DNA from: Pseudolysobacter antarcticus
GTDB taxonomy: Bacteria > Pseudomonadota > Gammaproteobacteria > Xanthomonadales > Rhodanobacteraceae
Length of the DNA: 64,000 nt
Direction of reading: 5' to 3'
Assembly: GCF_004168365.1 (NCBI RefSeq)
Contig: NZ_CP035704.1
Coordinates: 3,596,001 to 3,660,000, forward strand
Part shown: positions 1-64,000 of the stretch, piece by piece
Layout: every line of letters begins with the position of its first letter
Position numbering within the stretch: the stretch's first letter is position 1
Position numbers and translations under genes: made by a program
The notes under the pieces: model-generated
Told to the model about the DNA's origin: nothing
The model's input: the letters and a program-made list of their open reading frames with translations, nothing else
Databases searched by the model: none

Positions 1-308
1 TGTCCGGCGCTTTGCACGACCGCCCGACTCGGCGTCGTGCCACCGCCCATGAACAGCGAAATGCCAACCAACCCTTCGTTGCCGACGATCGCGATTTCTG
101 CCGAGGAACCATCCTGCATCACATACAGCAGCGAGACGATCGAATCAGTCGGGAAGTAGACGTACGGCTGGTCGCTGCCCGATTCGTAGATAACATCGCC
201 GAGCGTCATCACGATCGGCGTGAGATGCGGCGCAAAACGCTCCCATTCTGTTTCGGGAATCGCGCCGAGCAGATGGTTTTGTTTGGGATTCGTTCGCGCA
301 AGCGGCAT
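1..308 (-). CDS. Crp/Fnr-family transcriptional regulator, N-terminal part
   Basis: The gene is read on the minus strand from an ATG at 308 and runs off the left edge, so only about 102 residues are present. The translation contains GDVIYESGSDQPYVYFPTDS followed by IVSLLYVMQDG and AEIAIVGNEGLVGISLFMGG. This is the cyclic-nucleotide-binding-type sensor fold of a Crp/Fnr subfamily common in proteobacteria, in which the VGNEGxVGI stretch is very conserved. The DNA-binding helix-turn-helix would lie beyond the window. Two in-frame stops (TGA, TAA) lie about 40 codons or fewer upstream of the ATG, which supports this start. Ligand and targets cannot be deduced. Confidence 0.85.
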   Translation of the reverse strand, partial: MPLARTNPKQNHLLGAIPETEWERFAPHLTPIVMTLGDVIYESGSDQPYVYFPTDSIVSLLYVMQDGSSAEIAIVGNEGLVGISLFMGGGTTPSRAVVQSAG

Positions 309-681
309 GACGGTAGCTCGACAACGGTGGGCGTCGAATGCAGCACGACGAATTTATCACCTCAATGATAACGTCCGCCGCGCAGTACGTATGTGCGCCA
401 CCGTACAGACTAAACCGCGGTGTTTCCAGTTATCACGGCGTCGATCACACACAGTCCGTTGCGGCATCGCGTCTTTCGCTGTAGCAACCGCGGCCGGCAG
501 CGACCGGCGCTGACAACGAGATATGGCAAATTTCCTACAAAACCTCGCGCCGTTTGCCCACTGCGCACCGCGCGGATAACGCGCAACCTGAATCTGCCTG
601 CGCTGCCAACGGAACGGACTGGATTACCTGCAGGAGAAGCAACTATCGCGCGGTCTTGTCGCCCCCTATCGGTACGAATCC
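309..681. other. intergenic region without recognised gene
   Basis: These 373 bases lie between the divergent Crp/Fnr gene and the small gene at 682. Short open frames on both strands show no family resemblance. The region presumably holds the promoters of both neighbours, but I see no convincing -35/-10 pair, operator or terminator. Confidence 0.5.
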
Positions 682-954
682 ATGAAACCAGAAGCACAGC
701 AAGCCCTCCACGAAATCCGCTCGCTCAAGCGCATGGGCGATTACATTCGCTGCGCGCGCGCGGAACTCGCCAGCGATCCGGAAAACTCGCAGCTCAGCAC
801 GTTCATCGCCTTGATGGAGCGTCTGCTGGCGCAGGAACAAGCGCGCCTGTGCAGCGTTTGCTCGGATCCGAACAGCGATCATGTGCACGCCGGATCGGAG
901 TCAAAATCTCGCCTGCAGCAACATGCCGCAACCGGTTACGACGCGCGCCATTGA
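682..954 (+). CDS. small conserved-type hypothetical protein (90 aa)
   Basis: I do not recognise this family. The first about 55 residues (MKPEAQQALHEIRSLKRMG onward) look like two or three amphipathic helices. The codons there have the G/C-rich third positions typical of the neighbouring genes, which argues for real coding. The tail carries a CSVC pair (C at about 58 and 61) and then becomes polar and low in structure. There is no signal peptide or membrane segment, and the ribosome binding site before the ATG is weak. It lies about 170 bases before dinB on the same strand but is not obviously cotranscribed. The function is unknown. Confidence 0.5.
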   Translation: MKPEAQQALHEIRSLKRMGDYIRCARAELASDPENSQLSTFIALMERLLAQEQARLCSVCSDPNSDHVHAGSESKSRLQQHAATGYDARH

Positions 955-1121
955 GCGTGCGATTTCGATAGCACTTTGCCCAGCGACTCGGGCTCGGCAA
1001 GTGTCGCGCCTGATTCGCTGACGTATTTGTTGCGAAAATAATCCGTCGCAACGGCGCTGCGCGTGCGTCCGATATTTCAACTAGAGTAGCGCCAGCCGTT
1101 CCGTGCTTGCGCGATTCTTCC

Positions 1122-2198
1122 GTGTCCGAATTCATCCGAAAATTTCTGCATGTCGACATGGATGCATTTTACGCGTCGGTGGAGCAACGCGACGATCCAT
1201 CATTACGCGGTCGTCCGCTCGTCGTCGCGTGGCGCGGGCCGCGCTCGGTGGTCTGCGCGGCATCGTATGAGGCACGGAAATTCGGCATCCGCTCGGCGAT
1301 GCCGGCGATACGCGCGGAGCGCCTGTGCCCCGATGCGATCTTCGTGCCGCCGGATTTCGTGCGTTATCGCGCGGCATCAAAACTGGTGCGCGAGATCATG
1401 CTGCGCCATACACCGCTGGTCGAACCGCTGTCGCTGGATGAAGCGTATCTGGATGTCACGCAGAATCTCACCGGTCATAGCAGCGCGACGGCGGTTGCCA
1501 AAACTATCCGCGCCGAAATTTTTGCCGAAACCGGATTGACCGCTTCGGCGGGTGTGGCGCCGGCAAAATTTCTCGCCAAGATCGCGTCGGACTGGCGCAA
1601 ACCGAATGGCTTGTTCGTGATCCGCCCCGAGCACGTGCTCGACTTTCTCACGCCCTTGCCGGTCGGTCGCCTGCATGGCGTCGGCAAGGTCATGGAAGCC
1701 AGACTCAAGGCGCTAGACCTGAACACGGTCGGCGAATTGCGCGCGACGCCGGGGACGATGCTCGAAGCGCATTTCGGCCGGTGGGGTCGGCGTCTGCGCG
1801 AGTTGTCGCACGGCATCGATCACAACGAAGTGCATGTCGAACGACCGACGCAATCGGTATCGGCCGAAGATACGTTCGAGCAGGATCAGCCGCTCGAAGC
1901 GCTGGAGCCGACCATCCGCCGCCTCGCCGAACGCACGTGGAAAGGCGGTATCGAAAGTGGCCGCACCGCGCGCACCGTGGTGCTGAAACTCAAGACCTCC
2001 GACTTTCACCTGATCACGCGCAGTTTTACCCCAGCCACGCCGCCGATCAGCGCGCAGGAAATTGCCGATACTGCGTGTGACTTGCGCCAGCGCGTCGATG
2101 ATTCCGGCACTCGTCTGTTTCGTCTGGTCGGCGTGGGTTTGTCTAACTTTGTCGATACCGATCAGATCGCGCCGCAGAGCCAGCTTTTTCCGACGTGA
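1122..2198 (+). CDS. dinB: DNA polymerase IV (Y-family translesion polymerase)
   Basis: This is an error-prone Y-family polymerase that copies past damaged template bases. The first metal-binding motif HVDMDAFYASVEQ lies at residues 10-22, and the catalytic pair sits in SLDEAYLD with D106 and E107 counted from the GTG start. The helix-hairpin-helix region (LHGVGKVMEARL) and the little-finger domain follow. The product is about 358 residues, normal for the family. The frame also has a TTG at 1107, but GTG at 1122 gives the usual short N-terminus before the first motif. No clear LexA box was found upstream, so SOS control is not supported by what I see. The beta-clamp tail is not obvious except for the terminal QSQLFPT. 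Confidence 0.93.
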   Translation: MSEFIRKFLHVDMDAFYASVEQRDDPSLRGRPLVVAWRGPRSVVCAASYEARKFGIRSAMPAIRAERLCPDAIFVPPDFVRYRAASKLVREIMLRHTPLVEPLSLDEAYLDVTQNLTGHSSATAVAKTIRAEIFAETGLTASAGVAPAKFLAKIASDWRKPNGLFVIRPEHVLDFLTPLPVGRLHGVGKVMEARLKALDLNTVGELRATPGTMLEAHFGRWGRRLRELSHGIDHNEVHVERPTQSVSAEDTFEQDQPLEALEPTIRRLAERTWKGGIESGRTARTVVLKLKTSDFHLITRSFTPATPPISAQEIADTACDLRQRVDDSGTRLFRLVGVGLSNFVDTDQIAPQSQLFPT

Positions 2199-2340
2199 AT
2201 CGTGGCCTAAAAAAATATCGGCACCGATAGTAAATTCGTCTGATAGGTTTTTCCCGCGTTTCGCGTTTATTTCTCCCTGAGCACGCCATCAAGCAAAAAA
2301 CAGCGCCTGGCGGCATTCATTCACTGATTGGGAGATCCTC

Positions 2341-3960
2341 ATGTTGCGTTTACCTCGTTTGACTTCCGTCCTCGGCACCGTCGTTTTTGCGCTTGGCGCA
2401 AGCAGCATGGCCAGCAGCGCGATAGCCGCCAGCAGCATCGTCGTTGGTGCAACCGAAGATGCCGACAGCAATGATGCGATCTGCACCTTTCGCGAGGCGA
2501 TCGTCGCGACCAATGCTCAGGCGTCGTATCACGGCTGTGTTTTCAGCGGCAGCGGTGCGCCGACCACGATTAGTTTCAATATCGCCGGCGCCGGGCTGCA
2601 AGAGATCGACATCACGAGCCAATTGCCAGCCTTCACCAAGCCGGTAATCGTCGACGGCCTGAGCCAACCTGGGGCCAGTTGCAGCGTATGGCCGCCGACC
2701 TTGCTCGTGGAAATCCGCAGCCCGAGCAACGGCGCATATAGCGGCCTTGGCCTCAACCCCGGTTCCGGCGGCAGCACGATTCGCGGCCTGGTGATGAACG
2801 GTTTCAACAACAACAGCGGCAACAATTTCAATTTCAATGCCGCGATCAATATTTTCCAGAGCAACGGCAATCGCGTGGAATGCAATCTGATCGGCACCGA
2901 TGCCAGCGGCACCTCGAACATGGCCAATCTGCGCGGCGTCGATATCAATAGTTCGTCGAACAACATTATTGGCTCGGACGGAACGGCAAAAAGCTATTTC
3001 GCGCGCAATCTGATTTCCGGCAACCAGTACGGCCAGGTCAACACGCGTGGCACCGCGTTGAGCGGCAATCGCATCTCCGGCAACTTCATCGGCACCGATG
3101 TCACCGGCACGCTGGCGATGAGCGGCCAGGGCGCGGCGGACGGCGTGAATATCAGCGCCAGTCCCGGGCCGGCCAGCGGAAATTTCATCGGCTGGGATGG
3201 CATTGGCGATCCGCTGCTGATGCGCAATATCATTTCCGGATTTACCTTCAACGGCGCTGGCGCAATCACGATGGTGGTCGGCGCGCAAGGCAATCGTGTC
3301 GCAGGCAATTACATCGGCACGGATGTGACCGGCAGCGTGGCGATCGCGAATTTCTTCGGCGTGAGTCTGGGTTCGAACAGCAGTGTTTTCGGCAATATCA
3401 TCGGCAACGACGGCAGCCAGAATGCGGCGTCGGCGCGCAACGTGATTTCGGGAAACAGCTTCACCGGCGTAGACATCAATGGATCGAACGGCACCCACGA
3501 TAACGCGGTGATCGGCAACTTTATCGGCATGAATGCCACCGGCACTGCGATCCTCGGCAACGGCTCGTACGGTGTTTCGATGGATCTCGGATCGGCGAGC
3601 ACGCTGGTAGCACGCAACTGGATCGCCGGATCGGGCCGATCGATTCGATTCTTCGGTTCGGGCAGCGGCACTACCGCAAGTTTCATCAACAACAGCAGCG
3701 CTGCCAACGCCAACTTGCCTGCCCTCGATTCGCGCGACAACTGCCTGCTCAATTCCGGCGGTGGCGTATATATTCTGGCGCAAGGATCGAGCGTGCCGAA
3801 CCCGAATCTGTTTGCGCATAACTGGTGGGGAGCGGCTGGCGGCCCGAACACCGCCGGCGCTACCACGGCCGATGCAAGTATCGCCGCGAATCCGGCGCTG
3901 ATCGCACCGGCGACAATCTGCAGCGACGTGATTTTTGCGAACGGTTTCGAGGGGCAATAG
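2341..3960 (+). CDS. secreted CSLREAI-like beta-helix repeat protein
   Basis: The product of 539 residues begins with a Sec signal peptide (hydrophobic residues about 8-28, cleavage near ASSAIAA-SS). A CSLREAI-like segment, CTFREAIVATNAQ, follows near residue 50. The body is rich in Asn/Gly repeats such as RNLISGN, GNFIGTDVTG and NVISGNSF at spacings of roughly 25 to 60 residues. That pattern is characteristic of a right-handed parallel beta-helix on an exported protein. The last residues, DVIFANGFEGQ, form a short tail that recurs on three other exported proteins in this window. A good ribosome site (GGGAG) lies eight bases before the ATG. It is probably a surface or secreted adhesin-like or carbohydrate-interacting protein, and no catalytic residues are evident. 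Confidence 0.75.
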   Translation: MLRLPRLTSVLGTVVFALGASSMASSAIAASSIVVGATEDADSNDAICTFREAIVATNAQASYHGCVFSGSGAPTTISFNIAGAGLQEIDITSQLPAFTKPVIVDGLSQPGASCSVWPPTLLVEIRSPSNGAYSGLGLNPGSGGSTIRGLVMNGFNNNSGNNFNFNAAINIFQSNGNRVECNLIGTDASGTSNMANLRGVDINSSSNNIIGSDGTAKSYFARNLISGNQYGQVNTRGTALSGNRISGNFIGTDVTGTLAMSGQGAADGVNISASPGPASGNFIGWDGIGDPLLMRNIISGFTFNGAGAITMVVGAQGNRVAGNYIGTDVTGSVAIANFFGVSLGSNSSVFGNIIGNDGSQNAASARNVISGNSFTGVDINGSNGTHDNAVIGNFIGMNATGTAILGNGSYGVSMDLGSASTLVARNWIAGSGRSIRFFGSGSGTTASFINNSSAANANLPALDSRDNCLLNSGGGVYILAQGSSVPNPNLFAHNWWGAAGGPNTAGATTADASIAANPALIAPATICSDVIFANGFEGQ

Positions 3961-4046
3961 TCGGCAATTTTGCAGATGATTCGCTCTGACCCGCCGGGCT
4001 ATCGGGTCGCTATCCTAACTGAACACAAAAGTGATCGGCCCGTCGA

Positions 4047-7000
4047 TTATTCGATCGGGCACAGCGCCGCTGTGATCGTTTCCAGATTGTTGCGGAAGAT
4101 AACGTCGCCGGCGTTCAGCACGGTCACTGCAAGCGGCCCCGAAACACTGGGCGCATTGTTGTTGTCGCCGCCGTAGTTTGCCATGAGGTTGTAATGATCC
4201 TGAGTATCCGAGCCCGTCACGGCCAGCGTGCTGACAGTGCAACTCGCACTCGCAGAACTCAGGGCTACAGCGCTGCAGAGTACCGTCGCCCCGTTCTTGA
4301 ACGTTGCCGTGCCGGTAGGCGTCGCGCCGCTCACGTGAACCGTCAGCGTGAAGGGCTGGTTTCCCACGAAAGTGGTCATGCAAGTCGTAGACAATATCGT
4401 CGTCGTCGGCGTCGCCCCGTTCACGGTTTGCGACACGCTCGACGATGTAGAACTCATATTGGATGCGTCGCCGCTGTAGACCGCAGTAATGCCATGCGTT
4501 CCGCCACTCAGCGCCGAGGTCGAGCATACTGCGACCGGACTGTTACTGGTGCCGCCAGTGAACGCGACCGCGCTGCATCCGACAATGGCATTGGTGCCGT
4601 CCTTGAACGTCACCGTGCCGGTGGGTGTCGCGCCCGTCACTGTGGCGATAAACGTGACGCTCTGGCCAAATGTGCTCGGGTTCGTGCCCGATACCAGCGC
4701 AGTGTTGCTCGACGGCGGATTGACGGTCACGCTGGCGCTACCGCTGCTGCCGATGAAATTGGCATCTCCGGAATAGCTAGCGGTAATCGTCTTGTTGCCG
4801 GTGCTGGTGGGAGTGAGCAGGCACGTGCCTGCACCGTTGTTCAAACTGGCGACGGTGCAGGTGTCACCCGTGCCATCGCTGACACTGATACTGCCGCCAG
4901 CCACGCCCGCTGCGGGACTAGTCGGGCTAACCGACACATTCACCGTGTATGGAGTACCCACGGTGACGCTGCCCGACGCCGGCATCACTGCCACTGTCGT
5001 ATTGCCCTTGGTCACCGTGTGCGACAACGGTGAGGTAATGCTCGCAGCAAACCCACTGCCGCTGCCTGGTGTGTAGGTGGCGGTAAGGAAATAGTTGCCA
5101 GGCGCAACCCAAGTGATGTTGCAAGAGGCGCTGCCGCCCGAAAGCGTGGCCGGTCCGCAGCTCGTCGTGCCGTCCGACACGCTCACCGTGCCGTCCGGCG
5201 TTCCCGACGACGCGCTTACCGTTACATTGATCGCGTAGCTTTGACCAACAACGGAAGTGGCCGTTGAGGTGATTGTCGTGATCGTAGCCTGCGTCACGAG
5301 CACGCTGTTGCTAGCGGGCGATGCTGGTGCGGCACCCGCGGCATTGTGGGCGACGACGGTAAACGTATACGTGCCCGGGGCGATCGGACTGAACAAGATG
5401 CTCGTGCACGGCGTCGAGCAGGATGCCGTGGCACCCCCCGGCGTAGCGGTCGCGGTATAACTGATGGGTGCGCCGCCATCGGAAATCGGCACACTGAAAT
5501 TCACTGTTGCCTGAAAGACAGCCCCGACAGCGGTCGGTGTGGCGGTGACCCCGCCAGGGGGCGTCGCCAAGCGCGATAAGCGCGCCGCGCTCGGGATGCC
5601 ATTAACCCAAGTGCGCACCATCACCAGGCCGGCCGGAAATCCGGCAAAGGCCGTGGCAGTGCCGGTGAAATTGGTATTGGAGAAATTAACCGTTTCATCG
5701 TTGCTTATGAAGCGCATCTGCTCGTTGTCGAGGCGCTGCACCTGGAACATCGGCATATTCGTGGCCGAACTATTCGTCGCGCCGCCGCTGGCTTCGAAGT
5801 TGGGCAAAAACCCGCTACCGGTCGCAGCCAGCGCGCTGGTCTGCAGCAAAAACGTGTTGGTCGCGCTCAGTATCGGCTGTCGGGTTGGATCAGGGGCCAG
5901 GCCCGGATCGGCCTGCTCAGCACTCGATAGAATAGCGCCGTTGTGGATGCCGCCGGCCACCAGCAGCTGGCCCGAGGGCAGCAGCGTCGCGGTGTGTTCA
6001 CTGCGCCCATTCGCGAGCATGCCGGCCGCGCTCCATACGTTCAGCGCGGGATCGTACAGCTCTGCGCCGAAATCGGTGCCGTTGCGACCGACCGCCAGCA
6101 CCTTGCCGGAGGGCAACAGGGTGGCAGTGTGATAAAAGCGCGCGGTCGTGAGCGAGCCGGCAGCGCTCCATAAGTTCGTAGCCGGATCGTACAGCTCGGC
6201 GCTGGCGAGATAGCTGCTCTCGCCGTCGGCGGTGCCGCCCGCAACTAGCACCTTGCCTGAGGGCAGCAGCGTGGCGGTATGTAAAATGCGCGCGGTCGTG
6301 AGCGTGCCGGCCGCACTCCATAGGTTCGTGGCCGGATCGTACAGTTCGGCGCTTGCGAGCGCGACGAACTGTACGCCGGCGCCGCCGACCACCAGCACCT
6401 TGCCCGAGGGCAGCAGCGTGGCGGTGTGCGAATAGCGCCCGGTCGTGAGCGTGCCGGTCACGCTCCAAGCGTTCGTCGCCGGATCGTACAGCTCGGCGCT
6501 GGCGAGATTGACGAAGCCGTTGGGGCCGATGTAGCCGCCGCCGGCCACCAGCACTTTGCCCGAGGGCAGCAGCGTGGCGGTGTGAGATCCGCGCGCGGTC
6601 GCGAGCGCGCCAGCGGCGTTCCATAGGTTCGTCGCCGGATCGTACAGTTCTGCGGCGGCTTCGGCGCCACTGGCGCCGAAGCCGCCAACCACCAGCAGCT
6701 TGCCCGAGGGCAGCAGCGTGGCGGTGTGCGAATCGCGCCCGGTCGTGAGGTTGCCCGCCACGCTCCACGTATTCAGCGCCGGATCGTACAGGTCGGTGCT
6801 GACCGCAGTAGAATCAGAGCAACAGCCGCCAACCGCCAGCACCTTTCCTGAGGGCAGCAACGTGGCTGTATGTGCATAGCGCGGAGTCGTGAGTGTGGTC
6901 GTGAGTGTGCCGGCCCCGCTCCATGTGATCGACGCCGCATCGTACAACTCGGCGCTGGCGAGAAAACCACTTACGTTGTTGCCGCCGGCCACCAGCACCT

Positions 7001-8018
7001 GGCCCGAGGGCAGCAGCGTGGCGGTGTGAGATTGGCGCGCGGTCGAAAGCGTACCGGCCGCGCTCCATGTATTAAGCGCCGGATCGTACATTTCGGCGCT
7101 GGCGAGATAGCTGAGGTTGACGCCTTGGCCACCGACCACCAGCAGCTTGCCCGAGGGCAGCAATGTGGCGGTGTGGTTATAGCGCGCGTTGGTGAGCGTG
7201 CCAGCCAGGCTCCAGGTATTCAACGCCGGATCGTACAGCTCGGCGCTGACGAGCGGGCCGCTGACGTTGCCACCGCCCGCCACCAAGACCTTGCCCGAGG
7301 GCAGCAGAGTGGCGGTGTGTGCGCCGCGCGCGGTCGAAAGCGCGCCGGCCGCGCTCCATAGGTTCGTCGCCGGATCGTATCGCTCGGCGCTGGTGCCGAT
7401 GCCACCGGCCACCAACACCTTGCCCGAGGGCAGCAACGTGGCGGTGTGTCCATAGCGCGTGGTCGAGAGTGTACCGGCTGCGCTCCATGTGTTCGTCGCC
7501 GGATCGTACCGTTCGGCGCTGGCGAGATCGCTGTCGTTCTCGTCATCGCCGCCGACTACCAGCACCTTGCCGGAGGTCAGCAAAGTGGCGGTGTGTCCAT
7601 AGCGTCCGGTCGTGAGTGTGCCAGCCGCACTCCATAGGTTCAGCGCCGGATCGTACAACTCCGCGCTAGCGAGAGCGTTGCCAATGCCGCTGCCCCCGAC
7701 CACCAGCACCTTGCCCGAGGGCAGCAGCGTTGCGGTATGTACACAACGCGCGTTCGTGAGCGAGCCAGCCGCGCTCCACAGGTTCGTCGCCGGATCGTAC
7801 AACTCGGCGCTGGTTCGAGCGCCATTGCTGCTAAAGCCCCCGACCACCAACAATTTGCCCGAGGGCAGCAGCGTTGCGGTGTGTTCACTGCGCGCGTTCG
7901 CGAGCGAACCGGCTGCGCCCCACGTGTTGGGTCCCGCCGCTTGCGCCACGTCGACGACGGCGAACGTAGCCATCAGCAGCAGCGCGATCCGCGCGAATGT
8001 TTGATATGAGGCCCGCAT
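4047..8018 (-). CDS. secreted kelch-repeat protein with C-terminal Fn3/Ig-like domains
   Basis: This is an exported protein of about 1323 residues. After a signal peptide ending in VAQAAG come 14 kelch-type repeats of about 47 residues. Each carries [16 protein letters not shown] and [15 protein letters not shown], and together they should build one or two beta-propellers (residues about 30-700). A linker, one Fn3-like domain (about 825-910) and four bacterial Ig-like repeats (about 915-1300, with GTVTFKDGT and YSGDANF) follow. The C-terminus holds [10 protein letters not shown], a variant of the tail on other exported proteins here, followed by eleven more residues. The chosen ATG at 8018 has a strong AGGGG site seven bases upstream. 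The frame stays open to 8060, but that extension would bury the signal peptide. The role is probably surface binding and is not proven. Confidence 0.8.
5905..7930 (-). repeat. tandem array of 14 kelch-encoding repeats
   Basis: Within the large gene the DNA repeats about every 140-147 bases. Core stretches such as gcccgagggcagcagcgtgg recur almost unchanged in unit after unit. The high nucleotide identity between units suggests recent duplication and continuing homogenisation. Copy number is likely to vary between strains. Confidence 0.85.
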
Positions 8019-8325
8019 GGTAAATCCCCTCGTCCCTAGATAGGCTAGCCAGTAGCGCATGCCCTGGGCATCCGTAGCGTGAAGGTGCTCGACGTATCAA
8101 CCACGCCTACGAGCGAAATGATCTGGGCGCGTTCACCCTACTCCTGGTACCCGAACTTGAGAAGCTTGGTTAACGCGGGGACGGATACTAGGACAGAACT
8201 CGACGACACGTCGCGTCGCCCACTGCAAAGCTCGCGCCCAATATCAGGCAATGTCTCAGCGCAAATTCAGTAGAGCGTTTCGGTCAGCAACATGGCGTAA
8301 CGAATGGAGCAGCGCTTGCACCGGA
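8019..8325. other. intergenic region upstream of the kelch gene
   Basis: These 307 bases separate two minus-strand genes. Apart from the AGGGG ribosome site of the kelch gene at the left end I see no gene, hairpin terminator or convincing promoter. The promoter of the kelch gene must lie here. Confidence 0.5.
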
Positions 8326-10374
8326 TCAGATGTAATCGTGGGTCGGGGTGGCATCGCCGGGCGGCCACATCGTGCTGACTGAATGATCGCGATAGAACGT
8401 GACGGTCACGCTGCGGCGCGACTCGGTGCAACGCGGATCGACGCGTGATACCGCGTGCCAGGATTTATCGGAACGCACCAGCAGCGCCGAGCTGCCGACG
8501 ATCGGCGCGACCACGTGTGCAGCATCCCGCATGCTGGAGGAACGCAGAATCTGCAGGCAGCCGCCGTCGGCAATATTCCACGACGGGTTGAAGTACAAAA
8601 CGTGCGTGACGATCTTGTCGCGCAGATCCAGATGCGGCCCGAGCCACGCGCCGGGGCCGTAATGGAATGCGTTCGCTTCCATCTGCAAATTCGACAGATC
8701 GATTCCGCTGAGTCGGCTCAGCGCCGCGCGATAACGCGGCGACAGCAAGTCAGCGGCAAGTCGTTGCCAAGCCACGCTCAAATCAGCGGCGTGGGAAATT
8801 GCCTTGCTGCCCATCGCGACTAGTTCACGCGCCTCGTAACCGTAATCTTTTTCGCCGTCGTAACCCTTCACTGCCTTGTAATGATCACGCGGAAATGTAT
8901 CGGCCAAAGCCGCGGCATTTTGCGCCGAATACAAATCTTCCACCGCCGCCCAGCCGTAAGGTTCGCTTCGAAGTTCACAGGTTTCGATCGCCTCGAATTG
9001 CATGATGCCGCCGGCAGCGGCGATATCGATTGCGGCGACAGATTTGGTCTGGTGCGGAGCTGTGATCGTGGGCGTGCTGCGCTGGTTGCGCAAGCGCTGT
9101 ATGAACTTCGCCAAGGCGCGCAGCGGAGCCGTTACGCGCCACGATAATGAGCTACGCAGATCGGCCACTTCGATGCGCAAATGTCCAATCGTGTTTTGCG
9201 CTTGGCTGAGTTTGTTCTCGAATACAAAATCGGTCTCCATCGCTTTTGGCAACTTTTGCCAAAGCTCGCGAATGCAGGCGGGCACGCGGCGAGTTATGGA
9301 CGAATTCAGCGCGGCGGCGACCTTGTCCCAGTGCTCTTTCAATTCCGCATTCGCCTTTTGCACCGCGACCGATAGCGCGGTTTTGCCGAGCTTCTGCTGC
9401 AGCCATTGCGGCGAGATTTCGCTGCTATTGTCAAACAGATGGATCGTGTCGAAATCGGCCAGCAAACCGTATTTTCCGTGCGCCGATTGTTGCGGCCGAA
9501 ACACCGGCACGCCGTATGCCAACGCGGTGATGGCGAGATGCAGACTGATACCAATCGCCGCTTCTGCACCTCCAATCAGCTCCGCCAGCAGCAGCGGATT
9601 CGGCCACTGCGGCAAACGCAATGCGGTCGGAAAATCGTGTGCGATATTTTTTTCCGCGTCGCCGAGAACCGGGCCGATCGGCAGCAACAAGACCTGGTAA
9701 TCCGCAAACGTCGCGGCATGTTTTTTCAGCACGCGTGCGATCGCATCGAGGCCGACGGTGGCTTGCACCACGAGATAAGGTTTGTGCAGGCCGATGTCTT
9801 GTCGCAGCGCCGCGCACTCGCGCGAAATATTCTCATCACGCAGGTTGGCGATGCCAAAAACCGTGTCCGGCACGATGTTGATTTCGGCATCGCGCGCAAA
9901 CGGCATCAGCGCTTGCCGCGAAGCTGCATCGCGCACCGCGATGTATTTGCTGCCGATCAATGCGGCCGTGAGCAGCGGCGCAGCCCATGCCGGAATATCG
10001 CCATACACCGCGGGCGCATTCCAGACCACGGGCAGGCCTTGTTCGAGCGCGAGCAGCATCGGTATCAGCCACAAACTCGACGGATGATGCAGATCGTTAT
10101 TCGGCGGCAAATATCCGGGCGCGACGTCTTGATCGAAACGGATGATGTGGCCGCCGCCGACGATCAAGCCGTCCAGATTTTCAACCGTAGCGGCAAATTC
10201 GGTGAGTGACACAACATCGAACGGCCATTGCGCAGCACGCTTGGAAAAGTACGAGAATTTCTGCAAATCCGGCGTCGGCAAACGCTGGCGCAATTCGTGC
10301 GCGGCGATCAGCGGAAACAGCAGATCGCCGTAGTTCTCGACATCAAACGTGCCACACATTCCAATCGCCGCCAT
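8326..10374 (-). CDS. polysaccharide pyruvyltransferase / 2OG-Fe(II) oxygenase fusion
   Basis: This is a two-enzyme protein of 682 residues. Residues 1 to about 330 resemble the polysaccharide pyruvyltransferase family (GMCGTFDVENYGDLLFPLI at the start, IVGGGHIIRFD, and GISLHLAITALAYGVP near 275). That family adds pyruvate ketals to surface sugars. A coiled-coil linker of the type found in O-antigen cluster glycosyltransferases (SLSWRVTAPLRALAKFI) spans about 365-425. Residues about 455-682 form a 2-oxoglutarate/Fe(II) oxygenase. Its metal ligands H581, D583 (GPHLDLRDK) and H640 (KSWHAVSRV) and a cosubstrate arginine at 653/654 are visible. The start has GGGA about nine bases upstream. No other polysaccharide genes adjoin it. 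The substrates are unknown, but modification of a surface glycan is the likely role. Confidence 0.78.
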   Translation of the reverse strand: MAAIGMCGTFDVENYGDLLFPLIAAHELRQRLPTPDLQKFSYFSKRAAQWPFDVVSLTEFAATVENLDGLIVGGGHIIRFDQDVAPGYLPPNNDLHHPSSLWLIPMLLALEQGLPVVWNAPAVYGDIPAWAAPLLTAALIGSKYIAVRDAASRQALMPFARDAEINIVPDTVFGIANLRDENISRECAALRQDIGLHKPYLVVQATVGLDAIARVLKKHAATFADYQVLLLPIGPVLGDAEKNIAHDFPTALRLPQWPNPLLLAELIGGAEAAIGISLHLAITALAYGVPVFRPQQSAHGKYGLLADFDTIHLFDNSSEISPQWLQQKLGKTALSVAVQKANAELKEHWDKVAAALNSSITRRVPACIRELWQKLPKAMETDFVFENKLSQAQNTIGHLRIEVADLRSSLSWRVTAPLRALAKFIQRLRNQRSTPTITAPHQTKSVAAIDIAAAGGIMQFEAIETCELRSEPYGWAAVEDLYSAQNAAALADTFPRDHYKAVKGYDGEKDYGYEARELVAMGSKAISHAADLSVAWQRLAADLLSPRYRAALSRLSGIDLSNLQMEANAFHYGPGAWLGPHLDLRDKIVTHVLYFNPSWNIADGGCLQILRSSSMRDAAHVVAPIVGSSALLVRSDKSWHAVSRVDPRCTESRRSVTVTFYRDHSVSTMWPPGDATPTHDYI

Positions 10375-10496
10375 TCATTTATCCCGGTCGTATTTTTTTG
10401 AATATCGAGTATCGCATTTACAAGACTTGCGCTTTGCCGTGCGACGGTTTGTCGCCACTTCGCATCCATGCCTTAAACCCTTTGATGAGAAACACA

Positions 10497-11804
10497 ATGC
10501 GCAAGCGTACCGCGTTATTTTTCCTTTGCACGATCGCAGCGCCTTTCGCCCACGCCAGCACGCACGAAAGTTGGCTGGTCACGACCGAGCTATGGGGCAA
10601 TCCGAGTTATCAGATGCTCGAACTCGATCGTGATGGCGATCGACTGGTTGGCACATTCGATGGCGATAAACTCGAAGGTCAACGTGTCGGCGATGCCTTG
10701 CATTTTGTCGTCACCGACAGCAGTCATGCAATCTACGTCTTCACCGGCAAACACAGTGGCGACAACATCACCGGCACGGCGGATTATCCAGACAGCAATA
10801 ATACAAAAACGCGCGTGAACCATGCGTTTATCGCACGCATGATCCCGCCACGACCAGCCGGGCAAGCGCGGCAGATCGAGTTCAAACCGAAGGATTATTC
10901 CAACGAATTTTCACCGCACCGCAAACCGGTGCTGACGGTATGGCCCGGCGATACGGTGCACACCAGCACCGTCGATTCCGGCGGCGTCGATGAACACGGC
11001 ACTACGCGCGCGCTTTTCGGCAACCCGCAGACCGGGCCGTTTTATATCGCGGGTGCCGCGCCGGGCGATACCTTGGTGATCAAGCTCAAGCGACTACGCC
11101 TGAATCGCGATTACGCCGACAGCCTCGACAGCATCGTCGGCCACGCGCTGGGCGCCAGCCTTGCTGCCAAAGCCAGTGATCTGGGCAAACCTGTACGTTG
11201 GAAACTCGACCGCGAACGCGGCCTCGCCAGCATTGAAAATGCGATCAATCATTTGCGCAATTTTGTCGTGCCGATCCGGCCCATGCTCGGCGGGCTGGCA
11301 GTCGCGCCGGGGTTCGGCTCCGCAGCGATTTCAACCGGAGACACCGGACGTTTCGGCGGCAATATGGACTGGAACGACGTGATCGAAGGCAACACTATTT
11401 ACCTGCCAGTTTTCCAACCCGGCGCGTTGCTGTATCTCGGCGATGCCCATGCGTTGCAGGGTGATGGCGAAACCTCGCAATACGCGCTGGAGACATCGAT
11501 GGATGTAGTGTTCAGTGTCGATGTCGTGCATGGTGGCAAGGCCATCAACACACCGCGCGCGGAATCGCCGACGCAGATCATGGTGCTGGGTCAGGCCGGT
11601 TCGCTCGACGACGCGTTGCGCGCAGCAACTACCGGCATGATCCAGTGGCTGCAACAGGATTACGATTTGAGCCTTGCGGAGTGTGCCGAAGTGCTGGGCA
11701 GCTCGGTGCATTATGCGGTGGCAAATCTTGCCGGTCGCAGTGTTGGTATGGTTGCAAAAATCGACAAGACGCGACTCGCGCAGTTGGCAACGATCAACCG
11801 ATAA
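10497..11804 (+). CDS. exported acetamidase/formamidase-family protein
   Basis: The product has a signal peptide (MRKRTALFFLCTIAAPFAHA), a small N-terminal beta-rich region (residues about 22-110) and an FmdA/AmdA-type domain to the end. Typical family segments are LTVWPGDTVHTSTVDSGG, GRFGGNMDWNDVIEGN and LGDAHALQGDGE, the last two holding the usual metal and active-site residues. Family members hydrolyse formamide or short amides, and an exported version with an added N-terminal domain is less usual. The ATG at 10497 is chosen because a GA-rich stretch (GATGAGAA) precedes it and the signal peptide starts there. An in-frame ATG at 10485 is possible. Its stop codon directly abuts the stop of the convergent desaturase gene. 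Confidence 0.8.
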   Translation: MRKRTALFFLCTIAAPFAHASTHESWLVTTELWGNPSYQMLELDRDGDRLVGTFDGDKLEGQRVGDALHFVVTDSSHAIYVFTGKHSGDNITGTADYPDSNNTKTRVNHAFIARMIPPRPAGQARQIEFKPKDYSNEFSPHRKPVLTVWPGDTVHTSTVDSGGVDEHGTTRALFGNPQTGPFYIAGAAPGDTLVIKLKRLRLNRDYADSLDSIVGHALGASLAAKASDLGKPVRWKLDRERGLASIENAINHLRNFVVPIRPMLGGLAVAPGFGSAAISTGDTGRFGGNMDWNDVIEGNTIYLPVFQPGALLYLGDAHALQGDGETSQYALETSMDVVFSVDVVHGGKAINTPRAESPTQIMVLGQAGSLDDALRAATTGMIQWLQQDYDLSLAECAEVLGSSVHYAVANLAGRSVGMVAKIDKTRLAQLATINR

Positions 11805-12650
11805 TCAATCGTGCGGTGGCGAATTCAGCTCGGCGTGCGCGCGCTCCGGCGGTCCGAACAATTGCTTGAGGCGTGATGCAAAAGTTTGCGGTCGCGCAAA
11901 ATCGCGAAACATCGCGATCCACTCATGAAACGTCAGACGCAGTGGATTGTGTGAATGGATCGGCTGCACGATGCCGTATTCGCAAGGTACATCGGGATCT
12001 TCGGCAACGAAACTGCCGAACAATTTGTCCCAGATGATCAGCACGCCGGCGTAGTTGCGATCGATGTATTTCGGGTTGCGCGCGTGATGGACGCGATGGT
12101 GCGATGGCGTGTTGAAAACATATTCCAGCCAGCCGAGTTTGCGCACCGCTTCGGTGTGCACGAAAAACTGGAAGGCAAGATTGATCGCGACCACGACGAT
12201 GATGTTTTTCGGCGCAAACCCGATCAGCGCGAGCGGCAGCCAGAATAGCCACATGCCGGAAATCGGATAAGTGAGACTCTGACGAAACGCGGTCGACAGG
12301 TTCAAGCGTTCAGACGAATGATGGGTAACATGCGACGCCCACATCCAACGGATGCGATGACTCGCACGATGAAAAAAATAGTAGAAAAAATCCTGCGCCA
12401 CAAATAACGCCACGATACTCCAGAACGACGCCGGAAAATCGAACAGTCGATACTGATACACCCACGCATAAATGCCGATCACCGCCAACCACGCTAGCGC
12501 ATCGGCGGCCTGATGCATCAGCGCGAGCGCAGCGTTGGACGCCGTATCCTTGAGGCTGTAAACCGCGCGGCGATCTTTCCAGTACCACGCTTCCCACGCG
12601 ATGAAACCGAGAAACACCGGCCCCAGCGCAAGCAGAATCCAGCTTTCCAT
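11805..12650 (-). CDS. sterol desaturase / fatty acid hydroxylase family membrane protein
   Basis: This is a 281-residue integral membrane di-iron enzyme. The histidine clusters HRASH, HVTHH and HRVHH are all present in the expected order. They are set among four to five hydrophobic segments (near residues 5-20, 45-65, 75-90 and 130-165). Members hydroxylate or desaturate lipids, but the lipid substrate cannot be told from sequence. The start codon follows the stop of the upstream SRPBCC gene without any gap (TAA then ATG), indicating translational coupling in one operon and perhaps a shared lipid-related role. Confidence 0.85.
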   Translation of the reverse strand: MESWILLALGPVFLGFIAWEAWYWKDRRAVYSLKDTASNAALALMHQAADALAWLAVIGIYAWVYQYRLFDFPASFWSIVALFVAQDFFYYFFHRASHRIRWMWASHVTHHSSERLNLSTAFRQSLTYPISGMWLFWLPLALIGFAPKNIIVVVAINLAFQFFVHTEAVRKLGWLEYVFNTPSHHRVHHARNPKYIDRNYAGVLIIWDKLFGSFVAEDPDVPCEYGIVQPIHSHNPLRLTFHEWIAMFRDFARPQTFASRLKQLFGPPERAHAELNSPPHD

Positions 12651-13142
12651 TTACGCGCTCGCCGAAGGATTTGCGGCGGAGCCAGCGAGCAAATTTGCCA
12701 TGTTGTCGAGGCAACGTTGCATCGCGCGCTGCATGAAAACTCGTAGCAGCAATGTTGCCAGCGGATAGATCAAGCTGCTGGTCAGGGTGAAGGTGTAAGA
12801 CCAGCGCACCATGCAATCAGATTCCGCCGCGGAGACCAGCCAATCCGCCTCGCCCTTGTTCACCAGCCACGCAAATGGCGCACGAAAACCGCTCAATACA
12901 TAAGCATGCCGAGTCGGTGCATCGAGCACCGTGACATGTTCGGTCAGCACGCTGCCATCGCTATTGTGAATGCGCCGAACCGCACCGACCGTGAGCGGGG
13001 TTTCCAGCACGATCGCACGGATCGACGGGATCAATCCATAGCCGACAAACGTGCCGGGAAACCGCTTCGAATCGACGATCAGATCGAACGCGGTCTCTAC
13101 ATCGCTGCGGAATATTTTTTCGGCGTGACATTCGATCTGCAT
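12651..13142 (-). CDS. SRPBCC (START-like) family protein
   Basis: The product of 163 residues begins MQIECHAEKIFRSDVETAFD and has the layout of the SRPBCC/polyketide-cyclase fold. That is an N-terminal strand and helix, a central beta-sheet (HVTVLDAPTRHAYVLSG, VRWSYTFTL) and a long C-terminal helix, here unusually hydrophobic (SSLIYPLATLLLRVFMQRAM). Such proteins bind lipids or other hydrophobic ligands. The frame extends upstream to an ATG at 13202 that has a weak AGGC site, so the start is uncertain. I chose 13142 because the domain begins there. It is coupled to the downstream desaturase gene. Confidence 0.7.
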   Translation of the reverse strand: MQIECHAEKIFRSDVETAFDLIVDSKRFPGTFVGYGLIPSIRAIVLETPLTVGAVRRIHNSDGSVLTEHVTVLDAPTRHAYVLSGFRAPFAWLVNKGEADWLVSAAESDCMVRWSYTFTLTSSLIYPLATLLLRVFMQRAMQRCLDNMANLLAGSAANPSASA

Positions 13143-13276
13143 GCGGCAGAGTCTGGCCGATTCGGTTTTCTGCGTCCAGCGGGGCCGCTGAAACTGCGGC
13201 ATATCAATTGCCTGTAGATAAAGCCTGACATGGCAGGTCGACGTGCGACGACACCCCCGCTCGCAAAAACCTTGGC

Positions 13277-13305
13277 TTGACTTGGCACTGCCGCCTGACT
13301 AGTTT
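13277..13305 (+). promoter_or_regulatory. candidate sigma-70 promoter of the S8 peptidase gene
   Basis: A TTGACT box at 13277-13282 is followed after 17 bases by TAGTTT at 13300-13305. It lies about 110 bases before the ATG of the peptidase gene. The -35 is good and the -10 mediocre. Confidence 0.4.
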
Positions 13306-13415
13306 GCAGCATTGGGGGTCTAAATGGATGAGTCAGGCGTAGCGATTTGATGCGTCACATCGCAGCATGAGCCATCCGAATGCTTCCCGATAACGGTCGC
13401 AACGAGGGGTGGGTC

Positions 13416-16400
13416 ATGTTTGAACTTCGACTATTCCAGGCGCCACGCGCTTGGCTGTTTTCTCTGACAACACTGATGTTGTCGCTGGTTTTGTTTTCTC
13501 CTGCAAGTTCTCTCGCCACTGAGGCCGCGCAGCCAAAAATCGGGCCGCGCGCTGCCGCACAGATGCAGGCGCTGAAGTCGATCAAAACGACGAAAAGTCC
13601 GCAGCAGAACAAAATCGATTCTCGCCTCTATCTCGGGCTGCTTCATCAACGCTCGGATAGCCGCCTCGCCACGCTCACCGATTTTCGCTTCGTCAAACCT
13701 GAAGCCGACGGCCGTGTGGCAGTCAACATTTTGCTCAGCGGCGCCGATGGCGTAAAGCCGGTTCTGAATTTGCTGGACTCTCTGGGCGATGTAGTCAAGG
13801 CCAAGAGTTATGCCTACCACACCGTCACTGCACGCGTGGCCATGCAGAATCTCGATGCGCTGGCGGCGATTGCGCAAGTACGCACGATTCGGCAGGCAAT
13901 TCCGGGAATGACGCAGGCGGTGAATACTTCCGAAGGCGATCTGACGCACGGCGCGAACGAAGCCCGTGGTTATTTTGGTGTCACCGGTGCGGGGGTCAAG
14001 GTATGTGTGCTTTCGGATGGCGTCAACTCGCTTGCCACGTTGCAAGCGAGCGGCGATCTGCCAGCGGTAGTAGATGTATTGCCGGGCCAGGCGGGCTCAG
14101 GTGATGAAGGCTCGGCCATGCTCGAGATAGTTCATGACCTGGCCCCCGGGGCAGCGCTGGGCTTCGCGACAGGAACAACCGACGAAGCAACCTTTGCCAC
14201 CAATATCGCGAGCTTGGTTACTGCCGGCTGCAACGTCATCGTCGATGATGTCGATTATCTGGATGAATCACCGTTCGAAGATGGACCGCTGGCTCAGGCC
14301 GTAAATGCGGCGACAGCAGCCGGCGTTATTTATTTTTCCGCGGCGGGCGACAACGGCAACAAGGACGCTGCAACATCAAGCACTTGGGAAGGCGATTTTC
14401 TCGCCACCGCCGCTTCAGATCCCGCGCCATTGGCTGGTGCAAACCTGCACAACTTCGGTGATGGAGGTAACTCGATTCTCGTGACTGCCGCCGGCACGCC
14501 GGTGCTGACATGGGCGGAGCACTACGATCTGAGTGGCGGAGTTGCCTCTACCGATTACGATCTTTACGATATGGATGGTGGCCTCACGACCATTTTCGAC
14601 GCGAGCACAAATACCCAGGACGGCGTGGGCGGCGACGACCGCGCGATCGAGATCATCAGCGGTGGCACGTTTGCGGGCGAACGTCTGTTGATCGACAAGT
14701 TCGCCGCAGGAATAACCTCCAGCACGCCGATGTTCAACTTGGCGGTGTTAAAAGGAAAGCTCGACGCTACGCTGGCGACCAGCGGCGCGACGCGCGGTCA
14801 TAGCAGCGCGGTCGATGCCTTCAGTGTCGCAGCAACACCGGTTGCAACATCAGCCGATGGTATCTCGCCAGCCGGTCCCTACCCCGGCCTGTTCACCGCC
14901 GCCAATGTGAGCGAGAGCTTTACCTCGGATGGCCCACGCCGAATTCTGCTGGATACTACTGGCGCTGAACTCACGCCGGGAAATCGCACCAGCACTGGTG
15001 GCGTGGTCCGTCAGAAGCCGGATATCACAGCGGCTGATGGTGTCGCGACGGCATCGCCGGGTTACAGCCCGTTTTTCGGTACATCGGCAGCTGCACCACA
15101 CGCTGCCGCCATCGCGGCGCTGATCAAGTCGGCCGTGCCGGCCGCGACACCGGCACAAATTCGCACCGCGCTGATCAGCTCGGCGATCGATATCCAGACG
15201 GCGGGAGTCGATCGCGATACCGGTGCAGGAATCGTCATGGCACATGCCGCGCTGCAAGCCGCCGGCGCCGCACAGGCCGTTTCTCTTAGCGCAGGCACAG
15301 CGGTAAAAACTCAGATCATTGGTGATGGCGATGCCTATGTGGAGCCCAACGAAACCTGGGCGCTAAGTGTGCCGCTGACCAATAGCGGCGCGATGTCGGC
15401 GACCGCGGTAAGTGCGGTCCTTAGCTCGGCGACTCCCGGGGTGAGTATCGTCAGCGGTACTTCGGCCTATGCGGATATCGCGCCCGCAGGCACGGCAAAC
15501 AACACGACGCCATTCGCATTCAAGCTTGGCAGCACGGCACCGTGCGGCGGCATGCTCGATTTCACGCTCACGGTTACGTACGCTGAAAGCGCAACTCCGG
15601 TGACGTTCAATTTCAGCATTCAGAGTGGTGCCCCGGGCGCACCGATAACTACCACGTATGCCGGCACGGTCGTGCCAATTCCGGACGCGGCCGATCTGTC
15701 GGGTAGTGCGCCTGGCGCCCCCGCAATCGCGCCGTTGGCTATTTCCGGCATCAGCGGCAACATTTATTCCACCGTCCTGAGCATCGATGGCAGCGCATGC
15801 AGCGCCACGGCGGGCTCTACCACGGTCGGCATCGATCATTCCTTTATCAATGATCTGAGGATTACGCTGACCTCGCCCGCTGCCACTTCGGTGCTCGTAG
15901 TCAATAATACCGATGGCAGCGGCAACAATATGTGCCAGACCATACTCGACGACACTGGCGCCACGAGTATCCAGTCCGTGGTAACTGCACAAGCCCCGTT
16001 TACCGGCACATTTGCACCAAATTCGCCATTGTCGGCAATGCGCGGCCAGAATCCGAACGGCACATGGAATTTGCAGGCGCAGGATTTCTTCGCCAGCGAT
16101 ACCGGCAATATTCGCGCGTTTTCGGTGACAGTCACGCCTGCGGTATGTAACGCGCCCGTGGCTGCACCCGTGATCACCGGCAGTATGGCCATTTTGAGCG
16201 GCTCCAAGGTTGCCGGTGGCAGCGTGATCTACACCATCGTGCTGACCAATTCAGGTAATGCGACGCAACTGGACAATGCCGGAGCTGAATTCACTGATCT
16301 TTTGCCGGCCGGCCTTATCGTGGGCACGCCCACTGCAAACACCGGCACGATATCGGCACCAGGCATAAATCCGGTGACCTGGAACGGTTTCATCCCGGCG

Positions 16401-17561
16401 AATAATTCGATGAGTATCACGATCCCGGCAACCATCGCGACTGGCACGGCAGGTCAGACCATCACGAATCAGGGCACTATAAACGTCGATGCCGATGGCA
16501 ACGGTACCAACGAGACCGCCGTGCTGACCGATGACCCATCAGTTGGCGGAACCGCCGATCCGACATCGTTTGTCGTGCTTACGCCGACTTTCCCGTTGAT
16601 CAATGCGACCAAACAAATCGTCTCAGGTGACCAGACTTCCGGTGGCAGCGTGACCTACGTCGTGACCCTGACCAATTCCGGCACGGGTACCCAGCCAGAC
16701 AACGCTGGCGACGAGTTCACCGACGTGCTGCCTGCACAACTTAGCGCAGGTACGGTCACAGCAAGCTCGGGTACTGCCTCAGTAGTCGGCTCGACGGTAT
16801 CGTGGAACGGCGTCATTCCTGCCGGCGGCGGGGTCAACATTATCATTCCGGCGACCATCGCCGCGAACACCACCGGCCAGACGATCACCAACCAGGGCAC
16901 CGTCCACTTCGATGCCAACAGCGTAGGCATCAACGAATCGACCACGACCACGGACGATCCCTCACTACCCGGTACCAATGATCCCACTTCGTTCGTCGTG
17001 TTTGCTCCGCCAGCCCCGGTGATTAGTGCCACCAAGACTATCTCGGGAGGCAATCGGCTTGCCGGCGGCACGGTCATCTACACGATTACTTTGACCAACT
17101 CCGGCACGGCAGCACAGCCGGACAATGCCGGCAATGAGTTCAGCGACATGCTGCCTGCGGGATTGACCGTGGGTACGCCAACAGCGAGCTCTGGCACCGT
17201 ATCCGCCGCGAGCGTCAATCCGGTGACCTGGAACGGAAGCATTCCAGCAGGTGGTTCGATCACGATCACGATTCCCGCAACCATCGCTGCGGGCACCGCC
17301 GGCCAAATCATCAGCAATCAAGGCTCAGCGAGTTATGACGCTGACGGCAACGGCAGCAACGAAACCACCGTGTTGACAAGCGCGCCCGGCAACACCGGTC
17401 AGCCGACCGTCTTCACCGTGGCGGCCTTAGCGCAAGCGCCATCAGCGATTCCGGCCTCGTCGATCTGGACCTTGACTCTGACCAGCCTAATGTTGTTTGG
17501 CACCGCCGCGATGCTGCATCTGCGGCGGCGGCGCGAGGATCGAATGATCGGCCTGAGCTGA
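13416..17561 (+). CDS. secreted S8-family subtilisin-like peptidase with P-domain, DUF11 repeats and IPTL-type tail
   Basis: This is an exported protein of 1381 residues. After a signal peptide (residues about 8-33) and a propeptide comes an S8 catalytic domain (about 190-620). It has VKVCVLSDGVN holding the Asp, SAAGDNGN for the oxyanion Asn, and GTSAAAPHAAA holding the nucleophile Ser. The usual HGTxVAG histidine motif is absent, and DEGSAMLEIVHD stands at that place. A proprotein-convertase P-domain (about 755-910) and three DUF11-like repeats (from about 928, 1068 and 1210) follow. The C-terminus is IPASSIWTLTLTSLML plus further hydrophobic residues and RRRR, an IPTL-CTERM-like sorting signal. 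The ATG at 13416 has GAGGGG nine bases upstream, so the in-frame ATG at 13380 is unlikely. It probably works at or outside the cell surface. Confidence 0.83.
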   Translation: MFELRLFQAPRAWLFSLTTLMLSLVLFSPASSLATEAAQPKIGPRAAAQMQALKSIKTTKSPQQNKIDSRLYLGLLHQRSDSRLATLTDFRFVKPEADGRVAVNILLSGADGVKPVLNLLDSLGDVVKAKSYAYHTVTARVAMQNLDALAAIAQVRTIRQAIPGMTQAVNTSEGDLTHGANEARGYFGVTGAGVKVCVLSDGVNSLATLQASGDLPAVVDVLPGQAGSGDEGSAMLEIVHDLAPGAALGFATGTTDEATFATNIASLVTAGCNVIVDDVDYLDESPFEDGPLAQAVNAATAAGVIYFSAAGDNGNKDAATSSTWEGDFLATAASDPAPLAGANLHNFGDGGNSILVTAAGTPVLTWAEHYDLSGGVASTDYDLYDMDGGLTTIFDASTNTQDGVGGDDRAIEIISGGTFAGERLLIDKFAAGITSSTPMFNLAVLKGKLDATLATSGATRGHSSAVDAFSVAATPVATSADGISPAGPYPGLFTAANVSESFTSDGPRRILLDTTGAELTPGNRTSTGGVVRQKPDITAADGVATASPGYSPFFGTSAAAPHAAAIAALIKSAVPAATPAQIRTALISSAIDIQTAGVDRDTGAGIVMAHAALQAAGAAQAVSLSAGTAVKTQIIGDGDAYVEPNETWALSVPLTNSGAMSATAVSAVLSSATPGVSIVSGTSAYADIAPAGTANNTTPFAFKLGSTAPCGGMLDFTLTVTYAESATPVTFNFSIQSGAPGAPITTTYAGTVVPIPDAADLSGSAPGAPAIAPLAISGISGNIYSTVLSIDGSACSATAGSTTVGIDHSFINDLRITLTSPAATSVLVVNNTDGSGNNMCQTILDDTGATSIQSVVTAQAPFTGTFAPNSPLSAMRGQNPNGTWNLQAQDFFASDTGNIRAFSVTVTPAVCNAPVAAPVITGSMAILSGSKVAGGSVIYTIVLTNSGNATQLDNAGAEFTDLLPAGLIVGTPTANTGTISAPGINPVTWNGFIPANNSMSITIPATIATGTAGQTITNQGTINVDADGNGTNETAVLTDDPSVGGTADPTSFVVLTPTFPLINATKQIVSGDQTSGGSVTYVVTLTNSGTGTQPDNAGDEFTDVLPAQLSAGTVTASSGTASVVGSTVSWNGVIPAGGGVNIIIPATIAANTTGQTITNQGTVHFDANSVGINESTTTTDDPSLPGTNDPTSFVVFAPPAPVISATKTISGGNRLAGGTVIYTITLTNSGTAAQPDNAGNEFSDMLPAGLTVGTPTASSGTVSAASVNPVTWNGSIPAGGSITITIPATIAAGTAGQIISNQGSASYDADGNGSNETTVLTSAPGNTGQPTVFTVAALAQAPSAIPASSIWTLTLTSLMLFGTAAMLHLRRRREDRMIGLS
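16200..17420 (+). repeat. three DUF11-type repeats in the S8 peptidase gene
   Basis: Three units of about 410-425 bases encode the pattern GGSVxYxxxLTNSG...DNAGxEFTDxLPAxL...TITNQG. Units one and three are most alike. They form extracellular beta-sandwich stalk modules. Confidence 0.75.
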
Positions 17562-17579
17562 TTTTTCGCGAAATATATG

Positions 17580-17621
17580 GATCCGGCTGAAACAAAAGTC
17601 AGCCGGATCGATGCAAGTTTT
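17580..17621 (+). terminator. intrinsic terminator after the S8 peptidase gene
   Basis: A perfect 11-bp stem (GATCCGGCTGA at 17580-17590 paired with TCAGCCGGATC at 17599-17609) has an 8-base loop. TTTT follows after eight bases. The T tract is short and displaced, so termination may be partial. The hairpin could also serve the convergent DUF2630 gene. Confidence 0.55.
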
Positions 17622-17687
17622 ATCGCGAGGCTATGACGCGAACAACTCCGTTTCCGTTACTCGATAATCGCGCCTGGCGAATCTGCG

Positions 17688-17936
17688 CTATGGCTGATAT
17701 TTCTCGACGACTTCCGCGGGACGAAGCGTGGCATCGTGCACATCGCCGCCGAACTCGCGTCGCGCGCGGCGCTGGCGCAGCAGATCCCAGCTTTGATCCA
17801 ATTGCACGCCGATATGGACCAGACGCTGGCGATCGGCATCGGACATTTCGCCGCTCGAATGCAGACGATCTTCCTCAGCCACGAGCTTGCCGATGTGCGC
17901 GAGCACGTAAGAATCGGGATCCTGCTTGTCCATCAT
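17688..17936 (-). CDS. DUF2630 family protein
   Basis: This is a small 82-residue protein with the full DUF2630 pattern: a helical N-terminus (VLAHIGKLVAEEDRLHSSG), then LVHIGVQLDQSWDLLRQRRA, and a C-terminal RPAEVVEKY. The family is a short, soluble helical hairpin of unknown function found in actinobacteria and proteobacteria. Two adjacent ATG codons (17936 and 17933) follow AGGA, and spacing favours the second. It lies just downstream of a catalase remnant on the same strand and next to several small stress-type genes. A stress role is only suggested by that context. Confidence 0.8.
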   Translation of the reverse strand: MMDKQDPDSYVLAHIGKLVAEEDRLHSSGEMSDADRQRLVHIGVQLDQSWDLLRQRRARREFGGDVHDATLRPAEVVEKYQP

Positions 17937-17989
17937 GTTTCCTCGTTGGTTGACGTTTCAGCTTACGCCAAAACACGAACGGATTTTTC

Positions 17990-18180
17990 TCGATCCCACT
18001 GACGTGTCTTCCGGCAGCGGCGAATTCTTTGGGCTGGGTCATATCGAACACACCGGCGCCAGATTTGACATCAGCTTTTTTCAGCAGTGCCACTCCGCCC
18101 GCATCTGCAGCGATAGCTTTCAGTTGGCCAAACGCGTCGCGCACAAAATCCACCGCGCACGATTTCTTGCACAGCGATCT
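17990..18180 (-). pseudogene. katE: remnant of the C-terminal domain of a large-subunit catalase
   Basis: On the minus strand the frame reads CAVDFVRDAFGQLKAIAADA, then GGVALLKKADVKSGAGV and KEFAAAGRH. This matches the style of the C-terminal (DJ-1/PfpI-like) domain of large KatE-type catalases, where DAFxHLKAI, GGxALLKKAGV and a terminal FxAAAKxR segment are usual. Only about 60 codons remain. The heme-binding catalase domain is absent, and the fragment begins right after the terminator of the upstream stress gene. There is no start codon context suggesting a functional protein. I call it a decayed remnant left by deletion, based on motif memory and not on an alignment. Confidence 0.55.
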
Positions 18181-18183
18181 GGA

Positions 18184-18216
18184 CGAAGAAAGAGAGACCG
18201 GGGAAAACCCGGTCTC
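18184..18216 (-). terminator. intrinsic terminator of the general-stress-like gene
   Basis: On the minus strand a perfect 9-bp stem (GAGACCGGG at 18216-18208 with CCCGGTCTC at 18202-18194, loop TTTTC) is followed by TCTTTCTTCG. It sits 18 bases after the stop codon at 18235. Confidence 0.85.
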
Positions 18217-18234
18217 CGTTACATTTACGACTGA

Positions 18235-18765
18235 TTACGCCGCAGCAGCAGGCGCTTTGGCTTCGGATCCGGTCGAGATATCGTCAGCGTGATTGCGCTT
18301 GAAAATATCCTTGGCGATATCAAGCTGCTTGCTGTCTTCGGTATGCACCGAGATCAGAATGTTGCCGGTCTTGATCTTCTCGTCGTAGCGTTTTGCTTCG
18401 AATTCGGGAATGCCCATTCCGACCAGCGCACCGATCACGCCGCCAGCAGCCGTACCTACTGCAGCGCCACCGAGTGCGGCCATGATCGGACCCGCGGCGA
18501 TGAACGGGCCAACGCCCGGAATCGCGAGCGATCCGATGCCCGCGAGCCAACCCAGCGCGGCACCCACGCCCAAGCCAGCAACACCGCCTGCGGTCGCGCC
18601 TTCCGGCGCCTTGGTGTTGTGCTCGTGTGCAAAATCCTTGGTGCCGCGTTTATCCGGCAACAGCGCGGAAATATCATTATTTGTGAATCCGGCGAGCTTG
18701 AGTTCGTCGACGATGCTCTCGGCTTGGCCGATGGTTTTGGTGGTGCAATATACAGATGCTTTCAT
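18235..18765 (-). CDS. general-stress-type glycine-zipper protein (176 aa)
   Basis: The N-terminal 60 residues (MKASVYCTTKTIGQAESIVD, then ELKLAGFTNNDISALLPDK) form a ferredoxin-like fold as in YflT/general stress protein 17M. Residues about 58-115 are a long Gly/Ala-rich hydrophobic stretch (GVAGLGVGAALGWLAGIG and GGAAVGTAAGGVIGALVGMG) that may insert into membranes as a glycine zipper. The C-terminal part returns to a soluble domain (NILISVHTEDSKQLDIAKDIF). Homologues are widespread in proteobacteria that survive desiccation or osmotic stress, but the activity is unknown. It has a strong AGGAG site before the ATG and its own terminator. It lies 17 bases downstream of the BON gene and is probably cotranscribed with it. 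Confidence 0.75.
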   Translation of the reverse strand: MKASVYCTTKTIGQAESIVDELKLAGFTNNDISALLPDKRGTKDFAHEHNTKAPEGATAGGVAGLGVGAALGWLAGIGSLAIPGVGPFIAAGPIMAALGGAAVGTAAGGVIGALVGMGIPEFEAKRYDEKIKTGNILISVHTEDSKQLDIAKDIFKRNHADDISTGSEAKAPAAAA

Positions 18766-18782
18766 GGTTATCTCCTGCTGAT

Positions 18783-19193
18783 TTATTGTTTGATGTCCAA
18801 CTCGTTATTCACCTGCGAAACGCCAGAAACGCCCGCAGCCAATTTGCCTACCTTGATTTTTTCGTCCGCACTCGCGACCGGGCCACGGAGCGTTACCACG
18901 CCTGCAGCTGCCACCAACTTCACGTTGTGTGCCAGCGTCGACAGCGATTTCTCATTGACGATCGAGCTACGCACAGCGGCTGCGACCTTGATGTCCGCAC
19001 TGTTGTTCGGCTGGTCGGTAGGCGTCATCGTGTCGGCGGATTTGTCGCGGGTATTCAGCCGGGTATTGTCCGCAGCAGTCGACGTGACAGGTGCCGCCGC
19101 TGGCGGCGTTTGTTGCGCCATGGCGGCGGTGCCTGACATCGCCAGCAAAACCAGCGATGCGGCCAGGTGGACGGAATTGAATTTTCTACGCAT
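18783..19193 (-). CDS. periplasmic BON-domain protein
   Basis: This product of 136 residues has a signal peptide (hydrophobic residues 10-27, cleavage near AMAQ-Q). A Pro/Thr-rich disordered stretch follows, and then one BON domain (about 68-135) with DIKVAAAVRSSIVNE, VTLRGPVAS and GVSQVNNELD. BON domains bind phospholipid surfaces and are typical of osmotic-shock proteins such as OsmY. The ATG at 19193 has GAGAG ten bases upstream. The frame runs on to 19247 without a better start. Neighbours are other small stress-type genes, which suggests an envelope-stress operon. Confidence 0.8.
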   Translation of the reverse strand: MRRKFNSVHLAASLVLLAMSGTAAMAQQTPPAAAPVTSTAADNTRLNTRDKSADTMTPTDQPNNSADIKVAAAVRSSIVNEKSLSTLAHNVKLVAAAGVVTLRGPVASADEKIKVGKLAAGVSGVSQVNNELDIKQ

Positions 19194-19246
19194 GGGATTT
19201 CTCTCGTCGATAGTTGCAAGGTAAAGAAATAAATACTGAAAGCGCA

Positions 19247-19555
19247 TCAGTGCCGCTTGGCGCCGTGCTTTTTCGAAAAATGCATGTTCGCTTCGTAGGC
19301 ATGCTGCTTGGCCAGCAAGCCGTGACCGCTCGCAACATGGGCGTGATGTGCACCCTTGGCATCGTCGCCGGCGCCGTACTGTTTGGCGGCTTCCTTGTGA
19401 TGATCGGCCGCGTGCTGATGATGCTCGGCAGCCTTTTCATGATGCTGCGAATGCGACAGCTCGCTCGATGCCGCCTGCGTGCCGCGCGATGCATCGTCTT
19501 GTTCGGGTTTGGTCGCCGCCTTGATCTGCGGCGCGCTGCTGTTTTTCTGATTCAT
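19247..19555 (-). CDS. histidine-rich small protein (102 aa)
   Basis: The product is soluble, Lys/Ala-rich and very His-rich: HSQHHEKAAEHHQHAADHHK and GAHHAHVASGHG make up its middle. The pattern of HHxxAAxHH heptads predicts one long helix with a face of histidines, which could bind metal ions or buffer protons. Similar His-rich proteins accompany stress genes in other proteobacteria, but I know of no assigned function. The ATG at 19555 has a strong AGGAG site. The frame continues upstream to 19606, but only over the leader and its hairpin. A sigma-54-like promoter and an intrinsic-terminator-like hairpin precede it. Confidence 0.7.
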   Translation of the reverse strand: MNQKNSSAPQIKAATKPEQDDASRGTQAASSELSHSQHHEKAAEHHQHAADHHKEAAKQYGAGDDAKGAHHAHVASGHGLLAKQHAYEANMHFSKKHGAKRH

Positions 19556-19570
19556 GACTACTACTCCTAC

Positions 19571-19595
19571 AAAAAAAGTCGCTGACAACAGCGAC
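19571..19595 (-). terminator. terminator-like hairpin in the leader of the His-rich gene
   Basis: On the minus strand GTCGCTG-TTGT-CAGCGAC is followed directly by seven T residues, then by the ribosome site of the His-rich gene. This is a textbook intrinsic terminator in an unusual place, 15 bases before the start codon. It may end a transcript coming from the 20-kb side or act as an attenuator. Confidence 0.7.
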
Positions 19596-19608
19596 GCAGG
19601 AGTCATAC

Positions 19609-19625
19609 AGCACGGGGCGTGCCAA
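19609..19625 (-). promoter_or_regulatory. candidate sigma-54 promoter
   Basis: On the minus strand the sequence is TTGGCACGCCCCGTGCT. The -24 GG and -12 GC are separated by exactly ten bases, and TTGGCACG matches the consensus fully. The -12 side reads GTGCT where TTGCA is ideal. Transcription would start near 19597, immediately before the hairpin. The core is also a short palindrome (GCACG/CGTGC), so chance is possible. Confidence 0.45.
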
Positions 19626-20026
19626 TCAGAAAATCGTTGTGGGGATTGGCTGGCAGCGTTTTCTCGCCGGGTAAAGTGCCGAGAGCAGCTGTTTTATCTC
19701 ATGCAAATTGAAAGAAGTGCGCCTGCCTTGGTTGGCAATCGACGCAGCTCTACGATGGCGCTCCCGGCGACCGTCTATCGGCTGCCCGCAGCGGTATCTG
19801 GGGAGCGATCTCCTTTAGCGAAACTCGCCCTTCTCTGCGCGCCTGCAGTGCGATTGTGGGTCTCGATGGATCAATCTAAACGACACTTGGGCGAAGGGAA
19901 AGTCCCGCACGAAATTATGGCGAGTCAACGGTAAACTGCAACGCGCGTCCTAGCCGGGCGCGCCTAGTCCGTTGTTTGCAACAGGTATCGTCGTATCGCT
20001 TGGGTGATTAATCTGACGGCGCCAAA
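19626..20026. other. intergenic region without recognised gene
   Basis: These roughly 400 bases lie between the methyltransferase gene and the His-rich gene, both on the minus strand. No open frame looks coding. If a small RNA exists here it would run leftward and end at the terminator-like hairpin at 19571-19595. Confidence 0.4.
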
Positions 20027-21199
20027 CTAATCACCAGCCCTGATCGCGCCGACATACAACAACGCGCGTTCGCCACGCGCGGTTTGTGCGGTGACTTCCA
20101 GCCAGGCTTGTTTTGTCTCTGCGCCGAGTTCGCAGCGAAAATCCCAACCTGATTTTTTCAGGCGATCGTCGGCGAATGCTTCGCTGACGTCTTCGCGAAC
20201 TATGTCGATCGGGCAATGATGCCGCGTGCCGTTGACGATAATCTCGACGCTGCCCAAAGCACCGTCGTCGAGCGATCCGGCCCAGCCCTGCAAACGCAAT
20301 TCACCGGATGATGAAAGCGTTCGCACATCGACCCAACCCCATGCGCCACGACGAAACTCGTGCAGTCCTGAAAGATCGCGCGTCGGATCTTTCGCGACAA
20401 TGTACAGATCCTGTTCCTGCGCCAATGCCTTGCGCAGGCGGAAATACGGTTGCTCATGACCGAGCGCGCGGCGCAATGACTGCGCGACGAAAGTTTCGCT
20501 GGCATAGGCCGTGCCGTAAATATCGGTATCGAGATCGGCGTTTTCACTGCGGGTTTCGTACACGATTCCCGACTCCGGCATGAGCGTATTTCCGGCCAGC
20601 AGACTGCTGTCGCGCACGCTGAAACACAGCACGCCATTCGGTGTTAGCACGTCGATCAATCGTGCCAGCCACGCATCGAACAAACTCTCCGGCAGATGCG
20701 AAAACAACGAGGCGACCCAAATGAAATCGAAATTTTTGCCGGGCTGAAATTGCTCTGGATCAGCATGTGACGGCAAACCGGTCACGCCGAATTCGTGCGT
20801 GACAAACACCAGCGCATCCGCCTGCAATTCGGATGCAAACAAATTTTCGCGCGGCATCGCAAGGCTGAGAAAACGCAGCAGTCGTCCATAACCGCACGCA
20901 AAATCCAGCACTTTGACATCGTCGTTGTTGCTGCCGAAAAAATGCTGCTGGATTTGTCGCATCGCGCTGAATTGCTGCAGCGAGATATTGAAATACTGAC
21001 TCTGCGCCGCGCCCGCAACCTGATGATGCTGCAGCGAATGCGTGAACATTTGATCGTTGGAATGGATCGTCGTGTTCAAGTCTTCGGCATCGATTTTTCC
21101 GGGCAGCTGCGGGCAGCAAGACAATACTGCGGCTTTGAATTCAGTGCTCGCGCAGACAGTTCTGGATTGCTCCAGCAAAAACAATTCCGTTGCATTCAT
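20027..21199 (-). CDS. class I SAM-dependent methyltransferase with C-terminal accessory domain
   Basis: The product has 390 residues. An N-terminal helical region is followed by a Rossmann-fold methyltransferase core (about 80-290) with motif I VLDFACGYGRLLRFLS, an acidic post-I residue in FASELQADALVF, and FDFIWVASLFSHLPE as motif IV/V. The last about 110 residues (from WGWVDVRTLSSSGELRLQGW) look like a separate beta-sandwich of the kind attached to surface-glycan methyltransferases and glycosyltransferases. Its substrate is unknown. The frame begins with GTG at 21205, two codons before the ATG at 21199. Neither has a clear ribosome site. No operon partners are evident. Confidence 0.75.
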   Translation of the reverse strand: MNATELFLLEQSRTVCASTEFKAAVLSCCPQLPGKIDAEDLNTTIHSNDQMFTHSLQHHQVAGAAQSQYFNISLQQFSAMRQIQQHFFGSNNDDVKVLDFACGYGRLLRFLSLAMPRENLFASELQADALVFVTHEFGVTGLPSHADPEQFQPGKNFDFIWVASLFSHLPESLFDAWLARLIDVLTPNGVLCFSVRDSSLLAGNTLMPESGIVYETRSENADLDTDIYGTAYASETFVAQSLRRALGHEQPYFRLRKALAQEQDLYIVAKDPTRDLSGLHEFRRGAWGWVDVRTLSSSGELRLQGWAGSLDDGALGSVEIIVNGTRHHCPIDIVREDVSEAFADDRLKKSGWDFRCELGAETKQAWLEVTAQTARGERALLYVGAIRAGD

Positions 21200-21331
21200 G
21201 GTCACGAATTCTGGCGAAGGAAATCCGCGATGCTAGGGCGCGCGCTCGACATGAGCAAGCAAATCCACACGACCCATCGCACATCATCAAGATGCGCGAT
21301 GGGTCGATCCGAGCGCTACACCAAACTTGCG

Positions 21332-24103
21332 CTAATTCGCTGGCGAAAATCCGAATCCGTCGATGTAGATAATATCGTGGGCAATAGTGCCCACCGGTGT
21401 GCTGCCGCCGATCAGGATCTGATACGGCGCGTTCAACAATACCGAGAGCGACTTGTCTTGATAATTCGCTGTCACGATATCGGGTTTGCCATCGCCGTTC
21501 AGATCAGCCACCGCGGTCGAAAAAGTACTTACGCCGGCGGTCACCGCTTGCTGTGTGGCGAAGCTGGCGGTCGTGGCACCCGGTACAGTGGTATTGCGCA
21601 ATATCGATATCGATCCCGGCGTGATGAAGCCTATATTCGCCACGATCAGGTCGGGCTTGCCATCACCATTCAAATCGGTAGGAGTTACTGCGTAAGCAGA
21701 CTGGTTTGCGGCAAATGATTGCTGCGCGGAGAACGTCGCTATGGCCGAGCCGGCTGCGGTGGTATTGAGCAACACCGATACCGACGCCGTACTTGAACCG
21801 GGATTGGCGACGATCACATCGGACTTGCCGTCGCCATTGATATCCGCAGTGGAGATGTTCTGCGGATAGAACCCCGCCGCAAATACCTGTTGCGTGGCAA
21901 AGCTCACAGTCGTCGCACCCGGCGCGGTGGTATTGAGCAAGACCGACATCGTACCGACGCTGGTATTGTTGGCGACGACCAAATCCGGCTTGCCATCCCG
22001 GTTGACGTCCGCCGCAGCAACCCAGATCGGCGATGTGCCCGTGGCGAATGTTTGTTGCGTGGCGAAACTGCCGGTCGTGGCACCAGTGGCGGTGGTATTG
22101 AGCAAGACCGAAATCGTGTTGGAATTGCGATTGGCGGCAATCAGATCGGGCTTGCCATCGCCATTGATGTCGAGGCTGATGATCGAACGCGGATCCGTCC
22201 CGGTCGCAAATGTTTGTGGCGTTGCAAAGCTCACCACCCCGGCTCCGGCGGCCGTGGTGTTCATGAACAACCAGATCTGATTGGCATCGCGCGCACTAAC
22301 CAGCAGGTCAAGCTTGCCATCCCCGTTGACATCGGCAATGGCAATTGTTTCGCTGTTGTTGCCGGTGGTAAAAATCTGCCGTCCACCATACGTGGCGGTT
22401 GCACTGCCGGGGATCGTGGCATTGAGGAAAACGCCGAAGTTATCGCTATCACACACAATCAGGTCAGGCTTGCCGTCGCCGTTCAGATCCGCCGTAGTGA
22501 CATAGACCGGACGACCTTGTGCGACCGGATCAAACGCTGATGCAAAATCCTGCTTGGGCGCAAGACTCGGCAAGACGGCACTCGAAACCATCGTGTTCAT
22601 CACCACCGAAACTGTATCGTCGCCGAGGTTGGCGGAAATCAGATCAAGCTTGCCATCGCCATTCAAGTCGGCGCTGATCACCGCCGCAGGATTGGCGCCA
22701 GCGGCGAAAGCTTGCTCCACTGCAAAATTCGCCGTGGCACTGCCCGGCGTGGTGAGATTGAGTAGCACCGACAGACTATTTGCACCGCTGTTCGCGATGA
22801 CCAGATCGGGCTTGCCATCGCTGTTGGCATCCGCCGTGGTGACTGAAATGGGACCCGCCTCGGTGGCGAAAGTCTTTTGTGCGGCAAAACTCGGCGCGGT
22901 ATCGCCAGCGGCCGTGGTGCTGAACAATACCGAGACCGTATTCGACGAATTGTTGACGACGATCAGATCGGGCTTGCCATCGCCGTTGATATCCGCCGTG
23001 CTGACCGCGACCGGATTGCTGCCCGTGGCGAAGCTGGTCTGCGCAGTAAATGCTAGCGTAGTCGAGCCGGATACGGTGGTATTGAGCAACGCCGAAACAC
23101 TGCTGGCGCCGTTGTTGGCGACGATGATATCGGGCTTGCCATCGCCATTGAGATCGCTGGCGATCACATTGATCGGATTAGCCGCGCTGGCGAAGGTTTG
23201 CTGCGTGGCAAAGCTCGGCGCGGCCGCGCCGGGCGCGGTGGTGTTGAGCAGCACCGAGACAGTATTCGAACCGTTATTCGCGACGATCAGATCCGGCCTG
23301 CCGTCGCCGTTGAGGTCCACACTCGCGACCGATGTCGGATTGCTGCCGGTAGCAAAAGTTTGCTGTGTGGCAAAGCTCGCGATCAAGGTGCCAGGCACGG
23401 TGGTATTGAGCAGCACCGAGACGGTATTGCCGCCGTAGTTGGCGATAACGATGTCGGGCAAACCGTCGCCGTTGAAATCGGCGATGCTGATCGCGCGCGG
23501 ATTCGAGCCGACGGCAAACGTCTGCGCCACCGCAAAACTTGGCGTACTCGCGCCCGCCGCGGAGGTATTGAGCAGCACCGAAATATTTCCCGATGTACTG
23601 TTCGCTACGATCAGATCGAGTTGACTGTCGCCGTTGAGATCGACCGCGCGAATCGCGTATGGTGCGGCGCCTGCGGCGAAAATTTGCTGGGTCGCGAACG
23701 TCGGTGGCGAACCGATCGTCGCGCCATCCAAAAACAGGTTGAACGTATTGAACGGCGGATTGCCGGAGTCCGGCAATATCGTGACTGGAATATTGGCGCT
23801 GCTCGCGCCGGCGGCAAACAGGATGTTGCCGGCGTTGGCGCTGTAATCCTTGCCAGCCTTGGCGGTGATATTCGCGGTGTGATAATTCAACAGCACGGCG
23901 TAGGTTTTATCGCCAGTACGCGTGACCGGAAAATTCATTGTCTGCGCCGAACTGCCGGCACTGATGCTGGCAGGCGATGAGCCGGTCAATGTGGTGTCGG
24001 CGGCGAGCGCGGATACGCTGAATAAAACGCTGAGTAAAAATGCCGGCATACGATGCCGGATCGGATCGCGCAACTGCGTGCGCGCCGTAGCCTTGTCTTG
24101 CAT
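21332..24103 (-). CDS. secreted FG-GAP/VCBS repeat protein with Calx-beta-like domain
   Basis: This is an exported protein of 923 residues. After a signal sequence (hydrophobic stretch about 20-34, ending ALAA) comes a Calx-beta-like domain (about 36-125). Fourteen FG-GAP/VCBS units follow, each with a calcium-loop motif such as ADLNGDGKPDLIVAN and a NTVSVLLNTT strand. They should form beta-propeller blades. The C-terminus HDIIYIDGFGFSPAN is a divergent version of the tail on other exported proteins of this window. The ATG at 24103 has AGGGGG about seven bases upstream. Probable role: calcium-dependent surface or matrix protein. No enzymatic motif was found. Confidence 0.8.
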   Translation of the reverse strand: MQDKATARTQLRDPIRHRMPAFLLSVLFSVSALAADTTLTGSSPASISAGSSAQTMNFPVTRTGDKTYAVLLNYHTANITAKAGKDYSANAGNILFAAGASSANIPVTILPDSGNPPFNTFNLFLDGATIGSPPTFATQQIFAAGAAPYAIRAVDLNGDSQLDLIVANSTSGNISVLLNTSAAGASTPSFAVAQTFAVGSNPRAISIADFNGDGLPDIVIANYGGNTVSVLLNTTVPGTLIASFATQQTFATGSNPTSVASVDLNGDGRPDLIVANNGSNTVSVLLNTTAPGAAAPSFATQQTFASAANPINVIASDLNGDGKPDIIVANNGASSVSALLNTTVSGSTTLAFTAQTSFATGSNPVAVSTADINGDGKPDLIVVNNSSNTVSVLFSTTAAGDTAPSFAAQKTFATEAGPISVTTADANSDGKPDLVIANSGANSLSVLLNLTTPGSATANFAVEQAFAAGANPAAVISADLNGDGKLDLISANLGDDTVSVVMNTMVSSAVLPSLAPKQDFASAFDPVAQGRPVYVTTADLNGDGKPDLIVCDSDNFGVFLNATIPGSATATYGGRQIFTTGNNSETIAIADVNGDGKLDLLVSARDANQIWLFMNTTAAGAGVVSFATPQTFATGTDPRSIISLDINGDGKPDLIAANRNSNTISVLLNTTATGATTGSFATQQTFATGTSPIWVAAADVNRDGKPDLVVANNTSVGTMSVLLNTTAPGATTVSFATQQVFAAGFYPQNISTADINGDGKSDVIVANPGSSTASVSVLLNTTAAGSAIATFSAQQSFAANQSAYAVTPTDLNGDGKPDLIVANIGFITPGSISILRNTTVPGATTASFATQQAVTAGVSTFSTAVADLNGDGKPDIVTANYQDKSLSVLLNAPYQILIGGSTPVGTIAHDIIYIDGFGFSPAN
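21430..23700 (-). repeat. array of 14 FG-GAP-encoding repeats
   Basis: DNA units of about 150-180 bases encode D-x-N-G-D-G-x-x-D calcium loops in near-regular spacing. Segments such as gatcgggcttgccatcgcc recur with little change, suggesting duplication of units within the gene. Confidence 0.8.
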
Positions 24104-24220
24104 GGATTGCCCCCTGAATCACATCCGTGGTTTTTCATGGGGCTGATCGGCACGGACAAAAACCGATTCCCAAGGCTCAGCAACAGTCAGGCTGAAGACT
24201 GAGCCATGGGCGGTATTGTA
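24104..24220 (-). promoter_or_regulatory. leader of the FG-GAP gene with -10 box and inverted repeat
   Basis: On the minus strand a TACAAT box lies at 24220-24215, without a convincing -35. The predicted leader of about 105 bases contains GGCTCAG (24205-24199) paired with CTGAGCC (24080+100, that is 24180-24174), plus a smaller inner AGTC/GACT pair. It fits no riboswitch class I know. Confidence 0.35.
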
Positions 24221-24344
24221 TGCATGGGCGCGGGTCACAAGGCAACGTTGCAGGATGCACGCGTTGCCCCGTTCTGCGAGATATTCCCAACTATCCATAA
24301 GGGCCGGTGGTGGTGACGCGGATGACAGATCGCAGGCGATTTTC

Positions 24345-25535
24345 TCAGGCTACCGCAGCGATGCGATGGCTGCTTTCAAACTGCACGGCGCGGTCCAATC
24401 CGGCGCGCAAATCGGTGAGCAGATCCTGCGCCGATTCGATGCCGACCGACAGACGCAGCAAACCATCGCCGATGCCGGCGCGCGCGCGCGCGGGTGCATC
24501 CATCGAGGCATGCGTCATCGTCGCCGGATGTGCGACCAGGCTTTCGACGCCGCCGAGCGATTCGGCCAGCGTGTACAACTTGAGACCATCGACGAACGCC
24601 GCGGCGGCTTCTTCGCCACCGCGCAGATCGAAACTCAGCATGCCGCCAAAACCGCGCTGCTGACGCTTCGCGAGTTCGTGTCCAGGATGATTCAACAAGC
24701 CTGGAAAATGCACGCGACTCACGGCCGGATGCGCGACCAGCAAGGTCGCTAGCGCCTGAGCATTTTCCTGATGCACAGCAATGCGCGGCGCGAGCGTGCG
24801 CAGGCCGCGCAAGGTCAGGAAACTGTCGAACGGCGAACCAGTCAGGCCCAGACAATTCGCCCACCACGTGAGTTGTTCGCCTTGCGCCGCATCGGCCCAG
24901 ACCACGGCGCCGCCGACCACATCGGAATGGCCGTTGAGATATTTCGTGGTCGAATGCAAGACCAGATCGGCGCCGAGTTCGATCGGCTGCTGCAACGCCG
25001 GCGAGAGGAAAGTATTGTCGACCAGCACCTGCGCACCGGCGGCGTGCGCGAGTGCCGCGACCGCGCGAATATCGGTGATACGCAACAGCGGATTGCTCGG
25101 TGTTTCGATCCAGACCAGTTTCGGTTTGCGCTTGAGAATCTCGATCAACGCGCTGCGATCCTGGAAATCGACGATGGCGAGTTGATATTGCCCACGCGCT
25201 GCTTGCGCCTTGAACAAACGATAACTGCCGCCGTAGCAATCGTGCGGAATCACCAGCAGATCGTCGCGATCGAGTTGTGCTGTGACCAGCGTGATCGCAG
25301 CCATGCCGGATGCGGTGATGACCGCACCCGCACCGCCTTCGAGTTCGGCCAGCGCACCGGCTAGAACATCACGCGTAGGATTGCCGGAGCGCGTGTAATC
25401 GTACGCGCGCTTTTTGCCAAAACCCGCAAAACTGTAATTGGTCGAAAGATAAATCGGCGGCATCACCGCGCCGTGTGCCGTATCGATATCAACGCCGGCT
25501 CGCGCGGCAATCGTGGCGGGATCAAAACGGCTCAT
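24345..25535 (-). CDS. metB: cystathionine gamma-synthase / O-succinylhomoserine sulfhydrylase-type enzyme
   Basis: This is a PLP-dependent enzyme of 396 residues of the Cys/Met metabolism family. It joins activated homoserine to cysteine (or sulfide) in methionine synthesis. Family marks are YDYTRSGNPTRD near the N-terminus, ITASGMAAITL, the PLP-phosphate region, VDNTFLSPALQQP, and the PLP lysine in LHSTTKYLNGHSD at about residue 198. SVGIESAQDLLTDL lies at the end. The ATG at 25535 follows GGAGAAGTTGC and overlaps the stop of metX by four bases (ATGA). The two form one operon controlled by the SAM-I riboswitch upstream of metX. Distinguishing synthase from direct sulfhydrylase needs comparison with characterised proteins. 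Confidence 0.9.
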   Translation of the reverse strand: MSRFDPATIAARAGVDIDTAHGAVMPPIYLSTNYSFAGFGKKRAYDYTRSGNPTRDVLAGALAELEGGAGAVITASGMAAITLVTAQLDRDDLLVIPHDCYGGSYRLFKAQAARGQYQLAIVDFQDRSALIEILKRKPKLVWIETPSNPLLRITDIRAVAALAHAAGAQVLVDNTFLSPALQQPIELGADLVLHSTTKYLNGHSDVVGGAVVWADAAQGEQLTWWANCLGLTGSPFDSFLTLRGLRTLAPRIAVHQENAQALATLLVAHPAVSRVHFPGLLNHPGHELAKRQQRGFGGMLSFDLRGGEEAAAAFVDGLKLYTLAESLGGVESLVAHPATMTHASMDAPARARAGIGDGLLRLSVGIESAQDLLTDLRAGLDRAVQFESSHRIAAVA

Positions 25536-26563
25536 GCAACTTCTCCAACGGTGGTGTTTGCGAGGGCGCGGCGCAATACCGCGCCGATCTGGGATTGTTC
25601 TTTGAGGAACGCGTCGTGGCCGTACAACGAACTGATTTCGACCAGTTCGCACGGCGCCGCGATCAACGCGGCAAACTCGCGCAACTGCTCGACCGGCACC
25701 AATAAATCTTCGCGCACCGCGACCAGCGTGGTCGGCACAGCGATATCTTGCGGCGCGATGTTGTGTGCATCCAGCGACTCGCTCAGACGCGCAAAAGAAA
25801 TCGGATCGAAACGTTCGACAAACCGTTCGCCGTGATGACGCAGATACGCGAGCACGCCCTGCTCCGCCGGCTGCGCAGCAAAACGCTGCTCCAGTTCCTG
25901 CGGCGTGCGATAACTCAGCATCGCCAGCTGGCGTGCGAGTTTCAGCGCTTCGGTGGCATCACGCGCCTGCGTCACAATCGCACGCTGCAGGCTGCGAATC
26001 GCCAGACCAAACTGACTCGCGCGCTGGGCAGCGCTGATGATTACGGCGCGGATCAGCCGCGCCGGCCCGAGCAGGCGTGCGAGATGCTGAACGACGCAGC
26101 CGCCATATGACGCACCGACCGCAAGATGCACGCGGCGAATGCCGAGATGATTGAGCAGCGCGAGGATCGCATGCGCCTGATCGAGGGCATCGATGCGCGG
26201 AAAATCGGAATCGCCGCGCGCACCGGTCGAGGCATCGCAGCCGCCGAGCCAGTCGATACCGAGCAGCCGAAAACGACGCGTATCAAGCGCCTTGCCGACA
26301 CCGCATTGCGCCTGCCACCAACCTTGCGCACCGGCCGATTGGCTGTGTGCGGAAATGCCGCCGAGGACCAGCACTACCGGCGCTTGCGCGGGTCCAACGC
26401 TGGTCCACGCCAGACTTGCATCGCGCAATGATGAGCCGCTGTGCAGGTTGAACGGATTCGGCAACGCAAGAATTCCGTCCTGCGAAAAATCTTCGGCGTC
26501 GACGACCGAAGACAAACTGGGAATACATCGACTGGAGCTGGATCGACTAGAGCTGGCGGCCAT
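25532..26563 (-). CDS. metX: homoserine O-acyltransferase, MetX type
   Basis: This is an alpha/beta-hydrolase-fold enzyme of 343 residues that activates homoserine with an acyl group, the first committed step to methionine. The nucleophile elbow is GASYGGCV. The other triad members are the Asp in AVREDLLVP and the His in LYGHDAFLKE. Lysobacterales MetX enzymes are known to use succinyl-CoA despite the MetX fold, so succinyltransferase is the likelier activity; that is family knowledge, not seen here. The ATG at 26563 has GAGGA eight bases upstream. A SAM-I riboswitch precedes it, and metB overlaps its end. Confidence 0.9.
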   Translation of the reverse strand: MAASSSRSSSSRCIPSLSSVVDAEDFSQDGILALPNPFNLHSGSSLRDASLAWTSVGPAQAPVVLVLGGISAHSQSAGAQGWWQAQCGVGKALDTRRFRLLGIDWLGGCDASTGARGDSDFPRIDALDQAHAILALLNHLGIRRVHLAVGASYGGCVVQHLARLLGPARLIRAVIISAAQRASQFGLAIRSLQRAIVTQARDATEALKLARQLAMLSYRTPQELEQRFAAQPAEQGVLAYLRHHGERFVERFDPISFARLSESLDAHNIAPQDIAVPTTLVAVREDLLVPVEQLREFAALIAAPCELVEISSLYGHDAFLKEQSQIGAVLRRALANTTVGEVA

Positions 26564-26629
26564 CGGGCGTCCTCGCTGTTATCTGCAAACCCCGACAACA
26601 AGAGACCACGATCGATGCTGATCGCGCGC

Positions 26630-26734
26630 TCTCATCTTTCGGGGCAATAAAGCCTCGCAGGATTTGGCACCAGCCATATTAGTGGCGGTTGCCCCAGCTT
26701 CGTCGGGCCTGTCCCTCTGCTGGTCTGGATGAGA
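26630..26734 (-). promoter_or_regulatory. SAM-I (S-box) riboswitch
   Basis: On the minus strand the leader of metX contains the S-box core. P1 is formed by TCTCATC (26734-26728) and GATGAGA (26636-26630). AGAGGGACAGGCCCGACGAA, GGGGCAACC, GGTGCCAAATCCTGC and GAAAGATGAG occur in the right order. These are the conserved bases of the SAM-binding class RF00162. About 66 bases separate it from the metX start. A weak 7-bp hairpin (CGCGATC/GATCGTG) follows, but without a T tract, so control may be translational. Confidence 0.93.
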
Positions 26735-26742
26735 TTTTTTGC

Positions 26743-26771
26743 AGATTATCGCCAAAGACAATGGACGTCAA
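26743..26771 (-). promoter_or_regulatory. sigma-70 promoter of metX-metB
   Basis: On the minus strand TTGACG (26771-26766) and TAATCT (26748-26743) are separated by exactly 17 bases. Transcription would begin near 26736, right at the 5' end of the riboswitch. A perfect palindrome, AGACGT-TTTT-ACGTCT at 26771-26786, abuts the -35 and could be an operator. Confidence 0.75.
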
Positions 26772-27032
26772 GACGTTTTTACGTCTAGACGGCTAAATGA
26801 ATTTTTCGAGAGAAGATTTGGAACGACGAAATTAAGGCGCAAAACGTTTGTGGACTTGGTGTTTTCGCAGTTGTTCAATAACGCTGCAGAGCCTGCAGCG
26901 GCGTGGCGGCAGGCCAACGCGAGCGTGCATCAAGGAATTCCAGCAGGATCCTCGGCGCGATGTTCTTGCAGACGATGCCGGGCGTCAGGATATTCGCGAC
27001 ATCGCGAATATGCGCACGCAGGCCAAACAGGG

Positions 27033-27950
27033 TCACTCCACGGCGGCGGCAGGAGCTACCGCGACACGCGCCTTGCGCGACGTGCCGATGAAAATTCCGA
27101 GCAGGGATAACGTCAAACCGACCCAGTCGAATGCGACCGTGGGGCGTTGAAACAGCAGCACATCGAGCACGAACGAAAGACTCGGTTGCAACAGCAACAA
27201 CAGGCCGACCAGCGACGGCGGCAATTGCGGAATCGCACGCACCAGCAACAACCAACCGAGCACCTGCCCGACCAGACCAAGGCCGAGCAACGCGCTCCAG
27301 GATTGCGCGTCGGGTATCGAAAAACTCGCACCCTCGACGACGATGGTCAATGCCAGAATCAGCGCGCACAACAGCGACGTCACACACAACTGCTGCGCCG
27401 AATCGAGCACAACGCGGCCGTTCTGCACATAACGCGTGGCGAGCATGTAACCTGCGTAGGCGATGCCGGTGACGATGCCGAGAATCACACCGCGCCGATA
27501 ATCGCCGCTCGCATGCGACCAATCCAAACCGACCAGCAACCACAAGCCAAGCAGCGCGAGTCCGACGCCCGCGAGAAAACGCCAGCCGAGTCGCTCGTGA
27601 AAAAACCAGACGCCGGCTAGCGCCATCACGAACACCTGGAAATTGCCAAGCAACGTGGCGAGACCGGGGCCGACATCGTGAATACTACGATGCCAGATAA
27701 ACAGGTCGAGCGCGAACAAAAACGCGGGCAACAGCAGCCAGACCAGATCGCGTAATTGCAGGCGCCGCCAACGCCCGAATGAAAGCAGACCGAGCAGCAA
27801 CATGACACCGCCGAAAGCCATGCGATAAAAAGCCGACACGGTCGGCGCAACATGCGCGTAACGCACAAAAATACTGGTAGTGCTGATCAACGCGGCGCCG
27901 ACCAACATCGCGATGAACGCGCCGCGCGGTGTATCGATGGCTTTGAGCAT
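27033..27950 (-). CDS. EamA-family (DMT) transporter
   Basis: This is an inner-membrane transporter of about 305 residues with ten hydrophobic helices in two five-helix EamA repeats. The first repeat begins GAFIAMLVGAALISTTSIFV, and the second starts near GVILGIVTGIAYAGYMLATR. Each ends in a conserved loop-helix (GNFQVFVMALAGVWFFHERL; LLLLLQPSLSFVLDVLLFQ). Family members export amino acids, nucleotides or other metabolites, and the substrate is not deducible. The ATG at 27950 is preceded by TAGGCAC, in which the stop codon of the GST gene overlaps the ribosome site. The two genes are therefore almost certainly cotranscribed. The frame extends to 28007 without a better start. Confidence 0.85.
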   Translation of the reverse strand: MLKAIDTPRGAFIAMLVGAALISTTSIFVRYAHVAPTVSAFYRMAFGGVMLLLGLLSFGRWRRLQLRDLVWLLLPAFLFALDLFIWHRSIHDVGPGLATLLGNFQVFVMALAGVWFFHERLGWRFLAGVGLALLGLWLLVGLDWSHASGDYRRGVILGIVTGIAYAGYMLATRYVQNGRVVLDSAQQLCVTSLLCALILALTIVVEGASFSIPDAQSWSALLGLGLVGQVLGWLLLVRAIPQLPPSLVGLLLLLQPSLSFVLDVLLFQRPTVAFDWVGLTLSLLGIFIGTSRKARVAVAPAAAVE

Positions 27951-27954
27951 GTGC

Positions 27955-28614
27955 CTAGATGTTACGGCTGGAACGTGCCGGCGCCGCGACTTCTGCTGCG
28001 GCGTCATCGAACCAGCGCTTCATCGCGGGCAGCGACAGAATGGCGTTCATGTAATCGCGCTCGATCACGCCGACCTCGATGCCGTAACTGACGAAGCGCG
28101 CCACGACCGGCGCGAACATCGCATCGGCGATACAGAAATCGCCAAACAGAAATGCACCGCTCGCGCCAAAACGTTCGCGCGCATTACGCCACAACGCCGC
28201 GACTCGTTCGATATCACGCTGCGCACTGGCATCCGGCACCGCTTTGGTGCGCAGCCGGCAATTCATCGGCAACTGCGTGCGCAACGCAGCAAATCCCGAA
28301 TGCATTTCGGCACTGACGGCACGGGCGATGGCGCGCGCCGCGGCATCACGCGGCCAGCCGCGGCCGACCAGAAATGTTTCGTTGATATATTCGAGAATCG
28401 CCAGCGAATCCCACACCACAAGCTCGCCATGCAGCAATACCGGCACCCTTCCGCTCGGCGAATAACTCGGGATGCGGCGATGGAATTCCGGCGTATCCAG
28501 CGGCAGTCGCACTTCGTCGAACGTGATGCCGAAATGGCGCAATACCAGCCACGGCCGCAACGACCACGAGGAAAGATTCTTGTCGCCAATGACGAGAGAA
28601 AGTGTATCGGTCAT
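27955..28614 (-). CDS. glutathione S-transferase family protein
   Basis: The product of 219 residues has an N-terminal thioredoxin-like domain (1 to about 80). NLSSWSLRPWLVLRHFGITF there holds the active-site Ser region, and SGRVPVLLHGELVVWDSLAI is the glutathione-binding VPxL...S segment. An all-helical C-terminal domain follows. It is the maleylacetoacetate-isomerase-like/yfcF-like type of GST and is probably cytosolic, conjugating or reducing electrophiles. The ATG at 28614 gives the standard N-terminus, although the frame has an ATG five codons earlier. It is the first gene of a pair with the EamA transporter and lies about 110 bases downstream of nadB. Confidence 0.85.
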   Translation of the reverse strand: MTDTLSLVIGDKNLSSWSLRPWLVLRHFGITFDEVRLPLDTPEFHRRIPSYSPSGRVPVLLHGELVVWDSLAILEYINETFLVGRGWPRDAAARAIARAVSAEMHSGFAALRTQLPMNCRLRTKAVPDASAQRDIERVAALWRNARERFGASGAFLFGDFCIADAMFAPVVARFVSYGIEVGVIERDYMNAILSLPAMKRWFDDAAAEVAAPARSSRNI

Positions 28615-28725
28615 TACTCTGGATTCCATTCAGGTCGGCCGCGCGCGAATGAAACCGCAGCAAGACCCACAGCCTAGCAGAGCGCCTGTATTTTCGCTGG
28701 ATCGTATTGTCGGCGACGCGCGATT

Positions 28726-30228
28726 TCAGCCGTTGGCAGCTGTGTTTGCCGCGACCGCGTCGCGACGATAATGTGCGCCAATGCTGTCGCGCCGCGCGAG
28801 TGCGGCATCGACGATACTCTGCGCCACGCGGATGCGATCCACATCCTGCCCATCTTCGGCACAATCGTGCCGCAGTGCCGCGAGTTGCTCACGCGCTGAA
28901 AACAGACCCTGCGCATCACGTACCAGCCCGGCATTTCGCCAGAGGATATCGCCGATTTTCTGCACAAGATCGAGTGTCGGTGGCTCGATATTACGCGCCG
29001 CAAATTCCGCAACATGTGATGTCGTTGATGAATTAATACGCGCCAGATAGCCACCCAGCTCGCGCCCAAACACGAGACCTTCGAGCAGCGAATTACTTGC
29101 GAGACGATTCGCCCCATGCACGCCACTGCAGGCACACTCGCCGACCGCATAGATCCCCGGGATCGGGGTTTCGGCATGCTCATCGACACGAATGCCGCCC
29201 ATCAGATAATGCTCGGCTGGCACCACCGGAATCGGTTGCTCGCGCGGATCGATGCCACGCGCCTGGCACGCCGCAAACACGGTCGGAAAACGCTGCGGAA
29301 ATGTCGCGCCCACAGCCTTGCGTGCATCCAGAAAAACCTGGCCGCCGCGCTCCAGTTCGGCCCATACCGCACGCGCGACGACATCGCGTGGCGCGAGCTC
29401 GGCAGCGGGCGAATGCGCGAGCAAAAAACGTCGGCCAGTATCGTTTATCAAGGTGGCGCCAGCGCCGCGCAGCGCCTCGGTGAGCAATGGCAATTGTCCG
29501 CTGTGACCCGATCGCGGCGCGAGCGCGGTTGGGTGGAATTGCACAAATTCCATATCACTCAAAACTGCGCCGGCGCGCAGCGCCAGGGCGATGCCGGAGC
29601 CGTCGGCGGCCGATGGATTGGTGGTGTAGCGATACAAGGCGCCGATGCCGCCAGTCGCCAGCACGACAGCGGACGTGGCGACGGCAAAATTACCTTGCGC
29701 ACGTTGTATTGCGACCCCGCTTACGCGCCCATTTGTTGTCAACAAATCGGTGGCTTGCGCTTGCTCGAGCACGGTGATGTGTGCGGCTTCGCGCACCGCT
29801 TGCGCAAGCGCGCGCATGATCTCGGCACCGCTGGCATCGCCGCCAGCGTGCACGATGCGCGCGCGCGAATGCGCGGCTTCGCGACCGAGCACAAAACGTT
29901 TTTCATGGCGCGTATTTTCCCGCGTATCGAAACGTGCGCCCATTGCCGCGAGCCAGCGCACGGTCTGCGGCGCGACGCTGGTCAGGCGACCGACGGCGCC
30001 GCGGTCATTCAAATATTGCCCAGCAACAAGTGTGTCGTGCGCATGCAATTGCGGCGTATCGTCGTCGCCGAGCGCCGCGGCAATTCCGCCCTGCGCCCAG
30101 CAGCTGGAACCATCGAGCGCAAACGCGCCGCGCGTGATCAGCGCGACACGTTTCGGCGCGGCGGCGAGTGCCGTCGTGAGGCCGGCGATACCCGAGCCGA
30201 TCACGACGATATCGAACTGATCGTTCAC
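28726..30228 (-). CDS. nadB: L-aspartate oxidase
   Basis: This is an FAD enzyme of 500 residues that oxidises L-aspartate to iminoaspartate, the first step of de novo NAD synthesis. The dinucleotide-binding motif [18 protein letters not shown] is at the N-terminus, followed by the characteristic [13 protein letters not shown]. In the middle are the active-site segment [11 protein letters not shown] and [12 protein letters not shown], and [17 protein letters not shown] forms the FAD-binding end. A helical C-terminal region ([13 protein letters not shown]) closes it, as is normal. Its start overlaps the nadA stop by four bases, so the product can pass directly to NadA from the same operon. Confidence 0.95.
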
Positions 30229-31316
30229 ACCTTGATCTTCGGCAATGCGCTGGCGGATGACAGCGACAGCATGTTTTCCACAGCACGCCGTGCGCGCTCG
30301 GCGATGGCCGGATCGACCGTGACCTCATGGCGCATATGCAGCAGCGTTTCGTAGATTTTCGGCAAGGTGATTCGTTTCATGTGCGGACACAGATTGCATG
30401 GCCGCGTAAATTCGATATCGGGAAATTCGACCGCGACGTTGTCACTCATCGAGCACTCGGTAATCATCACCACACGACGCGGACGTTGCTTGTCGAGATG
30501 CGCCACCATCGCCGCAGTCGAGCCGACAAAATCCGCTTCAGCAAGCACGTCCGGCGGACATTCGGGATGCGCCAGAATATGGATATCGCCATCGACATGG
30601 TTGCTGCGCTGCGTACGGTAGTCGCGCAATTCGGCGCCGCTAAAACGTTCATGCACTTCGCAACTGCCGGCCCACAGGATCAGCTCGACACCGGTTTTCG
30701 ACGCGACGTATTTGCCGAGATATTGATCGGGAATAAAAATCACGCGATCCACGCCCAGCGATTCCACCACCTGCACCGCGTTGCCCGAGGTGCAGCAGAT
30801 ATCCGTCTCGGCCTTGACGTCGGCGGAAGTATTCACATACGTCACCACCGGCACGCCCGGATAACGCTGCTTGAGCAGCCGCACATCGGCTGCCGTAATC
30901 GAGCTGGCGAGCGAACAACCCGCGTGCAAATCGGGAATCAGCACGGTTTTTTCCGGACTCAGAATCTTCGACGTCTCGGCCATGAAATGCACGCCGGCCT
31001 GGACGATGACAGCGGCATCGGCGCGCGCGGCGTATTGCGCGAGTGCGAGCGAGTCGCCCGTGAAATCGGCAACGGTGTGGAAGATCTCGGGCGTCTGATA
31101 ATTGTGCGCAAGAATCACCGCGCCACGTTCGCGCTTGAGCCGGTTGATCGCGTCGATATACGGCAGATGCGCGGCCCATTCTATGGCCGGAATCACCGCC
31201 TGCACGCGTTGGTACAGCGGCGCGTAATACTCATGCAGGGCCTGCGAATAGGGTGCGAGCGCGGGAATGTTCGCGGACGGATTTTTACGCGGAGCACTAA
31301 CGGAAAATGCGGACAT
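30225..31316 (-). CDS. nadA: quinolinate synthase
   Basis: This is a 4Fe-4S enzyme of 363 residues condensing iminoaspartate with dihydroxyacetone phosphate to quinolinate. The three cluster cysteines are seen in [10 protein letters not shown], in the segment SCEVHERF (with [15 protein letters not shown] nearby) and in [11 protein letters not shown]. Motifs [11 protein letters not shown] and [13 protein letters not shown] are typical. The ATG at 31316 has AAGGG six bases upstream and replaces the longer frame from 31343. It heads the nadA-nadB operon. The promoter carries two tandem palindromes (31326-31367) that look like repressor sites. nadC is not in the window. Confidence 0.95.
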
Positions 31317-31325
31317 CGATACCCT

Positions 31326-31378
31326 TATGCTTAGATTGAGCACAACAATATGCTACATCTGAGCATAAGCTCGGTCAA
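31326..31378 (-). promoter_or_regulatory. nadA promoter with two tandem palindromic operators
   Basis: On the minus strand TTGACC (31378-31373) and TAGCAT (31355-31350) are 17 bases apart. Two 19-base elements of the form TATGCT-N5-TGAGCA-(T/C)A (plus-strand reading) lie at 31349-31367 and 31326-31344, 23 bases apart. The first covers the -10, the second the start of the transcript. Such placement is typical for repression. Confidence 0.65.
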
Positions 31379-31409
31379 ACACCACGCCAATCGTTCGCGG
31401 CAAATGTAT

Positions 31410-31676
31410 TTAGGCAGGCTGCGGCATGCCGTCGAAATCCTCGTCGAGCGATCCTCGCGCTTCGCTCAACGCCGCATCAACCGCGCGCACCACCGGCTCG
31501 GCCAATTCGATATCATGTTCGCCGATCATCACGTTGACCAGATCGGCCACCGGCAATTCACCCATCGCGCCGGTCAGGTGATAACCGCTCACGAATGCCG
31601 GGATGCCGGCGTCTTCCAGCGCGTTTTTGACCAGATGCGCATCGATGATATTTTCGGCTCGATAAACAATTTTCAA
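31410..31676 (-). CDS. DUF2007 domain protein (putative signal-transducing protein)
   Basis: This is a small protein of 88 residues. The translation from a TTG at 31676 is MKIVYRAENIIDAHLVKNAL, then EDAGIPAFVSG, and this is the complete DUF2007 domain, which folds like a GlnB-type ferredoxin domain. The residues upstream in the same open frame (to 31802) are not part of the family. GGGAG lies six bases before the TTG, so I take TTG as the start. The C-terminal tail is acidic (SLDEDFDGMPQPA). The function of the family is unknown. It is divergent from the acyltransferase gene. Confidence 0.75.
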   Translation of the reverse strand: MKIVYRAENIIDAHLVKNALEDAGIPAFVSGYHLTGAMGELPVADLVNVMIGEHDIELAEPVVRAVDAALSEARGSLDEDFDGMPQPA

Positions 31677-31801
31677 AATGAGCTCCCAGGCAAAACGCGA
31701 TGCCGGCTTGGCATGCGCAAACGCGAACTTGATGAGGTTACCGAATTGTCCCACATGATTACTCAAGCCGCAGATGCGTCGTTGCGCACGACGGAAAAAC
31801 A

Positions 31802-32968
31802 TTGACTGCTGCCGCGAAACTTTCCGAGTTGCCTGCGCTCACCGGTATTCGCGGTTTCGCCGCGCTTTGGGTATTGCTGTTTCATGCGTGGGGTTTGGCT
31901 GGAGCGCCGCATTTGCTGGCTGATTTTGGCGTATTCTCATTCGGCGTGAGTTATTTCTTCACCATGGGCTGGGCCGGCGTGGATATTTTTTTCACGCTGT
32001 CGGCATTCCTACTGGTACTGCCATTTGCTGCCTGGCAGTTGGGTGCGCGCACAAAACCACTTCTGCGCGAGTATTTCTGGCGTCGTGTGTTGCGCATTTT
32101 TCCTGCCTACTATGCACAGCTTTTTGTCCTGATCGCGCTGGCATTTTTCTTCCAAATCGGCGCGATGCCCCAGCTGGGACAATTTTTTGCGCATCTGGTG
32201 TTGTGGCTCAATATGGATTGGTATTGGGTGCCGCCGATGAACGGCGTGTGGTGGACTCTGCCGATCGAATGCGCGTTTTATCTCGGCCTGCCGCTGCTCG
32301 TTTATGCGTTGCGCCCATACCGCTGGCCCTGGCTGCTGTGCGCGGCGCTGATTTGCGCGATCAGCTATCGCGCCATCGCTTTTCAGTTGGTGTCGATGGA
32401 TGCACGCGCACTCGTGCTGGAACATCTCGCTGCGCGCATCGATCAATTTGTGATCGGCATGCTGGCCGGTTATGCGTTTGTGGCAGCTCGGCTGCGCGGC
32501 AAAATATCAAGCGCGTCTGTATTGAATGCACTCTTCCTGCTCGCTTTGGCCGGTATCGTGGCGCTGCGATTATGGCTGCGCGTTGGGCTCTCGGCCTACT
32601 GGAACGGCGAGCCGATATTCTGGCTCTGGCATAGTTTCGCCAGCGTTTTTATTGCAATGGGGCTTTATGCTGCTGCCCACGCTGCCACCGTTTCCAGCGC
32701 CTTGTTCGCGAATCGCTTATTGCGTTTTCTCGGCGAAATCAGCTTCGGCGTGTATCTCTGGCATTTTCTGATCCTGAGCTGGCTGGCCCCTTGGTTCGGC
32801 ATTATCGAATCGCCCGACCTGCGATTGCTCGCGCTGCTCGCCTCGGCCATTCCGTTGACCGTTGTCGCAGCGTGGCTGTCATACATGCTGATCGAACGCC
32901 CATTCCTGCGTATCGCACGCAAACAGACACGGCATCCGGCACAGGCAACGGGAGTTCCATCGGCCTGA
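31802..32968 (+). CDS. acyltransferase 3 family membrane protein
   Basis: This is an integral membrane enzyme of 388 residues. The N-terminal ALTGIRGFAALWVLLFHAWG carries the family's R-G-x-A-x-x-x-V-x-x-x-H motif with the catalytic-type histidine. DIFFTLSAFLL and FWRRVLRIFPAYY (RxxRxxP) follow. About ten hydrophobic helices span the rest, and the C-terminus is a short basic tail. Such proteins move acyl groups (often acetyl) onto exopolysaccharide, O-antigen or other surface glycans. The start appears to be TTG at 31802, and no strong ribosome site is seen. No glycan cluster adjoins it, so the acceptor is unknown. Confidence 0.85.
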   Translation: MTAAAKLSELPALTGIRGFAALWVLLFHAWGLAGAPHLLADFGVFSFGVSYFFTMGWAGVDIFFTLSAFLLVLPFAAWQLGARTKPLLREYFWRRVLRIFPAYYAQLFVLIALAFFFQIGAMPQLGQFFAHLVLWLNMDWYWVPPMNGVWWTLPIECAFYLGLPLLVYALRPYRWPWLLCAALICAISYRAIAFQLVSMDARALVLEHLAARIDQFVIGMLAGYAFVAARLRGKISSASVLNALFLLALAGIVALRLWLRVGLSAYWNGEPIFWLWHSFASVFIAMGLYAAAHAATVSSALFANRLLRFLGEISFGVYLWHFLILSWLAPWFGIIESPDLRLLALLASAIPLTVVAAWLSYMLIERPFLRIARKQTRHPAQATGVPSA

Positions 32969-33091
32969 GGATTATCGGCCACAACACGCGCCGCTTCGCC
33001 TAAGCGCCATGTCCCGGTAAACTGGCGGGCTAGACGCCTGTCAGCAGCATTGCTGCGCACGGCAAACCCTGCAAGTCCGCATCGGAATCCC

Positions 33092-34822
33092 ATGAACGAC
33101 GAAATACCGATCAGCAATAATTTCATTCGTCAGCAGGTGCTCGACGATCGCGCGAGCGGCAAACACGACGGCCGCGTGGTGACACGTTTTCCGCCCGAGC
33201 CGAACGGCTATCTGCATCTGGGCCACGCCAAATCCATCTGCCTGAATTTCGGTATTGCCGGCGAGTTTGCGGGCCGCTGCAACCTGCGTTTCGACGATAC
33301 CAATCCGGCCAAGGAAGATCTCGAATACGTCGAGTCGATCAAGCACGATGTGCAGTGGCTCGGTTTCGCATGGAGCGAGTTGCGTCACGCCTCGGACTAT
33401 TTTGCGGTGTTTCATCTGTGTGCGCTGAAGCTCATCAAACACGGCACGGCGTATGTCGATTCGCTCAGCGCGGAAGAAATTCGCGAGCACCGCGGCAGCT
33501 TGACGCAGGCCGGCAAAGATAGTCCCTATCGTTCGCGCAGCGTCGCCGAAAATCTCGATCTGTTCGAGCGCATGCGCGCCGGTGAATTCGCCGATGGCGC
33601 GCATATCCTGCGCGCAAAAATCGACATGGCCGCACCGAATATCAACTTGCGTGATCCGGCCTTGTATCGCATCCGCAAAGTCACACATCAGAACACCGGC
33701 GACTTGTGGTGCATCTATCCGATGTACGATTTTGCGCATGTGATTTCGGATGCGGTGGAAGGCATCACGCATTCGCTTTGCACGCTCGAGTTTGAGGACC
33801 ACCGCCCGCTGTACGACTGGTGCCTGGATCAGCTCGATCTCGGTAACGATGCCGAACTCACTGCGCCATTGCGCGCGTCCGGACTGACGGTGAATGTATC
33901 GCGTCCGCAGCAGATCGAGTTCGCGCGCGGCAACCTCGACTACACCGTGATGAGCAAACGCAAGTTGCTGGCGTTGGTGCAGGATGGACTGGTCGATGGC
34001 TGGGACGATCCGCGCATGCCGACCATTTCCGGCCTGCGTCGACGCGGGTTTCCCGCCGCGGCAATCCGCACGTTCTGGCAACGCGCCGGCGTGACCAAAC
34101 AGACGTCGGTGATCGAATACAGCGTGCTCGAAAACTGCGTGCGCGAAGATCTCGATGCCAACGCGCCACGTCGCCTCGCGGTGCTCGATCCGCTGCGGCT
34201 GGTGCTGACCAATCTGGCCGAAACGCATGAAGAATCGCTGACGTTTTCGAACCACCCGAAGAACGAAAATTTCGGCGCGCGCAGCGTTCCGTTTGCGCGC
34301 GAGTTGTGGATCGAGCGCGAGGATTTCATGGAAGTGCCGATCAAGGGTTTTCATCGCTTGGCACCCGGCAGCGAAGTGCGCCTGCGCGGCATCGGCATCG
34401 TGCGTTGTGATGAAGTGATCAAGTCCGACGACGGCAGCATCGCCGCGCTGCATTGCACGCTCGATCTCGATACGCGTCACGGCATGCCGGGGGCGGATCG
34501 CAAGGTCAAGGGCACGATCCACTGGGTCAGCGCGAGGCACGCAGTGGCAGCGGAGATTCGTTTGTACGATCGACTGTTCGATGTGCCGAATCCGGATAAC
34601 GACGACGATGGCAAAACCTATCGCGATCACCTGAATCCGAACTCACGGCGCATCGTCTCAGGCTGGGTCGAACCGTCGCTGGCTGACATCGCCGCGGAAT
34701 CCAGCGTACAGTTCGAACGCTTGGGTTATTTCGTGCGCGACGCGGATAGCCGCCCCGGCAAACTGGTGTTGAATCGCAGCGTGACCTTGCGCGATTCCTG
34801 GAGCAAGCCCGCAGCCAAGTGA
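33092..34822 (+). CDS. glnS: glutamine--tRNA ligase
   Basis: This is a class I aminoacyl-tRNA synthetase of 576 residues. The HIGH-type motif is in [16 protein letters not shown] (about 37-52), the KMSKS-type motif in [12 protein letters not shown], and the GlnRS-specific [17 protein letters not shown] follows the first. The anticodon-binding beta-barrels fill the C-terminal half, ending [11 protein letters not shown]. The ATG at 33092 with GGA nearby gives the standard N-terminus, although the frame begins at 33050. The small lipoprotein gene starts eight bases after its stop and is probably in the same transcript. Confidence 0.95.
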
Positions 34823-34829
34823 GGCAAGT

Positions 34830-35285
34830 ATGCAAACCAGCATTTTTTGCACACGATTCATGCGCAATTGTTTGCCAACCTGGCAGCGCTGGCCGATCGT
34901 GTTGACGTTGGCATTTTGCCTGAATGCCTGTGCAACTGAGCAGGCTCCCGTAAAGACTGCACCAGCGACTGCGCCCGCAAACACAGTACAAAATTCGCCA
35001 CCGCGATCCGCAAGATTGCTACCGACCCAGCCACAGGGCGAAGTGAATTACAGTTGCGCCACAGCGGCGGACTGTGTGGTCAAGAACGTCGGCAATTGCT
35101 GTGGTTATTATCCGGGCTGCGTGAATAGCAGCAGCCCGACGTTTCCCGATCAGGTTAGGGCGCAATGTGCCGCGCAGAAAATGCACGGCGTGTGCGGTTT
35201 TCCGGCCAATCCGGGCTGCCAGTGTGTTGCGCATAAATGCGTCACGACCGCCGGGCCGGGCAATGGCGGCGGCGCGGTTGAATGA
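34830..35285 (+). CDS. small cysteine-rich lipoprotein
   Basis: The product of 151 residues has a hydrophobic signal (about 20-33) ending in a lipobox, FCLNAC, with the lipidated Cys at about 34. A Pro/Ala/Thr linker follows, and then a compact Cys-rich domain of about 75 residues with eight or more cysteines (NYSCATAADCVVKNVGNCCG, then CVNSS, QCAAQKMHGVCG, NPGCQCVAHKCV). That arrangement suggests several disulfides in a periplasmic or outer-membrane-anchored domain. I do not know a function. It starts eight bases after glnS, with AGGCAAGT before the ATG. An in-frame ATG at 34860 is an alternative. Confidence 0.7.
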   Translation: MQTSIFCTRFMRNCLPTWQRWPIVLTLAFCLNACATEQAPVKTAPATAPANTVQNSPPRSARLLPTQPQGEVNYSCATAADCVVKNVGNCCGYYPGCVNSSSPTFPDQVRAQCAAQKMHGVCGFPANPGCQCVAHKCVTTAGPGNGGGAVE

Positions 35286-35344
35286 CGTGTCGAGAAGGTA
35301 ATCCGACCATCACCACGTTTACTTATTCCCAGGTGTGATCCTCC

Positions 35345-35905
35345 ATGCAGCATTCTCCGATTCATCTTTCCCTGCCCGACTGGGTGACCACTGAGATCGA
35401 CGGTGATGAGGTTTATACGACCGACGAACAGCGTATGGCATTGGCGATCCGGCTGGCGCGGCGCAATGTCGAACTCGGCACGGGTGGGCCGTTTGGTGCG
35501 GTGATTTTTTCGCAGGATGGACGCATTGTCGGCCTCGGCGTGAACCGCGTCGTGCCACAACATTGCTCGGTCGCACATGCCGAGATGATGGCGTTCATGA
35601 ATGCACAGGCGCGAGTGCAACGGCATCGCCTGAACGAAGACGGCGCGCGTTACATTTTGGCTACCAGCGCGCAGCCTTGTGCGATGTGCTACGGCGCCAG
35701 CATCTGGGCTGGCATCGATGAGTTATTGATTGGCGCCCGCAGTTCGGACGTGGAAGAACTCACCGAGTTCGACGAAGGCCCGTTGCCGGCAGACTGGAGC
35801 GGCGAGCTGGAGCGGCGGGGTATTCGCGTGCAGCGCGATCTGCTGCGCGGCGCGGCGCGCGAAGTGTTCGTGTTGTACGGCGAGAAAAACGGGCTGGCGT
35901 ACTAA
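35345..35905 (+). CDS. nucleoside deaminase (cytidine/guanine deaminase-like)
   Basis: This is a zinc hydrolase of 186 residues with both deaminase motifs, VAHAEMMAF (zinc His and proton-shuttle Glu) and QPCAMCYGASIWAGI (two zinc Cys). GGPFGAVIFSQDG lies before them, as in guanine deaminase and tRNA adenosine deaminase relatives. The length and the extra N-terminal 30 residues fit the guanine-deaminase-like group more than TadA. It is cytosolic. The exact base or nucleoside is not determinable by eye. Confidence 0.85.
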   Translation: MQHSPIHLSLPDWVTTEIDGDEVYTTDEQRMALAIRLARRNVELGTGGPFGAVIFSQDGRIVGLGVNRVVPQHCSVAHAEMMAFMNAQARVQRHRLNEDGARYILATSAQPCAMCYGASIWAGIDELLIGARSSDVEELTEFDEGPLPADWSGELERRGIRVQRDLLRGAAREVFVLYGEKNGLAY

Positions 35906-36017
35906 CGTATCATGCGTTAGTCGGAGCGGATTTTCCTCGCGCGCCGGATATTTTCCGTCATCATCTTTTGCTGATCCGGTTTGAAAACATGACTTATGCT
36001 TTGCTGAGATTTCCCTC

Positions 36018-37103
36018 GTGAGCGAAACATCACCCGCGCCCAAAACCGGATTGCTGGCCTACTGCCGTGCCGGTTTCGAAGGCGAGTGCGCGCAGGAACT
36101 CAGCGATCATGCCACGCGTCATGCCGCCTACGGATTCGCCCGCACTCAGCCCAATTCCGCGCTGGTCGAGTTCGTGCTCGCAGATAGCGAGCAAGCGGCG
36201 CAACTGCATGCATCAATGCATTACAGCGATCTGATTTTTGCGCGCCAGATTCTGCTGGTGCTGGCGCATTTTCCAAGCTTGCCAATCCACGATCGGATCG
36301 GCGCGTTGCTGCCGATGCTGAAAAGCAGCGACACGCGTTATTGCGATGCCTGGATCGAGACCCCCGATACCGATGCCGGCAAGGAATTGTCGGCCTTCTG
36401 CCGCGCTTTCAACGCCGCTTTGATCGGCGTGCTGAAGCGCGAAAAACTGATCGACCGTAGCTCAAGCAAACGCCTGCATGTGTGCTTCACGCGCACCGAT
36501 GCGGCGTTTCTGGCCGAGAGCGATATCCGTTACGCATCGTCGTGGCCGCAAGGTATTCCGCGGCTGAAATTTCCGCGTGAGGCGCCGAGCCGATCCACAC
36601 TCAAACTCGACGAAGCGTTTCAGGTTCTGCTCAGCGAAACCGAACGCGAACGCCTGTTGCGCGCGGGCATGAGCGCCGTCGATCTTGGCGCCGCACCGGG
36701 TGGCTGGACTTGGCAACTGGTGCGCCGCTCGATCCACGTCACCGCCATCGACAACGGCCCGATGGATCAGGGTTTGCTCGATTCCGGCTTGCTCAACCAT
36801 TTGCGCGAAGACGGCTTCCGTTATCAACCGAAACGCCCGGTCGACTGGCTGGTTTGCGACATGGTCGAGAAACCGCGCCGCGTCGCCGAACTGATCGCGC
36901 AATGGCTCGCGGCGGGCTGGTGCCGGCAAGCGATTTTCAATCTCAAGCTACCGATGAAACAGCGCTACAACGAGATTCAACTTTGTCTCGCGCTGATTCG
37001 CGACCACGTCGCTACGGAAGGCAAATCCGTGGAGCTTCGTGCCAAACAGCTTTACCACGATCGCGAAGAAATCACCGTATTCGCGCAAATCGGCGGAAGG
37101 TAA
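36018..37103 (+). CDS. rlmM: 23S rRNA (cytidine-2498-2'-O)-methyltransferase RlmM
   Basis: This is a methyltransferase of 361 residues that modifies C2498 of 23S rRNA. The N-terminal half (GLLAYCRAGFEGECAQELSD onward) is the THUMP-containing RNA-binding part. The catalytic half has motif I AVDLGAAPGGWTWQL near 220 and the K-D-K-E 2'-O-methyltransferase set in WLVCDMVEKP, FNLKLPMKQRY and VELRAKQLYHDREE. Length and order match E. coli RlmM. The start is GTG at 36018, and no strong ribosome site is seen. Confidence 0.93.
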   Translation: MSETSPAPKTGLLAYCRAGFEGECAQELSDHATRHAAYGFARTQPNSALVEFVLADSEQAAQLHASMHYSDLIFARQILLVLAHFPSLPIHDRIGALLPMLKSSDTRYCDAWIETPDTDAGKELSAFCRAFNAALIGVLKREKLIDRSSSKRLHVCFTRTDAAFLAESDIRYASSWPQGIPRLKFPREAPSRSTLKLDEAFQVLLSETERERLLRAGMSAVDLGAAPGGWTWQLVRRSIHVTAIDNGPMDQGLLDSGLLNHLREDGFRYQPKRPVDWLVCDMVEKPRRVAELIAQWLAAGWCRQAIFNLKLPMKQRYNEIQLCLALIRDHVATEGKSVELRAKQLYHDREEITVFAQIGGR

Positions 37104-37380
37104 AAATCGCCGCGAATACGTGGCATCGGCCCACAATTCGTGTAGAGTCTGGCGTGCAACCGGTTCCAGGAATGCGGGCACGGCGCCCGCGCGATGCAGT
37201 CGATCCATCTGACCGCAGGAGGACATCCGGCTGCTCCTACAATTGGGCGCAATCCGCATGCTCTTGTACCCCGAAGGGGTATGCAGCTGTGTACGTCATC
37301 GTGTGCGACATAAAACCGTCAAACATTGCCGCTATATTGCGTCTTCTTTTGCCCGAAACTTATTCAGAGTGGGGTTTGCG

Positions 37381-40269
37381 ATGTTTGGAAAATATATTCG
37401 TTCACTGGCGGTCTTCGCCCTGCTGGCAACAGCGATGGCAGGTCACGCCCAAGTAGTAATCAGTCAGGTGTATGGCGGCGGCGGCAATACTGGCGCGACC
37501 TTCACCAACGACTTTATCGAAGTGTTCAATCGCGGCAGTGCGGCGGTCGATATCAATGGCTGGTCGGTGCAGTACGCCTCCTCAGCCGGTACCACTTGGG
37601 CTGCGACCACCCTTGCAAGCACGAGTACGATGCTGCAACCGGGCCAATATTATCTGGTGCAGGAAGCCTCCGGCGGCGCCGTTGGCGCGGCTCTGCCTGC
37701 TGCGGACGCGACCGGCGGCCTCAACCTTTCGGCAACAAATGGCAAGGTGGCACTGGTCAATACGAGTACGGCACTGACTGGCGCGTCCCCGACTGGCAGC
37801 GCTATCCAGGATTTGGTCGGATTCGGCACAGCCACCTTTTTCGAAGGTAGCGGTGCCGCCGCTGCGGGCTCGAACACCACGGCACTAATCCGCGCTGCAG
37901 CTGGTTGCACCGACACCAACTCCAATAGCGCGGATTTCGCTGTCGCGACCCCCACACCGCGCAATCGCTTGAGCACTCTGCACGTCTGCGGCGGCGGTGG
38001 CGGCCCCACCAACCCCAGCGCCACTGGTGCGGCAAGCCCCACATCGGTTTTGGCAGGCAACAGCACGTTGCTTACTGTCAGCGTCACTCCGGGCGGCACG
38101 CCAACCAGTACCGGCCTTGCCGTTACGGTAAATCTCACGGCTATCGGCGGCTCAGCCAACCAGACTTTCTACGATGACGGCTCGAACGGCGATACAACGC
38201 CCGGCGACAATGTGTTCAGCTATAACGCGACCGTCGCCGGCGCCACGTCTGGCGGCAGCAAATCCCTGACCGCCACGATCACCGATGCACAATCACGCTC
38301 CGCGACCGCGCCGATCACGCTCACCGTGACCACCCCGCCGGTCACGATCATGCAGATACAAGGCCATGGTGGCTTATCGCCTCTGGCAGGTAGCACGGCG
38401 ACCACAACGGGAACCGTGACAGCTGTTGGCACCAAGGGTTTCTTCATCCAAGATCCGACCGGCGACAATGATGTCACCACATCGGATGCGGTTTACGTCT
38501 TCATTAACGCAGCACCCACCGTCGTGGTCGGCAATTCAGTCACAGTCACCGCCACCGTGAGCGACTACCAGGGCTCGACCGAGTTGAGTGCTACTCTGCC
38601 GAGCATCGTCAACATCGTCAATAATGGTGCCGGCGTGGTGCCGAGCGCGGTGGTCCTCGACAACAATCCGCCATCGACCGATCCGACGACCGGCATCTGC
38701 GCAAATCCGGCCATCACGGTCGCTGACGGCTTGCAGGCAAATAATTTTGCGTGCCTGGATGGCATGCTGGTAACGATGAACGATGCGATCGTGACGGGCG
38801 CTACCTTCGGCACTGGTTCCGATGGCGTGCATCAAGGTTTGCCATCCGGTTTTTACGCAACACTGGCTAGCCAACCGCGGCCGTACCGTGCGGTCGGTGC
38901 GGCGTGGCCGGGACTTGGCGGCAGCATCCCGGTGTGGAATGGCGAGCCGGAAATTCTCGAAATCTACTACAACGGCCTTGCCTTTCCATCGGCCGGTTAC
39001 ATCTACAACGCCGGTACGCGCTTCAGTGTCACCGGCGTGATTCAGGGTTATCAGGGTGCTTACGAAATGTACCCGATCACGATGACCACCAACACGGCCA
39101 TTCCGGCGCCAACCTATCCGCAGCCAGTCAAGGATTCTGCCGACGGCACGCTGACGATCGGCACGCAGAACATGCTGCACTTTTTCAATGCCACGGCGGA
39201 TGGCGCCGATACCAGCACCTACACCGACTCGTGCGCCGGCACTGGCGCCAGTGATACCTGCCCGACTCCGGCGCAGTATGCGATTCGCCTGCAAAAAATG
39301 TCGAAGCAAATTCGTGAAGTACTGAAATCGCCGATCGCCCTCGGTGTGGAAGAGATCGAAAATTATTCGACCTTGACCGACCTCAAGAATCGGATCTACA
39401 CCGACAGCGGCAACACGCTCATGTATCAACAATTCACGATGCCCGGCAACGATCTCGGCGGTATCAATCTCGGCATTCTGGTGCGCAACGATGTCGTCGT
39501 GCATTCCGTCACGCAGATGTACAAGGGCACAACCACGTCGAGCTGCAGCAGTGGTGCATCATGCTTGCTCAACGACCGCCCGCCGGTGCTGCTCGATGCG
39601 ACCTTCAACGGTTATCACTTCAACTTGCTCGTTATCTACGACCGCTCGCTGATCAACCTCGGCGTGAACGACTACGTCGGCAAAAAACGTACCGAGCAAG
39701 CCGTTCAGATCGCCAGCATCGTGCAAGCGCTGCAAAGCGGTGGCACCTTGGTCGGCGCGGGCAACGCACAGCAGGACAGCGCTGGTGTGATTACCTCGCC
39801 CGGACCGTTCAACATCACCGGTGATGTCAACGTGCCGCTAATCGTAGTCGGCGATTTCAACGCCTACGAATTCACCGATGGTTACGTCGATGTCACGGGC
39901 ATGATCACCGGCGCAGCAGTGCAAGCGCAGAACAAGTACTGGGATCTGAGCGGCACTTATGTCGCACCAAGCCCGACTTTGATCGATACCGGCATCAAGG
40001 CTGATCCGACCCAGCGCTACTCGTACAACTTCAGCGGTTATGCGCAGGAGATCGATCACGTGTTGCTGTCGCGCCGCGGCTGGAAGGATTTTGTGAGCGT
40101 ATCGAACGCGCACGGCAATTCGGATGTCTCCGAAGCCGGTATCACTGGCACCACGCCGATCGTGCTCGATGCCAGCACCGCAGCGCACAGCTCGGATCAT
40201 GATGGCCAGGTGCTGACGATCGCGATCGATCGCATCTTCGCCGACGGTCTCGAAGCGCCGCCGCAATAA
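37381..40269 (+). CDS. secreted LTD-domain / endonuclease-exonuclease-phosphatase protein
   Basis: This is an exported protein of 962 residues. A signal peptide (MFGKYIRSLAVFALLATAMA, ending GHAQ) precedes a lamin-tail domain (about 20-150, VVISQVYGGGGNTGATFTND and FIEVFNRG). Beta-rich linker domains follow. The C-terminal third resembles the extracellular EEP nuclease family: TIGTQNMLHFF, GVEEIENYSTL, IVVGDFNAYEF near residue 823 and SSDHDGQV near 936, holding the metal and catalytic Asp/His. It ends in RIFADGLEAPPQ, the short tail found on other exported proteins here. The ATG at 37381 lies after a GTGGGG stretch, and the open frame extends upstream to 37243 without a signal peptide. Probable role: extracellular DNA degradation for nutrient use or matrix turnover. 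Confidence 0.85.
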   Translation: MFGKYIRSLAVFALLATAMAGHAQVVISQVYGGGGNTGATFTNDFIEVFNRGSAAVDINGWSVQYASSAGTTWAATTLASTSTMLQPGQYYLVQEASGGAVGAALPAADATGGLNLSATNGKVALVNTSTALTGASPTGSAIQDLVGFGTATFFEGSGAAAAGSNTTALIRAAAGCTDTNSNSADFAVATPTPRNRLSTLHVCGGGGGPTNPSATGAASPTSVLAGNSTLLTVSVTPGGTPTSTGLAVTVNLTAIGGSANQTFYDDGSNGDTTPGDNVFSYNATVAGATSGGSKSLTATITDAQSRSATAPITLTVTTPPVTIMQIQGHGGLSPLAGSTATTTGTVTAVGTKGFFIQDPTGDNDVTTSDAVYVFINAAPTVVVGNSVTVTATVSDYQGSTELSATLPSIVNIVNNGAGVVPSAVVLDNNPPSTDPTTGICANPAITVADGLQANNFACLDGMLVTMNDAIVTGATFGTGSDGVHQGLPSGFYATLASQPRPYRAVGAAWPGLGGSIPVWNGEPEILEIYYNGLAFPSAGYIYNAGTRFSVTGVIQGYQGAYEMYPITMTTNTAIPAPTYPQPVKDSADGTLTIGTQNMLHFFNATADGADTSTYTDSCAGTGASDTCPTPAQYAIRLQKMSKQIREVLKSPIALGVEEIENYSTLTDLKNRIYTDSGNTLMYQQFTMPGNDLGGINLGILVRNDVVVHSVTQMYKGTTTSSCSSGASCLLNDRPPVLLDATFNGYHFNLLVIYDRSLINLGVNDYVGKKRTEQAVQIASIVQALQSGGTLVGAGNAQQDSAGVITSPGPFNITGDVNVPLIVVGDFNAYEFTDGYVDVTGMITGAAVQAQNKYWDLSGTYVAPSPTLIDTGIKADPTQRYSYNFSGYAQEIDHVLLSRRGWKDFVSVSNAHGNSDVSEAGITGTTPIVLDASTAAHSSDHDGQVLTIAIDRIFADGLEAPPQ

Positions 40270-40356
40270 GTCACGTTGTGCAGCGTTGCGCGGAGAACCC
40301 GCCAACGCTGCTGCAACGGCTGCGACTTGTTATCCTAGTCGTCAACTCACTCTGAT

Positions 40357-40386
40357 AGGGCCGGTGCAAACCGGCCCTGATTTTTT
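40357..40386 (+). terminator. intrinsic terminator of the secreted nuclease gene
   Basis: A perfect 9-bp stem AGGGCCGGT-GCAA-ACCGGCCCT is followed by GA and six T residues. It ends only six bases before the ATG of the next gene. Confidence 0.9.
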
Positions 40387-40392
40387 GTCGCC

Positions 40393-41091
40393 ATGAAACG
40401 TCTGCGCTCACTTCTTCCGCTGTTGTTGCTGATCACGCTCGGCATCGTGCTGCTTTGCAACGGCGCGCTCGATCGATTCCAGCCCGCGCATCTCGCGGCA
40501 GAACAACAACGCTTGCAGGCGATGATCGTCGAGCATCCGCTGGTCGCCGGGCTGATGCAGATCGTGGTGATGATGCTGGCGATCGCCACCGGTATTCCGG
40601 GCGCGATCGTGATCATCTTTGCCGGCGGCATGTTGTTCGGCGTGTTCATCGGCACCGTACTTTCGGCGCTCGGCACCGTGCTCGGCGCACTGATTTTATT
40701 CGTCGCCAGCCGCAACGCGTTCGGCTCGCACAGCGGCAAAAAAGCGCCGGCAATGGTCGAGGCGTTGCGCACCGGTTATCTCGCGCATCCGTTCAGTTAC
40801 ACGTTGTTTTTGCGACTGGTTCCGGTCATTCCGTTCGGCGCGGTCACCGTTGCGTTGGCGTGGCTGCGCTGTCCGTTGTGGTTGTTCCTCACCGCCACCG
40901 CACTCGGCGGCGCAGTGATGGTCGGATTCGAAACCGCACTCGGCGCCGGCCTCGCAAAAACCATCGCCGAAACCGGCAGCGTCAATATGAACCTGCTCGC
41001 CGAACCGAGCGTGTATCTGCCGATGATCGCACTCGGTGTACTCGCGTTGGTCCCGGTGTTGATCAGCCGCTTTCGCAGCAAGGGTGCCTGA
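40393..41091 (+). CDS. TVP38/TMEM64 (DedA-superfamily-like) membrane protein
   Basis: The product of 232 residues has an N-terminal membrane helix (about 5-24) and the SNARE-associated/VTT domain (about 45-200). In that domain ATGIPGAIVIIFAGGMLFG and SYTLFLRLVPVIPFGAVTVA correspond to the conserved re-entrant loops (with FLRLVPxIPF). Homologues belong to the DedA/TVP38 superfamily implicated in moving polyprenyl or phospholipids across membranes. The start ATG at 40393 has no Shine-Dalgarno sequence, because a strong terminator hairpin and its T tract occupy the preceding 36 bases. How it is transcribed and translated is therefore unclear. Confidence 0.82.
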   Translation: MKRLRSLLPLLLLITLGIVLLCNGALDRFQPAHLAAEQQRLQAMIVEHPLVAGLMQIVVMMLAIATGIPGAIVIIFAGGMLFGVFIGTVLSALGTVLGALILFVASRNAFGSHSGKKAPAMVEALRTGYLAHPFSYTLFLRLVPVIPFGAVTVALAWLRCPLWLFLTATALGGAVMVGFETALGAGLAKTIAETGSVNMNLLAEPSVYLPMIALGVLALVPVLISRFRSKGA

Positions 41092-41257
41092 TAATCCGCG
41101 GCACCGATTGCGCTTCAAGCTGATCTTCCGCCAGAGGCGGCATCGCAACCTCCCTGCACCATCCCTTCATCGCATGGACACCCGCGGTAAATGCGGTTAG
41201 CGTGACGCGCAACTTCACCGCAGTGTGATGTGTCGCAATTACGCAGCAAGGGGCCGC

Positions 41258-42556
41258 ATGAAAAACATTACGCGTCATCTGTATTTCTGGGTGTTGCTCG
41301 CGATCATTCTCGGCGCGCTGTTCGGTTATGTTTTTCCCGAACGCGGCGTGGCGATGAAGCCGCTTGGCGATGGTTTCATCGGCCTAGTCAAGATGCTGAT
41401 CGCGCCGGTGATTTTCTGCACCGTCGTGCTCGGCATCGCCGGCATGAGCGACATGAAAAAGGTCGGAAGAGTCGGCGCCAAGGCGATGCTGTACTTCGAG
41501 GTCGTATCGACCGTGGCGCTGGCGATCGGCCTGATCGTGATGAACGTGCTGCAACCCGGCAAGGGGTTTAATGCCGACGTCAATACGCTCGATGCGCAAT
41601 CGGTGGCCGACTACGCGAAGAAAGCCAGCGCGGAGAACACCACCGACTTCATCATGCACATCATCCCGAAAACCTTCACCGACGCGTTCACCGCCAACGG
41701 CGATCTGTTGCAGGTTTTGCTGATTGCGATCCTGTTTGGTTTCGCTCTCGCCGGCCTCGGCGAGCGCGGCAAACCGGTCTACGTATTTATCGAATATCTG
41801 TCGAAAGTATTTTTCGGCATGGTCAATATCGTGATGAAGGCCGCACCGATCGGCGCATTTGGCGCGATGGCATTCACGATCGGCAAATTCGGCATCCAGA
41901 GCCTCGGCAAAATGGCCGCGCTGATGGGCAGTTTTTATCTGACCTGTGCGCTGTTTGTGCTGCTCGTGCTCGGCAGCATTGCGGTATTGGCCGGTTTCAA
42001 CATCCTGCGTTTTCTGAACTACATCAAGGCAGAATTGTTGACTGTGCTCGGCACCAGCTCATCGGAAAGCGCGCTCGTGCCGCTGATGGAAAAACTCGAA
42101 AAACTCGGCTGCTCGAAATCCGTAGTCGGCCTGGTCGTGCCCGCCGGATATTCGTTCAACCTCGACGGCACCAATATCTACATGACGATGGCCGCACTGT
42201 TCGTGGCGCAAGCGCTGAATATCGATCTCACGCTTGGCCAGCAACTGAGCCTGCTCGCCGTAGCGATGCTGACCAGCAAAGGCGCTTCCGGCGTGACCGG
42301 TGCCGGTTTCATAACACTCGCAGCAACGCTGGCGGTGGTGCCGAGCGTGCCGGTCGCGGGCATGGCCTTGATCCTGGGTGTAGACCGCTTCATGAGCGAA
42401 TGCCGCGCGCTGACCAACTTCATCGGCAATGGCGTGGCGACCATCGTCGTATCGAAATGGGAGAACGAACTCGATAACGAAACCCTGCAGCGCGAGCTGG
42501 CCGACCCGACTTTCTCCGACGGCACGGGCTTGCGCAACAGCAATGAAGCCGCGTGA
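41258..42556 (+). CDS. dctA: dicarboxylate/amino acid:cation symporter
   Basis: This is an inner-membrane transporter of 432 residues of the DAACS family, importing C4-dicarboxylates or acidic amino acids with cations. Features are [21 protein letters not shown] in the N-terminal half, the serine-rich hairpin [20 protein letters not shown], the NMDGT-like [17 protein letters not shown], and the second hairpin [33 protein letters not shown] with the substrate-binding Asp/Arg/Asn set lies near the end. The ATG at 41258 has AAGGGG eight bases upstream. The preceding frame from 41225 is not needed. Confidence 0.92.
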
Positions 42557-42813
42557 GTGAGCGACAATAGTTGGCGCTGCGGGGATCAACCCGAGCGCCT
42601 ACCGTCGACAGCCCTCAAAACCATCGGCGATGACTTTTCCAGCGTTGACCAGCAAGGCAAATGCAGCACCTACGTCCGCCGCCTCATGCGCCAGGCGGGT
42701 CCGCGCAAAACTCTGTATCCTGCCGATATGGAAAGATGCCTATGGCATCGGCTATTCTGCAACCCATTTGCCGGGCTTCAGGCCGGCCACGCCGATGACT
42801 TTTTGAGGCCGCT

Positions 42814-45405
42814 TTGAGCAACTCCCGATTCAAACTCAACAAGCCGTCCTTGTGGCGCGCGCTTCTGCTCAGCCTGCTTGTTGCCGGACTGAATTTTGCG
42901 CTGTGGGCGGTGGTCAACCGTCCGGTGCAGGTGCCGGACTGGACCGGCAAGATCAAGGGTATGGCGGTCAACTGGTTCCAGCGTTACCAGAGCCCGATCA
43001 AACACATTTACGCCGATGAGGCGGATATCGAAAGCGACATCAAGTTGCTCTCGCAATACACCAGCCACTTGCGCACCTATACCTCGACCGAAGCCCCATC
43101 GGTGCCGCGCCTCGCTGCAAAGTACGGCATGACCGTGCTCGCGGGCGCATGGCTGGATCGGCGCGCCGAGAACAGCGAGCTCGAACTGCAGGCGATGATC
43201 GATTCAGCGCGTCAGAACAAGAATATCGATCGCGTGATCGTCGGCAACGAAACTCTGCTGCGCCAGGATCTGAGCCCGAACGAGCTCATCGGCTACCTCG
43301 ACCGCGCACGCGCCGCGCTCAAGCAACCCGTATCAACCGCCGAGCCAGTCGGCATCTGGCTACGCAATCCGAAACTCGTCAAACACGTCGACTTCATCAC
43401 CGTGCATCTGCTGCCGTACTGGAACGGCGTGATTCGCCGCGACGCGCTCGGCCTGAGCGTGCTGAAGGACTACAACGATCTGCGCGCGCGGTATCCCGAC
43501 AAACACATTTTGATCGGTGAAATCGGCTGGCCATCGAACGGCGATCGCCACGAATACGCGCAACCGTCAATTGCCGACGAGGCGCAATTTCTGCGCGAAT
43601 GGTTCTACACCGCCGATCTGTACAACCTCGATTATTTCATCGAGGAGGCGTTCGACCAGCCGTGGAAAGAAGCTGGCGAAGGTCGGGTTGGCGCGTACTG
43701 GGGCATGTTCAATTCGGATCGACAGCCCAAGTTTCCGCTCACCGGCACGGTGGTCGAAGATCCGCAGTGGCCGTGGAAAGCGTTGATCGGTTCGCTGCTC
43801 GGGCTCGGCCCGATGTTCTGGTTCGCGCGGCATTTCATGCGCTTCAAGCCCGCCGGCATTCTGTTTTATCTGATCCTGCTGCAACTCTCGGCATCGCTGC
43901 TGGTGTGGTCAGCGATGGTGCCGTACGCGTTTTATCTGTCGCCGTTCGACTGGACGATGTTGATCGTGTTGTTCCCGGCGCAGATCGCGATCGTGATGAT
44001 CTTGCTGATCAACGGTTTTGAATTCACCGAGGTATTGTGGCGCCCGCGCTGGATGCGCCAATTCGGTTTGCTCAATCCGCTGCCGGGCGATCCGCAACCA
44101 TTTGTCTCGATCCATCTCGCCTGCTGCAACGAGCCGCCGGAGATGGTGATCCTGACGCTGGATTCGCTCGCCGCGCTCGAGTACGACAATTTCGAAGTGT
44201 TGGTGCTGGACAACAACACCAAGGAAGAATCGGTGTGGCGTCCGGTCGAGGAACATTGCGCCAAACTTGGCGCGAAATTCCGCTTTTTCCATCTCAGTCC
44301 GTGGCCGGGTTTCAAGGCCGGCGCGCTGAATTTCGGCCTCACCGAAACCGATCCGCGCGCCGAGGCGGTGGCGGTAATCGATGCCGATTACGTCGTGCGC
44401 CCGGACTGGTTACGCGCGCTCACGGGTTATTTCGCCAATCCGAAAGTCGCGCTCGTGCAATGCCCGCAAGCGCATCGTGACTGGGAACACAACGCGTTCC
44501 GACGCATGACCAATTGGGAGTACGACGGCTTCTTCCGCATCGGCATGCACCATCGCAACGAGCGCAACGCGATCATCATGCACGGCACGATGACGATGGT
44601 GCGGCGCTCGGCATTGCAGGATACCGGCGGCTGGTCGGAATGGACGATCTGCGAAGATGCCGAACTCGGCCTGCGCCTCATGCACGCCGGTTACGACACA
44701 CTTTACGTCGACGAAATCATGGGCCGCGGCCTGACACCAGCAGATTTCACTGCGTACAAGTCGCAACGGTATCGCTGGGCGTTCGGCGCGATGCAAGTCC
44801 TTAAGGCGCGCTGGAACTGGATGACGACCAAAGGTCCGCTCGATGCCGGCCAGCGTTTCCATTTTCTGACGGGCTGGTTCTCGTGGTTCGCCGATGCGTT
44901 GCATCTCGTGTTCACGATGCTCGCGCTGGTGTGGACCGCCGGCATGATCGGCCTGCCGCAGGTGTTCAGTCTGCCGCTGGATCTGTTCCTGATTCCGCTG
45001 CTCGGATTTTTCGCGTTCAAGGCCGCGTTCGGCGTGATCCTGTATCGCGTGCGTGTGCCGTGTTCGTGGCGCGACACGCTCAGCGCGTCGATCGCGAGCA
45101 TGGCGTTGAGTCATGCGATCGCGCGCGGCATCTTCCTCGGCCTCTGGAAAAAACACGGCGAATTCGTGCGCACCGCCAAGAGCCGCCGCCTGCACGGTAG
45201 GCCGAATCCCTTCACTGCAGTGCGCGAAGAATTGCTGATGTTCGTCGCCATCGGCCTCGGCATCTTCGGCATGTGGCACGCAGTCGGCATCAACTACATC
45301 GAAGGCAAGTTGTGGATCGCGATTCTCGCTGCGCAGGCGATTCCGTATGCGTCCGCCATGATCGGCGCGGTGGTGGCCGGTAGATCCGGAGAAAAATCCG
45401 GCTGA
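42814..45405 (+). CDS. GH17-GT2 fusion, cyclic beta-glucan synthase-like (NdvB type)
   Basis: This is a membrane protein of 863 residues. After an N-terminal membrane helix (about 15-32) comes a glycoside hydrolase 17-like domain (about 50-300), retaining both catalytic glutamates in VIVGNETLLR and LIGEIGWPSNG. Membrane helices (about 330-410) lead to a GT2 processive synthase domain with VAVIDADYVVRPDW (DxD), WTICEDAELGLRL (ED) and SQRYRWAFGAMQVL (QxxRW), followed by four to five helices. The architecture equals that of NdvB of Pseudomonas and Bradyrhizobium, which makes cyclic beta-1,3(-1,6)-glucans of the periplasm. The start is TTG at 42814 with GAGG eight bases upstream. It stands alone between dctA and tamA. 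Confidence 0.87.
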   Translation: MSNSRFKLNKPSLWRALLLSLLVAGLNFALWAVVNRPVQVPDWTGKIKGMAVNWFQRYQSPIKHIYADEADIESDIKLLSQYTSHLRTYTSTEAPSVPRLAAKYGMTVLAGAWLDRRAENSELELQAMIDSARQNKNIDRVIVGNETLLRQDLSPNELIGYLDRARAALKQPVSTAEPVGIWLRNPKLVKHVDFITVHLLPYWNGVIRRDALGLSVLKDYNDLRARYPDKHILIGEIGWPSNGDRHEYAQPSIADEAQFLREWFYTADLYNLDYFIEEAFDQPWKEAGEGRVGAYWGMFNSDRQPKFPLTGTVVEDPQWPWKALIGSLLGLGPMFWFARHFMRFKPAGILFYLILLQLSASLLVWSAMVPYAFYLSPFDWTMLIVLFPAQIAIVMILLINGFEFTEVLWRPRWMRQFGLLNPLPGDPQPFVSIHLACCNEPPEMVILTLDSLAALEYDNFEVLVLDNNTKEESVWRPVEEHCAKLGAKFRFFHLSPWPGFKAGALNFGLTETDPRAEAVAVIDADYVVRPDWLRALTGYFANPKVALVQCPQAHRDWEHNAFRRMTNWEYDGFFRIGMHHRNERNAIIMHGTMTMVRRSALQDTGGWSEWTICEDAELGLRLMHAGYDTLYVDEIMGRGLTPADFTAYKSQRYRWAFGAMQVLKARWNWMTTKGPLDAGQRFHFLTGWFSWFADALHLVFTMLALVWTAGMIGLPQVFSLPLDLFLIPLLGFFAFKAAFGVILYRVRVPCSWRDTLSASIASMALSHAIARGIFLGLWKKHGEFVRTAKSRRLHGRPNPFTAVREELLMFVAIGLGIFGMWHAVGINYIEGKLWIAILAAQAIPYASAMIGAVVAGRSGEKSG

Positions 45406-45515
45406 TACATTTTGCACCGTCGAATGAAGTGTGTGAACTTGTGTCACCGATCAAGCACGCACGCGTTGATGTCGGTTAATTTGACGGCGTATTGACCATC
45501 CTTTGTAACGCGGTC

Positions 45516-45524
45516 TGCTATAAA
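45516..45524 (+). promoter_or_regulatory. extended -10 promoter candidate for tamA-tamB
   Basis: TGC-TATAAA forms an extended -10 element, placing the transcript start near 45531, about 30 bases before tamA. No -35 lies at proper spacing, which extended -10 promoters may lack. Confidence 0.4.
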
Positions 45525-45562
45525 CGGCGACAGCCACATTCCTGAAACCGCGTGATTCGCCC

Positions 45563-47353
45563 ATGATTTTTCTGCTTCGGCCAAAACCTGCGATGTCACG
45601 GATTTTTCTGCTCAGCACGCTGTTGCTGAGTGGTATCGCGCATGCGGGCAAATTGACCCTGACGATCGATGGCGTGGACGGCGAACTGCACACCGCTGCG
45701 CTCAACAGCACCGAACTCAGCCAATACACCAGCCGCGATGTCAGCGCCGCCCAGGTACGCCGCCTGTACGATCACGCCGCGGCGCAGATCGCCAAATCGC
45801 TCGAACCCTACGGTTATTACCACGCCAAGGTCAGCGGTGATCTCAAGGAAACCGCACAAGGCTGGAACGCGCTGCTGCATGTTGCGCCGGGCGAACCGGT
45901 CACGGTCGAGATGCTGACCATCGATCTTGGCGACGCGCCGCATCAAGAGAAAACCGTAGCCGATGCGCTCAAGGCTTTCGCCCCGCAAACCGGCCAGCGT
46001 CTTGATCACGCCGCCTACGAAAAAAGCAAACTGACGCTGCAGACCACGCTGCTCGAACACGGTTATCTCGATGCAAAACTCGATACGCATGTGGTCGCGG
46101 TCACACGCGACAGCAATCGTGCGGCGATCACGCTGCAGTGGAATATCGGGCCGCACTATCGCATCGGCGTAACGCAATTTTCCGGCGGCCAACTCGATGA
46201 AGGATTTCTTGATCGTTACTTGCCGTGGAAACCTGGCGATGATTACCGCACCGGCAAATTGCTGACCTTGCAGCAGCGTTTGGTGGATGCCGATTATTTT
46301 TCGATTGTCGAAGTGTTGCCGGATCTCGAGCACGAAAATCCCGACGACGGCACGGTGCCGATTCTGGTCAAGCTCGCGCCGGCCAAACGCACGATTTACA
46401 CCAGCGGTGTATTCATCGATACCGATACCGGTGCGGGCGTGCGTGGCGGCATCGAGCGGCGCTGGGTAAACAGCAAGGGACACAAGCTGAAGTTCCAGCT
46501 CGAAATCGCGCAGCGGCTCAAGACGCTGGCGTCGCTGTACACGATTCCGTTGCCGGGCAGCGACAATCGCAGTTTCAATTTCGGCGCCAATTATCGCGAC
46601 GAAAACACCGACACGAGCAAGTCGCGCACGGCATCGCTGGTCGCGAACGAAACCCGCGAATGGCATGGCTTTACGCGCACGATCGGCGTACACGCGCTGG
46701 CCGGAAATTTCACCGTCGCCGACCAGCAAGGCACGACCACGCTGCTGTATCCGGAAGTGTCGCTGACCCGCAAAAAAACCGACAACATTGACTTCACGCA
46801 CAACGGTTATTCGTTCACAGTCACCGCGCGCGCCGGTGGCGGCGCGACCACGTTTGAGCAGGTCGTGGCTGATGCCAAATACATCCATGCACTCGGCGAC
46901 AGCAATCGCCTGATCCTGCGCGGCTCGCTCGGCGCGACGCAGGTCGCTGACTTCGACAAGCTGCCGCCGGAACTGCGTTTCTTCGCCGGTGGCGATCGTT
47001 CGATTCGCGGCTACGCCTACCAGACCATCGGTCCACTCGACGCCGCCGGCAAAGTCATCGGCGGCAAGCAACTCGCGGTTTTCAGCACCGAAGTCGAACA
47101 CTATTTCACGCCGACCTGGGGCATCGCCACGTTCATCGATACCGGCAATGCCTTCGGCGGCAGTTCTGCGGCGAGCACTCTGCCGCTCGGCGCCACGCCG
47201 GTCGATGGCGGCAGCAAATTCAAGATCGGCACCGGCCTCGGGCTGCGCTGGCGCTCGCCGGTCGGCATGGTGCGCGTGGATCTCGGCACGCCGATCAACG
47301 ATCCGCTGCATGGCGGTGTGCAACTGCATCTGACGATCGGGCCAGACTTATGA
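45563..47353 (+). CDS. tamA: outer-membrane translocation and assembly module protein TamA
   Basis: This is an Omp85-family outer-membrane protein of 596 residues. A signal peptide (cleavage near GIAHA-GK) is followed by three POTRA-like domains (about 30-275, with YGYYHAKVSGDL and HGYLDAKLDTHV as typical POTRA segments). The C-terminal beta-barrel holds the conserved loop-6 motif FFAGGDRSIRGYAYQ. The last strand ends HLTIGPDL. TamA works with TamB to insert autotransporter-type and other outer-membrane proteins and takes part in phospholipid traffic. The ATG at 45563 or 45593 could be the start. The stop overlaps the tamB start by four bases. Confidence 0.92.
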   Translation: MIFLLRPKPAMSRIFLLSTLLLSGIAHAGKLTLTIDGVDGELHTAALNSTELSQYTSRDVSAAQVRRLYDHAAAQIAKSLEPYGYYHAKVSGDLKETAQGWNALLHVAPGEPVTVEMLTIDLGDAPHQEKTVADALKAFAPQTGQRLDHAAYEKSKLTLQTTLLEHGYLDAKLDTHVVAVTRDSNRAAITLQWNIGPHYRIGVTQFSGGQLDEGFLDRYLPWKPGDDYRTGKLLTLQQRLVDADYFSIVEVLPDLEHENPDDGTVPILVKLAPAKRTIYTSGVFIDTDTGAGVRGGIERRWVNSKGHKLKFQLEIAQRLKTLASLYTIPLPGSDNRSFNFGANYRDENTDTSKSRTASLVANETREWHGFTRTIGVHALAGNFTVADQQGTTTLLYPEVSLTRKKTDNIDFTHNGYSFTVTARAGGGATTFEQVVADAKYIHALGDSNRLILRGSLGATQVADFDKLPPELRFFAGGDRSIRGYAYQTIGPLDAAGKVIGGKQLAVFSTEVEHYFTPTWGIATFIDTGNAFGGSSAASTLPLGATPVDGGSKFKIGTGLGLRWRSPVGMVRVDLGTPINDPLHGGVQLHLTIGPDL

Positions 47354-50300
47354 AAATTCTGCGCTGGTTGCTCGGCATCGTTGCGGTATTGCTGCTGGTC
47401 GTGGTGGTTGCGGCGTTGTGGGCGTTGCGCACCGAATCAGGCTCGGGCTTTGTACTGGCGCGCGTGCAGGCTTCGCTAGGCGACAAACTCGCGATCCGGA
47501 AAATTTCCGGCACGCTCGCTGGTCCGCTGATTCTGGAGGGCGTGCGTTATCGCGATACCGGCATCGATGCACAAATCGAGCGCGTGACCTTTGATGCCGA
47601 ACTGCTGCCGTTGTGGAGCAAGACGCTGCACATTCGCAACCTCGAACTCGCCGGTTTGAATGTCGCATTGACGACGCAGCCTGCCCCCACCGCAACGCCA
47701 CCCTCCGAACCTTTTTCGACACAGTTGCCGCTGTCGATTCTGCTCGACCGTTTGCATATTGAGCACGCCGCAATCACGCAGGACGCCAAGCCGGTTTTTG
47801 CACTGGATACGCTCGATACCGCGGCACGCTGGACTGCCACTGAAATCGCCATCGGCAAATTCTCGTTGCGTGCGCCGGACGGTTCGATCGACTTGAATGC
47901 AAACGTGGCCAATGCGCGCGGTTATCGTGGCGGCGGCAAACTCAGCTTCGACTGGCATGTCGCCGAGCAGCATTACGCCGGCACTCTCGATGCGAGCAGC
48001 GATGGCAGCAAGGCAATCACGGCGTTGCTGCTGGCGCAGCCGATCGCGGCCACCTTGCATGCCGATGTGCTGCAGAACGATGCGCTGCCGTGGACATTGA
48101 CGCTGTCGGTGCCGAGTTTTGATCCGCGTATTTTGTCGCCCGACAGCACGCTGAAAACGCTCACCGCCGAACTCAGCGGCGAGGGCGACAAGCGTAGCGC
48201 CAACGTTACCGGTGCGCTGACGGCAGATGCGCATCGCATCAATCTCGATCCGCTCAAGCTGGCTTTGGATGGCCAAACGCTGAAGCTGCTCGCACTGACT
48301 TTGACCACACCCGAAGCTGCCGGAAAACTGCACGCGCAGGGCGAAGTGAAACTCGATGCCAAACCGGTTTCCGCGCAACTTGCATTGAGCTGGGAAGACG
48401 TCGTCTTGCCGGTAAACCTGGCCGGCCAAACCTTGGCGAGTCATGGCGAGATCAACACGCAAGGCAGCGCCGAACAGTTCGCCGCGCAAGGCAAACTCAG
48501 CCTCGGTCCGCCGGGACAACTCGCCGATATCGTGCTCGATCTCAGCGGCACGCCACAGGCGATTGCGCTCAAGGCGCTCGATATCAGTCGCGGCAGCGCT
48601 GGTTCGCTCGACGCGCACGGCACCGTCAACTTGCAACCGCAACTCGGCTGGGATCTGACCGCAAAAGCCGACAAGCTGAATCCCGGCGCGTTTGCCAAGG
48701 ACTGGCCCGGCGCGATCAATTTTTCGCTGGTCACCCAAGGCACACAAACTCCGGACGGCCCCGCTGCAACCATCAAGCTCAGCCAGCTCAGCGGCACGTT
48801 GCGGCAACGCCCGCTGGCCGGCAGCGCCGATCTGAAAATCAAGCCGAAGTTCGTGCTCGATGGCACGCTCGAGCTGAACTCGGGCAAGAGCGAAATCAGC
48901 GTGCGTGGTCGCGGTGGCGAACAGACCGATGCCGACATCACCCTCGCGATCGCGAGCCTCGGCGACTGGCTGCCGAAAAGTGCAGGCAGTCTGCGCGGAC
49001 AATTCCATGTCAACGGAAAATGGCCGGCGATCGATGTGAACGGTCAGCTCGATGCGCAAAAAATTGTCTCGGGCACAAGCCACCTCGATAGCTTGAATCT
49101 GCGCATCAACGCCCACGATTTGAGCAAGCCGCAGGGCCAGCTTGATCTGCATGCGAATGGAATTGCCGCGGCGCAATTCAGCATCAGCGATCTCACCCTG
49201 AAGGCGAATGGCAGTCAGGCCGCGCACCAGTTGCAACTCGACGCCACCGGCACGCCACTCGGCGCGCATTTGTCGCTGAGCGGCGGTCTGCAAGGCGACG
49301 ATTGGCAAGGCGCATTGAACACGCTTTTGCTGCAGATCAAGGATCAGCCGGATTGGACTTTGCAGCAACCGGCCAGCATCGCGTATGTCAAAGGCGATCT
49401 GCAGCTTGGCGAGTTTTGCCTGAAGGGCGGCGCGCCTTCGTTATGCCTCAGCGCTACGCAAATGGCGAGCGGCGCGTCGCATGGCCAGTTCCGCCTCGAA
49501 CACCTGCCGCTGGCGATGCTGGCGAAACTCGCCAGCCCGGAATCGACGCTCAAGCTCAACGGTGAAATTAACGGCAATGGCGACTTCTCCCGAGCCGGTA
49601 GCGGCGAACTCAGCGGCAAGGCCACACTGAGTTCGACGAGCGGCGGCATCATCTACCCGGACGATGCGACACATCCGTTGTTGAGCTACGAAAATTTCGC
49701 GATCGACACGGTGCTATCGCCCCAACAGATCGCTACCAGCTTGCACGCCGCGTTCAACGACGGCGGACGTCTGGACGGCCAAATCACGCTGGACGGTGCG
49801 GCCGGCAGCGACCAAGCATTGAACGGCAAGATCGAATTCGGGCTGAAGAATCTCGGCTTCATCGAGCTGTTCACCGCCGAGCTAGTTTCGACCAAGGGCC
49901 AGATCGACGGCACCCTGCATCTTGGCGGCAGCAGCAGCAAACCGAATATCAGCGGCGATCTCGCACTGACCAATTTCGCCAGCGAAGTACCGAGCGCGGG
50001 ATTGAAGTTGCACGACGGTGCGATCAAGCTCAATTCCAGCGATGGCGAGCAATTTGCGATCGACGGCACGCTCGGTTCAGGCGCCGGTGCGTTGTCCGTG
50101 CAAGGCACGCTCGGCGTGGCGGCGAACGCGCCACTGCGGCTGCATATCAAGGGCGACAAATTCATCGCTGCGGATATTCCAGCGGCGCGCGCGGTGATCG
50201 CGCCGGACCTCAATGTGATCGGCGACGGCAAAAGTTATCGGGTCGATGGCGAAGTGGAATTGTCCAGCGCCGATATCGATCTGGCCAAGTTGCCGGGTGG

Positions 50301-51120
50301 CGGCACGGCCACCGCGAAACGCTCGGCCGACGTCGTGATCGTCGGCGAAGATCAGCAAAAAGCCGCAGCGAGTTTGCCGCTTACCGCGAACGTCACGATC
50401 AAGCTCGGCCAAGGCGAAAAGCTCAATCTGGATTTGCGCCAAGGCCAGGAAATCAAGCTCAAGGGATTTGGTTTGGACGGCACCTTGGCGGGCCAGCTTG
50501 TGGTGTCCGAGTTGCCCGGGCGACCGACCTCGGCGCGCGGTCAGATCAATGTCAACGGCACCTACAAAGCCTACGGTCAGGATCTGAAGATTCAGGATGG
50601 CCGCCTGCAGTTTGCCGGGCCGATCGATAACCCGGGCTTGGATATCCGCGCGATTCGCGTGCTCGCCGATCAGAACATCACCGCCGGCGTACGCGTGCAG
50701 GGCACCGCCAATCGACCCGCACTGACGGTGTATTCGGATCCGGTGATGGATCAATCCGAGGCACTGTCCTACCTCGTGCTCGGCAAGCCGTTGCGCTCGG
50801 CCTCGGGCGATGATTCGAATCGCCTCGGCGCTGCCGCGACCGCGCTCGGCACAGCCAGCGGCGATCTGCTCGCAAAAAGCATCGGCGGCAAACTTGGCGT
50901 GGACGATATCGGTGTGGCCGACAATTCCACGCTCGGCGGCGCCGCATTCAGCGTCGGCAAATATCTGTCACCGCGTTTGTACGTGAGTTACGGCGTCGGC
51001 ATTTTTACGCCGGGCGAACTCGTAACGCTGCGCTACAAGTTGACCGAGCGCTACAACATCGAAGTGCAAAGCGCATCGACCTCGAATCGCGCCGGTATCA
51101 ATTATCGTTACGAGCATTGA
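47350..51120 (+). CDS. tamB: translocation and assembly module protein TamB
   Basis: This is a protein of 1256 residues anchored in the inner membrane by an N-terminal helix (WLLGIVAVLLLVVVVAALWA). It spans the periplasm as a long, repetitive beta-taco, rich in alternating strands throughout. The C-terminal DUF490/TamB domain is clear: GRLQFAGPIDNPGLDIRAIR, DPVMDQSEALSYLVLGKPL, and DLLAKSIGGKLGVDDIGV to the final YNIEVQSASTSNRAGINYRY. TamB belongs to the AsmA-like bridge proteins that carry lipids to the outer membrane and partners TamA. Its start overlaps the tamA stop (ATGA). The length is typical. Confidence 0.93.
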   Translation: MKILRWLLGIVAVLLLVVVVAALWALRTESGSGFVLARVQASLGDKLAIRKISGTLAGPLILEGVRYRDTGIDAQIERVTFDAELLPLWSKTLHIRNLELAGLNVALTTQPAPTATPPSEPFSTQLPLSILLDRLHIEHAAITQDAKPVFALDTLDTAARWTATEIAIGKFSLRAPDGSIDLNANVANARGYRGGGKLSFDWHVAEQHYAGTLDASSDGSKAITALLLAQPIAATLHADVLQNDALPWTLTLSVPSFDPRILSPDSTLKTLTAELSGEGDKRSANVTGALTADAHRINLDPLKLALDGQTLKLLALTLTTPEAAGKLHAQGEVKLDAKPVSAQLALSWEDVVLPVNLAGQTLASHGEINTQGSAEQFAAQGKLSLGPPGQLADIVLDLSGTPQAIALKALDISRGSAGSLDAHGTVNLQPQLGWDLTAKADKLNPGAFAKDWPGAINFSLVTQGTQTPDGPAATIKLSQLSGTLRQRPLAGSADLKIKPKFVLDGTLELNSGKSEISVRGRGGEQTDADITLAIASLGDWLPKSAGSLRGQFHVNGKWPAIDVNGQLDAQKIVSGTSHLDSLNLRINAHDLSKPQGQLDLHANGIAAAQFSISDLTLKANGSQAAHQLQLDATGTPLGAHLSLSGGLQGDDWQGALNTLLLQIKDQPDWTLQQPASIAYVKGDLQLGEFCLKGGAPSLCLSATQMASGASHGQFRLEHLPLAMLAKLASPESTLKLNGEINGNGDFSRAGSGELSGKATLSSTSGGIIYPDDATHPLLSYENFAIDTVLSPQQIATSLHAAFNDGGRLDGQITLDGAAGSDQALNGKIEFGLKNLGFIELFTAELVSTKGQIDGTLHLGGSSSKPNISGDLALTNFASEVPSAGLKLHDGAIKLNSSDGEQFAIDGTLGSGAGALSVQGTLGVAANAPLRLHIKGDKFIAADIPAARAVIAPDLNVIGDGKSYRVDGEVELSSADIDLAKLPGGGTATAKRSADVVIVGEDQQKAAASLPLTANVTIKLGQGEKLNLDLRQGQEIKLKGFGLDGTLAGQLVVSELPGRPTSARGQINVNGTYKAYGQDLKIQDGRLQFAGPIDNPGLDIRAIRVLADQNITAGVRVQGTANRPALTVYSDPVMDQSEALSYLVLGKPLRSASGDDSNRLGAAATALGTASGDLLAKSIGGKLGVDDIGVADNSTLGGAAFSVGKYLSPRLYVSYGVGIFTPGELVTLRYKLTERYNIEVQSASTSNRAGINYRYEH

Positions 51121-51179
51121 GCACGATCGCGAGATTGTTTGATCGCGGAAGCTCGACCAATCAACACTGTTGCTGGAAT

Positions 51180-52061
51180 TTATCGCAGCGCCTGCGTCGC
51201 AAGAAACTCGGCGCGCAACTCGCCGTAGTCGAGCAGATGGCTGCGCATCCACTGCTGTAGCTTCGGACCGAACAAGGCGTCGAATTTCGGTCGCGCTGGT
51301 AACAGACGACCACTCACGGCACTCTTGAGCCAAGGTTCTTCGCCAAAATTCAATTCTTGCGCGGATTGCAGATCGCAGTCGGAATCGACCCCAATGAACT
51401 TGCACAAGCGACGGCGTTCGTTTTCAAAATCGGCAACCAGATCTTCGTAGAACACAAAACAATGCTCGGGCTGGCCAACGCACGCGCGGTGGATCGTCAT
51501 CGCACGATTCCAATAATCCACCCACCACGACAGGCCGCGATCAAATGCCGACGCTGCGCCACGATTGCCATAACGCATCACTGCATCGAGCGTAGAAGCG
51601 ATCACGTCTTCGCCATTGCGCAGCAGATGAATAAATTTCACGCCGGGCACATAACGTCGGATTTCTTCCACGTAATGCACATGGTTGGGCGTTTTCTCCA
51701 GCCAAGCCTGACACCCCTGCGCGGCCGCACTGTGATCGAGCATATCGACCAGCGCCTGTGTCCCAGCCTGCAGACTCCAGCAACGCAAGAAGGTCGGCGT
51801 GGCACTGCCTAGGCCAGCGGCGATAGTCGTCAAGGCCGCACGCGCCCTGCGTCGCGAACGTGTACGCACAAGCCAGCCGTTGCGGTGGTAGGCGACCGGA
51901 CGCGCCGACGCTTGCGGGTGCACGCGTCTATCCAGATCGAGCAGAATATTTTCGAAAAAAGACGTTTCCGGCAACGAAAAAATCTGCGGATGACGCGCCA
52001 GCGTGGCCTGCACAAATGTCGTGCCGGAGCGCGGACAGCCGACTAGAAAAATTCGTTGCAT
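51180..52061 (-). CDS. sulfotransferase family protein
   Basis: This is a soluble protein of 293 residues. The 5'-phosphosulfate loop MQRIFLVGCPRSGTTFVQAT is at the very N-terminus, with the 3'-phosphate-binding region in KFIHLLRNGEDVIASTLDA and a conserved FVFYEDLVADFENERRRLCK. The family transfers sulfate from PAPS to carbohydrates, lipids or peptides. No PAPS-synthesis genes are nearby, and the acceptor is unknown. The frame can start at 52061 or at an ATG nine codons earlier (52088); neither has a clear ribosome site. It converges with tamB, with 59 bases between the stops. Confidence 0.82.
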   Translation of the reverse strand: MQRIFLVGCPRSGTTFVQATLARHPQIFSLPETSFFENILLDLDRRVHPQASARPVAYHRNGWLVRTRSRRRARAALTTIAAGLGSATPTFLRCWSLQAGTQALVDMLDHSAAAQGCQAWLEKTPNHVHYVEEIRRYVPGVKFIHLLRNGEDVIASTLDAVMRYGNRGAASAFDRGLSWWVDYWNRAMTIHRACVGQPEHCFVFYEDLVADFENERRRLCKFIGVDSDCDLQSAQELNFGEEPWLKSAVSGRLLPARPKFDALFGPKLQQWMRSHLLDYGELRAEFLATQALR

Positions 52062-52330
52062 GTCTTTTGCGTCGGTGCGAAATCGCATCAGTCTTCAGTT
52101 ATTCCCGGAATCAATACGCAGCTTTTCTGCGCGTAAACAACATCGCCACATTGGTCGTACTCATCAATCAGCGAAAACTGTGAACCACGTCATCTAAGTA
52201 CGTTTGCGGCAACGTCAGGTTGACCGATAGCGATACAAAATGACGTAAATCACATGTAACAAATTGCAAAGTGAGCTCACAGGCGTGTCTGTGCACGTAT
52301 GCTAGACATATGATTGTTGAAACTAGCCCC

Positions 52331-53047
52331 ATGATTTCCGTACAACGCGCACCACCGCTGCGAATTCTGCTCGCCGACGACGACGAGGAGCTGTCGCAGT
52401 TGCTGCGCGATTTCCTGCTCCGCGAAGGCTTTGCGGTAGAACTCGCGCACGACGGCGACCGCGCCTTGGTACTCGCCCAGGAAGGCGGTTTCGATGCCCT
52501 GATCCTGGATGTGATGATGCCGGTGCGCTCCGGCTTCGACTTGCTGCGAGAATTGCGGCGCACCTCCACTTTGCCAGTGCTGATGTTGACCGCACTCGGC
52601 GAGGACATCGACAAGATTCTCGGCCTTGAACTCGGCGCTGATGACTACGTACCCAAACCGTGCAACCCACGCGAAATCGCGGCACGTCTGCGCGCGATCC
52701 TGCGCCGCACGCGGGGTGGTGATGCCGATGGCAGTCGACTGGTCGATATGAACATCGGCCCGATCAGCCTGCGCGCCGCGTCGCGCAGCGTCACCGCCTA
52801 CAACCAGCCGGTGACCCTGACTACGACCGAGTTCAATATTCTCGCCCACCTCATGCGCGAGGCCGGCCGCGTGGTCAGCAAAGAAACATTGTCGCAAGCC
52901 GTATTGGGTCGCCCGCTCGGCCCGTTTGATCGCAGCATCGATGTACACATCTCGAAAGTGCGACGCAAACTCGGCGGCGACAGCGAAGCCGAAGCCTTGA
53001 TCAGCACGATCCATCGCAGCGGTTATCTGTTCCGCGTTTTCGTATAA
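52331..53047 (+). CDS. OmpR-family response regulator (CpxR-like)
   Basis: This is a two-domain regulator of 238 residues. The receiver domain (about 10-125) has the acidic pocket LLADDDEEL, phospho-acceptor D60 in LILDVMMP, a Thr in LMLTALGED and the Lys in YVPKPCNPRE. The winged-helix DNA-binding domain (about 145-236) contains LTTTEFNILAHLM, VSKETLSQAVLG, the recognition helix FDRSIDVHISKVRRKLGG and STIHRSGYLF. It is followed after 103 bases by the histidine kinase gene and pairs with it. The start could also be ATG at 52310. Ribosome sites are weak at both. Confidence 0.88.
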   Translation: MISVQRAPPLRILLADDDEELSQLLRDFLLREGFAVELAHDGDRALVLAQEGGFDALILDVMMPVRSGFDLLRELRRTSTLPVLMLTALGEDIDKILGLELGADDYVPKPCNPREIAARLRAILRRTRGGDADGSRLVDMNIGPISLRAASRSVTAYNQPVTLTTTEFNILAHLMREAGRVVSKETLSQAVLGRPLGPFDRSIDVHISKVRRKLGGDSEAEALISTIHRSGYLFRVFV

Positions 53048-53150
53048 GCCGATTCGTTCCTCCCGATCCGCCGTGACTCCGCGATAATCTGTATTCTTGC
53101 CGCGCGCCACTGAGTTTTTCGCAGGCAACGTACTTCGGGATTCAACGACG

Positions 53151-54515
53151 ATGGGCAAATTGTTCTGGCGCATTTTTTTATTGTTCTCGACCACCGCCGT
53201 GGTGTTGATCGTGGCGATGACGTGGGTCGCGATCAGCAATTTCGAGAACGAAAAAATTCCCGGGCTCGGCATCTCGCGCGCCGAAGCTGGCATGAACGAT
53301 CAACTGCGCCGCGCCGCGCAGGAACTCGCCAGCGGCGGTCAGGAAGGTTTGAGCATGTGGTTGCGAGGCATCGTCAACTACGGCCCGATTCAGCTCGCCG
53401 TGCTGGATGAGAATCGGCATGAGCTGCTCGGGCGCGCAATACCCGCCGAGATCGTCGAAACCGCTGCGCATACCACCGACGACAGCGGAGAGGTCAACGG
53501 CAAGCGCTTGCGCACGCGCTTGCTCGAGGGTCGCAACGGTGAGCGTTATGTCGCCGTCGCCTACTTCGAGGCCTCGCCGATTGCACGGCTTTTGTATTAC
53601 CGACCGCGCACGTCGTGGATGCAGTTTGGCTTGGCCTTTCTGCTCAGTGCATTCGCTGGCGTCGTGCTGGCGTATTACATCAGCGCGCCGCTGGATCGCA
53701 TCCGCCGCAGCACCAAGCGCTTCGCCTCTGGCGACCTTGATACACGTGTCGGCCGGCTACCCTTCGGTCGCAGCGAGGAGGTCGTCGCACTCGCATCCGA
53801 GTTCGACCAGATGGCCGCACGCATCAAAGAACTGATCGAAGGTCAGCGCCGTTTGGTGCGCGATATTTCGCACGAAATGCGCTCGCCACTCGCGCGCGCG
53901 CGGGTCGCGCTCGAGCTCGTGCGGCAGCAGGACGATGGCCGCAGCACGTCGCACCTCGATCGCATCGAACACGAGGCCGAACGCCTCGAATACATGATCT
54001 CGCAGGCGATCGAATTGTCGCGCATGGAAACCAGCACGATGCTGCGTATCGAGGACATCGAGCTTGATCAACTACTCGACGATATCGTCGCCAATGCCGC
54101 GTTCGAAATCCAGGTGGACAAGCGCAGCATCCGCATCGAACAGACACGCGCAATCACCGTGCAGGGCGAACGCGAAGTGCTGCACAGCGCGATCGAAAAT
54201 ATCGTGCGTAACGCGTTGCGTTATACCGCCGCAGACAGCAGCGTGGCGGTGCGCCTCGATACGCATCTGGTCGAACAACGCCAGCTCGCACGGATTCGTG
54301 TGCAGGATCACGGCCCCGGCGTTTCGGCCAGCGATTGCGACAAGATTTTCGAACCGTTTTATCGCACTGATGCCGCACGCCAGCGCACTAGCGGCGGTAG
54401 CGGACTCGGGCTCGCGATCGCGCGCCGCGGCATCGAGCGACAACGCGGCCAGATCAAGGCGCGCAACGGCGAAAAAGGCGGCCTCGAAGTGGAAATCCTG
54501 CTACCCGTCGTTTGA
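53151..54515 (+). CDS. sensor histidine kinase (CpxA-like)
   Basis: This is an inner-membrane kinase of 454 residues. The first membrane helix (about 5-25) and second (about 160-180) enclose a periplasmic sensor of about 130 residues. A HAMP domain follows (YYISAPLDRIRRSTKRFASG), then the H-box RDISHEMRSPLARARVAL with the phosphorylated His near 240, the N-box SAIENIVRNALRYT, and the G boxes DHGPGVS and SGGSGLGLAIARR. It is the cognate kinase of the upstream CpxR-like regulator and most resembles CpxA. The stimulus is probably envelope stress, but this is inference. The chosen ATG at 53151 removes an unlikely hydrophilic extension from 53097. Confidence 0.88.
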   Translation: MGKLFWRIFLLFSTTAVVLIVAMTWVAISNFENEKIPGLGISRAEAGMNDQLRRAAQELASGGQEGLSMWLRGIVNYGPIQLAVLDENRHELLGRAIPAEIVETAAHTTDDSGEVNGKRLRTRLLEGRNGERYVAVAYFEASPIARLLYYRPRTSWMQFGLAFLLSAFAGVVLAYYISAPLDRIRRSTKRFASGDLDTRVGRLPFGRSEEVVALASEFDQMAARIKELIEGQRRLVRDISHEMRSPLARARVALELVRQQDDGRSTSHLDRIEHEAERLEYMISQAIELSRMETSTMLRIEDIELDQLLDDIVANAAFEIQVDKRSIRIEQTRAITVQGEREVLHSAIENIVRNALRYTAADSSVAVRLDTHLVEQRQLARIRVQDHGPGVSASDCDKIFEPFYRTDAARQRTSGGSGLGLAIARRGIERQRGQIKARNGEKGGLEVEILLPVV

Positions 54516-54576
54516 GTAAGCGCTGAGTTAGTGATGCCATAATGCGTCGAGTAATCTTCCCGGCTGGCTGAGAAAC

Positions 54577-55242
54577 ATGCGGATTCTTTTGGTCGAAGAT
54601 GCCCTGCCCTTGCGCGACGCACTGGCGAACAGCCTGATCGATGACGGTCATGTCGTTGACTGCGCAGGTGACGGCGCCGAGGCGCTTGGTTTCATCGGCG
54701 GCTACAACTACGAGATCGTGGTGCTGGATCTAATGCTGCCGCGCGTCGATGGCTTGACAGTGCTACGCAAGCTGCGCGAATCCGGACGCGACTCGCGTGT
54801 GCTCGTGCTGTCTGCACGCGATCACGTCAACGACCGCGTGCAGGCACTCAATCTCGGTGCCGACGATTACCTCGTCAAACCTTTCGCCATCGACGAGTTG
54901 CGCGCGCGCATCAATGCGCTGAGTCGACGCGCATTAAGCCACGGCGAAATGCGCCTGCTGGTCGGCGATCTCGAAGTCGATACCTCCATCCGCTTGGCAA
55001 AAGCGCGTGGCGAACCACTCGCGCTGTCGCCGAAAGAATATGCGCTGCTCGAAGCGCTGGTGCGTGAGCGTGGACGTGTGCACAGCCGCCAGAGTTTGTT
55101 CGAGCGCATTTACGATTCGAAGAGCGAGGCGTCGGATCGCGTCGTCGAAGTATTGATCAGCACCTTGCGCGCCAAACTCTTGCGCGCCGGACTCAAGGAC
55201 ATCATCGAAACGCGGCGCGGTTATGGTTATCTGGTTTCGTAG
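54577..55242 (+). CDS. OmpR-family response regulator (PhoP/QseB-like)
   Basis: This is a regulator of 221 residues with receiver motifs LLVEDALPLRDAL, phospho-acceptor D51 in VVLDLMLPRVDGL, LVLSARD and LVKPFAIDEL. A winged-helix domain (about 125-220) follows, with LSPKEYALLEALVRERGRV, SDRVVEVLISTLRAKLL and ETRRGYGYLVS. The pattern is closest to the PhoP/QseB/TctD group. The ATG is preceded by GAGAAAC. The histidine kinase gene begins inside its last codons (20-base overlap), so the two are translated together. It lies 61 bases behind the first two-component system, suggesting a possible four-gene transcript. Confidence 0.88.
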   Translation: MRILLVEDALPLRDALANSLIDDGHVVDCAGDGAEALGFIGGYNYEIVVLDLMLPRVDGLTVLRKLRESGRDSRVLVLSARDHVNDRVQALNLGADDYLVKPFAIDELRARINALSRRALSHGEMRLLVGDLEVDTSIRLAKARGEPLALSPKEYALLEALVRERGRVHSRQSLFERIYDSKSEASDRVVEVLISTLRAKLLRAGLKDIIETRRGYGYLVS

Positions 55243-56686
55243 TTTACTGCGCCGATCGATCCGCATGCGCCTGACCATCACGCTGTGCGTGGGTCTGGGC
55301 GTGATGCTCGCGGCGATTTTTGTCAGCTTCGATTATGTCATCGGCGCTGAAACCTTCGGCCGTTTCGATGCTGGACTGGAAACCCAGGCGCGCGCAATCG
55401 CCGCGATCCTTGCCGATGCGCCACGCGACATTACAACTGGCGCGGTCGATCCACTGAATGCCCAGCTGCAGCGCGAAATTCGCACCGATTTTTTTCAGGT
55501 GTGGGACGGCAATGGGAAGTCATTGCAGAAGTCCGACTCGTGCGGCGCCGACAATCTGCGGCAACCGAAAAAATTCGAGGCCAGAGACACCACGTTCTAC
55601 AACGCGCGGTTGCCGGATGGCCTGCTCGGTCGCGCCGTGGCATTGCGCCTGAACTTGCCCGAGCACAGCTACGCACAGCCGCTGACGATTGTAGTTTCCG
55701 AACAGCGCGAGGAGATCGACGATCTCGAAAGATACGCGCATTACGCACTGTTGATCGGCATCGTGCTCGCGCTGCTCATGACCACCGCACTCGCGGCCAT
55801 CGCGGTGCAACGCGGCCTGCATCCGCTCGAACGTTTTGGCGCTAGCGCTGCGTTACTCACGCCGCAGAATCTGACCACCGATTTCGATCTCGCGGCGATG
55901 CCGCAGGAACTCGCGCCCGTCGCACGCACGCTCAACGATGCGTTCGCGCGCTTGCTCGCGGCGGTCGAACGCGAGCGCGGATTTGCACGCGCGGTGGCGC
56001 ATGAATTGCGCACGCCGCTGGCGGTGATGCGCACCGTCACCGAACACAGCCTGAGCCATAGCGAATCCGACTCCGCACGCAAAAGCCTCACTACTCTGCT
56101 GACCACCGTCGATGGCATGACGCGCTCGGTGGACGGCTTGTTGTCACTCGTGCGCTACGAAGCCGGGCTGGATCAGATCGAAGAAGAACCGGTCGAACTC
56201 GGCGGCCTAATCACGAGTCAACTCGGCCTGCTGCAACAGCGCATCGGCGCGCGGCATCTGCGAATTCTCAGTAGCGTGCCGAAAGAAGCGTGGGTGCTTA
56301 GCGATACCGCGCTGCTCGAGCGCATCGTCGCCAACCTGCTGGTGAATGCGGTGGATTACGCCGAGCAGGACAGTGATTTATTCATCAGTATCGACAACAC
56401 CGAAACTGCCGACAGCAATGTCGCGAGCCTGGAATTCCGCAACGCCGCGCCGAGTCTGACCGAACAGGATCTACAACATTTCGGCGAACGCTACTGGCGC
56501 AAGAACGACGAAAACGAAACCATCCCGCACGGCGGCCTGGGCCTCGCACTAACCCGCGCACTCGCCGCCGCCCTCGGTGTGGAGCTCGAGTTCGCGCTGC
56601 ACGGCGGTTACCTGTGCGCGCGTATCACGCAGCTCAAAGCGATTGCGTTTATTCATGCACAATCCGATGCCAATCAAGAAAGCTGA
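55223..56686 (+). CDS. sensor histidine kinase (QseC/PhoQ-like)
   Basis: This is an inner-membrane kinase of 487 residues with two membrane helices (about 17-40 and 172-195) around a periplasmic sensor of about 130 residues. The HAMP-like linker is weak. The H-box is RAVAHELRTPLAVMRTVTEH (His near 260), the N-box ERIVANLLVNAVDYAE, and the final G box GGLGLALTRALAAAL. The D/G1 box is poorly conserved (the region reads SLEFRNAAPSLTEQDL), which is worth noting for ATP binding but occurs in some QseC-like kinases. The start may be ATG at 55223, overlapping the regulator gene, or ATG at 55265. Confidence 0.85.
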   Translation: MVIWFRSLLRRSIRMRLTITLCVGLGVMLAAIFVSFDYVIGAETFGRFDAGLETQARAIAAILADAPRDITTGAVDPLNAQLQREIRTDFFQVWDGNGKSLQKSDSCGADNLRQPKKFEARDTTFYNARLPDGLLGRAVALRLNLPEHSYAQPLTIVVSEQREEIDDLERYAHYALLIGIVLALLMTTALAAIAVQRGLHPLERFGASAALLTPQNLTTDFDLAAMPQELAPVARTLNDAFARLLAAVERERGFARAVAHELRTPLAVMRTVTEHSLSHSESDSARKSLTTLLTTVDGMTRSVDGLLSLVRYEAGLDQIEEEPVELGGLITSQLGLLQQRIGARHLRILSSVPKEAWVLSDTALLERIVANLLVNAVDYAEQDSDLFISIDNTETADSNVASLEFRNAAPSLTEQDLQHFGERYWRKNDENETIPHGGLGLALTRALAAALGVELEFALHGGYLCARITQLKAIAFIHAQSDANQES

Positions 56687-56898
56687 TTCTGGAATGACAT
56701 CTAAAGCGCAGTCATCTCCTTTCGTTTTTACAAGAAATTTTCGGTAACGTTTTTTGAGTGAACGGCCCGCGCATAATTTTGTTGATTACGAACGAGGCGC
56801 CGCAGCGCTTGCAATAAGCCCGTTCGGCGCCCACATGCTTTCCGTGTAAGCCAGTCAGTACCAGCCCGGTCTGATTGGCATATTCAAAGGAGAATCGC

Positions 56899-57552
56899 AT
56901 GTTGGGTATAGGTGCTTTTAAACAACGCATGCCGTCGGCGGAAAACGCCTTGCCGGGGCGTGATGTCGCGATGCCGGTGGTCAATCGTCATTTCATCAGC
57001 GGGCGTCCGATTCAGGGTGAGTTCGTGGGCCTCAAGCGCGTGCAGTTCGGCATGGGTTGCTTCTGGGGCGTGGAACGCAAGTTCTGGGATCTGCCGGGCG
57101 TGTTCACCACGGCGGTGGGTTATGCGGGCGGCATCACGCCGAATCCGACTTACGAGGAAGTCTGCAGCGGCCAGACCGGGCACAACGAAGTCGTACTGGT
57201 GGTTTACGATCCTGCCGTGATCACGTTTGAAGCGCTGTTGAAAACCTTCTGGGAAAACCATGATCCCACTCAAGGCATGGCGCAGGGCAACGATCGTGGC
57301 ACGCAATATCGCTCGGGCATTTATTGCTACGACGAAACGCAGCGTATCGCGGCCGAGGCTTCACGTAATGATTTCCAGGCCGCGTTGAACCGCTCGGGTT
57401 TTGGTGCCATCACTACCGAAATCGAAGCGGCCGGGCCGTTCTATTACGCCGAGGATTATCACCAGCAATACCTCGCCAAGAATCCGAACGGTTATTGCGG
57501 CATCGGTGGCACCGGTGTGTTGTGTCCGATCGGAATTGCGCAGACGGCCTGA
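56899..57552 (+). CDS. msrA: peptide-methionine (S)-S-oxide reductase
   Basis: This is a repair enzyme of 217 residues reducing methionine-S-sulfoxide in proteins. The catalytic motif [12 protein letters not shown] has C54. [22 protein letters not shown] and [15 protein letters not shown] are strongly conserved, and the C-terminus [15 protein letters not shown] supplies the resolving cysteines, as in the longer E. coli-type MsrA. The ATG at 56899 has AGGAG eight bases upstream. A perfect 13-bp inverted repeat follows its stop. Confidence 0.95.
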
Positions 57553-57563
57553 AGTTAAAGCAG

Positions 57564-57599
57564 CGCCGCTGCGAGGCGGATTTAATCCTCGCAGCGGCG
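57564..57599. terminator. bidirectional hairpin between msrA and the S10 peptidase gene
   Basis: CGCCGCTGCGAGG (57564-57576) pairs perfectly with CCTCGCAGCGGCG (57587-57599) around a 10-base loop. There is no T tract on either side. Its position between two convergent stops makes a terminator or mRNA-end stabiliser likely. Confidence 0.6.
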
Positions 57600-57604
57600 A
57601 CTGA

Positions 57605-59182
57605 CTATTGCGTAACCGCTGAATCGTAGAACTTCGCCAGGTCGATCTTGAACTGCTTCAACGCATCGGTATTGAGATACACCATGTGACCTGACGGGTA
57701 ATACGTGAAGCTCAAATTCTGGCGCAGGTTGGGTTCGAGTTGCATGTGCGCGAGATCGAATTCGGTCGAGAAAAACGGCGTCGCCAGATCGAAATAGCCG
57801 TTCGCCGACAGCACCTTCAGATGCGGATTTTCACGCATCGCCTGACCGAGATCGCCCGCGGTGTACGCCATCAATAACGGGCGCTCGCTGTCGGGCGCCT
57901 TGTGGTGCCAGTCCCAGGCTTTGCCGATCTCGCCATTGGTTGGCAGATAGGCAAGCTCGGTGGTGTATTTGAGCTGGTTGCCGAGATAGTCGTGGAACGC
58001 GCCAACCATCGCGCCGGCCATGCCGGTGTCGGAGGCATCGTACTCCGGATTTTCGCCGGCGGTGTCGATGTCGACACCTTCAAAGCGCGCATCGTAACGG
58101 CCCATCGTGAGCCCTTGGCCACGCAGCAATTCCTTGCGGAAGCGCGATGGATTCACGCGCAGTTTCGCTTCCTTGATGAAGGCCACCGAAAGGCCGGTGT
58201 ACTGGCTGAGTTTTTGCGCGATCGCATCGGCGCGCGTGGTGCTGAGGTTGTGTCCTTGCGCCAGCGCGGGGCCGTATTCATCGGTGGCAAAACGTCGCAC
58301 TTCATCAAGAAACGGCGCGATCTCGGCGGGCTTGTTGGCGACCTTGTTGTGATACCACGCGATCGCCGCATAGCTCGGCAGATAACTCGTATAGACCTGA
58401 TCGAGGCCCGGGAAACGCGAACCATAATTGAGGATAGACGACAGCAGCACCACGCCGTTGATCGCCATGCCTTGTTTCTGCAGCACATACACCAGCGCCG
58501 CCGAACGTGGTGTGCCGTAGGATTCGCCGAACAGGAATTTCGGCGAGCCCCAGCGATTGTTCAGCGTGACGTAGCGTGTGATCGCCTTGGCGAACGCCTG
58601 CACATCCTGATCGACGCCCCAGAAATCTTTCGGTTTGCCTTCACCCACCGGGCGCGAGAAACCGGCACCGATCGCGTCAATGAAAACCAGATCGGATTTA
58701 TCCAGCAAGGTATCGGCGTTGTCGATCAGATGAAATGGCGCGGGCGACGTCGCCTGCGGACTTTCGGTGGTCACGCGCACCGGCGCGAGCGAGCCCATAT
58801 GCAGCCAGACGCTGGATGATCCCGGTCCGCCGTTATAGAAAAACGTGACCGGACGCTTGGCCGCATTCTTGTTGTTATCGTTCTTGTTGTTATCTGCCGT
58901 GTAGGCGACATAAAAAACGCTGGCGATAGGTTTGCTCTTGTCATCGCGAATCAAAACCGTGCCCGCGGTCGCGGTGTAGTTGATCGAATGTCCGCCGACG
59001 CTCACCGCATGATGTGTTTCGGATTTTGCTTCGGGCGGAATGGGTTCTTCTTTTTTCTTCGGATCCGGTTTTCCATCGGTGTGCGCGCTATCCGCATCCT
59101 TGGCTTGATCCTGCGCAAATGCGGGTACGGCGAATCCCAATAACGTGGACAACATCAGGCTGATGAACAAGATACGTGGCAT
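57605..59182 (-). CDS. secreted S10-family serine carboxypeptidase
   Basis: This is an exported protein of 525 residues with a signal peptide (MPRILFISLMLSTLLGFAVP, cleavage near AFAQ). A Lys/Asp/Pro-rich linker precedes the alpha/beta-hydrolase domain. The oxyanion motif FFYNGGPGSSSVW, nucleophile FGESYGTPRSA, acid NGYFDLATPF and histidine YYPSGHMVYL are all present in order, so the enzyme should be active. Family members remove C-terminal amino acids, in bacteria usually at acidic pH in the periplasm or outside. The ATG at 59182 is chosen over TTG at 59188 because GGGGAAT lies at suitable distance. A TATACT box on the minus strand at 59215-59210 may be its -10. Confidence 0.9.
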   Translation of the reverse strand: MPRILFISLMLSTLLGFAVPAFAQDQAKDADSAHTDGKPDPKKKEEPIPPEAKSETHHAVSVGGHSINYTATAGTVLIRDDKSKPIASVFYVAYTADNNKNDNNKNAAKRPVTFFYNGGPGSSSVWLHMGSLAPVRVTTESPQATSPAPFHLIDNADTLLDKSDLVFIDAIGAGFSRPVGEGKPKDFWGVDQDVQAFAKAITRYVTLNNRWGSPKFLFGESYGTPRSAALVYVLQKQGMAINGVVLLSSILNYGSRFPGLDQVYTSYLPSYAAIAWYHNKVANKPAEIAPFLDEVRRFATDEYGPALAQGHNLSTTRADAIAQKLSQYTGLSVAFIKEAKLRVNPSRFRKELLRGQGLTMGRYDARFEGVDIDTAGENPEYDASDTGMAGAMVGAFHDYLGNQLKYTTELAYLPTNGEIGKAWDWHHKAPDSERPLLMAYTAGDLGQAMRENPHLKVLSANGYFDLATPFFSTEFDLAHMQLEPNLRQNLSFTYYPSGHMVYLNTDALKQFKIDLAKFYDSAVTQ

Positions 59183-59480
59183 GGTCAATATTCCCCGGCA
59201 GTAACGGGCAGTATAATTTTGGCCTGCCCAATCGCGCGACTATATCAAGCCGCTGCGCGTGGGCCAGTGTGGACAAAGCACATTTGCGTGTCTTTACGTT
59301 TTTGCGGTTGATGTATCGAGTTTTTTGAAAACTTGCAGCGCGCAAAGGCATGGAAATGAGCTGTCATCTCAGCGCAGACCGGAATCCGGTTCTTGATGCA
59401 TCGGATGACACATCTGGATAGCCTGCGCTGGGATACCGGCTCATATTTGTACGCATAGAGAAGCGTTTTGACCGATGCCA
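59183..59480. other. intergenic region between S10 peptidase and TetR genes
   Basis: This is a divergent promoter region. Apart from the TATACT box at 59210-59215 (minus strand) and the TetR promoter just to the right, I see no gene or hairpin in these roughly 300 bases. Confidence 0.5.
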
Positions 59481-59509
59481 TTGAAATTAATTAACCAGTT
59501 AATTATAAT
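59481..59509 (+). promoter_or_regulatory. promoter and operator of the TetR export operon
   Basis: TTGAAA (59481-59486) and a perfect TATAAT (59504-59509) are separated by 17 bases. The perfect palindrome TAATTAACcaGTTAATTA (59488-59505) fills the spacer and touches the -10. This is ideal placement for repression by the TetR product. The expected transcript start is near 59516, which is the ATG itself. Confidence 0.85.
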
Positions 59510-59515
59510 TTTGGG

Positions 59516-60193
59516 ATGGTCAAGCCTGCACAACCACGCAAGCCCCGCCGCCCCGGTCGACCAACACAGTCGACCGATGCCGACATGCGCACGCAAGTGC
59601 TGGATGCGGCCGTCGCGCTGTTTGCCGAGCGCGGCGTGATCGCCACGCCGCTGCGTGCGATAGCCACGAAAGCAGGCGTTACTCCGGCGTTGCTGCATTA
59701 TTATTTCGGCAGCAAGGACGCCATGGTCGAGGCGTTGCTGGATGAGCGCATCGCGCCATTTATCGCAATCTCGACCGCGCCCTTGCAAGGACCGACTAAA
59801 AGCCCGTGCACCACGTTGCTGGCTTTTCTCGAAGGACATATGCGCAATATCGCGGCGCATCCATGGCTGCCGCGATTGATGGTGCGCGAAGTGCTCAGCG
59901 AGGGCGGCGTTTTGCGCGAGCGGATCGTCAAGCAGTTCAGCGGAGCGATCGCCAAAGGCTTGGTGAAACTGATCGAACAAGCGCAGGCGCTCGGCGAGAT
60001 TCGTGCTGATCTCGATCCGCGCCTGCTCAGTTTGTCGCTGGTGAGTCTGGCGGTATTTCCGTTTGCCACCGCGCCGATCTGGCGCGACGTATTCAAGGCA
60101 CCGGCAAGTCGTGTGAATGCAGATAGCTTGATCGCGCACACCATGGCGTTGGTGCGCAGCGCTTTGGAGGTGAAACGTGTCAAAACAAAATAG
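59516..60193 (+). CDS. TetR/AcrR-family transcriptional regulator
   Basis: This is a regulator of 225 residues. A basic Pro/Arg-rich N-terminal arm (about 1-22) precedes the TetR helix-turn-helix (about 24-70: MRTQVLDAAVALFAERGVIA, then LRAIATKAGVTPALLHYYFGSK). The C-terminal ligand domain follows. It heads an operon with a HlyD-type lipoprotein, an ABC ATPase and a permease, like the CecR-YbhGFSR group of E. coli. The gene's own promoter carries a perfect palindrome, so autorepression is very likely. Because the -10 box ends seven bases before the ATG and no ribosome site exists, the mRNA appears leaderless. A start at ATG 59585 would lose the basic arm and has no ribosome site either. Confidence 0.9.
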   Translation: MVKPAQPRKPRRPGRPTQSTDADMRTQVLDAAVALFAERGVIATPLRAIATKAGVTPALLHYYFGSKDAMVEALLDERIAPFIAISTAPLQGPTKSPCTTLLAFLEGHMRNIAAHPWLPRLMVREVLSEGGVLRERIVKQFSGAIAKGLVKLIEQAQALGEIRADLDPRLLSLSLVSLAVFPFATAPIWRDVFKAPASRVNADSLIAHTMALVRSALEVKRVKTK

Positions 60194-61169
60194 ATCGCAT
60201 CGAAATCAGCGCGTGCTGATGGCGATTTTCACGAGCGCCTTGATTGCTGCGTGTAGCCATGATCCCGGCCCATCGCCGCTGATCGGTACGCTCGAATGGG
60301 ATCGCATCGCGGTGCCCGCCGAGGTATCCGAACCGATCACGCAAATCCTCGTCGCAGAGGGCGATCACGTCGAAGCCGATCAATTGCTGTTGACACTGGA
60401 TCCACGCCGCACCCAGGCGCAGGTGGATGGAATACAGGCGGATGTGCAACGCCTCACCGCGGCACTCGACGAATTGCGCCACGGCGCGCGTGCGGAAACC
60501 ATCGATGCCTCACGCGCCGCGCTGGCACGCACGCAGACCACGGCGGCAAATGCCAAGCTCGCGCGTGATCGCGCTGCCGATATCCGCAAGAAAGGACTCA
60601 ACAGTCAGGTCGATCTCGATAACGCCGAAACCGCGCTACGCCAGGCGAATGCCGATACGAATGTGGCACGTGCGAACCTCGCCGAGCTGCTGCACGGCAC
60701 ACGCAGCGAAGATCTCGCGCAGGGCGAAGCCGCACTCGCGCAAGCGCAGGCGAATCTCGCGCAACTGCAAATCACCTTGCAACGTTTGAGCGTGCACGCG
60801 CCGCGCGCCGGGCGCATCGACGCATTGCCGTACAAGCTCGGCGATCACCCGCCCGCAGGCGCGAGTGTCGCCAGTTTGCTGGTCGGCGAGGCGCCGTATG
60901 CGCGCGTGTTCGTGCCGGAACCGCGTCGCGCGCAATTGCAGCAAGGCGCACGTTTTACAGTGCAGGTGGATGGCGCGGCGCATGCGTTCACTGCAACCTT
61001 GGCGCGCATTCGCAGCGACGCGAGTTTCACGCCGTATTACGCGCTGACCGGCGAAGACGCTAGTCGCCTGACCTATCGTGCCGAACTCGTACTCGATGGC
61101 GCCGATGCACACAGTTTGCCCGCCGGCGTACCATGTCAGGCGCAGTTGCTCGACAATGCCAAACACTGA
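60177..61169 (+). CDS. HlyD/YbhG-family membrane fusion lipoprotein
   Basis: This is a periplasmic adaptor of 330 residues with an N-terminal lipobox (ALIAAC, Cys26) in place of a lasting membrane helix. The first lipoyl half (VPAEVSEPITQILVAEGDHV, then EADQLLLTLDP) is followed by a coiled-coil hairpin (about 80-205, rich in Ala/Gln heptads). The second lipoyl half and a beta-barrel (VHAPRAGRIDALPYKLGDHP) come after. It would link the inner-membrane ABC pump to an outer-membrane channel. The GTG start at 60177 lies inside the end of the TetR gene, with GGAGG seven bases before it. Its end overlaps the ATPase gene by 14 bases. Confidence 0.88.
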   Translation: MSKQNRSHRNQRVLMAIFTSALIAACSHDPGPSPLIGTLEWDRIAVPAEVSEPITQILVAEGDHVEADQLLLTLDPRRTQAQVDGIQADVQRLTAALDELRHGARAETIDASRAALARTQTTAANAKLARDRAADIRKKGLNSQVDLDNAETALRQANADTNVARANLAELLHGTRSEDLAQGEAALAQAQANLAQLQITLQRLSVHAPRAGRIDALPYKLGDHPPAGASVASLLVGEAPYARVFVPEPRRAQLQQGARFTVQVDGAAHAFTATLARIRSDASFTPYYALTGEDASRLTYRAELVLDGADAHSLPAGVPCQAQLLDNAKH

Positions 61170-62121
61170 TTCAAAAAATGCCATCGTCGCGCGCGGATTG
61201 ACGCGGCGCTTCGGCGACGTGATCGCGGTCGACAATCTCGACCTCACCGTCGAGCGTGCGCAGGTCTATGGTTTTCTCGGACCGAATGGTTCGGGCAAGT
61301 CCACCACGATTCGCATGTTGTGCGGCTTGTTGCTGCCGAGTTCCGGCGAGATCGAAGTGCTCGGCTACAAAATTCCGCAACAGGCCGAAGCGCTGAAACG
61401 CCGCATCGGTTACATGACGCAGAAGTTCTCGCTGTACGACGATCTGACCGTATTCGAAAACCTCGATTTTGTCGCCGCCGTGCACGAGCTCACGCGCGCC
61501 AACGCCCGTACGCGCATCGCCGAATTGCTCAAGGTGTATTGGCTTGAAGAACTGCGCGGACAACTCGCGGGCACGCTGTCCGGCGGCCAGAAACAGCGCC
61601 TCGCGCTGGCCGCTGCGGTGTTGCACAAACCGGAGTTGCTGTTGCTGGATGAGCCGACCAGCGCGGTCGATCCGCAGTCGCGGCGCGAGTTCTGGGATTC
61701 GCTGTTTGCGCTGGTCGATGCGGGCACCACGATTCTTGTTTCGACGCACTACATGGATGAAGCGGAGCGTTGTCATCGCCTCGCGATTCTCGATCGCGGT
61801 CGTTTGGTCGCCGATGGCGCGCCACGCGAACTCGCCGCTGCGTTGCCCGGACAGGCGTTGCTGGTCGAATGCGATGCGCCGCGTCGCGCGCAAAGTGCGT
61901 TGACCGGTTTCACGGGCATTACCGCGATGGCGCAGATCGGCGCAAGCCTGCGTGTGCTGGCAGACGGCGGAGACGAGCAACGCGTGCGGATCGCGCAACA
62001 TTTGCGAGAGGCCGGCATCGACGCGAAAGTGGAACCGACGATGGCGAATCTCGAAGATGTATTTGTCGCCGCGACTCGTCGATCTTCAGCCAGCGGCAGC
62101 GTCGCGGAGAAGAAATCATGA
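61156..62121 (+). CDS. ABC transporter ATP-binding protein (YbhF/CcmA-like)
   Basis: This is an ATPase of 321 residues with Walker A GFLGPNGSGKSTTIRML, Q-loop IGYMTQKFSLYDDL, signature LSGGQKQRLALA, Walker B LLLLDEPTSAVDP and H-loop LVSTHYMDEAE. The last about 80 residues form the extra C-terminal domain usual for drug- and lipid-exporting ABC-2 ATPases. Unlike YbhF of E. coli, which has two nucleotide-binding domains, only one is present, so the pump probably dimerises. The start ATG at 61156 overlaps the preceding gene, and the stop overlaps the permease start (ATGA). Confidence 0.92.
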   Translation: MPNTDSKNAIVARGLTRRFGDVIAVDNLDLTVERAQVYGFLGPNGSGKSTTIRMLCGLLLPSSGEIEVLGYKIPQQAEALKRRIGYMTQKFSLYDDLTVFENLDFVAAVHELTRANARTRIAELLKVYWLEELRGQLAGTLSGGQKQRLALAAAVLHKPELLLLDEPTSAVDPQSRREFWDSLFALVDAGTTILVSTHYMDEAERCHRLAILDRGRLVADGAPRELAAALPGQALLVECDAPRRAQSALTGFTGITAMAQIGASLRVLADGGDEQRVRIAQHLREAGIDAKVEPTMANLEDVFVAATRRSSASGSVAEKKS

Positions 62122-63215
62122 ATCTGCGCCGCCTGTTTTCGATCGTCATAAAAGAGCTGCGGCAGCTGCGCCGCGATCGCCTCACGTTTGCGATGATCGT
62201 CGGCATTCCGACCATGCAGCTGCTGGTGTTCGGCTACGCCATCAATATGGATATCCGCCATCTCGATGCCGCCGTGCTCGATCAGGCGCAGACTTGGCAA
62301 TCGCGCGAACTTGTCGCCACGCTCGGCCAGACCGGCGTGATGGATTTCAAATATCGGCTGCATGCGCCGCAGGAAGTCGACGTGCTTTTGCGCGAAGGCC
62401 GCATCAGCGCCGCGCTGGTGATACCGCCGGATTTCGAGCGCCGTGTGATCGAGCAGGATCGTGCCGCGCTGCAGATCGTGGTCGATGGTTCGGATCAGAT
62501 CGTGCAGCAGGCCGCGCGCCAGCTCGCCGCGCTGCCGCTGGCATCGCTGCTCAATCCGGCGCTGGGTGTACAAGTAAACAATGTGGAAATTGTGAACTTT
62601 TACAATCCCGAGCGGCGCGCGCCGATCAACACCGTGCCCGGATTGATCGGCGTGATTTTGACGATGACCATGGTGCTGTTCACGGCCATGGCGATCGTGC
62701 GCGAACGCGAGCGCGGCAATCTCGAATTCCTGATCGCCACGCCGGTATCACCCGCCGAACTCACGCTCGGCAAGGTCTTGCCGTTCATCGGCATCGGCTT
62801 GCTGCAAGTGACGGTGGTGCTCACGCTCGGCGTGTTGATCTTCAAGGTGCCGATCAACGGATCGCTGCTCGATGTGTACGGCGCGGCGCTGGCATTCATC
62901 ATCGCGTCGTTATCGCTCGGCGTGTTTTTATCGACGCTTGCCAAGACCCAGTTTCAGGCAATGCAGCTCGCAATGTTCACGTTCCTGCCGCAGATTTTGT
63001 TGTCGGGTTTCATGTTCCCGTTCGCCGGCATGCCGTGGCCCGCGCAATGGCTGGCGGAAATTTTTCCGATGACCCATTTCATCCGCCTGATCCGCGGCAT
63101 CATGTTGCGCGCCGCAACCTTGCGCGATCTGTGGCACGAACTCGCAGCACTTGCCGCCTTCTGTGTCGTGGTGCTGACCATCGCGATACTGCGCACGCGC
63201 AAACGTTTGGACTGA
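62118..63215 (+). CDS. ABC-2 type transport permease (YbhS/YbhR-like)
   Basis: This is an inner-membrane permease of 365 residues. One N-terminal helix (about 22-42, FAMIVGIPTMQLLVFGYAIN) is followed by a large extracytoplasmic domain (about 45-170). Five further helices follow (VPGLIGVILTMTMVLFTAMA; LLQVTVVLTLGVLIF; AALAFIIASLSLGVFLSTLA; LSGFMFPFAGMPWPAQWLAE; a last one near 340-358). This is the ABC2_membrane_3 layout. Only one permease gene is present, where the Ybh system has two, so a homodimer is expected. It is the last gene of the TetR operon. Substrates may be drugs or lipids. Confidence 0.9.
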   Translation: MNLRRLFSIVIKELRQLRRDRLTFAMIVGIPTMQLLVFGYAINMDIRHLDAAVLDQAQTWQSRELVATLGQTGVMDFKYRLHAPQEVDVLLREGRISAALVIPPDFERRVIEQDRAALQIVVDGSDQIVQQAARQLAALPLASLLNPALGVQVNNVEIVNFYNPERRAPINTVPGLIGVILTMTMVLFTAMAIVRERERGNLEFLIATPVSPAELTLGKVLPFIGIGLLQVTVVLTLGVLIFKVPINGSLLDVYGAALAFIIASLSLGVFLSTLAKTQFQAMQLAMFTFLPQILLSGFMFPFAGMPWPAQWLAEIFPMTHFIRLIRGIMLRAATLRDLWHELAALAAFCVVVLTIAILRTRKRLD

Positions 63216-63323
63216 TCAGGTGCCAAGCTATGGCGGGCATTCTTGGGCTTGACTAGATGATCGGTGTGAGCGGTACATACGATGAGATTCTGAGTTGCCG
63301 CGCTGCTTATTTGGGATTAGATA

Positions 63324-63974
63324 TCAGGCCGGTGAGAGGGTGCTGACTTCAATATTCGCGTCTCCATGATGATGCCCGCTTATCGATGGAAATAGCCGGC
63401 CATGAACGTGTGCGTCGCGAAGAACAAGAAATCTATTGTGATCGTATTGTTCTTTCGTCAGCAGCATTTGAAGGCGCTTGATCCCTTCTCTGCGATACGA
63501 CCCACCGTGTTCAGGGTGAATGGCAATAAGAGATATCGGGTGTGCCAGGATTAGCATCCAATACGTTTCATTCTCGTCAGTCTTGAAGCATTGATAGTTG
63601 GGCCGGCCGGGGAACGTCTCGCGCCAAACAAATCCCGTAAGGCTTACCAACTGCCATTCGTAAACTTCGGATATAACGTCAGGTTCGCGTTCACGCTCCG
63701 CAAGTGTGGCCATGGCACCGAACCAATTTTCTCGATGTCCACGCAATTCTGCTGATGTGTATTTAGTTCCTTTCGGATGTCGTACGTTGTAGTGGCCGAC
63801 ATCTGCATGGCAATCAAAGCAAAGCGGTATACAGTTTTCGAACGTAGACTCGCCGCCATCAGCCTCGGGAGTAATGTGATGACACTCAATGTTGGTTCCG
63901 CAAAATTTGTGGCAAAGAGTGCATTGACGAGCACATGCCACTAATACACGATCCTTGACTGTTGCAGGCCACAT
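63324..63974 (-). CDS. HNH endonuclease-domain protein
   Basis: The product has 216 residues. The N-terminal 60 residues carry a zinc-supported HNH motif: C18xxC21, then ECHHITPEADGG with H32-H33, N47 and C52xxC55-H56 (CIPLCFDCHADVG). The remaining 150 residues have no domain I recognise; they include WYWMLILAHP-like beta/aromatic stretches and end with several His and Asp. The DNA is visibly less GC-rich in third codon positions than the rest of the window, suggesting acquisition by transfer. The ATG at 63974 has AGG about eleven bases upstream. It may belong to a defence or mobile region continuing to the right, but that is inference. Confidence 0.78.
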   Translation of the reverse strand: MWPATVKDRVLVACARQCTLCHKFCGTNIECHHITPEADGGESTFENCIPLCFDCHADVGHYNVRHPKGTKYTSAELRGHRENWFGAMATLAEREREPDVISEVYEWQLVSLTGFVWRETFPGRPNYQCFKTDENETYWMLILAHPISLIAIHPEHGGSYRREGIKRLQMLLTKEQYDHNRFLVLRDAHVHGRLFPSISGHHHGDANIEVSTLSPA

Positions 63975-64000
63975 TCCGCTTACCTAACGAGGTTAAAAAA

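Follow-up and report, generated by a model that had tools for sequence, protein, structure and literature searches.

In the MYXO-CTERM, an invariant Cys is followed by a helix and basic residues, and the C-terminal domain of the type IX secretion system (T9SS), of about 80 residues and known from Bacteroidota, is a transferable outer-membrane secretion signal borne by unrelated bodies. The PEP-CTERM, which is linked to exosortases, combines a C-terminal transmembrane helix with a basic end, and the GlyGly-CTERM, a transferable sorting module on many exported bodies, also has a membrane helix and a basic end. The latter tracks the genes of the type II secretion system (T2SS) (PMC3237569, PMC13393428): T2SS components score high with GlyGly-CTERM genomes, no T2SS subclass being marked (Haft and Varghese, PMC3237569), and the GlyGly-CTERM proteins of V. 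cholerae, which reach the surface via the T2SS, require a second signal for secretion (PMC13393428). The MYXO-CTERM, with dozens of targets per genome and its invariant Cys (PMC11980579), is believed to be T2SS-dependent as well (PMC13393428). As for the T2SS itself, the recruitment of its cargo has been called elusive, given an apparent absence of common linear sequences (the Pel3 paper, PMC7949064), and a known secretion signal is the nine-residue loop 3 of PelI, which contacts both GspC and GspD (PMC7949064). The choice of cargo by the T2SS is an open question, which a shared nine-residue motif that largely tracks one type of T2SS would make accessible to a direct test.

Such a motif is found in the window (the whole stretch of 64,000 nucleotides of Pseudolysobacter antarcticus DNA that was analysed), in which four ORFs end in variants of one short tail (Table 1). 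All four tails had been pointed out by a sequence-only reading of the window, with a start coordinate that is exact for one of them and one codon off for the other three. The consensus then proposed, here written as D-x-I-[FY]-x-x-G-[FL]-E, is exact in the first and the last tail of Table 1 and degenerate in the kelch tail (position 7 from G to N, position 8 from F to L) and in the FG-GAP tail (position 9 from E to G). A paralogue of the FG-GAP protein encoded elsewhere in the genome (L179, 50% identical in the alignment) has an intact ending, ...TIVHDYIFANGFE, in place of the ...TIAHDIIYIDGFGFSPAN of the window. A six-frame scan of the window with a regular expression returned these four motifs and no others, and the strict pattern appeared in none of 100 dinucleotide shuffles of the window. 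A profile of such tails matches both the kelch tail (G000:C2:3600077-3600112) and the FG-GAP tail (G000:C2:3617350-3617382), each being itself one row of that profile. The bodies in front of the tails are unrelated, as had been read: a kelch protein with Ig-like domains, an FG-GAP protein, an ExeM/NucH-like nuclease with a lamin tail domain (LTD over its cut-off; NF033681, NF033680 and Exo_endo_phos below theirs) and a protein of 539 residues with a signal-peptide-like start and no Pfam match, taken for a beta-helix in the earlier reading.

Table 1. Tails found in the window (window coordinates) and the gspC and gspD genes of the second type II secretion system, T2SS-A (coordinates of contig C2)
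Feature	Position	Strand	Context
Tag DVIFANGFE + GQ	3925..3957 (motif 3925-3951)	+	C-terminus of ORF 2341-3960; strict
Degenerate tag DVIFRNNLE + 10 residues	4050..4106	-	C-terminus of kelch/Ig ORF 4047-8060 (Kelch_4, Big_3_5)
Degenerate tag DIIYIDGFG + FSPAN	21335..21376	-	C-terminus of FG-GAP ORF 21332-24103 (FG-GAP_3)
Tag DRIFADGLE + APPQ	40228..40266 (motif 40228-40254)	+	C-terminus of ExeM/NucH-like nuclease (longest ORF 37243-40269; signal peptide fits start at 37369); strict
T2SS-A gspC + gspD	C2, about 349.9-353.1 kb		P. antarcticus genome; gspC by PF11356

This tag resembles each of the above systems in some respect. It has in common with the GlyGly-CTERM the character of a transferable sorting module on many exported bodies, including some of the same types (an ExeM-type nuclease, rhombotarget A and, by a weak match of one tail, M36); with the PEP-CTERM, many targets per genome, unrelated bodies and choice-of-anchor Q domains; with the MYXO-CTERM, dozens of targets per genome; and with the T9SS domain, transferability among unrelated bodies. 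However, it lacks the helix and basic end of the three CTERM families, is not confined to the C-terminus as the GlyGly-CTERM is, has Cys only rarely around the motif, unlike the MYXO-CTERM, and differs from the 80-residue, C-terminal T9SS domain of Bacteroidota. The absence of a membrane helix and a basic end, already remarked on for the window, extends to the 153 C-terminal tags, of which four have a transmembrane-like stretch, four a basic end and none both. Likewise, no GlyGly model matched 10 typed tails, and Por_Secre_tail was found neither on these nor among the 25 families listed, out of 59, for 37 tagged proteins. The defining features tested for the CTERM anchor families are absent from the tag. 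The likeness to loop 3 of PelI is that of a nine-residue element, exposure and contacts with GspC and GspD being features of PelI, whereas T2SS determinants of that kind are structural and substrate-specific.

Constraint, position and spread of the tag

With the motif written as a DNA pattern, the P. antarcticus genome (4.73 Mb) holds 36 exact matches to D-x-I-[FY]-x-x-G-[FL]-E, and the control (the same pattern reversed) gives 0. If two mismatches are allowed, the figures rise to 188 versus 5, and to 117 versus 1 in the genome G031, although this search overstates the number of tags, 16 untagged genomes yielding between 6 and 73 matches against controls of 0 to 10. The profile, built from 64 tails and run with E up to 10, gives 81 matches in the P. 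antarcticus genome, 63 in G078, 42 in G031, 13 in G005 and 8 in G063, and between 0 and 3 in each of 14 further genomes. Among 30 instances from the P. antarcticus genome, every synonymous codon occurs for the fixed residues (which are partly set by the search pattern, with reversed controls near zero), and there is little signal in the flanks. Since third codon bases vary and flanks are not conserved, selection acts on the peptide, and it is as a peptide that the tag is conserved. Over 167 distinct instances, L, V, R and I predominate at position 2, and the residue at position 6 is N in 43%, D in 29%, S in 14% and H in 8%, so that the common N-G or D-G step could make a tight turn. A disulphide-bonded mini-domain was considered and rejected: Cys looked frequent in a few tails of the P. 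antarcticus genome, but it shows no enrichment ahead of the motif in the 167 instances, not exceeding 3% at any of the 10 preceding positions (background 1.2%), the sample behind the tag being thin.

The position of the tag is less uniform than the description of it as a C-terminal tail had implied. In the P. antarcticus genome, 28 of the 35 carriers that have a start codon bear it at most six residues from the stop, so the motif is not equally frequent inside proteins, a finding that would have told against a shared tail. Nevertheless, it lies directly behind the signal peptide, that is, at the mature N-terminus, in four carriers (L182, L203, L204, L210) and between domains in three (L198, L207, which is an RHS protein, and L209), and a description restricted to the C-terminus does not hold. 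In other genomes, too, proteins that we take to be DUF1800-like (L036 and L223) have it right after the signal peptide. There are also tandem copies, some with one variant copy (L045, L047, L083, L132, L140). The 36th match (L214) lies two residues before a stop in a frame with no in-frame start codon; this frame and two other tagged ones with no convincing start or signal peptide (L198 near 14097 and L196 near 795, both on the reverse strand) are probably truncated, frameshifted or cut by the end of the stretch.

Regarding its spread, the form D-x-I-F-x-x-G-F-E has at least one match in 98 of the 299 genomes of the order (1,336 matches in all, up to 70 per genome), with only 2 in total for the reversed control. 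Of the 388 phylum genomes that lie outside the order, 13 contain a single match and none contains more, the reversed control giving 5 across all 398 phylum genomes. With controls of 0 in the P. antarcticus genome and of 2 and 5 in these larger sets, a chance origin is rejected; the tag is real, specific to the order and under constraint as a peptide. Judging by the names of the carriers, we take the order to be Lysobacterales: among the matches listed (at least 118 stretches) are Marinicella, Dokdonella, Rudaea, Tahibacter and Pseudofulvimonas as well as numerous drafts of Lysobacterales. Within the order the distribution is patchy, the tag being plentiful in families f9 and f3 and in four genera of f1, and almost absent from f2. 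A spread beyond Gammaproteobacteria was rejected: the 15 matches in other groups, among those listed, fall in frames of 10-68 aa and appear to be due to chance. Some matches in carrier lineages likewise fall in short frames, a number of which are interrupted by the end of a contig. The single matches in four genomes lacking GspD-A (the secretin treated below) were also put down to chance, the motif being located 62 residues from the end of two similar ORFs in G096 and G203 and internal to an ORF in G125 and G291. The literature searched, which did not extend to Haft 2024, gave no description of the motif, and the letter-string matches inspected were unrelated by title.

Export of the carriers and independence from their bodies

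From the window, a common handling step had been suggested for unrelated exported proteins, and the wider set of carriers agrees with it. Signal-peptide-like N-termini are present in 31 of 33 tagged ORFs of at least 200 aa versus 125 of 254 untagged ORFs (a set that includes membrane proteins and spurious frames), according to a home-made and lenient score for which up to 13 starts were tried per ORF; when only the first start is taken, the counts are 17 of 33 versus 56 of 254. The carrier in L184, presumably a DUF1501-like protein, has a Tat-type start (RRGFLKG) and a signal score just under the threshold. From the signal-peptide-like starts together with the Tat-type one, it follows that the common step would lie beyond the inner membrane and that, if these starts are read rightly, the tag would serve both Sec and Tat cargo. 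Among the 37 tagged proteins of this genome, choice-of-anchor Q matches 10 and rhombotarget A matches two, further matches being to models of the ExeM/NucH, PHB depolymerase and NHL types (some of them below the cut-off), and one 44-residue tail gives a weak match (E 0.005) to M36 models of the rhombosortase- and myxosortase-dependent kinds. Elsewhere, bodies of these kinds bear GlyGly-, MYXO- or PEP-CTERM anchors, so the tag occupies the place of a sorting signal. No NCBIfam model for the tag itself came up among the tails tried, and an AlphaFold model of a small tagged protein was uninformative (mean pLDDT 49, from a 3-row alignment).

The DUF1501-like protein allows the same body to be compared with and without the tag. 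A search of 56 selected genomes gave homologues in 21 of them, whose C-termini were read in 30 loci (30 of the 34 matched stretches). In four tag-rich genomes (G259, G110, G031 and G151), six of seven homologues end in the tag or a close variant of it, compared with none of nine in untagged genomes that have no close GspD-A. Tagged ends are likewise missing from all four homologues of genus g31, from the one of G082 and from both of G091, which has 5 tags elsewhere, while both homologues of G063, which lacks GspD-A, are tagged, as is one in G097, where the second ends in a loose variant. The tag therefore comes and goes independently of the body. In family f7, in which GspC and GspD-A are present and strict tags absent, two of three homologues end in the variant TERIF[VS]DEFESL (L371 in G006 and L375 in G017), perhaps a family-specific form of the tag.

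Co-occurrence with a second type II secretion system

A scan of 75 genomes for GspD revealed two types of secretin in tagged genomes, and in P. antarcticus GspD scores over the cut-off at two places. One of them, of type A, belongs to a system here called T2SS-A (Table 1), which in the stretch L249 (C2 340000-359900) comprises gspC and gspD, followed by what look like genes for GspE, an amino-acid permease and GspF; the type B secretin is part of a longer and seemingly Xps-like cluster (L250). The permease-like gene (472 aa, named from its sequence) splits the gspE- and gspF-like genes (13098-17320 of L249), and no tagged gene lies beside the T2SS-A genes in this stretch.

Across the 299 genomes of the order, three or more tags are found in 65 of the 117 with type-A GspD versus seven of the 182 without it, the line between both classes having been set by hand with 20 distant or partial homologues (all in genomes with no strict tag) placed under “without”; if 10 partial homologues are moved to the other side, the counts become 65 of 127 versus 7 of 172. 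By genus, the figures are 24 of 39 with GspD-A versus 0 of 46 without, or 23 of 38 versus 1 of 47 if genus g49, counted as “with” through G156 though its tagged member G063 has no GspD-A, is moved. The same holds within families: in f1 the proportions are 10 of 12 versus 0 of 64, and in f2 the two genomes with a close GspD-A hold 5 and 1 tags, none of the 76 others having more than one. In a set of 80 genomes (from which G118, G123, G128 and G152 were left out, here and in the rhombosortase and exosortase comparisons), GspC (PF11356) is present in 37 of 38 tagged genomes, in all nine untagged genomes with GspD-A and in one of 31 untagged genomes with no close GspD-A; of the genomes with one or two tags in this set, G237 has GspC and G097 has none. 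The association of the tag with GspC/GspD-A is strong, and what is new here is this co-occurrence with a GspC/GspD-type T2SS, with exceptions both ways.

Two of these exceptions look like true ones: G063 (97% complete, 130 contigs), with 5 strict tags and 8 by profile, has no GspD-A and no GspC, and G097 (98% complete, 80 contigs), with 2 tags, has neither. The other six genomes with at least three tags and no GspD-A (G048, G059, G118, G123, G178 and G182) are draft assemblies in 150-530 contigs (completeness 77-96%) and have relatives in their genera that do possess GspD-A; they were kept in the counts as misses. In the opposite direction, strict tags are missing from 37 of the 117 genomes that have GspD-A (among them most of genus g31, G227, G255 and G082), which means that T2SS-A is not sufficient. 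On present data, T2SS-A is neither strictly required nor sufficient for the tag. Whether genomes of this second kind carry variant tails is neither shown nor excluded by the two-mismatch search, which gives 73 matches (control 3) in the untagged G037 of genus g31 and 43 (control 6) in G019, which has no GspD match; the profile gives 0-3 in GspD-A genomes with no strict tags. Furthermore, the counts are tallies by genome, genus and family rather than tree-based comparisons and cover four gene families (GspD, GspC, rhombosortase and exosortase), so the tag and the system could simply have been inherited together from an ancestor and lost together in the same lineages, and another gene may track the tag better than GspC/GspD-A does. 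A side observation concerns G255 (genus g12), which has a clear exosortase (G255:C3:153525-154280, 231 bits) alongside GspD-A and no tags; the 12 other g12 genomes searched have no close full-length GspD-A.

What may read the tag

What, then, could such a peptide be for? In our reading, D-x-I-F-x-[ND]-G-F-E would be a short linear tag on exported Lysobacterales proteins, located at one or the other terminus of the mature protein or in between domains, and a sorting or secretion function after translocation is probable. The tagged protein would first cross the inner membrane by Sec or Tat, and the tag would act afterwards, most likely as a docking peptide for the GspC/GspD-type T2SS-A, which would move tagged proteins across the outer membrane or present them at the surface. 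The T2SS accepts folded cargo of both Sec and Tat, and two features of T2SS substrates are found here, namely the Sec- and Tat-like starts and the presence of a T2SS in the genome. That T2SS-A reads the tag, that the cargo is folded by then and where it ends up are points that we infer, the first of them only tentatively. A broader version, in which the tag would be a universal linear, portable and position-independent T2SS label by which dozens of folded, unrelated cargoes are recognised through GspC/GspD, is rather unlikely; if true, it would contrast with the prevailing view that T2SS signals are structural and have no common sequence. In any case, the motif would point to a shared fate for many exported proteins of Lysobacterales (Dokdonella, Tahibacter, Rudaea, Marinicella), and, should the tag be read by something other than the T2SS, a sorting signal able to act from either terminus would still differ from the C-terminal anchors known so far.

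It is also possible that the tagged proteins are secreted by any route and that the tag then binds a fixed receptor on the outer surface (a protein or a polysaccharide), retaining them there. The bodies are of the anchor-bearing kind, as the choice-of-anchor Q and rhombotarget A matches indicate, the tolerance of position and the tandem copies suit a binding motif, and the tags of G063 and G097 fit retention better than docking to a T2SS-A that these genomes do not have. However, no receptor candidate came up among the neighbours of tagged genes in the loci examined, and the co-occurrence with GspC/GspD-A would need another cause. A peptide recognised in the periplasm by a quality-control factor, a chaperone or a protease, affecting folding or stability and not location, seems improbable: it would account for a shared step in or beyond the periplasm, and the hydrophobic I, F and F positions could fit the groove of a chaperone, but neither the patchiness between related lineages nor the GspC/GspD-A link is expected of a general chaperone.

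Still further from the evidence is a processed C-terminal signal of the PEP-, GlyGly- or MYXO-CTERM kind, cleaved or transferred by an exosortase or a rhombosortase-like enzyme. The mostly C-terminal placement and the overlap in kinds of body speak for it, but the N-terminal and internal copies do not behave as a cleaved C-terminal signal would, and the helix and basic end are missing. As partner genes, both enzymes were rejected, since neither tracks the tag across genomes: exosortase (PF09721) is matched in 19 of the 38 tagged genomes, P. antarcticus not being among them, and rhombosortase (TIGR03902) is over its cut-off in four of 80 genomes, none of which belongs to the 38 that have three or more tags. 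In four of these 38, P. antarcticus included, rhombosortase scores of 74-83 bits come close to the cut-off of 84; the rhombosortase-like gene of P. antarcticus (G000:C2:3759924-3760370, 80.1 bits) occurs in a genome whose tag has no GlyGly-CTERM features. Lastly, a functionless leftover of gene duplication or domain shuffling, or a repeat at the DNA level, is hardly credible, for although some carriers are paralogues, as the FG-GAP protein of the window and L179 are, the residues are fixed amid varying third codon positions and unconserved flanks, and the tag sits at N-terminal, internal and C-terminal places of unrelated bodies.

The sequence-only reading had asked whether the tag co-occurs with one candidate sorting gene. 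No such gene next to its targets was found when the ORFs neighbouring tagged genes were clustered in the loci examined, namely stretches of 13-19 kb from the P. antarcticus genome, four stretches of 18 kb (from G003 and G005), pieces of contigs no longer than 8 kb and the window. The clusters, read only if present in at least four loci, comprised genes for ECF sigma factors and kinases, regulators, transporters, enzymes and the tagged families themselves. ECF sigma factor-like genes recur near tagged genes in L181, L196 and L210 of the P. antarcticus genome and in L082 and L107, and at several loci such a gene adjoins one for a Ser/Thr kinase-TPR-like protein, an arrangement whose domains were confirmed in L210 only.
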